DNA of 23,857 nucleotides, taken from positions 1 through 23,857 of IMG/VR virus record IMGVR_UViG_3300024048_000016; one strand, written 5' to 3'. Shown in pieces: positions 1 to 23,857 of this stretch. How positions within the stretch are numbered: position 1 is the stretch's first letter; each line of letters begins with the position of its first letter. The DNA comes from a virus. A program made the translations under genes and the position numbers. The notes beneath the pieces were generated by a model, which made no database searches, was not told the origin of the DNA, and worked only from the letters and a program-made list of their open reading frames with translations.

Positions 1-969
1 TACGCTTGTTCCGTAAAATCTAATTCCACCTTCTCTTGCTCCATCAGCATCCGAGGCAGTAGAATTATCTAATCTTACATATGGACTTGAACCCTCAATC
101 AAAGCATTCGGAGCTTGGAGTGCTCCTACAGCTACTATACTACCCGCCGCCGCAATACTACCAATATCACTAATGGTAACAAGACTCTCTTCTACTAACA
201 GTCCTGTTGTTCCATCATACCTAGCAACTGCATTGTCTGTTGCGGGCAATGAAGCACTTACAACTGATCCACCTGTAATAGTAGTTATGGCATCGGTTAC
301 CGCTTTACCCGATGTAACCTTTGTCTCACTTGCTGAGAGTACAGTTTCAATATCAGATAAAGGTATATGTCCAACTCCACTGTATGCAGTGTTAGCAACA
401 ATCTCATCCCATTTACTGGCACCGAGTAGACCCGCATCCGATGTATCTGCTTCGGGTAATACTATATCATCAGCACCACCATCTGAAGTAATACCATAAG
501 TAATAGCAGTAACCGTACCCGCACTTAATTCGGTAGGGACATTGGTTGCCTTTGCAGTATTTAAATCTATTGCCGCCTGTTGAGCATCTACCTGCGCTTG
601 AATCTGCTGATCTATCATGGTAAGTCTGTCCAAAGCATCTTCTGTGGTCAGTGCCGGAAACGCATCATATTTGTCGTACTCGGTATCCTGGGTAATATCA
701 ACGACCCGCTCGATCTGAATCTGATATAGATTTGAGTAGGTTGTACCAACGGTAACTGTCCCGCCATCACGATAGGAGTTTTCAGTTGTAGAAACTTCAT
801 ATTTACCTGCTCCCGCACCTTCTACCAGGACTAACTCAGTCCCGTCTGCCACGGTGATTAGGGTTACCACAAGGTCACCACTTGCGAAAAATGGGTAGGT
901 GAATGCGAACGCGGTCAGTGCGTTGTCACAATTGTAGGTTGCGATTCTAGTTGTACTTGGTACTGTCAT
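1..969 (-). CDS. Tail fibre protein, N-terminal part (runs off the left edge)
   Basis: The frame is open from an ATG at 969 to base 1, giving 323 residues with no stop, so the C-terminus lies outside the window. AGGAG sits 6-7 nt before the ATG. Residues 1-130 look like the virion-attachment domain of T7 gp17-type fibres: a start like TRIATYNCD, then FAFTYPFF, a beta-rich stretch, IQIERVVDITQ, and a helix FPALTTEDALDRLTMIDQQ with a following coiled-coil-like QAQVDAQQAAID. After about residue 140 the chain is Ser/Thr/Gly/Ala-rich and beta-like, as in fibre shafts, with a GTTGLLVEES-type segment typical of fibre proteins. It would join the tail at the base and recognise the host surface. It follows the gp16-like gene, which is the T7 gene order. 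The receptor-binding tip is not visible. Confidence 0.85.
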   Translation of the reverse strand, partial: MTVPSTTRIATYNCDNALTAFAFTYPFFASGDLVVTLITVADGTELVLVEGAGAGKYEVSTTENSYRDGGTVTVGTTYSNLYQIQIERVVDITQDTEYDKYDAFPALTTEDALDRLTMIDQQIQAQVDAQQAAIDLNTAKATNVPTELSAGTVTAITYGITSDGGADDIVLPEADTSDAGLLGASKWDEIVANTAYSGVGHIPLSDIETVLSASETKVTSGKAVTDAITTITGGSVVSASLPATDNAVARYDGTTGLLVEESLVTISDIGSIAAAGSIVAVGALQAPNALIEGSSPYVRLDNSTASDADGAREGGIRFYGTSV

Positions 970-987
970 GGTCTTCTCCTGTGTTTA

Positions 988-1015
988 TTTATAGCATTAA
1001 ATCGCTCATTTACAA
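988..1015 (-). promoter_or_regulatory. Candidate sigma70 promoter for the tail fibre gene
   Basis: On the minus strand TTGTAA (1010-1015) is followed after 16 nt by TATAAA (988-993) with an extended -10 TG (TGCTATAAA). The predicted start would give a very short leader before the AGGAG ribosome site of the fibre gene. The same TGC-extended -10 layout occurs in the capsid promoter near 13980. Seen by eye only; the -35 is imperfect. Confidence 0.45.
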
Positions 1016-1016
1016 G

Positions 1017-4000
1017 TCAATACCCAAAGAACTGGGGTTTCTTGTTTCTATCGGGATATGCGGATACATTTAGTCCGAAAAATTCTGCCGGAACTCCCCA
1101 TAGCCAACCGCTAAAACCCTGGTCATTGCTAATGTCAATACTTGATTGAATTATAATAGGGGTAAAATATTTCCAATTATCATACCATTCAATTTGATTT
1201 CCTATTACATCTTCTCTTGTTATAAATCCAGTCCCAAATCCAACTAGAGGATTGGTTTTATAGAACATGTATCTTGCCAGTTGCTTCATTAGTTTATCAG
1301 TGGCGCGTTTCTTCCTTTCTCCAGTCCACTGCTGCTTCGCAATCCATGCCATTCCTAATATTAGTCTAGCGGGTTGAATCATTCCACCCCAAGGATCAAT
1401 GCGGGTGTCTCCAATCTTTAACTTCAAGAAATCGGGACTTTCGGGATTCAAGGAAACCTCTCCACCACCGGCTGCGCCAATAGCTAAAAATGCCACCCTC
1501 GCAGTTATAAAAGCAGTGTAATCCTTTATCATCTGTTTTCTCATTTCGGGATTGTTATAATACAATTTCCAGTTCTGAGGAGTCAATCCCGCCATTTGAA
1601 AGTTACTCCATGCCCAACGGGGTGCAAGGAATATCCTGGTCAAGGTTTGAGCCGATTTTTCAAACTGCCCTGGAAGCGTACCGCGACCGGTAGCACTATT
1701 TATATATGCTGCGTATGCGGTTTTAACCTCGTCTGCCCGAACAGGGTCTAGATTGGATGGCAATTTGCTTACAAAATCTTCATATAGTGCAATTCTAATA
1801 GTGTTTAAGTACATGATATGGGCATTTTCACTAGCCTTAATTAAGTTAGTCCCGTAATATGGAATCTTTTCAATTAAGTTTGCGCTAGTAAATCCCTCTT
1901 CTTTTTTGGTAATTCCCTCAATAGGATCGGTCAGTGCAAGTTTATGTTTTGCCCAGTCAGTATAATGGTCATGGTCGTACATTGCTTTCATAAACTCATC
2001 AAACATATCTTGCATAGCTTTTTTATTATATATTCCAGTCTTCTGCATATTCAGAACTTTTGCTAATGTTTGAGCAGATAAGAATGGATGCCCGGTTACT
2101 GTCATCTTGCCCTGTCTCAGTACTGCGCCTAAATCCAAAGAAAGTGTAGCTGCCATCATTGTACCACCAAGAATTTCTATACCCTTACCTAATGTCAACG
2201 GATCGAGTTCTCCGATCTTAACCTTTGCGTGTCTCCTAGCCTGGAATAGTTCCAACTTAGCCTTTTTTAACTGTTCGCTCAACACGCTCTTCCTAGCTTC
2301 GGGAGTCATCATATTTGCAAGTTGTGTGGGATTTTTTAAATCTCCTACATTATGAGTTCCAAACTCGACCTCGGGGTCACCTTCCTTGTACACTTCCATA
2401 GCTTCACTCAACTCTTGAATCTTATCAATAGTATTCATAAGTGAAATTGCTTCATTTAATTTTTGCTGCGCCAGTGCTACCTCGTCAGAGTTTACAGGTT
2501 GCTTATTTTTGATTTTCCTGTGCTGATTAACTAAAAAGTCCTGTACCTCATTTAAGCGTTGAGCCAAGTCATTAACCTTCTGTCGGTTCTTTTCAACTGA
2601 AGCGTATTGGTTTTTAAGTGCCTGTATGGCGTTTGTTAAATTATCCAGTCCCTTGGGGGTAGGAGCCTTTATTACCGGATCAGTAAATATTTTTTTCTTT
2701 GCATTTTCCAGTTCTTGCCATTTATTTTCCCATTGTGTTAATTCAGCTAATCTTGCCTTTAACTGGGCGTTGGTCTGACCTTTTGGTGTTCCGGCATCAG
2801 TTACGGGTAAAACTCCGAGGGACTCAATGCGTTGAATCTCATCGGTCATATTCATTGATTCGGTAACATCGGTCAGTGCTTGCTGAAGTTCCTGGACTTG
2901 AGCCGAGTTAATCGTTTTAGTCTTTTTGATATCGCGGTGCTGCCGTTTGATTAAATCCTTAACGTGGTCAATTTTACCTTGAATTTCTTTAGCCTTAACA
3001 TCCCCAAGCATCTCGGCATTTAAGTTTTTCAATTCTTGCAGTTTGTTTCCAAGATTCAACACTTCGGCAGACATTGCTTCTCCGGTAGTATCCGGTGCAA
3101 ATATGCCCTCAAATCCATCTATAATATCAGACTGGACTCTTGCTTGCTTTTTCAATTCTTTAACTAATTTACCAACACCATCTAAAGTCTTAGCAACTTT
3201 CTTTTTGCTCTTGCCCGAAAATGCATCAAGTATATCTTGCGTAGAGAAATCGGGAAGTTCTTTTTCAAGAAGCTTCATCAATTCGGGTAATTTTTTAATC
3301 CCTTGTTCTATGTGTCCCTCTGCGATGACGGCAATATCCATAGCAAGTGTAGGGTCAATTCCACTAAACGCACGGTGTCCCGCAGCACGAATTCTTTCTT
3401 TTGCTGCATCAATTCTGCTTTGAATAGCTTTTTTACTACGCTTCTTCTTACTTTTTTTAAGGTGAGCCGCAGTTTCATCTATAAACTCTTCTCCATCAGC
3501 TTGATTACGCTCTTCTTCTAACTGTGCCTCCAGGTCTTTTATAAGTTTATTTTTTTCTTCAATTACCTTGTTCAAGTCATCAAATACCTTTTCTTCTTTC
3601 TCCGTGAGTTTTTTGCCCTTCATGTTTTCGGCTTGCTGCACCATTGCTTCTTTGCTGAAGGTTTCACGGTTGATGCGAATCTTCCGGAAATTAAATGCCC
3701 TTGCCATTGCGGAACCACCCTCGATGCTTGCACGAGTTATGGTATCTATCTCACCTAAAATAGAATCAGACGTTTTTTGTTTGCTTTTTGCAAGGTCGTT
3801 GTTACCATCTTCTCGTAGTTGCCTAATCTCTTTCTGTAAACTATCAAACTCATTTTGAAGTTGTGCTTCACGCAAAACAAATGCAGCGTGTTGGGTCATT
3901 GTAATCAAGTTGTTCGCGGGATCAGCTAAGACTCTCTCTGCAATACTTAACGCTTCTTTTTCCATGCCTTGTATCTGTGCATTTGAGAGTGCCGCTTCCC

Positions 4001-5981
4001 AGGCAACCGCTTCAGCCTTACTTAATTTTTTTAGGTTATATATTTCTCTAATCTTTTCTGCATCGGCTTTTCTCAATCCAATATCTTCCATCTTCTCAAT
4101 GACTTTATTGATGAGTTCCGGTGTGGCTCGTTCAGTAGGATCGGGAATGCTTGAGATTTCAGCCTTTTTTTCTTTTCCAATAGAGGAGTCTTCCTGGATT
4201 CCGCTCATTGTCTCTTCATCATATTTTACATCATCCTCTTTAGCATCGACCATTTCCAGTTCATTGATGACCGTTTCAAGGTTTTTCTCACCTTGATTCT
4301 TGATAATATCGTACCTCTCAGCATCAAAAGTATTCAACTCTTCTTTCTTCTCAAAGTTTTTAACCATTTCGGCAAGCTTGCTTTTACCATAGTTTTCAAT
4401 CATGTCCAGTACTGCTGCTTTTACTTTGCCCTCAAGTGCCTGTTGTCTCATGTCCTGGAGTTTTCCTTGAATAGGTTCAAGTGCGCCCATTAGCGTTGAC
4501 ATGATGGTGACATCTCTAGTTTCTTTGTTCATCAGTCCCTTAAACCACCTTGGGTAGTAGAACGGATCAATATTTACTGATTCATGGGTTATAATGGTAG
4601 CAATAGCTTCTTTAACAAATTCATCCTGTCTCAACTCAACTTCACCTTCACTTGCCATTGCAGTACCAACCAACGCACCTTTCCATAAAGGATTCTTAAT
4701 CATCCGGCTCATCTTGCCAGTACCAAACGCGAAACTATTCTGAACTGTATTTAGAACAACGTTATGCTTAAACACTTGAGAACCTACTTTGCGTATTTGT
4801 TCTTCAGTTCCACCCTTTTCCCTAGCTTCTATCATTGCCCCGCCGGACTCACTTGCTGCCTCGGCAATTGCGGATGTCGCACCATATCCAAAAACCGATG
4901 CCATTCCGGTCAGTGCCGATGCTGCTTGACCACCTAACATCATGTTCAATGTCATCGTTGGCCCGGATTCTAAAATAAAGTTTGCCCAAAAATCCGGCCT
5001 CCACCATAATTTCCCTTGATTTGCTGCCCAGTCTTCGCGGAACGATTTAGGAACCTCCGCTGCTTTCATCCAAGAGGAAATATCATATTCAAGTCTTTTC
5101 TGTACTGATGGATTTAATGCTCCAAAGGATAATTTATCCAGTCCCAATTTTGTCCCGCCGTGAACTACAGGATTAAACTTCAATAATTCGATACCGGTAT
5201 ATTTACTGACTTGCTCGGAAACGTAGTCCTTGGCAAGAAACGGTGCATTTAATAGGTCTAACGCACTTACGTTCATTGCGCCAACCATTCCCCTTTTAAC
5301 GCCTTGCATCCCGCGTTGGTAAGCCTTGGGAATCATTCCGGATGTTGAAACATTAATATCCGTATCAATCCCGATCATGTCTAAAGTTAAACCGATATTT
5401 GGATTCAAATCAGTTAATGTAATGTCAATTCCTGTTTTCATTACAAACTGCCTACGCTTTGTTTCGGTCGCCATTTGACCCTTAAGCATTTCCTCCCCAA
5501 TATCCGGATAAAAATCTTTATTCATGCGTTTGTAATATTCGACTTGCTTATCGTCCCAGTAACCAGTCTCCCAGGCATCCCATACTTTTTGAAGTACTCC
5601 GCGCTCTTCTTGAGGCTTATCCGCGATAGTCTGTGCCTCATCCTCAACATTTTGAATTACGCTCCCACCATTTGCGATGACTTCTGCCATGTCCGGAACA
5701 TCAGCATCGGACGGTTGAACAACCTTCTTTAGTTCTTCGGTGCGTTGCATTGGGTTTGGGGTTGCACCATCCGTTCCGAAGTATGCGTTGCCGCCTCCGT
5801 CCATAGGATTGAAGTATAAAGAATTTATAGCAGTTGCCCTGGCCTCATTGCCATTGTCTTTGTTATAGTCCATCATTGCAGCAATTGCCATGCGCCTATC
5901 TGTCATTTGCTGATCTAACAAGTCTATTGGCTTATCTCGCTCTTGCTCTTCTTTTTGCTGATCTAGTAAATCAATAGGCAT
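1017..5981 (-). CDS. Very large internal virion (ejection) protein, T7 gp16-like by position
   Basis: This is a 1654-residue protein, longer than T7 gp16 (about 1300 aa). Its ATG overlaps the stop of the upstream gp15-like gene (TAATG) and GGGAG lies upstream. The N-terminus carries a duplicated PIDLLDQQ (residues 2-9 and 18-25). Residues about 200-500 contain several hydrophobic helices. Residues about 560-1250 are long, highly charged coiled coil with an internal duplication. The C-terminal about 400 residues form a globular domain rich in Trp and hydrophobic helices (RIFLAPRWAWSNFQ, DPWGGMIQPARLILG), a pattern I associate with the conserved ends of large phage ejection proteins. No soluble lytic transglycosylase motif could be recognised at the N-terminus, unlike T7 gp16. 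By inference it is packed in the capsid and ejected to form the envelope channel. The gene assignment rests mainly on order and size. Confidence 0.75.
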   Translation of the reverse strand: MPIDLLDQQKEEQERDKPIDLLDQQMTDRRMAIAAMMDYNKDNGNEARATAINSLYFNPMDGGGNAYFGTDGATPNPMQRTEELKKVVQPSDADVPDMAEVIANGGSVIQNVEDEAQTIADKPQEERGVLQKVWDAWETGYWDDKQVEYYKRMNKDFYPDIGEEMLKGQMATETKRRQFVMKTGIDITLTDLNPNIGLTLDMIGIDTDINVSTSGMIPKAYQRGMQGVKRGMVGAMNVSALDLLNAPFLAKDYVSEQVSKYTGIELLKFNPVVHGGTKLGLDKLSFGALNPSVQKRLEYDISSWMKAAEVPKSFREDWAANQGKLWWRPDFWANFILESGPTMTLNMMLGGQAASALTGMASVFGYGATSAIAEAASESGGAMIEAREKGGTEEQIRKVGSQVFKHNVVLNTVQNSFAFGTGKMSRMIKNPLWKGALVGTAMASEGEVELRQDEFVKEAIATIITHESVNIDPFYYPRWFKGLMNKETRDVTIMSTLMGALEPIQGKLQDMRQQALEGKVKAAVLDMIENYGKSKLAEMVKNFEKKEELNTFDAERYDIIKNQGEKNLETVINELEMVDAKEDDVKYDEETMSGIQEDSSIGKEKKAEISSIPDPTERATPELINKVIEKMEDIGLRKADAEKIREIYNLKKLSKAEAVAWEAALSNAQIQGMEKEALSIAERVLADPANNLITMTQHAAFVLREAQLQNEFDSLQKEIRQLREDGNNDLAKSKQKTSDSILGEIDTITRASIEGGSAMARAFNFRKIRINRETFSKEAMVQQAENMKGKKLTEKEEKVFDDLNKVIEEKNKLIKDLEAQLEEERNQADGEEFIDETAAHLKKSKKKRSKKAIQSRIDAAKERIRAAGHRAFSGIDPTLAMDIAVIAEGHIEQGIKKLPELMKLLEKELPDFSTQDILDAFSGKSKKKVAKTLDGVGKLVKELKKQARVQSDIIDGFEGIFAPDTTGEAMSAEVLNLGNKLQELKNLNAEMLGDVKAKEIQGKIDHVKDLIKRQHRDIKKTKTINSAQVQELQQALTDVTESMNMTDEIQRIESLGVLPVTDAGTPKGQTNAQLKARLAELTQWENKWQELENAKKKIFTDPVIKAPTPKGLDNLTNAIQALKNQYASVEKNRQKVNDLAQRLNEVQDFLVNQHRKIKNKQPVNSDEVALAQQKLNEAISLMNTIDKIQELSEAMEVYKEGDPEVEFGTHNVGDLKNPTQLANMMTPEARKSVLSEQLKKAKLELFQARRHAKVKIGELDPLTLGKGIEILGGTMMAATLSLDLGAVLRQGKMTVTGHPFLSAQTLAKVLNMQKTGIYNKKAMQDMFDEFMKAMYDHDHYTDWAKHKLALTDPIEGITKKEEGFTSANLIEKIPYYGTNLIKASENAHIMYLNTIRIALYEDFVSKLPSNLDPVRADEVKTAYAAYINSATGRGTLPGQFEKSAQTLTRIFLAPRWAWSNFQMAGLTPQNWKLYYNNPEMRKQMIKDYTAFITARVAFLAIGAAGGGEVSLNPESPDFLKLKIGDTRIDPWGGMIQPARLILGMAWIAKQQWTGERKKRATDKLMKQLARYMFYKTNPLVGFGTGFITREDVIGNQIEWYDNWKYFTPIIIQSSIDISNDQGFSGWLWGVPAEFFGLNVSAYPDRNKKPQFFGY
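2400..2990 (-). repeat. Diverged internal duplication in the gp16-like protein
   Basis: Two segments about 140 residues apart (near residues 999-1055 and 1140-1196) align by eye. The first has VKDLIKRQHRDIKK, then INSAQVQELQQALTD, then MNMTDEIQRI. The second has VQDFLVNQHRKIKN, then VNSDEVALAQQKLNE, then MNTIDKIQEL. The match is at protein level, so the duplication is old. Confidence 0.6.
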
Positions 5982-7582
5982 TATTCAACTCCCAGTTGTT
6001 TTTTTAATTCTTCTATTGACATGTTTTTCCTTCTAGCAGTATATTCTAAATTTGATTGCTTATATTTTCTTTTAGCGGCCTTGGGGGTGTATGTATTTAT
6101 GATATTTTCTTGCTCCAGTGCCGCTGCGTACGGTGCGTTAAGTTCTTCCATCTTTTTTGCACCCTCTTCCCCGTCCCAACCCTGGTTGGCAGCACTCCAA
6201 TTATCAAATCCTTGCAGAACATTGGCAACCGCTGCCCACGTTTTTGTCTGATCTATCTTATATTCTTCTTTAGGCTTGAAATCATCCTCAAACCAACCTT
6301 GAAAAAAACCTTTATACAATGTTTTATTACCCACTTGATACCCACCCCCAATAAACCCCTTACTCTTTTTATCCCATCCGAACTCGTGCAGTACTTTATC
6401 TTGGAGCATTGTTCTAAGTTTTGTTTGAACAGGTGTAAGTTTAGCGACCGATTCATATCGCTTCATTTGTGCTGCCATCCATGCCCGTGCTTGTTTGCGT
6501 TGTGGCGCAGGGAACTTCGATATTGAAGTCATTATCGTTTGTTGTTTTTCTTTGTGGGGGTCTGTTGTTGGGTCATATAAGTCAATGTCATTTTGTAAAG
6601 TATCAAAGTCAAGTTTAACATAATGCCTAGATTTTTTGAGTCTCATAGCAGTGATATCTTCCTTAAATCCCGCCTTTTCCTTTTTGGTGAAATCATCATC
6701 ATTCATGGCTTTAACATAATCTTCACTTGCGGTAAGATCATCAATTTTATTATCCAACTCGTCCATTGCATCACCCCTACGGACTCTTTCATTAAATTCA
6801 TTTTGGCGAATAGTCTGCTGACGTACAATCTTTAGTTTTTCTTCCATCTCGGGAGAAAATAGCCCTTCCGGAACTTTGTAGTTATTGGGGTTAGTCCGTA
6901 TTGTATCGACTTGCTCATTATACCGAATGGTCGTGTTTGCCTGGTTTAGATCGTGTTCTAAAGTTAATGCCCACTTAGGATCAAGCTCTGCTCTGAGTTT
7001 TATTGCAGTTATTACCTCGGACATGTCCCCGTCTTCAACTCCCTTGTCCACCCTTGTGGTTAAGCTTGATGCGGTTTTGTCACGAACCAATCCTACCCGA
7101 GTTTCTCTATTTTTGATTTCTTGACCGGAGTCGAAGTGATTAGCCCATTTATTGAACATTCCAAATTGGTCTTCCGTTAACCCTAGTGATTCTTGCAAAT
7201 TCCTTCTTGTAGTTGAACCAGTTGCTTGGTAATCTTTTGCATAAGAAGCGGGAACATAAACACCATGCTCATCAGTTAATGCCTCGAGTTGCCCCGATAG
7301 GTAGGCTGATCTGTCCTCCATATAGGCATCCTTCGCATTCATGAATTGGTCTTTATCCGCAATGGATTTTTGCTTCGCGATATACTTATATACATCATTG
7401 CCCATTTTCCCAATTTCATTCCCGAATTTATTGCCCAATGCACCAATTTGCTTTGCGCCTTGAATTGCGTATTCATACGGAGCATCCATTGAATGAATAC
7501 TCAATTTTTCTCCCATTTTAGGAGCAACACTGCCCCCAGGGACTGCTTCTTTCTGTGCGTATGCGGTTGGAATATTTGGCAT
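5981..7582 (-). CDS. Internal virion (ejection) protein, T7 gp15-like by position
   Basis: This is a 533-residue, hydrophilic, mostly helical protein. A strong AAGGAG precedes the ATG. The N-terminus (about residues 1-30) is Pro/Gly-containing and flexible. Residues about 30-110 (YEYAIQGAKQIGALGNKFGNEIGKMG, shown only in part here as AKQIGALGNKFG) are amphipathic helix, and the rest is charged helix with few hydrophobic segments. T7 gp15 is about 750 aa, so this is shorter. It lies between the gp14-like and gp16-like genes and overlaps the latter by one base, so it is very likely co-translated with it. The inferred role is part of the ejectosome that carries DNA across the periplasm. No catalytic motif is seen, and sequence similarity to gp15 itself cannot be judged by eye. 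Confidence 0.65.
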   Translation of the reverse strand: MPNIPTAYAQKEAVPGGSVAPKMGEKLSIHSMDAPYEYAIQGAKQIGALGNKFGNEIGKMGNDVYKYIAKQKSIADKDQFMNAKDAYMEDRSAYLSGQLEALTDEHGVYVPASYAKDYQATGSTTRRNLQESLGLTEDQFGMFNKWANHFDSGQEIKNRETRVGLVRDKTASSLTTRVDKGVEDGDMSEVITAIKLRAELDPKWALTLEHDLNQANTTIRYNEQVDTIRTNPNNYKVPEGLFSPEMEEKLKIVRQQTIRQNEFNERVRRGDAMDELDNKIDDLTASEDYVKAMNDDDFTKKEKAGFKEDITAMRLKKSRHYVKLDFDTLQNDIDLYDPTTDPHKEKQQTIMTSISKFPAPQRKQARAWMAAQMKRYESVAKLTPVQTKLRTMLQDKVLHEFGWDKKSKGFIGGGYQVGNKTLYKGFFQGWFEDDFKPKEEYKIDQTKTWAAVANVLQGFDNWSAANQGWDGEEGAKKMEELNAPYAAALEQENIINTYTPKAAKRKYKQSNLEYTARRKNMSIEELKKQLGVE

Positions 7583-7593
7583 CTCTCTCTCCT

Positions 7594-8379
7594 TTATCCG
7601 GTGTTGAACTGATCGTGATAACTACTTGACCTTGTTGCCCCAGGAATAGTGCTTGATGATTTCATATAAGAGGATAAACCACCACTCAATCCTTTTCCCG
7701 CTGCACCCGCTGCGCCCCACCAACCACCGGCAACTGCAGAACGACCACGGGATTTTGCGCCCGATCTTGCCTGTTGACCTTGGAATTGGGAACCCATTGC
7801 TTCTGAAGCATGTCCCATTGCCTGTAGTCTATGTTGACGGGCAGATAATTCTCCTTGATGCATGATATCAAGTTCTTGGAGTTTCATTTCTGCAAGCTGA
7901 TCTTCTTCAAGTAAAATGTTTGTTCCGGAACCCATTGTCCCGCTAACACCCATCAAAGCTTGTTGCCGAGACATTAAACGCTTGTTTTGTGCTTTTTGAC
8001 GGTCTGTCCGCTCTTCTGCCGCGTTTATTTCAGCCTTTGCCCCCTGGTTTGCTGCGGTTTCAGCATTAGATGCGACCTGGGAATTATAACTAGCCATTGC
8101 TTCTTGTGCTTTCCCTTGCGCCCGTGCTTGTTGTTGTTGTTGGTAACCGGAATATACAGAAGTTGAAACACTTGTAGCAGTCCCCGCAACAGTTGCTGCC
8201 GTTCCCGCTAATGCTCCATATGTTACCGCTTGACCCCCAACAGTGAATGCAGTCGCTCCGAGTCCCGCGCCTACGGCAGTTGCAGCAGACCCAACCGCTC
8301 CCGCAGTTGCTCCAAGTGCCCCGCCAATAATGCCTAAAGTTGTAGACAATGCCGTTGCCGTTCCCGCTATTATACCCAT
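7594..8379 (-). CDS. Internal virion protein, T7 gp14-like
   Basis: This is a 261-residue protein with a long Gly/Ala/Val-rich hydrophobic N-terminus (about residues 1-75). A Gln-rich helix follows (YQQQQQARAQGKAQEAM, near residue 80), then a charged helical middle and a Gly/Ser-rich C-terminus. This layout is common for the gp14-position ejection proteins of podoviruses, whose hydrophobic part inserts into the outer membrane. The segment SRQQALMGVSGTMGSGTN is a turn between helices typical of these proteins. GGAG lies 7-8 nt before the start. It lies directly ahead of the gp15-like gene with only 11 nt between them. The call is based on composition plus order. Confidence 0.7.
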   Translation of the reverse strand: MGIIAGTATALSTTLGIIGGALGATAGAVGSAATAVGAGLGATAFTVGGQAVTYGALAGTAATVAGTATSVSTSVYSGYQQQQQARAQGKAQEAMASYNSQVASNAETAANQGAKAEINAAEERTDRQKAQNKRLMSRQQALMGVSGTMGSGTNILLEEDQLAEMKLQELDIMHQGELSARQHRLQAMGHASEAMGSQFQGQQARSGAKSRGRSAVAGGWWGAAGAAGKGLSGGLSSYMKSSSTIPGATRSSSYHDQFNTG

Positions 8380-8388
8380 AATCTGCTC

Positions 8389-8796
8389 CTATTTTAAAAT
8401 CTTTATTAAATGTGTCATTTTTTTAATTGTTGGTGTCCATCCCGCTCTTTCAAATATCTTCGTTATCCCATTTGAAGCACTTCCCGCGAACATCATTGGA
8501 TGATCTTCAGCTTTAGCGCAACATTCTAAACTAGTCAATATACATTTTAGTGCCATAACTTTTTCTCTTGCCGTGCATTCGGGATTAAAATGTACCCACT
8601 CTAAAACTGAAACAGGTGTATCTGTGCTTAAATATAAAAATCCGCACCCGTACTTCTTTCCTTCATCATCTACAACCAAAGCACCTACTCCAGGTAGACA
8701 CAGATAAACGGGTATAATTTGTTTTATTTTAATTACCCAATCCACTAATTCCTTAAAATCATCTTCCTTAAACATCCTCACTTGTAATTTTTTCAT
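8389..8796 (-). CDS. GNAT-fold protein in the T7 gp13 position
   Basis: This 135-residue protein looks like a compact GCN5-related N-acetyltransferase (GNAT) fold. It starts with VRMFKEDDFKELVDW, then a strand GVGALVVDDEGKKYGCGFLYL, a helical region, and a C-terminal FAGSASNGITKIFERAGW segment that resembles the 'N..i.rf.eklGf' end of GNAT proteins. No clear acetyl-CoA loop (Q/RxxGxG/A) is seen, so catalytic activity is doubtful. T7 gp13, which sits at the same place between gp12 and gp14 and is required for virion assembly, has a similar shape near its end. I therefore infer an assembly factor or a degenerate enzyme. AAGGGA precedes the start. Confidence 0.6.
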   Translation of the reverse strand: MKKLQVRMFKEDDFKELVDWVIKIKQIIPVYLCLPGVGALVVDDEGKKYGCGFLYLSTDTPVSVLEWVHFNPECTAREKVMALKCILTSLECCAKAEDHPMMFAGSASNGITKIFERAGWTPTIKKMTHLIKILK

Positions 8797-8817
8797 CGTT
8801 TTCCCTTCGATTTTTCA

Positions 8818-11715
8818 TTAGTTATATGTCCTCAACCAAAACTGGATCATAAGTATGGTTAATGGAAGCGGAACATCCTGCGTGACAATGACTCCCGCTT
8901 CCTCATCGTAACCACCCTCGTACTTTAACTTCTTATAGCCGGAATACAAGGGAGTTGTTTCGTCCATGGGATCACTTGCTATGCGGAAGGGTGCTTCCAT
9001 TTCCAGTTCTCTATCGTCAATGGTTATTAGTGAGAAACCTACGCTTTTATGTACCGCGAGGACTACTTGGGCAACACGTTTTTTACGCGCTTGTGATCCA
9101 CCATCTGCTAACTCAGACTCAATATTCATCGGCTGAAGTGTGCTTGTATAGCCTAATCCTATCAGTGCCTTGTTCACATAAGTATCTAAAGCAACCTCAC
9201 TTCCCGCAGAAACAACTTCATCCGGCAGCAAGGTATAATCGCCTATAACCTTAACCGTATTAAATCTTAAATGGGTCAATCCAGTAATGGTTTTTGTCAC
9301 TTTCTGAAAAGCTAGATAATGAAAATTATACCCGTGTCCCGCATCGGCGGCAGACCAGTTTGCGCTTCCTGGCTCATTCTGAATCTTGAATACTGCTCCC
9401 GCTACACCATAAACGGTGAATACTTCATTTAAGAAGGGGAACGCTTCCGCAACTGTGGGTTGAGCAGGATCGGCTAAAACTCTAATTTTATCTCCATCGG
9501 TAAATCCATGTCCTGCGATGCTGAACGCAAATGGTGTGTCCGCAGTCTGTCCGGCTGCACCAACAAGGATATCATCCCCACCGTCGTACTCCAGTCCACT
9601 GTCCACAAACCATGATTCTTCAATTGAGTCCGGAATGACCATTGTAGTGAACCGTTCAAGGTATCTGACATAAGTGGCAGTCGTAAGCAGTCTTTCAACT
9701 GAAACCCACAACTCGTCACTTGCTTCATTCGGTATAACCGCGATGCTTTCAACCGTGCCGTTTATATCGTGTCTGTGCCATGCAAAAACCTGTTGTTCCT
9801 TCTCATAGGTAAAGGCTGCAAGGACACCATCTGTCCTTAAACACCATAAAATAGGGTACGGATTCTGCTGAAACTTAATATCTATAATGCCAGTCTCGGT
9901 AATATGCTCAGACATAATGCTCATATCCGGGGACTGATACAATTCAGACTGGTAGTCATATGCCATTTCACGAACCTTACGACCACCGCGCTGAACAAAA
10001 AATATAATATTATTAACGGCGATTGCCTGGATATCTTCGCTACCATATGTGCTTTGGCGTTTCGCGGAGGTATTTACAGGTGTCATGGGTTCACCGTTCT
10101 TATTTGATCCGATGATCCATTCATCCCCGTTTGTCCCGATCAATAATTTATTATGAGGGACCATCCATAGAATTGCGTTCACTTTATCTGATGCAAGTGT
10201 GTAAATCAGTGCAGAAGTATCAAATACTCCAGTTGTCAGATTTTCATAGTCTGCGATTTTAGTCAACCAAATGGTTAGCGGTTGGTCTGCATTCCCACCA
10301 AAACATAAACGTTCTTCGTAAAATGCTATTGAACGAGGATATGCATATTCACCACCCCATGCGCCCCATGCCCATGCTGAATAAGTAGCAGTAATTGAAG
10401 TGTGTGGATAGGCAGAGTTTGCGGGGGCAGTCTCGTCTTGCATCATCTGAAGAGTGACCAACCATGCATTAGTATAGTCGACAATCTTATAAATATTAAA
10501 ATTGTAAGGATCTTCAACATTCAAGTCGACCTTAACCCGTCCACCATCATCTAAAATATATTCAACTCGGTAAAGGACTCCATCGACCTCTTCTTCTCCG
10601 TCATCCTTAACATTATTATCACTATCAGAAGAATAAGTGCGAGCCATTACCCAAGTTGTTCCACCATCGTAAGAGCGTTGCAGTTCAATTGTGCCGTCCC
10701 ACGTTCCGTGAGTAATTAAATTCCAAGTTCCTTTAACTGCCAACTCATCGGAGGTGTCAGATACAGCGGTAAGTGTACTCGTAATCGAAGTATCTTCTCT
10801 CGGAGTCTTAATCAAAATATATTTGCCAACATCATCCCCAGTGAAATTTTCGTTAAATGAGACTCCTGTAACCAGGGTTCCCTTTGTAAAATCTATTGTG
10901 GCTATAGTGGCAGTCCAAGGGGCATTCGCAGTTGCCGGATTCGTGTAATCTTCATATTCACTAATATCCCTATCGGCTTTATAAATTGTCCCGCCTTGAT
11001 CAACCAACGCATCCTCGGGGTAACTAACCCCATCTTGCCATGTACTGGGAGTATTCGCAGTCGTAACTGTAATTCCCATTTTCTTCTCAGTATCAATATT
11101 TTCATCCTTGAATGCCTGGTATACAAAGTCAACCTTTTCAAGTGTCCAATCTGCTGCTCCAGTAGTGGTCAATTTGTGAACCTCGTGATCCGGATGGACA
11201 ATATACATAGTATCAGCACTCTGAACCGCTTTAAGCTTAAAAGCCTCCGCAGCAGTCCACGGTGTCCAAATTTCATAGGGAGCCTGTGTAATCCAGTAGT
11301 CTGTGTCATTTACCGCGTGACCAATACCCGCTTGAATATTATAATAAGCGGCTCCACCACTTGAAACCCAGTCACCTGGAATGTAAGAGGTCGCTGCATT
11401 ATACGCAGCTAAATCTCCAACCTCAATATCTACTTGCGCCCCCGAAGTGAAAACACGGATATAATTTTCGCCAAATTCTAAAACGTAGGATAAAGCATTG
11501 CTCCGTGCAAATTCAACGATTCGGGTAGCATCATCGGAATCTTTAACAGTATCAATATATTCTGTCCCGGGACGACGAGTTGCTGCGCCTTGAGATAGAA
11601 CAAAGAAGTTTTCCAGTTGTTTGCAGCCGGTGTGGTATTTTTCAATATCGGTGCGCCTATCAAGTAAAGGAGATAATTCGCCACCACCGAAGCTAGTTAG
11701 AACAGGAGTTGACAT
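8818..11715 (-). CDS. Tail tubular protein B (T7 gp12-like nozzle) with sugar-binding-like insertions
   Basis: This is a 965-residue protein; T7 gp12 is about 794. The N-terminus is diagnostic: FGGGELSPLLDRRTDIEKY, then ENFFVLSQGAATRRPGTEY (residues 35-53), then YVLEFGENYIRVF. The middle has the propeller-like repeats of the family, including YPRSIAFYEERLCFGG and LIGTNGDEWIIG. Two inserted modules (residues about 104-141 and 224-268) look like small CBM5/12-type carbohydrate-binding modules: YIPGDWVSSGGAAYY then DYW, and WQDGVSYPEDALV then GGTIYKA and W. The protein forms the tail nozzle below the gp11-like adaptor and anchors the fibres. GAGG precedes the ATG. The gp11-like gene ends 3 nt upstream, so the two are almost certainly translated together. 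Confidence 0.9.
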   Translation of the reverse strand: MSTPVLTSFGGGELSPLLDRRTDIEKYHTGCKQLENFFVLSQGAATRRPGTEYIDTVKDSDDATRIVEFARSNALSYVLEFGENYIRVFTSGAQVDIEVGDLAAYNAATSYIPGDWVSSGGAAYYNIQAGIGHAVNDTDYWITQAPYEIWTPWTAAEAFKLKAVQSADTMYIVHPDHEVHKLTTTGAADWTLEKVDFVYQAFKDENIDTEKKMGITVTTANTPSTWQDGVSYPEDALVDQGGTIYKADRDISEYEDYTNPATANAPWTATIATIDFTKGTLVTGVSFNENFTGDDVGKYILIKTPREDTSITSTLTAVSDTSDELAVKGTWNLITHGTWDGTIELQRSYDGGTTWVMARTYSSDSDNNVKDDGEEEVDGVLYRVEYILDDGGRVKVDLNVEDPYNFNIYKIVDYTNAWLVTLQMMQDETAPANSAYPHTSITATYSAWAWGAWGGEYAYPRSIAFYEERLCFGGNADQPLTIWLTKIADYENLTTGVFDTSALIYTLASDKVNAILWMVPHNKLLIGTNGDEWIIGSNKNGEPMTPVNTSAKRQSTYGSEDIQAIAVNNIIFFVQRGGRKVREMAYDYQSELYQSPDMSIMSEHITETGIIDIKFQQNPYPILWCLRTDGVLAAFTYEKEQQVFAWHRHDINGTVESIAVIPNEASDELWVSVERLLTTATYVRYLERFTTMVIPDSIEESWFVDSGLEYDGGDDILVGAAGQTADTPFAFSIAGHGFTDGDKIRVLADPAQPTVAEAFPFLNEVFTVYGVAGAVFKIQNEPGSANWSAADAGHGYNFHYLAFQKVTKTITGLTHLRFNTVKVIGDYTLLPDEVVSAGSEVALDTYVNKALIGLGYTSTLQPMNIESELADGGSQARKKRVAQVVLAVHKSVGFSLITIDDRELEMEAPFRIASDPMDETTPLYSGYKKLKYEGGYDEEAGVIVTQDVPLPLTILMIQFWLRTYN

Positions 11716-11717
11716 TA

Positions 11718-12317
11718 TTACCTCACATTGTTACGCGCTTGACCGGCATTTATTCCTTGTCTACGAGAATCCAACCATACAGATTTATGAGCCTCCATGC
11801 GAGTCCCTTCGTTGGCATCAAATCCACGGGCATCTGACCAAGCTTTACCTAACTGTTCGGCAATTACATTTAATAGCGTTCCATTCTCAACAAGAGAATA
11901 TGCCATAGCAAGTGCTAGTTCTAAATAAATCACTTTTCGGCAGAGAGGGTCAAGGTCATCCGGATCATCGGGATTACCCAAGTAAAGAATTTTTGCGGTT
12001 CCTTCATCGGTTTTTAACATGCGCCCTTCAATTACCCATTCATATTCTGTATCTTCCATGCGGAGGACACGAAGGCATTTGGGATTATTAGGGAGCGGAT
12101 ATGCGTATTCCCATCCATGTTTATCATAGGTGGAATCTTGGGCAAGTTCGGTGCGGAATAAAGCGCAGTTCCAGTTATGTGCGCGAAGTACTTCTTCAAC
12201 GGTTTGATCGTACATTTCATTGCAAAGTTTTGCGTTCTTGGATTCTTCGTCTAAGGACTGAATGGTTTGCTCTCCCACTCTTCTTAGTGCCTGGTTACAT
12301 AAAGATACTTTAGACAT
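11718..12317 (-). CDS. Tail tubular protein A (T7 gp11-like adaptor)
   Basis: This 199-residue protein has the size of T7 gp11 (196 aa). Family features are visible: an N-terminal helix with LCNQALRRVGEQTIQSLDE, then AKLCNEMYDQTVEEVLRAHNWNCA with the conserved WNCA, then YAYPLPNNPKCLRVLRM and a central YEWVIEGRML strand. The C-terminal helix contains LALAMAYSLVENGTL. The protein forms the 12-mer ring between portal and nozzle. GGAG precedes the start. The gene begins directly below a strong terminator hairpin with no promoter in between, so its expression should depend on readthrough. Confidence 0.9.
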   Translation of the reverse strand: MSKVSLCNQALRRVGEQTIQSLDEESKNAKLCNEMYDQTVEEVLRAHNWNCALFRTELAQDSTYDKHGWEYAYPLPNNPKCLRVLRMEDTEYEWVIEGRMLKTDEGTAKILYLGNPDDPDDLDPLCRKVIYLELALAMAYSLVENGTLLNVIAEQLGKAWSDARGFDANEGTRMEAHKSVWLDSRRQGINAGQARNNVR

Positions 12318-12335
12318 GCTTCTCTCCTTTTATTT

Positions 12336-12384
12336 AAAAAAGGGCAGCTACGATAAGCGAAATAAATCTCTTACCGCAACTGCC
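12336..12384 (-). terminator. Strong intrinsic terminator between the capsid and tail genes
   Basis: On the minus strand the arms at 12370-12384 and 12343-12357 form a 15-bp stem (three G-U pairs) with a 12-nt loop, followed by CTTTTTT. The run of T ends about 9 nt before the SD of the gp11-like gene, and no promoter is seen between them. Confidence 0.8.
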
Positions 12385-12402
12385 ACAAACCGAAGGGGAA
12401 AA

Positions 12403-12894
12403 TTAGTCAGTAACGTAGTAGATGACTCCGGCAAGAGTATCACCATTCGCTAATGCTACTGTTGGGCTTGTTGCTCTGAGAGTAACACCGTCCTTGCTTT
12501 CAAAGACATATGTTCCTGCATCAAGTCCAACCTGTACGCTACATAGTGGGAAATATCCGGCAGTTTCAACAGAAACGGCAGCATCTAACCCATTAGGGTC
12601 AGCAGTTACAGTATCACCATCTTCATCAGTATAAGCATCCCAACCGATATCAACTGTTTCACTTCCTGTGACCCAATTAATATACAGTGCTGAAAGTTTA
12701 CCGAGAAGACGAACTTTTCCGGCAGGAAGTTTGCACAGTGCAACTGAACTTCCGATATCTCCTACTCCGTCCTGGGTATGAGAAACGAACATAGACCGAA
12801 CACGACCTTTCCAAGTCGCAGTATCCAACTTAGTAGGTGGAACATCTGTATAAACTTTATCATACTCGATTGATTCTTGAGTTGTAATAGACAT
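12403..12894 (-). CDS. Probable capsid accessory or decoration protein
   Basis: This 163-residue beta-rich protein is encoded immediately after the major capsid gene. Visible features are an early HT segment (FVSHTQDGVGDIGSSVALCK), a LPAGKVRLLGKLSALYINW strand-turn-strand, then VDIGWDAYTDEDGDTVTAD and a C-terminal TLRATSPTVALANGDTLAG. Proteins with this pattern (LPaG..., ...iGw.ayt) frequently follow the capsid gene in podoviruses and siphoviruses, where they are usually left unnamed. A capsid-binding role is inferred from position and fold type only. AGGAG precedes the start, and the gene is bracketed by terminator hairpins on both sides, so it probably has its own expression level, between capsid and tail proteins. 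Confidence 0.6.
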   Translation of the reverse strand: MSITTQESIEYDKVYTDVPPTKLDTATWKGRVRSMFVSHTQDGVGDIGSSVALCKLPAGKVRLLGKLSALYINWVTGSETVDIGWDAYTDEDGDTVTADPNGLDAAVSVETAGYFPLCSVQVGLDAGTYVFESKDGVTLRATSPTVALANGDTLAGVIYYVTD

Positions 12895-12916
12895 TTAAAA
12901 ATCTCCTGTTTAAATT

Positions 12917-12945
12917 AAAAATTAAGGGGCTAAATAAATAACCCC
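12917..12945 (-). terminator. Intrinsic terminator after the major capsid gene
   Basis: On the minus strand GGGGTTA and TAGCCCC pair (7 bp with one G-U) around a 6-nt loop at 12926-12945, followed by TTAATTTTT. It starts 11 nt after the capsid stop. The T tract is interrupted, so partial readthrough is likely. T7 also has its terminator just after gene 10. Confidence 0.7.
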
Positions 12946-12956
12946 ATTATCTGCGA

Positions 12957-13850
12957 TTAGGCAGGACTTTGGTCACATAGAATTTGAACCACTTTCTCTT
13001 CTTCAACACGAGTTGAACCCGCGCTCAAGCAAAGATAAACACGAACGTTGAATTTCTTACCTGGATCAACGCCAATGTTAGTAGTGATATCCATATTGAC
13101 ATTCAATCCGAGGCCGGACTTAGCAAATGCAAAGTTGGTACGGATGTCTGTCGCTGAATCATGTCCCGTGCGCTGAGTTTGAACAAAGTCAAATCCCATG
13201 AAACGAGAAACCTCACCATCAACCAAAGCTTTAACCGCAGCATAGTCTGAACTAGTTATCTGAGTTGTTGCCAACAGATCATCTTTCTGTTCTTGGGCGC
13301 AAACGTAACAAAGTTTGTTCATTGGATGCTCGATGTCCACTTCATTCACTCCGAAGAGGGATTTAGCAGCAATCAGTTTTGCAATAGTAAGACCAATGTT
13401 TGCTCCACCCAAGTCAACCGCAACTTTCTGAGTAGATGGGAGTGCTACGGCAGTAGTTCCACGTTTACCAGTATATGCAGTTCCGGTAGCTGCTGCGATG
13501 ATAAAATCATCAAGCCCACGACCGAGAGTGTAAGATCCATTGATAGAATAAGAAGAGGTTGGATCGATGAGCATTTTAACTTTATCCTGCTTGTCAATCA
13601 TGTCGCCCCATTCAATATCTTGAGGTGTGACTGCCCTGCGAAGATGAGGAGTACTCATAATCGGGGTGTCGCCGTGACGTTCTGTGATTTCCTGGTAGTC
13701 AACTTCATCAATCTGTTCGAAAAATACTCGTTCAGCTTGATCAGTTTTTACCCAAACTTTATCACGAAGTTTTGAGCCTTTTTGCTGAGAAAGGATAGTA
13801 ATCATATTACTATATTGTTCCCTAAAGGCAGTTTCAATGTATACAGACAT
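12957..13850 (-). CDS. Major capsid protein
   Basis: This 297-residue protein is encoded after the scaffold and before the tail tube genes, as expected for a podovirus. The N-terminus is helical (MSVYIETAFREQYSNMI), then LRDKVWVKT, then RHGDTPIMSTPHLRRAV and IDKQDKVKMLIDPTSSY. The mid-protein GRGLDDFIIAAATG helix and the ITSSDYAAVKALVDGEVSRF then MGFDFV segment are hallmarks I associate with the HK97-fold capsid family found in many short-tailed and long-tailed phages. The C-terminus is strand-rich and includes VYLCLSAGSTRVEEEKVVQI. The start has AGGAG upstream. Transcription is likely from its own strong promoter (13978-14006), and a terminator lies just below the gene. Subunit identity is secure; T number and processing are not visible. 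Confidence 0.9.
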   Translation of the reverse strand: MSVYIETAFREQYSNMITILSQQKGSKLRDKVWVKTDQAERVFFEQIDEVDYQEITERHGDTPIMSTPHLRRAVTPQDIEWGDMIDKQDKVKMLIDPTSSYSINGSYTLGRGLDDFIIAAATGTAYTGKRGTTAVALPSTQKVAVDLGGANIGLTIAKLIAAKSLFGVNEVDIEHPMNKLCYVCAQEQKDDLLATTQITSSDYAAVKALVDGEVSRFMGFDFVQTQRTGHDSATDIRTNFAFAKSGLGLNVNMDITTNIGVDPGKKFNVRVYLCLSAGSTRVEEEKVVQILCDQSPA

Positions 13851-13884
13851 AATAGTCTCCTGTTAAATTTACGATTTAAAATAC

Positions 13885-13923
13885 GAAAAAATAATTAGAA
13901 GATTATCGGTAGTCCGGTCTTCT
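13885..13923 (-). other. Bulged hairpin with T tract in the capsid mRNA leader
   Basis: On the minus strand AGAAG and ACCGG pair with CTTCT and CCGAT around ACTA, with a 3-nt AAT bulge. AATTATTTTTT follows. It lies between the capsid promoter and the capsid SD, so it could be a weak attenuator, an RNase III site or a stabilising element. A pairing is visible; the role is inferred. Confidence 0.45.
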
Positions 13924-13943
13924 GACAAAAATAAAATTGCCAG

Positions 13944-13961
13944 ATTCCGCTAAAGCAGAAT
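13944..13961 (-). other. Hairpin near the 5' end of the predicted capsid transcript
   Basis: On the minus strand ATTCTGC pairs with GCGGAAT (7 bp, one G-U) around TTTA. It begins about 10 nt after the predicted transcription start. A 5' hairpin of this kind can protect an abundant mRNA from decay. Confidence 0.45.
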
Positions 13962-13977
13962 TATCTGATCTAAACTT

Positions 13978-14006
13978 ATGTTAGCATAATTGTTTTAGTT
14001 TATCAA
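13978..14006 (-). promoter_or_regulatory. Strong extended -10 sigma70 promoter for the capsid gene
   Basis: On the minus strand TTGATA (14001-14006) is followed after exactly 17 nt by TAACAT (13978-13983), with TGC directly before it as an extended -10. It lies directly below the terminator at 14048-14088. The predicted start is near 13971, giving a leader of about 120 nt with two hairpins. Confidence 0.7.
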
Positions 14007-14047
14007 GCTATTTTTGCGAAATTCGCCAATCTTTGGTAAAATCCTGC

Positions 14048-14088
14048 AAAAAAGAACCCCGCCCCCTATAGTTAAACAGGGAACGGGG
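14048..14088 (-). terminator. Intrinsic terminator after the scaffold gene
   Basis: On the minus strand CCCCGTTCCC pairs with GGGGGCGGGG (10 bp with two G-U pairs) around a 12-nt loop, followed by TTCTTTTTT. It should stop transcripts from the packaging genes before the capsid promoter. The opposite strand lacks a T tract, so it acts in one direction. Confidence 0.8.
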
Positions 14089-14109
14089 CAACCAAGGGAG
14101 GAGAGTTTT

Positions 14110-15096
14110 TTAACTTCCTTTAGGATACATCTGTTCAAAGTATCCAGTAATTTTCCTTTGTATGTTTTGATATTCGGGATGACTCGGGTCTTGATATCCT
14201 GGATGGGCTTGCAGTTCAGAGACTTTTCCTTTGATTGCTTCCACCGTTTCTGCTGCTGCGCCTTGACCTATACTCACAAGGGAGTCTTCTCCCATTGTCT
14301 GACTCAAGGCATACATGAACTTAGCAAATTTTGGAATCTTCTCAAGTCCAAATTCCTTGGCGATTTCGAATCCGTCAATCTTCTCAAGAGCAGCAGCACC
14401 CATTTCTAAATTATGGTCGTACTTGTCTGCCCATTCAGTTTTGAGTTCTTCGCGTTCTGCATCGAGACTACCCTCAATTTCACCAGTTCCGTTCTCCCAA
14501 GCATTTTTCTGCATGTCGTAAAATTCACCACGCAAACCTAATGTTTGTTCCGGAGTGAGATTATACTTCAATGCTTGATTGGCGAACCAATTTACCTGTT
14601 CTTGATCGTATGGCATTCCTTCCGGATGATTCTCCGGCTGCACCATTCCATAATCTTCAGCTTTTTCCGGAACTCCCATTGACTGGTAGAATTCCTTCTT
14701 ATGCTCATCAGAAACAAATTCTCCTGGTGCGAGCTTTTTACCAACCATTTTATTCGCATTGATCAAACTCTTCGCCATTCCTTCGATTGACTTGAAGTTT
14801 TTCATACTTGCGTTTTCTGCCAATTCGGGGAACTGAGACTGCCAGTTTTCCTGGAGCATACCTTTGTCGTCGGCAAGACCGGTAGTCTTGGGAGGATTAG
14901 TTTTGCTTTGATGGATTTGCGTGACCATATCATTGAAGGTATCTACTCCCTCCATGCTGCCACGGACATCCTCCCCAAGAGATGCTTTCCAGTCTGATGC
15001 GAAGTTACCCTCGGGGTTGACAATGAAGTCAGTCATAGTGCCAACATTAGCACCACCATCGTCGTCCGGTGCATCGTAAAAAAATAGGTTCTTCAT
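14110..15096 (-). CDS. Capsid assembly scaffolding protein
   Basis: This 328-residue protein is acidic, hydrophilic and mostly helical, lies directly upstream of the major capsid gene and has the size of T7 gp9 (about 307 aa). Visible features are WKASLGEDVRG near residue 36, the SLINANKMVGKKL segment (near 110), which recurs in podovirus scaffolds, then EFYQSMGVPEKAEDYGM and a central helix with EQTLGLRGEFYDMQKNAWE. The C-terminus (HPEYQNIQRKITGYFEQMYP) is Lys/Arg-containing and helical, as expected for the capsid-binding end. The motif set 'GxP..aedY' is a known scaffold or head-assembly pattern. AAGGAG precedes the ATG. It would leave the capsid before or during packaging. Confidence 0.85.
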   Translation of the reverse strand: MKNLFFYDAPDDDGGANVGTMTDFIVNPEGNFASDWKASLGEDVRGSMEGVDTFNDMVTQIHQSKTNPPKTTGLADDKGMLQENWQSQFPELAENASMKNFKSIEGMAKSLINANKMVGKKLAPGEFVSDEHKKEFYQSMGVPEKAEDYGMVQPENHPEGMPYDQEQVNWFANQALKYNLTPEQTLGLRGEFYDMQKNAWENGTGEIEGSLDAEREELKTEWADKYDHNLEMGAAALEKIDGFEIAKEFGLEKIPKFAKFMYALSQTMGEDSLVSIGQGAAAETVEAIKGKVSELQAHPGYQDPSHPEYQNIQRKITGYFEQMYPKGS

Positions 15097-15123
15097 AATA
15101 ATTTCTCCTTCGGTTTGTTTAGA

Positions 15124-15771
15124 TTATTTATAGTTAGCGTAATCTTTTTTCTTCTTCCTGTTTGCTGCTCTTGCTGCAAGGAACCGTTTGGCGACATTAA
15201 AGTTTTCATAAACTTCTTCCGCTAATTCCGGATAGTACTTTTCAGCCCAGTCGATTACATCGGGATGTTTAGTACCTTCTTCTCCTCCATCGGGACAAGG
15301 GGGGACACCGGGCAACTCATCCCATCCAAAAGGATTATGCTGACCTTTACGCTTGACGCGAATGGCGGGGGCAATTAATTCCGGATCAATAGCAACCTTT
15401 ACACCGTTGTGAAGGTCTTTGATGTCCTTGGTGAGTTTTTTGTTATCCTCAATTAGCATTTTTACCAATTCCGCATCAGTCGGGGCAGTAACCGCATCGG
15501 TTTCAATTGGTTCTTCGCTTTTCGGAACAAAGGTCGTCGATGCCTCGTTCTTTTCAGCCAGCTCTTCTTTCGGAGGCAAGAACGGTTTAGGTTCTTCCTT
15601 GGCAGTCGGTGCTGCTTTTAGATTTTTAATCACGGTCTTTGCCATCTTGGATGCGGGGATCAGATACTTTTCCTGTCCTTTCTCCATGATAGTTTTCCCA
15701 TCTACTACGGTCGCAACCAGTTCATCATTACGATGAATCTCATTGCCCTTAATTGTGTACTTTGTTGACAT
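15124..15771 (-). CDS. Charged phage protein between Bbp19-like and scaffold genes, function unknown
   Basis: The 215-residue reading starts at the ATG at 15771 because AAGGAG lies just upstream of it; the frame is open further up but has no ribosome site there. It overlaps the end of the Bbp19-like gene by 23 nt. The N-terminus folds as short strands (STKYTIKGNEIHRNDELVAT), then comes a Pro/Glu/Lys-rich disordered linker (residues about 55-110), a helix (DAELVKMLIEDNKKLTKDIKD), and a C-terminal domain with HNPFGWDELPGVPPCPDGGE and KYYPELAEEVYENFNVAKRF. The end is strongly basic (RKKKKDY). I do not recognise the family. Position suggests a head-assembly accessory protein. Confidence 0.6.
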   Translation of the reverse strand: MSTKYTIKGNEIHRNDELVATVVDGKTIMEKGQEKYLIPASKMAKTVIKNLKAAPTAKEEPKPFLPPKEELAEKNEASTTFVPKSEEPIETDAVTAPTDAELVKMLIEDNKKLTKDIKDLHNGVKVAIDPELIAPAIRVKRKGQHNPFGWDELPGVPPCPDGGEEGTKHPDVIDWAEKYYPELAEEVYENFNVAKRFLAARAANRKKKKDYANYK

Positions 15772-16051
15772 CTTTGTCTCCTTCTGGTTGTTTGTAATTA
15801 CTCGGCTTGTTTCCTTGCTTAACTGTGGATCGTTCCCCATTCAAGCGTTCTTCTATATAAAGGGATGGTGTTCGCATCCCCAAGGCAAGATATGTGTCAT
15901 ATGGATCACGCATAACGCATTTTGAATCTTTACCACAAAAACGATAAAGGTCTTCTAATACTCTTTCTCCGTGATGTCCGGAAAACACAATGTCATAAGA
16001 AGTATCCATGTCCTCTTGTGCTTGCTGCTCTTCCTTCATTTGTTCACTCAT
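15749..16051 (-). CDS. Bbp19-like phage protein
   Basis: This small 100-residue protein has the central motif FSGHHGERVLEDLYRFCG, then DPYDTYLALGMRTPSLYIEE. This matches, in my memory, the Bbp19-like family named after Bordetella phage BPP-1 (G..VL.dL, then a 'dp......G.R....I' segment). The family occurs next to head genes in many podoviruses and its function is unknown. The C-terminus is short, polar and probably disordered. AAGGA lies about 10 nt before the start. The gene sits in a run of four small genes between the portal and the scaffold, an interval that is empty in T7. Confidence 0.6.
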   Translation of the reverse strand: MSEQMKEEQQAQEDMDTSYDIVFSGHHGERVLEDLYRFCGKDSKCVMRDPYDTYLALGMRTPSLYIEERLNGERSTVKQGNKPSNYKQPEGDKDVNKVHN

Positions 16052-16067
16052 AAAATGGTTCCTTCGG

Positions 16068-16613
16068 TTACTTTAAGTACTTTTTTTGTTTCTTCGGATT
16101 ATTCTTCTCTATAAATTCTCTCCATTCTTTTTCATAAAGGCAATTTACTTTTACGCCTTTCTTTCTTACTATCTCAATAGCTTCAATTAAACCGGAAACA
16201 TAAATCTCATGGGCCATGCCTAACATGCAGACTCCAAATATATTTATCTCATCATAATCAATCGCATCTAAAATCATAATATTTATAGTGCAACTCTGTG
16301 CGTTATCTGGATAGTTAAGGTCATAACTCTTAATTATCTTTGCACCAGAGTCTTTATTCGCTTTCTTCCAGTTTCCTTTATATCTATTTTCTAGTGTCGA
16401 GATTGTGGACTCGTCGTGTAATTCATATATTCGTTGTGGATCCATCCAAGGATACCACATATACCAATCATTCAGAGTCCACGTATCTCCGTTTAATAAA
16501 TTCATAGAATCTATACCGAGGTTTTGAAAATCTGCTCGGTACAGTCCTACGATGTTAACTACTTTATGTAGTTGATGTGAACGTGATTGCTCCACTTGTA
16601 ACGATTTTCCCAT
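16068..16613 (-). CDS. Rossmann-like phage protein of unknown function
   Basis: The recognisable domain begins at VVNIVGLYRA (residues 18-27), which sets the start near or before residue 18. The only ATG in reach is at 16613, inside the 3' end of the upstream gene, giving 181 residues with a 50-nt overlap. A TTG at 16625 is also possible. Visible motifs are NGDTWTLNDWYMW (41-53), RIYELHDEST (61-70), YKGNWKK, and a C-terminal EINIFGVCMLGMAHEIY (122-138), then a helix and GVKV. This is the pattern of a Rossmann-like family seen in many phage head or tail regions, sometimes annotated as nucleotide-sugar or glycan related. Function is not known. Overlap suggests translational coupling. Confidence 0.6.
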   Translation of the reverse strand: MGKSLQVEQSRSHQLHKVVNIVGLYRADFQNLGIDSMNLLNGDTWTLNDWYMWYPWMDPQRIYELHDESTISTLENRYKGNWKKANKDSGAKIIKSYDLNYPDNAQSCTINIMILDAIDYDEINIFGVCMLGMAHEIYVSGLIEAIEIVRKKGVKVNCLYEKEWREFIEKNNPKKQKKYLK

Positions 16614-17070
16614 TAGGAAGTCCAATATTCAAATACATGGTATCAACAGTTGTCTTTGTAAGAGCAATGTCAATATCGCCATCTGCTTCTGATACTGCAA
16701 TACCACTGATAACGGAATCCTCACCATTAACAACGATAAATCCATCAGTACCGGATGCAATTGAATCTGGCCCAGTTCCTTCTAGGGTCAGACCTGCTGC
16801 ATCACTTGTCAACCAAAATGGAACTTGACCGATAATTGCCATAGCGGCTCCGGCAGCATCATTAAGTTGAATAGCACAAGTAATAGTGGCAGTTCCCTGC
16901 ACTCCTACTGTGATAACTGCTCCGGCAATTCCGCCGGCACTACCTTTCAATGCCAATTTAGGTTCTTTGGTATTCGGATCGACTACGATTTCGTAGTCCG
17001 TTACTGCGGGGGAATCATTGATTAACAATTCATCCAATCCCAGTTGTGTTAACGCTAATTCATCGTTCAT
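16564..17070 (-). CDS. Beta-rich (Ig-like) phage structural protein
   Basis: The 168-residue reading starts at the ATG at 17070, with AAGGA 7 nt upstream; a GTG directly before it is less well spaced. The chain is almost all strand: GAVITVGVQGTATITCAIQL, then DAAGAAMAIIGQVPFWLTSD, then GTDGFIVV, then SEADGDIDIALTKT and LPNGKIVTSGAITF. This order (QLnDa.G, ysdda, gtdG, seadGdidi, LPnGk..SGaitF) is shared by a family of prophage and phage proteins located near portals, probably head or tail decoration proteins. The short helical N-terminus may be the anchor. Function is inferred from position and fold type. The last 50 nt are shared with the next gene in another frame. Confidence 0.55.
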   Translation of the reverse strand: MNDELALTQLGLDELLINDSPAVTDYEIVVDPNTKEPKLALKGSAGGIAGAVITVGVQGTATITCAIQLNDAAGAAMAIIGQVPFWLTSDAAGLTLEGTGPDSIASGTDGFIVVNGEDSVISGIAVSEADGDIDIALTKTTVDTMYLNIGLPNGKIVTSGAITFTSTT

Positions 17071-17102
17071 CACGGTTTCCTTTTTTTTGTTTTGACTCGT
17101 AT

Positions 17103-18770
17103 CTATTGTTGACCACCACCACCCAACGCACCACCTACATTTTCTAATGGTGAATTAGGTTCGGTTGTTTTCTGTAATTTACTCGCGGCATCTGCACCTT
17201 TATTAATCATTTCCATCTTCTCTGCCGCTTCTTGTTTCTCTGCTCTTGCCTGTCTTAAACCGTCACGCTCTTCAATTGTACGCATGAACTCTTTTGGGAC
17301 TCCCTTTCTCAAGGCAATGCCTCGTGAAGCATTATCCGGATTAAAGTTATCTGCAACTGACGGATCCATTTCAAACATTGCCTGTGATTCCATCATTGTT
17401 TCGCGGAATGCTGAAACATCCAGTTCATCTAATGCAAGTGCAAGTTTACCGGTGTACTGGACTTCATATCCAGGATTTGATTTGAGTATTTCCGGAACTG
17501 GAGGCAAAAGCCCCTGTCTGTCGAGAATACCATAACAACGGTGAAGTATCGGTGAAAGTTTCTCGGACTGAACCCGTGCAAGAATCGGAGCAAACAATGT
17601 CATCTGAAGATCAACTCTTTCAAGAACTTCAGCTTTTGTCATGTAACTCTTATTGGCCAAGGCATCAAACATTTCATTATAGAACATATTCCTTATAGTT
17701 ACCTGTTCTCTCTCGATCATTTCAAGACCGATTGAGACATCGGGACGGGTATCCAGGACTTGTGGTCTGTTTTCCCACCGTGATCCACGGACATACATCA
17801 TCCCACCAGGATCGCCATTATAGGCATCCAAGTTAATTACGGAATCATCACTTACCATTATAGTCTTGTCGACTGCTTTCTCTGCGCCACGAATAACCGT
17901 TGCTCTCATGCGATTAAGCATTTTAATGAAAGTTAAAGCATTCATTGCGGGTGATCTTCCGTAGACTTCTGCCGAGTTTTTCATAAAGCGACCAACGACA
18001 TAGGGGTTTTCATCGTAACCCCCCTCACTAATCTGATGTTTAGTATCAACTTCGATATAAAACGAGGCAAACGGCATGTGAAGTTTGTTAAGGGATTTAG
18101 GATTCCAATCTTTTCTCGGAGCAACTGCATGGATAAATCTAAACTTCTTATCTGTTTTTTTAGATTTATCCGCTTCCAGGTCTTTTCTTACTTCTTCAGA
18201 GAGATTTTTTTCTCCAAATTTTTGGGCAGCTTGCCGTGCAGTCAATTTGAATTCGTGATTGCAGACATCTACCAAACCGGTAGCAGATTCCATGATTGTA
18301 TAAGCATTAATTGGAATATTCTGAAAACGGAGAGGGGTCTCGGTTCCTTTCTCAATGTAAAGATTGCTTGTACCAAAACCACCTAGATCAAGAAAGTCCT
18401 CATGGATTTCAAGAGCAAAATGAGATTCGTACATGTATTTCATAACCTTATGACTGACATCTGAGAAATACCACTGTACTTCTTCCCTTGAGGCCAGTTC
18501 CGGGTTCCTTGCACGGAAAATAAACCATTGTTTATGCGCCGGACACATATAACCGAACATTCCCGAAGAAAGTTTATCATTTGATTCAATGGCAGTGCCG
18601 TCCAGGATATGCTCGTTCCTACGCTCACCTGGATGGAATTCTTGGGTTATGTTATTTTTAAGCGGATAAACAAAATCAGCAATATCTTGGAAGTAGGTGT
18701 CCCAGTTCTCCCTTTCTCCTTTCAGCGAATTATGCTGACCAACTATTTTTTCAGCTATTTCACTATTCAT
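17103..18770 (-). CDS. Portal (head-tail connector, T7 gp8-like)
   Basis: This 555-residue protein has the length of T7 gp8 (536 aa). Supporting motifs are an N-terminal NWDTYFQDIADFVYPLKNN, then ERRNEHILDGTAIESNDKLSSGM, then CPAHKQWFIFRA, an early FLDLGGFGTSNLYIEKG, and a mid-region ENPYVVGRFMKNSAEVYGRS then MNALTFIKMLNRMRA, which is the tunnel region of the family. ALANKSYMTKAEVLER and the FAPILARVQSEKLSPILHRC helix follow. The tail end is Gly-rich (LGGGGQQ). It forms the 12-mer ring at one vertex through which DNA enters and leaves. AAGGTGG precedes the ATG. It lies directly after the gp7.3-like gene (9 nt apart), as in T7. Confidence 0.92.
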   Translation of the reverse strand: MNSEIAEKIVGQHNSLKGERENWDTYFQDIADFVYPLKNNITQEFHPGERRNEHILDGTAIESNDKLSSGMFGYMCPAHKQWFIFRARNPELASREEVQWYFSDVSHKVMKYMYESHFALEIHEDFLDLGGFGTSNLYIEKGTETPLRFQNIPINAYTIMESATGLVDVCNHEFKLTARQAAQKFGEKNLSEEVRKDLEADKSKKTDKKFRFIHAVAPRKDWNPKSLNKLHMPFASFYIEVDTKHQISEGGYDENPYVVGRFMKNSAEVYGRSPAMNALTFIKMLNRMRATVIRGAEKAVDKTIMVSDDSVINLDAYNGDPGGMMYVRGSRWENRPQVLDTRPDVSIGLEMIEREQVTIRNMFYNEMFDALANKSYMTKAEVLERVDLQMTLFAPILARVQSEKLSPILHRCYGILDRQGLLPPVPEILKSNPGYEVQYTGKLALALDELDVSAFRETMMESQAMFEMDPSVADNFNPDNASRGIALRKGVPKEFMRTIEERDGLRQARAEKQEAAEKMEMINKGADAASKLQKTTEPNSPLENVGGALGGGGQQ

Positions 18771-18779
18771 AGTACCACC

Positions 18780-19034
18780 TTATTTACCAAGTAAGACTTT
18801 TTTGCTTGTTGATCCCGAATTACCTTTCTGTTTCAAAAGAGTATCATCGCGACCCTTGGCAAACTTTTTGCGCTCAAGTGCTTCTTTTTTCTTTTGCTGA
18901 ACGTCATCGTCATCTTTGGTTGGTGGGGGAGCCGGTGGTGGTGGTGGAGGTGGTGCTTGAGGTGCGCTACCCGATGGTGGTTTTCCTCCGTGAAATGCAA
19001 ATCCATGCTGAAATCTTTCTGTAAATTTTCTCAT
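18780..19034 (-). CDS. Small proline-rich protein, T7 gp7.3-like by position
   Basis: This 84-residue protein has an N-terminal segment (RKFTERFQHGFAFHGG), a proline tract with acidic end (about residues 26-45), a charged helix (QQKKKEALERKKF), and a C-terminus GRDDTLLKQKGNSG followed by SKKVLLGK. The last part resembles the 'GR.sTlLT..G....ktlLG' tail found on small phage proteins encoded just before the portal; T7 gp7.3 has the same position and a Gly/Ser-rich basic end. gp7.3 is a tail-assembly and virion protein, so a similar role is inferred. Its GAGGAG site lies inside the last codons of the sulfotransferase gene, and the start follows that gene's stop immediately (TAAATG), suggesting coupling. 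Confidence 0.5.
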   Translation of the reverse strand: MRKFTERFQHGFAFHGGKPPSGSAPQAPPPPPPPAPPPTKDDDDVQQKKKEALERKKFAKGRDDTLLKQKGNSGSTSKKVLLGK

Positions 19035-19631
19035 TTAAATCTCCTCGCGATAGTTAAAATTTTCAAAGTCCTCTTGATAGGAATCTATTACCATAAACTT
19101 GGTATCCCTATCATAGTACGTTTGCCATGCCTCGTGCGAATTCCCGTTCAGTTGTGGCAGTTGAGGTAGATTTAATTCAAATTCATGGGCTAATGATTCA
19201 TAGTCTTCCTTTAAATTTTCAAATTCTAAAATAATATCTGATCTAATCTTATTTTTGAGCGATAACCATTTGGTTTGACTCCAAGCATGGAAAAAATCTT
19301 CTTCTTTAGACCTCTCACAATATGCCTGGACAAATTCCGGAAACTCCGGTTCTTTGTCTTGATATACTCTCCATAACTGTGTTGTTCTTGCAAATTCATA
19401 AGCCGAGACTATCCGATCAAAGGGATTTCTCACGCATCCTATAATTAGTAAATTTTCAAAATCGATGAGATTCTCCTTAGCAAAGGCTAAGTTTCTGTGT
19501 CTCGGATGAAACATCCCGTGAATCGGGGGCATTCTTTCCGTGACGGATCTCATCGCATCGTAATCTTTAAAAGCCTCGTACAAACTGGTACTGGCATTCT
19601 TCGGTATGTTAATAAAGAGGAATTTATTCAT
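19035..19631 (-). CDS. Sulfotransferase family 2 protein
   Basis: This 198-residue enzyme carries both PAPS-binding signatures of Golgi-type and bacterial family-2 sulfotransferases. The 5'-phosphosulfate loop is FINIPKNASTSLY (residues 6-18, Lys11). The 3'-phosphate site is CVRNPFDRIVSAYEF (66-80, Arg68 and Ser76). The MFHPRHRN segment (40-47) supplies histidines that could act as the catalytic base. The C-terminus, VIDSYQEDFENFNY, matches the 'iY..Df..FgY' end of the family. It would transfer sulfate from PAPS to a sugar or other hydroxyl group; the acceptor is unknown. The ATG overlaps the upstream GNAT-like stop as ATGA and the SD of the next gene lies in its end, so it is built into the packaging/portal operon. 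Nothing appears truncated. Confidence 0.8.
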   Translation of the reverse strand: MNKFLFINIPKNASTSLYEAFKDYDAMRSVTERMPPIHGMFHPRHRNLAFAKENLIDFENLLIIGCVRNPFDRIVSAYEFARTTQLWRVYQDKEPEFPEFVQAYCERSKEEDFFHAWSQTKWLSLKNKIRSDIILEFENLKEDYESLAHEFELNLPQLPQLNGNSHEAWQTYYDRDTKFMVIDSYQEDFENFNYREEI

Positions 19632-20083
19632 TTCCCCCTCTCTATTATAAAAGCGTTATTCGCATCTTTTACCCCTGGGCTAAAACCAAAATTTTTGTAT
19701 AACCTTCCTAGACCTTTTCGCAAAGTCCTCGCTCTTATTTTATAGCATGGATTATCGCTTTTGTCAAGAACATTTTGCAGGATTTTACCAATTTGACCGT
19801 CCCAAAGCTTATAATCATACCCTTTAAGCGAACAAATATGCATATAGCAAGAATCATCGGAAAACTCGTTAAACCACATTGCGCCGACTATATTCTCATC
19901 TTGAAATAAAAAATAAAACCAAGATTCGCAAGCAACCATATTTAAAAAACTAAACCAAGTCCATTCTTTGCAATTATAAAATACTTTATCCCATAATCCC
20001 AAGCAATGAAGTCTCACAAAAAATTGGCGCAACCAATAATGCGAACTTCCATATCCTTGCTTAAATCGTTTTAGCTCGACCAT
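19628..20083 (-). CDS. GNAT-like acyltransferase family protein
   Basis: This 151-residue protein is aromatic-rich. The last third follows GNAT architecture: a strand ENIVGAMWFNEFSDDSCYMHICSL, a helix, then IRARTLRKGLGRLYKNFGF, which matches the 'N..s.rly.k.GF' C-terminal motif. No clear Q/RxxGxG/A loop is visible, so the enzymatic role is uncertain. It overlaps the terminase gene by 13 nt (SD inside the terminase C-terminal codons) and the sulfotransferase by 4 nt (ATGA). The pair therefore looks like one translationally coupled unit. Whether it modifies a virion protein, a host protein or nothing cannot be said from sequence alone. It differs from the other GNAT-like protein at 8389-8796. 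Confidence 0.5.
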   Translation of the reverse strand: MVELKRFKQGYGSSHYWLRQFFVRLHCLGLWDKVFYNCKEWTWFSFLNMVACESWFYFLFQDENIVGAMWFNEFSDDSCYMHICSLKGYDYKLWDGQIGKILQNVLDKSDNPCYKIRARTLRKGLGRLYKNFGFSPGVKDANNAFIIERGK

Positions 20084-21537
20084 GATCCCACCTTATAGTC
20101 AGATTTAGCGGTTAAATAAGTACTCTTCATTTTCTTTTTGTTTTTGTCCCTCTTCCGGAAGGTATGCCAAAGCGGAGCCTCCTCAGTCTTCTGCCCAATG
20201 TAGTTTGACTTGCCTGGCATCATACTACGCACCCCAATCTGCCCGTAGTGACTCGGACGGATCATATCCAACTCGTCTGCCCGTACCGCAGTACGAAATG
20301 CATCGGCGCAGTTCGATGATGGACTATGTTCGGGTTTTGCTTGGAATACCGGCCTACCTTCTATGCTTAATCGCTCATCTTTCTTAGCGTGATAATCCCG
20401 CAGCATGGCAAGTCCAAAGTCGCAGCCATTATCATTATTAAAGTAAAATCGGTTAAAGTTACGGCGCACCATTTCAATATCATCGTTTACCGATGCAGTA
20501 CGGTTGACCTTCTCAAAGAACAAACCGACCTTTTCCGCATTTCGCTGAACCGTGATACCATTGCTTTCGCGTTTGACAACATCCCACGGTGCAAAGTGAT
20601 TTCCATAGTCATATCCACGAGCCTCGGCTTTTTCCTTTAATGCATTTGCATAATGCTCAAGCCCCTCGTTGTTATTCTCGTAATAATCCAAAAACATAAT
20701 ATCCCTGCCGATCCGCTGAAAGAACCAAATCCCCATTGCATTATCCATGCCCAAATCCCACGCAGTATAAACTGGCTGAGATTCATCCAGTGCAATCGAT
20801 GTTATTTTCCCCGCTTCTTCACATTTCTGAATAGCATTCACATAATACGAACCCTCAATGCCCATTTCAAAGCTGCACCAATATTCCTGGTTCGCCATTT
20901 CTCGGGACATCTGACCCGTAGCAATATCTCGTTCAATTTCCTCCAACGGAATCGCCCCAGTATCCTCAACGGTCAATAACTGACTAAACCATCTATCATC
21001 ACCCTCAGTTTTTTTCAAAAGCTGATACATATGGTTATACCCACGAGGCGTACCATTAAAAAATGCCCACCCGCCGTTTCCACGGAGAATAGGCTGAATG
21101 TATGACCACGCTTTTGGATTTTGCAGAGAATACTCCGAGAAGATCGTTCCAACGGGATTTGTTCCCACTATACTAAGGTTATCTGTGCCGATCAATTGAA
21201 TTGTACTATTATTAACCAATGTAATGAGCATATCCCGCTCACTCTTCCGTGCAATGATTTCCGGGGGTAGATAATCGATAAACTTAAAACCATCATCGTT
21301 TATACCCTCCCAAACAATCTTTCGTGCCATCGTAGCGGTAGGAAGGAAGTATTGGTAATTGCCAACCCGCTCAAATGCTTTCCGTGCCATCAGATTTATG
21401 AATGTACAATCTTTTCCGGCTCGTCGATGCCATATACACAATGCTCTCAATATGCCACTATCCACGGCATTCAAAAACGGCATCTGATAATTCCTCGGGG
21501 AATAATTGTGCGGTAAAGCTATTGTCAGTGGCATCAT
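20071..21537 (-). CDS. terL: Terminase large subunit
   Basis: This 488-residue protein has both domains of the packaging motor. The ATPase has Walker A WHRRAGKD (residues 36-43), an adenine-side YFLPTATMARKIVWEG, a Walker B-like GTIFSEYSLQNP (130-141, with the acidic SE), and the coupling motif FFNGTPRGYNHM (159-170). The RNase H-like nuclease has acidic residues in TAWDLGMDN (Asp261), NHFAPWDV (Asp319) and HSPSSNCADAFR (Asp412). It cuts concatemeric DNA and pumps it through the portal. The start has only AAGGGG at a long spacing. The gene ends inside the GNAT-like start, so the two are coupled. Unlike T7, terL precedes the portal. The packaging type (headful, cos, direct repeats) cannot be read from the motifs. 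Confidence 0.93.
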   Translation of the reverse strand: MMPLTIALPHNYSPRNYQMPFLNAVDSGILRALCIWHRRAGKDCTFINLMARKAFERVGNYQYFLPTATMARKIVWEGINDDGFKFIDYLPPEIIARKSERDMLITLVNNSTIQLIGTDNLSIVGTNPVGTIFSEYSLQNPKAWSYIQPILRGNGGWAFFNGTPRGYNHMYQLLKKTEGDDRWFSQLLTVEDTGAIPLEEIERDIATGQMSREMANQEYWCSFEMGIEGSYYVNAIQKCEEAGKITSIALDESQPVYTAWDLGMDNAMGIWFFQRIGRDIMFLDYYENNNEGLEHYANALKEKAEARGYDYGNHFAPWDVVKRESNGITVQRNAEKVGLFFEKVNRTASVNDDIEMVRRNFNRFYFNNDNGCDFGLAMLRDYHAKKDERLSIEGRPVFQAKPEHSPSSNCADAFRTAVRADELDMIRPSHYGQIGVRSMMPGKSNYIGQKTEEAPLWHTFRKRDKNKKKMKSTYLTAKSDYKVGSWSS

Positions 21538-21553
21538 TTTGTTATTGCCCCTT

Positions 21554-21784
21554 TTATCTAACTAACTGAAAGTTATCTTTATTATATTGTTCAGCTAACT
21601 CTTTTAAATGGGTAATAAATAAATCATTACGGGGAGACATATTCATCCCATAGTCGACTATTTGTTGCGACAGTCTCCCAACTGCTTTAGATGTTGATTC
21701 ATCTTTACCTTTGATTTCAATCCAACCACAAGCATGAAACAATGTCAATTCTCCAAAGCTAAACTCTTCTACTAATAAATTCAT
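21554..21784 (-). CDS. Small protein of unknown function upstream of terL
   Basis: The 76-residue reading starts at the ATG at 21784 because AGGAG lies about 6 nt upstream; the ATG at 21790 would sit directly on that site. The sequence starts with strands (VEEFSFGELTLFHACGW, then IEIKGKD) and ends in helix (HLKELAEQYNKDNF). It has a mixed charge and no motif I recognise. Compact spacing (16 nt to terL) places it in the same operon. It could be a packaging accessory protein, but nothing in the sequence shows that. Confidence 0.55.
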   Translation of the reverse strand: MNLLVEEFSFGELTLFHACGWIEIKGKDESTSKAVGRLSQQIVDYGMNMSPRNDLFITHLKELAEQYNKDNFQLVR

Positions 21785-21796
21785 AACCATCTCCTT

Positions 21797-22147
21797 TTAT
21801 TTTTTGTCTGCAATTTTATTTATAGCATCTACTAGGTTGGCATTTTCTCCATTAGAATCTTTAACATTGGGGCTAATCCCCACTTCCCGAATAGCCTCAG
21901 ATAACTCGTCCATCCCCGCAATATCAACTCCTATGCTATGGTTATGTAATAGTTTTACTGAATCTAGCGGAACATCTGTAATGGCTACCGCAACCTCATG
22001 CAATCCCCCCGCAATAGCAAATAGCCCATCAGTCAAAGACACACCCTCTACCGCAGCATTCCCGTGATCAACCATGAATTGACTGTATCCAATGCTAGAT
22101 AGTCGGTCAACCGCACTAATTAATTTTTCGATTTGCTTGTTGTTCAT
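21797..22147 (-). CDS. Small helical protein of unknown function
   Basis: This 116-residue protein has GGGAG before the ATG. It begins with a helix (MNNKQIEKLISAVDRLSSIG), then a Gly/Ala/Val-rich hydrophobic middle (GLFAIAGGLHEVAVAITDV, about residues 41-59) and an acidic helix-turn-helix-like end. No motif is recognised. The hydrophobic middle is amphipathic rather than a clear membrane span. The position between the GroES-like gene and terL suggests an early-packaging or assembly factor. Confidence 0.55.
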   Translation of the reverse strand: MNNKQIEKLISAVDRLSSIGYSQFMVDHGNAAVEGVSLTDGLFAIAGGLHEVAVAITDVPLDSVKLLHNHSIGVDIAGMDELSEAIREVGISPNVKDSNGENANLVDAINKIADKK

Positions 22148-22157
22148 TCCGTTCTCC

Positions 22158-22439
22158 CTATTTTGTTACCTTCCCAAATATCTCAGTGTAATCATAAACC
22201 TTGATGTCCTTATACGCCAAACCTTTCAGTGGAGCAAGAAACACCACATCTCCAACCTCCAAATCAGTTACCTGGTTTCCAATGTCAACCACAGTGCCGA
22301 TTTCGCAGTCGTACCGTCTTTTGCTGATCGCAGCATCTGCGCCGTAGGTCATTCCCGTATCCGGCAATATAATATCACCCGCATCCGGTCGCATTACACG
22401 AATGTTATTCACCGCAACGTTGTTGTTTAATATTTTCAT
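22158..22439 (-). CDS. GroES-like co-chaperonin
   Basis: The 93-residue reading starts at the ATG at 22439, with AAGGAG 5 nt upstream; the open frame extends further up only through the tRNA-like gene. The sequence follows the GroES fold: NNIRVMRPDA, then the mobile loop AGDIILPDTG (residues 20-29; compare SAGGIVLTG in E. coli GroES, where the IVL tripeptide docks on GroEL), then CEIGTVVDIGNQ (45-56), then LEVGDVVFLAP (60-70) and a C-terminal YKDIKVYDYTEIFGKV. The ring would cap the host GroEL and help capsid folding, as T4 gp31 does for gp23. The loop segment is present and hydrophobic, so it should bind GroEL. No GroEL gene is in the window. Confidence 0.8.
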   Translation of the reverse strand: MKILNNNVAVNNIRVMRPDAGDIILPDTGMTYGADAAISKRRYDCEIGTVVDIGNQVTDLEVGDVVFLAPLKGLAYKDIKVYDYTEIFGKVTK

Positions 22440-22460
22440 ACTATCTCCTTTATTTAAAAA

Positions 22461-22551
22461 TGGTGGGAGGGGAGGATTCGAACCTCCGATAAAGTGCGTC
22501 CTGCCCATATTAATAGCTCCGCTCAATCTTTATCCTATTTCACACACTCCC
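22461..22551 (-). ncRNA. tRNA-like RNA with encoded CCA end
   Basis: On the minus strand a 91-nt element starts GGGAG (pairing with CTCCC at the 3' side) and ends CTCCCACCA. It has a perfect T arm: 5-bp GGAGG/CCTCC around TTCGAAT, the canonical TTCGAAT loop. The D arm cannot be formed, and no normal anticodon arm with T33 and a 5-bp stem fits. Instead GATAAAG pairs with CTTTATC (7 bp) directly before the T arm and encloses an irregular extended stem-loop (GCG with CGC, and GCTAT with ATGGGC across one bulge). This is the layout of a tmRNA tRNA-like domain or another tRNA mimic more than of a translating tRNA. It could also be a decayed tRNA or a copy of a host tRNA end used for integration. 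T5 follows the CCA, then the GroES-like SD. Confidence 0.6.
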
Positions 22552-22576
22552 AAAAGTTTTTTTATCATTGTATTCT

Positions 22577-22741
22577 TTAAAATATGTCTTTGCTGTCCTC
22601 AACTATTTCATTTGCTACATCAGCAACTTCCTCAACTATGGGTTTAACTATTTCCTCAACTATGGGTTTAACTACAGCTTTCGAAACATTGGCCGCAATC
22701 TTAATGGGCGCAGTTACAATATCTAGTAAACTTCCAAACAT
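22577..22741 (-). CDS. 54-aa amphipathic protein with a tandem repeat
   Basis: A perfect AGGAGGT lies 6 nt before the ATG at 22741. The 54 residues begin MFGSLLDIVTAPIKIAANVS and then contain VVKPIVEE directly repeated as IVKPIVEE, ending VADVANEIVEDSKDIF. The middle has alternating hydrophobic and charged residues and is likely helical and amphipathic. Such small MFGS... proteins occur in phage structural or packaging regions; I do not know a function. It ends 25 nt before the tRNA-like RNA. Confidence 0.6.
   Translation of the reverse strand: MFGSLLDIVTAPIKIAANVSKAVVKPIVEEIVKPIVEEVADVANEIVEDSKDIF
22628..22675. repeat. 24-bp tandem direct repeat inside the 54-aa gene
   Basis: Two adjacent 24-bp units (22628-22651 and 22652-22675) differ only at the last base. 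They encode the doubled KPIVEE-containing octapeptide. The near identity indicates a recent duplication, and the number of copies may vary between phages. Confidence 0.85.
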
Positions 22742-22765
22742 CCTACACCTCCTTTTCCATTGTCG

Positions 22766-22861
22766 TTACTCATCCTGCGCCTCCAATTTTATCTCACCCT
22801 CTAACTCATCATCAAGCAACAACTCGTAAAGAAGTATGTCTCTATCAATATCAATATCCAT
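22766..22861 (-). CDS. 31-aa acidic small protein
   Basis: The ATG at 22861 has AGGAG upstream at good spacing. The product (MDIDIDRDILLYELLLDDEL, then EGEIKLEAQDE) is highly acidic and helical. Stop to the next start is 24 nt. Homology is unknown. The good ribosome site, the compact spacing and the lack of a competing gene support it as real. Confidence 0.45.
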   Translation of the reverse strand: MDIDIDRDILLYELLLDDELEGEIKLEAQDE

Positions 22862-23045
22862 ACACCGTCTCCTATATAGTAATGTCTACACAACCTTCAA
22901 ATCCCCTATTTGGCAGGAGGGAACGATTAACGCAAACTGAAGAGGCCGGATTTTTGGTCCCCCCTCCGCATTACCCCGTACCCCTGTTTGTAAATCGCTG
23001 TATACCATGCGGTTATGACTCCAACGTCGCATAATAAAGATTATG
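22862..23045. other. 184-nt interval with a weak ORF, G-rich run and candidate promoter
   Basis: No well supported gene. The minus strand has a 48-codon frame (ATG 23032, stop at 22886), with no SD at that ATG but a GGAG ahead of an in-frame ATG eight codons later (40 aa). The G-rich run at 22957-22986 (GGGG, GGGG, GGGGGG within 30 nt, minus strand) may form a structure. An extended -10 TGGTATACA (22999-23007) without a good -35 could drive the small genes and terL. Confidence 0.35.
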
Positions 23046-23543
23046 TTAACCTGTCGACGTGTCATCAGCTATGCATAAGCCTCTGGAACACATAGACTTG
23101 CACCAATCCGGATCAACTTTGTATTGCGTGAGTGCTATCGTCAATGGTGTATCCTTACTTGCATGCTGGTAGTTATCGTCAAACTTGTTGAGTTCGACGA
23201 TGTATTTAAGCCTTAATTCCTCACTGGACGCGGTCTTAATAGCTTTTATTAATATATCTCGCATATGTGACCGGTCAAAAGCTGCCGCATCATTTCCGGC
23301 AATTGATTGTCCCATTTGCTCACCAACTACATCAAAATAACTCGTATTATTATTATCGTGGTATACTCTTATTGCATCCGATATTTTATCATTGATTACT
23401 TTACATATAGTAGGGCATAGGGATTGTAAGATTGTATTTACTTCTTTAGCATCCGGCTTAATCAGTCTTAATGGCGCGAATAACAAAGGTTTTATATCTT
23501 TAGGTTTAACAGTTTCCATTTGTGGATTTCCCAATTCGATCAT
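23046..23543 (-). CDS. Unrecognised 165-aa protein, possible small terminase candidate
   Basis: This is the first gene of the leftward operon. The ATG at 23543 has no SD but lies about 8 nt after the predicted start of a promoter (TTGAAA-16-TATTAA), so translation may be nearly leaderless. An in-frame ATG at codon 9 also lacks an SD. The middle has helical regions (DILIKAIKTASSEELRLKYI then VELNKF) and the C-terminus holds three Cys (CKSMCSRGLC). The phrase 'elrlkyi.el.K' resembles the helical part of some small terminase or DNA-binding proteins, and no other small terminase candidate is visible, so it might be one. The match is weak and the position (five genes before terL) is not decisive. 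Confidence 0.5.
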   Translation of the reverse strand: MIELGNPQMETVKPKDIKPLLFAPLRLIKPDAKEVNTILQSLCPTICKVINDKISDAIRVYHDNNNTSYFDVVGEQMGQSIAGNDAAAFDRSHMRDILIKAIKTASSEELRLKYIVELNKFDDNYQHASKDTPLTIALTQYKVDPDWCKSMCSRGLCIADDTSTG

Positions 23544-23792
23544 AATTTGTATAAGTATTAATAGTTCAAATCTGTATTATTTCAAGTGATCGCGGTATTT
23601 TTTAAGCTGCAGCCGGCTATTTTTGGACATTAATTATTATTGTTCCAGGCACAAAACATAATAAATATTAAAAATAATTGAATAATAACTAGTTTACACC
23701 CATGTAATGTATACACGATGTATTATAGTATTAACAGATTGACAGTATAACTAACTTAAACCGCGCGTAATGCGCAAAGGATCGATCACAAG
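23544..23792. promoter_or_regulatory. Divergent intergenic promoter region
   Basis: This 249-nt interval lies between the first leftward gene and a rightward gene. It is very AT-rich. On the minus strand TTGAAA (23580-23585), a 16-nt spacer and TATTAA (23558-23563) form a promoter. A perfect TATAAT (minus strand, 23722-23727) lacks a good -35. A partial palindrome around 23705-23726 (TAATGTATACAC, then GATGTATTA) could bind a regulator. A rightward promoter with a clear -35/-10 pair was not found; the TTGACA at 23740-23745 has no partner at 17 nt. Confidence 0.4.
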
Positions 23793-23857
23793 ATGAAAAA
23801 CGAACAAACAGGATTGTATACTAGTCGTTACTACGCCAAAAAAGAAGCTGATGGGAT
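23793..23857 (+). CDS. Start of a rightward gene, truncated by the right edge
   Basis: From the ATG at 23793 the frame is open for 21 codons to the window end (MKNEQTGLYTSRYYAKKEAD, then Gly). AAAGGA lies 11 nt upstream. It is the only rightward gene. The visible stretch is basic and polar and does not identify a family. The opposite orientation suggests a separate early or regulatory unit. Confidence 0.45.
   Translation, partial: MKNEQTGLYTSRYYAKKEADG

Follow-up and report, generated by a model that had tools for sequence, protein, structure and literature searches.

What is a tRNA-like RNA doing directly in front of a phage protein-coding gene: is it a working tRNA, the remnant of one, or an element acting on the gene that follows? 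Such an element lies on the minus strand (22552–22461, approximately 91 nt) of the 23,857-nt stretch of DNA analysed here (the window), a 23.9-kb virus contig. The window encodes a PF12236 portal and a PF19821 capsid protein, which makes the source phage podovirus-like, and its large-terminase gene is kin to annotated phage terminases. Upstream of the element there is a small gene of 54 aa (22577–22741, minus strand; PHROG 9123, unknown function), and downstream a gene of 93 aa for a GroES-like protein (22158–22439, minus strand; PHROG 3188, E = 4e-4). The CCA end of the element is followed, after a gap of 12 nt, by the Shine-Dalgarno (SD) sequence GGAG (22445–22448, minus strand), whose complement CUCC is part of the acceptor strand, and then by the AUG of the GroES-like gene. 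A relative of this locus was found in IMGVR contig 3300028840_002244 (L003/L346), with a terminase 78% and a GroES-like protein 48% identical to those of the window. Both phages also carry a sulfotransferase-family gene (PF03567, E = 9e-15), located in the window between the terminase and portal genes (19035–19631, minus strand) and 64% conserved in L003.

Parts and fold of the element

Read 5′ to 3′, the element has the form UGGGAG-UGUGUGAAAUAG-GAUAAAG-[33 nt]-CUUUAUC-GGAGG-UUCGAAU-CCUCC-C-CUCCCA-CCA. Its 5′ acceptor-like strand GGGAGUG (22545–22551; minus strand, as for all parts below) recurs with all seven bases unchanged at the corresponding position in the relative (L003/L346:1581–1587), and the U at 22552 is also able to pair with the last A. 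The T arm, called perfect in a first-pass annotation of this DNA, is indeed canonical (GGAGG-UUCGAAU-CCUCC, 22471–22487), with a loop that conforms to TTCRANY, and the encoded CCA is present at 22461–22463. The acceptor stem described in the same annotation exists, but it is imperfect: the 3′ acceptor-like strand C-CUCCC-A (22464–22470) is one base shorter than CACUCCC-A, so that GGGAGUG opposite C-CUCCC allows five or six pairs, depending on the reading. Together, the acceptor and T stems stack to 11 pairs, interrupted by a bulge or mismatch, vs. the 12 bp ending in NCCA of a functional tRNA. By inspection of the sequence and its predicted fold, neither a D arm nor an anticodon arm with a 7-nt loop pairs in the element, and the similarity of the interior (22495–22544) to tRNA isotypes was not above that of shuffled sequences. 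The D arm is thus lacking, as had been claimed. A long irregular hairpin was said to replace the anticodon arm; the absence of that arm holds, while the hairpin itself, with a weak predicted pairing of GAUAAAG (22534–22528) with CUUUAUC (22494–22488), does not stand out, since neither it nor the overall fold exceeded shuffled sequences in predicted stability (z = −0.39, with 61 of 200 shuffles equally or more stable). A pseudoknot of AAUAG/CUAUU with GAUAAAG/CUUUAUC was considered and rejected, as a 5-bp A/U match is expected by chance on a rough estimate. The interior also contains a GGAG with an AUG 8 nt later (22520–22506); this frame continues without a stop codon across the T arm to join the GroES-like gene and would add 23 residues (MGRTHFIGGSNPPLPPFLNKGDS) to its product, an extension that has no equivalent in L003.

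The combination of a T arm, an acceptor of at least 5 bp, and CCA occurred once in the real window; 600 Markov copies of that entire sequence contained three occurrences. With approximately 0.005 occurrences expected per window under these loose criteria, it is unlikely to be due to chance. Since the fold is no better than that of shuffles, the tRNA likeness resides in sequence and layout and not in unusual stability. A general scan for NCCA-ending stems proved too noisy for use. Comparison of the interior with isotype profiles (nhmmer) gave scores at shuffled level for Leu, Tyr, Trp, Thr, Arg, and Glu; the rows for Ser, Gly, Val, Met, and Lys came out identical and are not reliable. Among acceptor-matched tRNAs, the best match of the interior was tRNA-Leu, yet 59 of 500 shuffles were as good.

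Relationship to phage class II tRNAs

As is characteristic of a degenerate phage tRNA, the ends of the element could be traced to real tRNAs. The pattern GGGAGTG...CACTCCCACCA with 65–95 nt spacing was found in 72 viral contigs (73 elements), mostly as class II phage tRNAs, of which 40 were called as Tyr, 6 as Leu, and 4 as others, with 23 elements uncalled. In bacterial genomes, the T arm followed by CACTCCCACCA was detected approximately 113 times, chiefly in tRNA-Tyr (71), Val (18), and Leu (4). The 3′ end of the element, GGAGGTTCGAATCCTCC-C-CTCCCACCA, is one T-loop base and one deletion apart from the end of the tRNA-Tyr of L394 (GGAGGTTCGAGTCCTCCCACTCCCACCA); setting GGAGGTTCGAATCCTCC-CCTCCC-ACCA against GGAGGTTCGAGTCCTCC-CACTCCC-ACCA identifies the base missing in the window as A67, opposite U6. 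Very probably, then, the element is tRNA-derived, and it is most likely what remains of a phage tRNA gene. As to origin, the decayed tRNA suggested by the first-pass annotation is the best fit, the ends matching phage class II tRNAs minus one base.

At the equivalent place in L003, upstream of its GroES-like gene, there is an element of 106 nt (GGGAGTGG...CCACTCCCACCA) with the ends GGGAGTG...CACTCCCACCA and a missing T loop. Alignment showed that its GGCAAGTTG-CAACCCACTCCCACCA equals GGCAAGTTGTTCGATTCAACACACTCCCACCA of the L329 phage tRNA-Tyr minus the 7-nt T loop, plus one change; L329 and five others share the tRNA-Tyr 3′ end GGCAAGTTG[TTCGATT]CAACACACTCCCACCA. Despite having no T arm, this element has a stable predicted fold, better than all shuffles (z = −3.14). 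A second stable hairpin, likewise better than all shuffles (z = −3.47), lies 25 nt beyond it (L003:1706–1765), carries the end motifs of the first (GAGUGGUG...CCACUCC-AUUU..CGGAGG), and immediately precedes the SD of a gene encoding 99 aa. The elements of the window and L003 are identical in GGGAGTG and CTCCCACCA, that is, in 7 + 9 end bases, with 14 of 16 in common around the CCA. The retained parts differ, being the T arm in the window and the full acceptor in L003. That the element represents a new class of tRNA-like RNA in phages, another reading offered by the first-pass annotation, is not shown: the closest relative has no T arm, and its interior does not align with that of the window element. 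Searches with the GroES-like and TerS-like proteins gave no relatives beyond these two contigs, and no DNA relatives were found among annotated phages. At the start of L003 (1–1330), two diverged TerS-like genes stand head to head with near-identical 3′ parts; the contig start is a reverse repeat of a later segment, either an inverted duplication or an assembly artefact.

Among more distant relatives, ARAGORN called tRNAs upstream of TerL in 7 of 78 loci. In addition, L024 (4810–4872; identical in L023) contains a D-armless tRNA-Lys(UUU)-like element of approximately 60 nt, directly before a 148-aa reading frame and 1.1 kb upstream of the terminase. The tRNAs together with this remnant point to recurrent gain and decay of tRNAs upstream of TerL. 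Control of the downstream mRNA, as raised in the first-pass annotation, may occur, yet a location immediately before a gene is in itself ordinary: 194 of the 1189 phage tRNAs in the fetched loci have an SD and a start codon within 45 nt downstream. We also noted three groups of phage elements, either tRNAs or tRNA-like, in which the acceptor has 6 bp (an 11-bp acceptor and T stack) and the end is ACCA. Two of these, L092, L096, and L159 (approximately 110 nt, with about 36–41 nt in place of the anticodon loop) and L094 and L097 (72 nt), were missed by ARAGORN; the third comprises L116, L119, L126, L134, L154, and L172 (75 nt, Met/Ile CAU-like).

Possible roles of the element in the GroES-like gene leader

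Four-fold degenerate sites of the window and L003 are 30% (TerL) and 32% (portal) identical, i.e., randomised, and the shared ends are therefore not a leftover of neutral drift. Either they are under selection, or a common tRNA was separately gained and lost in each phage. Set against a randomised background, the outer ends shared by the two lineages compared suggest retention, perhaps for use in a leader switch. The explanation we tentatively prefer, and to which we give a little less than an even chance, is that a class II tRNA remnant has had its ends kept for an action in cis on the GroES-like gene. The ancestor would have been a phage tRNA gene of class II, Tyr or Leu in type, whose acceptor was GGGAGUG/CACUCCC-A-CCA. 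Loss of the D arm, the anticodon arm, and one acceptor base would have made it unable to work as a tRNA and left the acceptor/T-arm half within the leader of the GroES-like gene, where, we infer, the acceptor ends would have been retained through their action on this gene. Of the two folds envisaged, the tRNA-like one would pair GGGAG with CUCCC and leave the SD sequence GGAG open; the alternative would pair CUCC with GGAG and close it. A cut at the 5′ end, for instance by RNase P, would favour the SD-open fold.

Fold predictions were made for leaders of different extent. For an RNA starting at the element, the predicted acceptor probability was 0.87 and the SD was half open; with at least 40 nt of upstream sequence and 40 nt of coding sequence included, the acceptor probability was 0.10–0.14 and the SD was paired at 0.70–0.87. 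Of the 31 SD-bearing genes of both phages, 2 have a CTCC no more than 30 nt ahead of the SD, exactly those behind the elements. Against a switch, the energy predictions vary with the folded length, the acceptor of the first L003 element is predicted to form always, and CUCC/GGAG complementarity is inherent to any such acceptor combined with any SD. We regard as rather unlikely the more specific model in which a former phage tRNA acts as a cis-acting leader switch of a podovirus lineage, with acceptor strands serving as anti-SD and anti-anti-SD ahead of the GroES-like gene, an optional T arm, and, in the relative, a tandem pair before another gene. If the acceptor ends are under selection, the locus would clearly exemplify the recycling of a phage tRNA gene into an element of translation control or mRNA processing.

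The element may instead have no present role, as the inert relic of a phage tRNA gene that either decayed where it stood or reached the two phages separately; this we consider a serious possibility, although short of an even chance. The missing D and anticodon arms, the acceptor deletion, and the loss of a different part in L003 are what decay would produce, and the window fold, no better than shuffles, is in line with it. Only 9 differences separate the window from the same-species contig L006 over 12.1 kb, and one of them (22501) falls within the element interior. The tRNAs and the decayed tRNA-Lys-like element upstream of TerL in relatives also fit a relic, as do the tRNA pseudogenes reported in phages (PMC1524935). 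Less easily accommodated are acceptor ends common to two phages with randomised four-fold sites, an interior without detectable tRNA likeness next to ends that are canonical bar one deletion, unlike uniform neutral decay, and L003 elements with predicted folds superior to those of all shuffles. On the other hand, had both phages gained common tRNAs independently, shared ends would also result without any upkeep. The shared ends against a saturated background lead us to lean slightly toward co-option over an inert relic. Were the element only a relic, it would be one more degenerate phage tRNA, and would explain why such elements are missed by tRNA finders.

Three further readings are improbable to different degrees. 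Bacterial RNase P reads a 12-bp stack (as a ruler), the T loop, and RCCA contacts (PMC10731613), and phage M3 RNA, C4 RNA, and mRNAs are among its known substrates (PMC11143913). With its T loop, RCCA, and 11-bp stack, the element comes close to these features, so that the acceptor/T-arm half and CCA might be read as a tRNA mimic by RNase P and 3′ enzymes, splitting the transcript or freeing a stable, trans-acting RNA of approximately 91 nt. We consider this unlikely, because the stack has 11 bp with a bulge and not 12, and because predictions for the full transcript give weak pairing of the acceptor; the absence of a T loop in L003 further downgrades RNase P recognition as a conserved function. 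Even less probable is that the element functions as a highly unusual tRNA or as a minimal tmRNA. In outline, the acceptor, T arm, CCA, stemless D region, and helix at the anticodon/P2 position do correspond to the tRNA-like domain of tmRNA, as the first-pass annotation had pointed out. The likeness goes no further: ARAGORN called no tRNA gene at the element, Rfam models called neither tRNA nor tmRNA (the best sub-threshold tRNA match was tRNA-Sec, with 14 bits vs. a cut-off of 47), and a 91-nt RNA with neither an anticodon loop nor a tag reading frame with a resume structure is hard to reconcile with either function. Least probable of all is an attachment core that duplicates the 3′ end of a host tRNA and serves site-specific integration, a reading brought to mind by the resemblance of the 3′ part to a tRNA end. 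The exact 24-nt 3′ end of the element had no copy in approximately 85,000 bacterial and archaeal species genomes, and the pairing 5′ acceptor strand is not needed by an att core. No integrase match was obtained in the searched subset of proteins of the window, the contig being a fragment. The element is not a functional tRNA, not a tmRNA, and, on the available tests, not an attachment site.

Comparison with known systems

In its unpaired D region and in the helix that replaces the anticodon arm, as well as in its T arm, acceptor, and CCA, the element is similar to the tRNA-like domain of tmRNA; unlike tmRNA, it has no mRNA-like domain, no pseudoknots, and no match to tmRNA models. With the non-tRNA substrates of RNase P (phi80 M3 RNA, P1/P7 C4 RNA, and his operon mRNA) it shares an RCCA stem inside a longer transcript, yet its stack is a predicted, bulged one of 11 bp and its relative is without a T loop. 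The phage class II tRNAs (Tyr GUA and Leu; GGGAGUG/CACUCCC-A-CCA) agree with it in the acceptor 5′ strand, A73-CCA, the canonical T arm, and a total length of approximately 91 nt, whereas one acceptor base, the D arm, and the anticodon arm are absent from the element and the interior is not alignable. tRNA pseudogenes have been reported in phages, e.g., in T4-like phages (PMC1524935), and like these the element is of tRNA origin and not an intact tRNA. It differs from them in being solitary, in its place beside a GroES-like gene, and in having acceptor ends in common with a remote relative.
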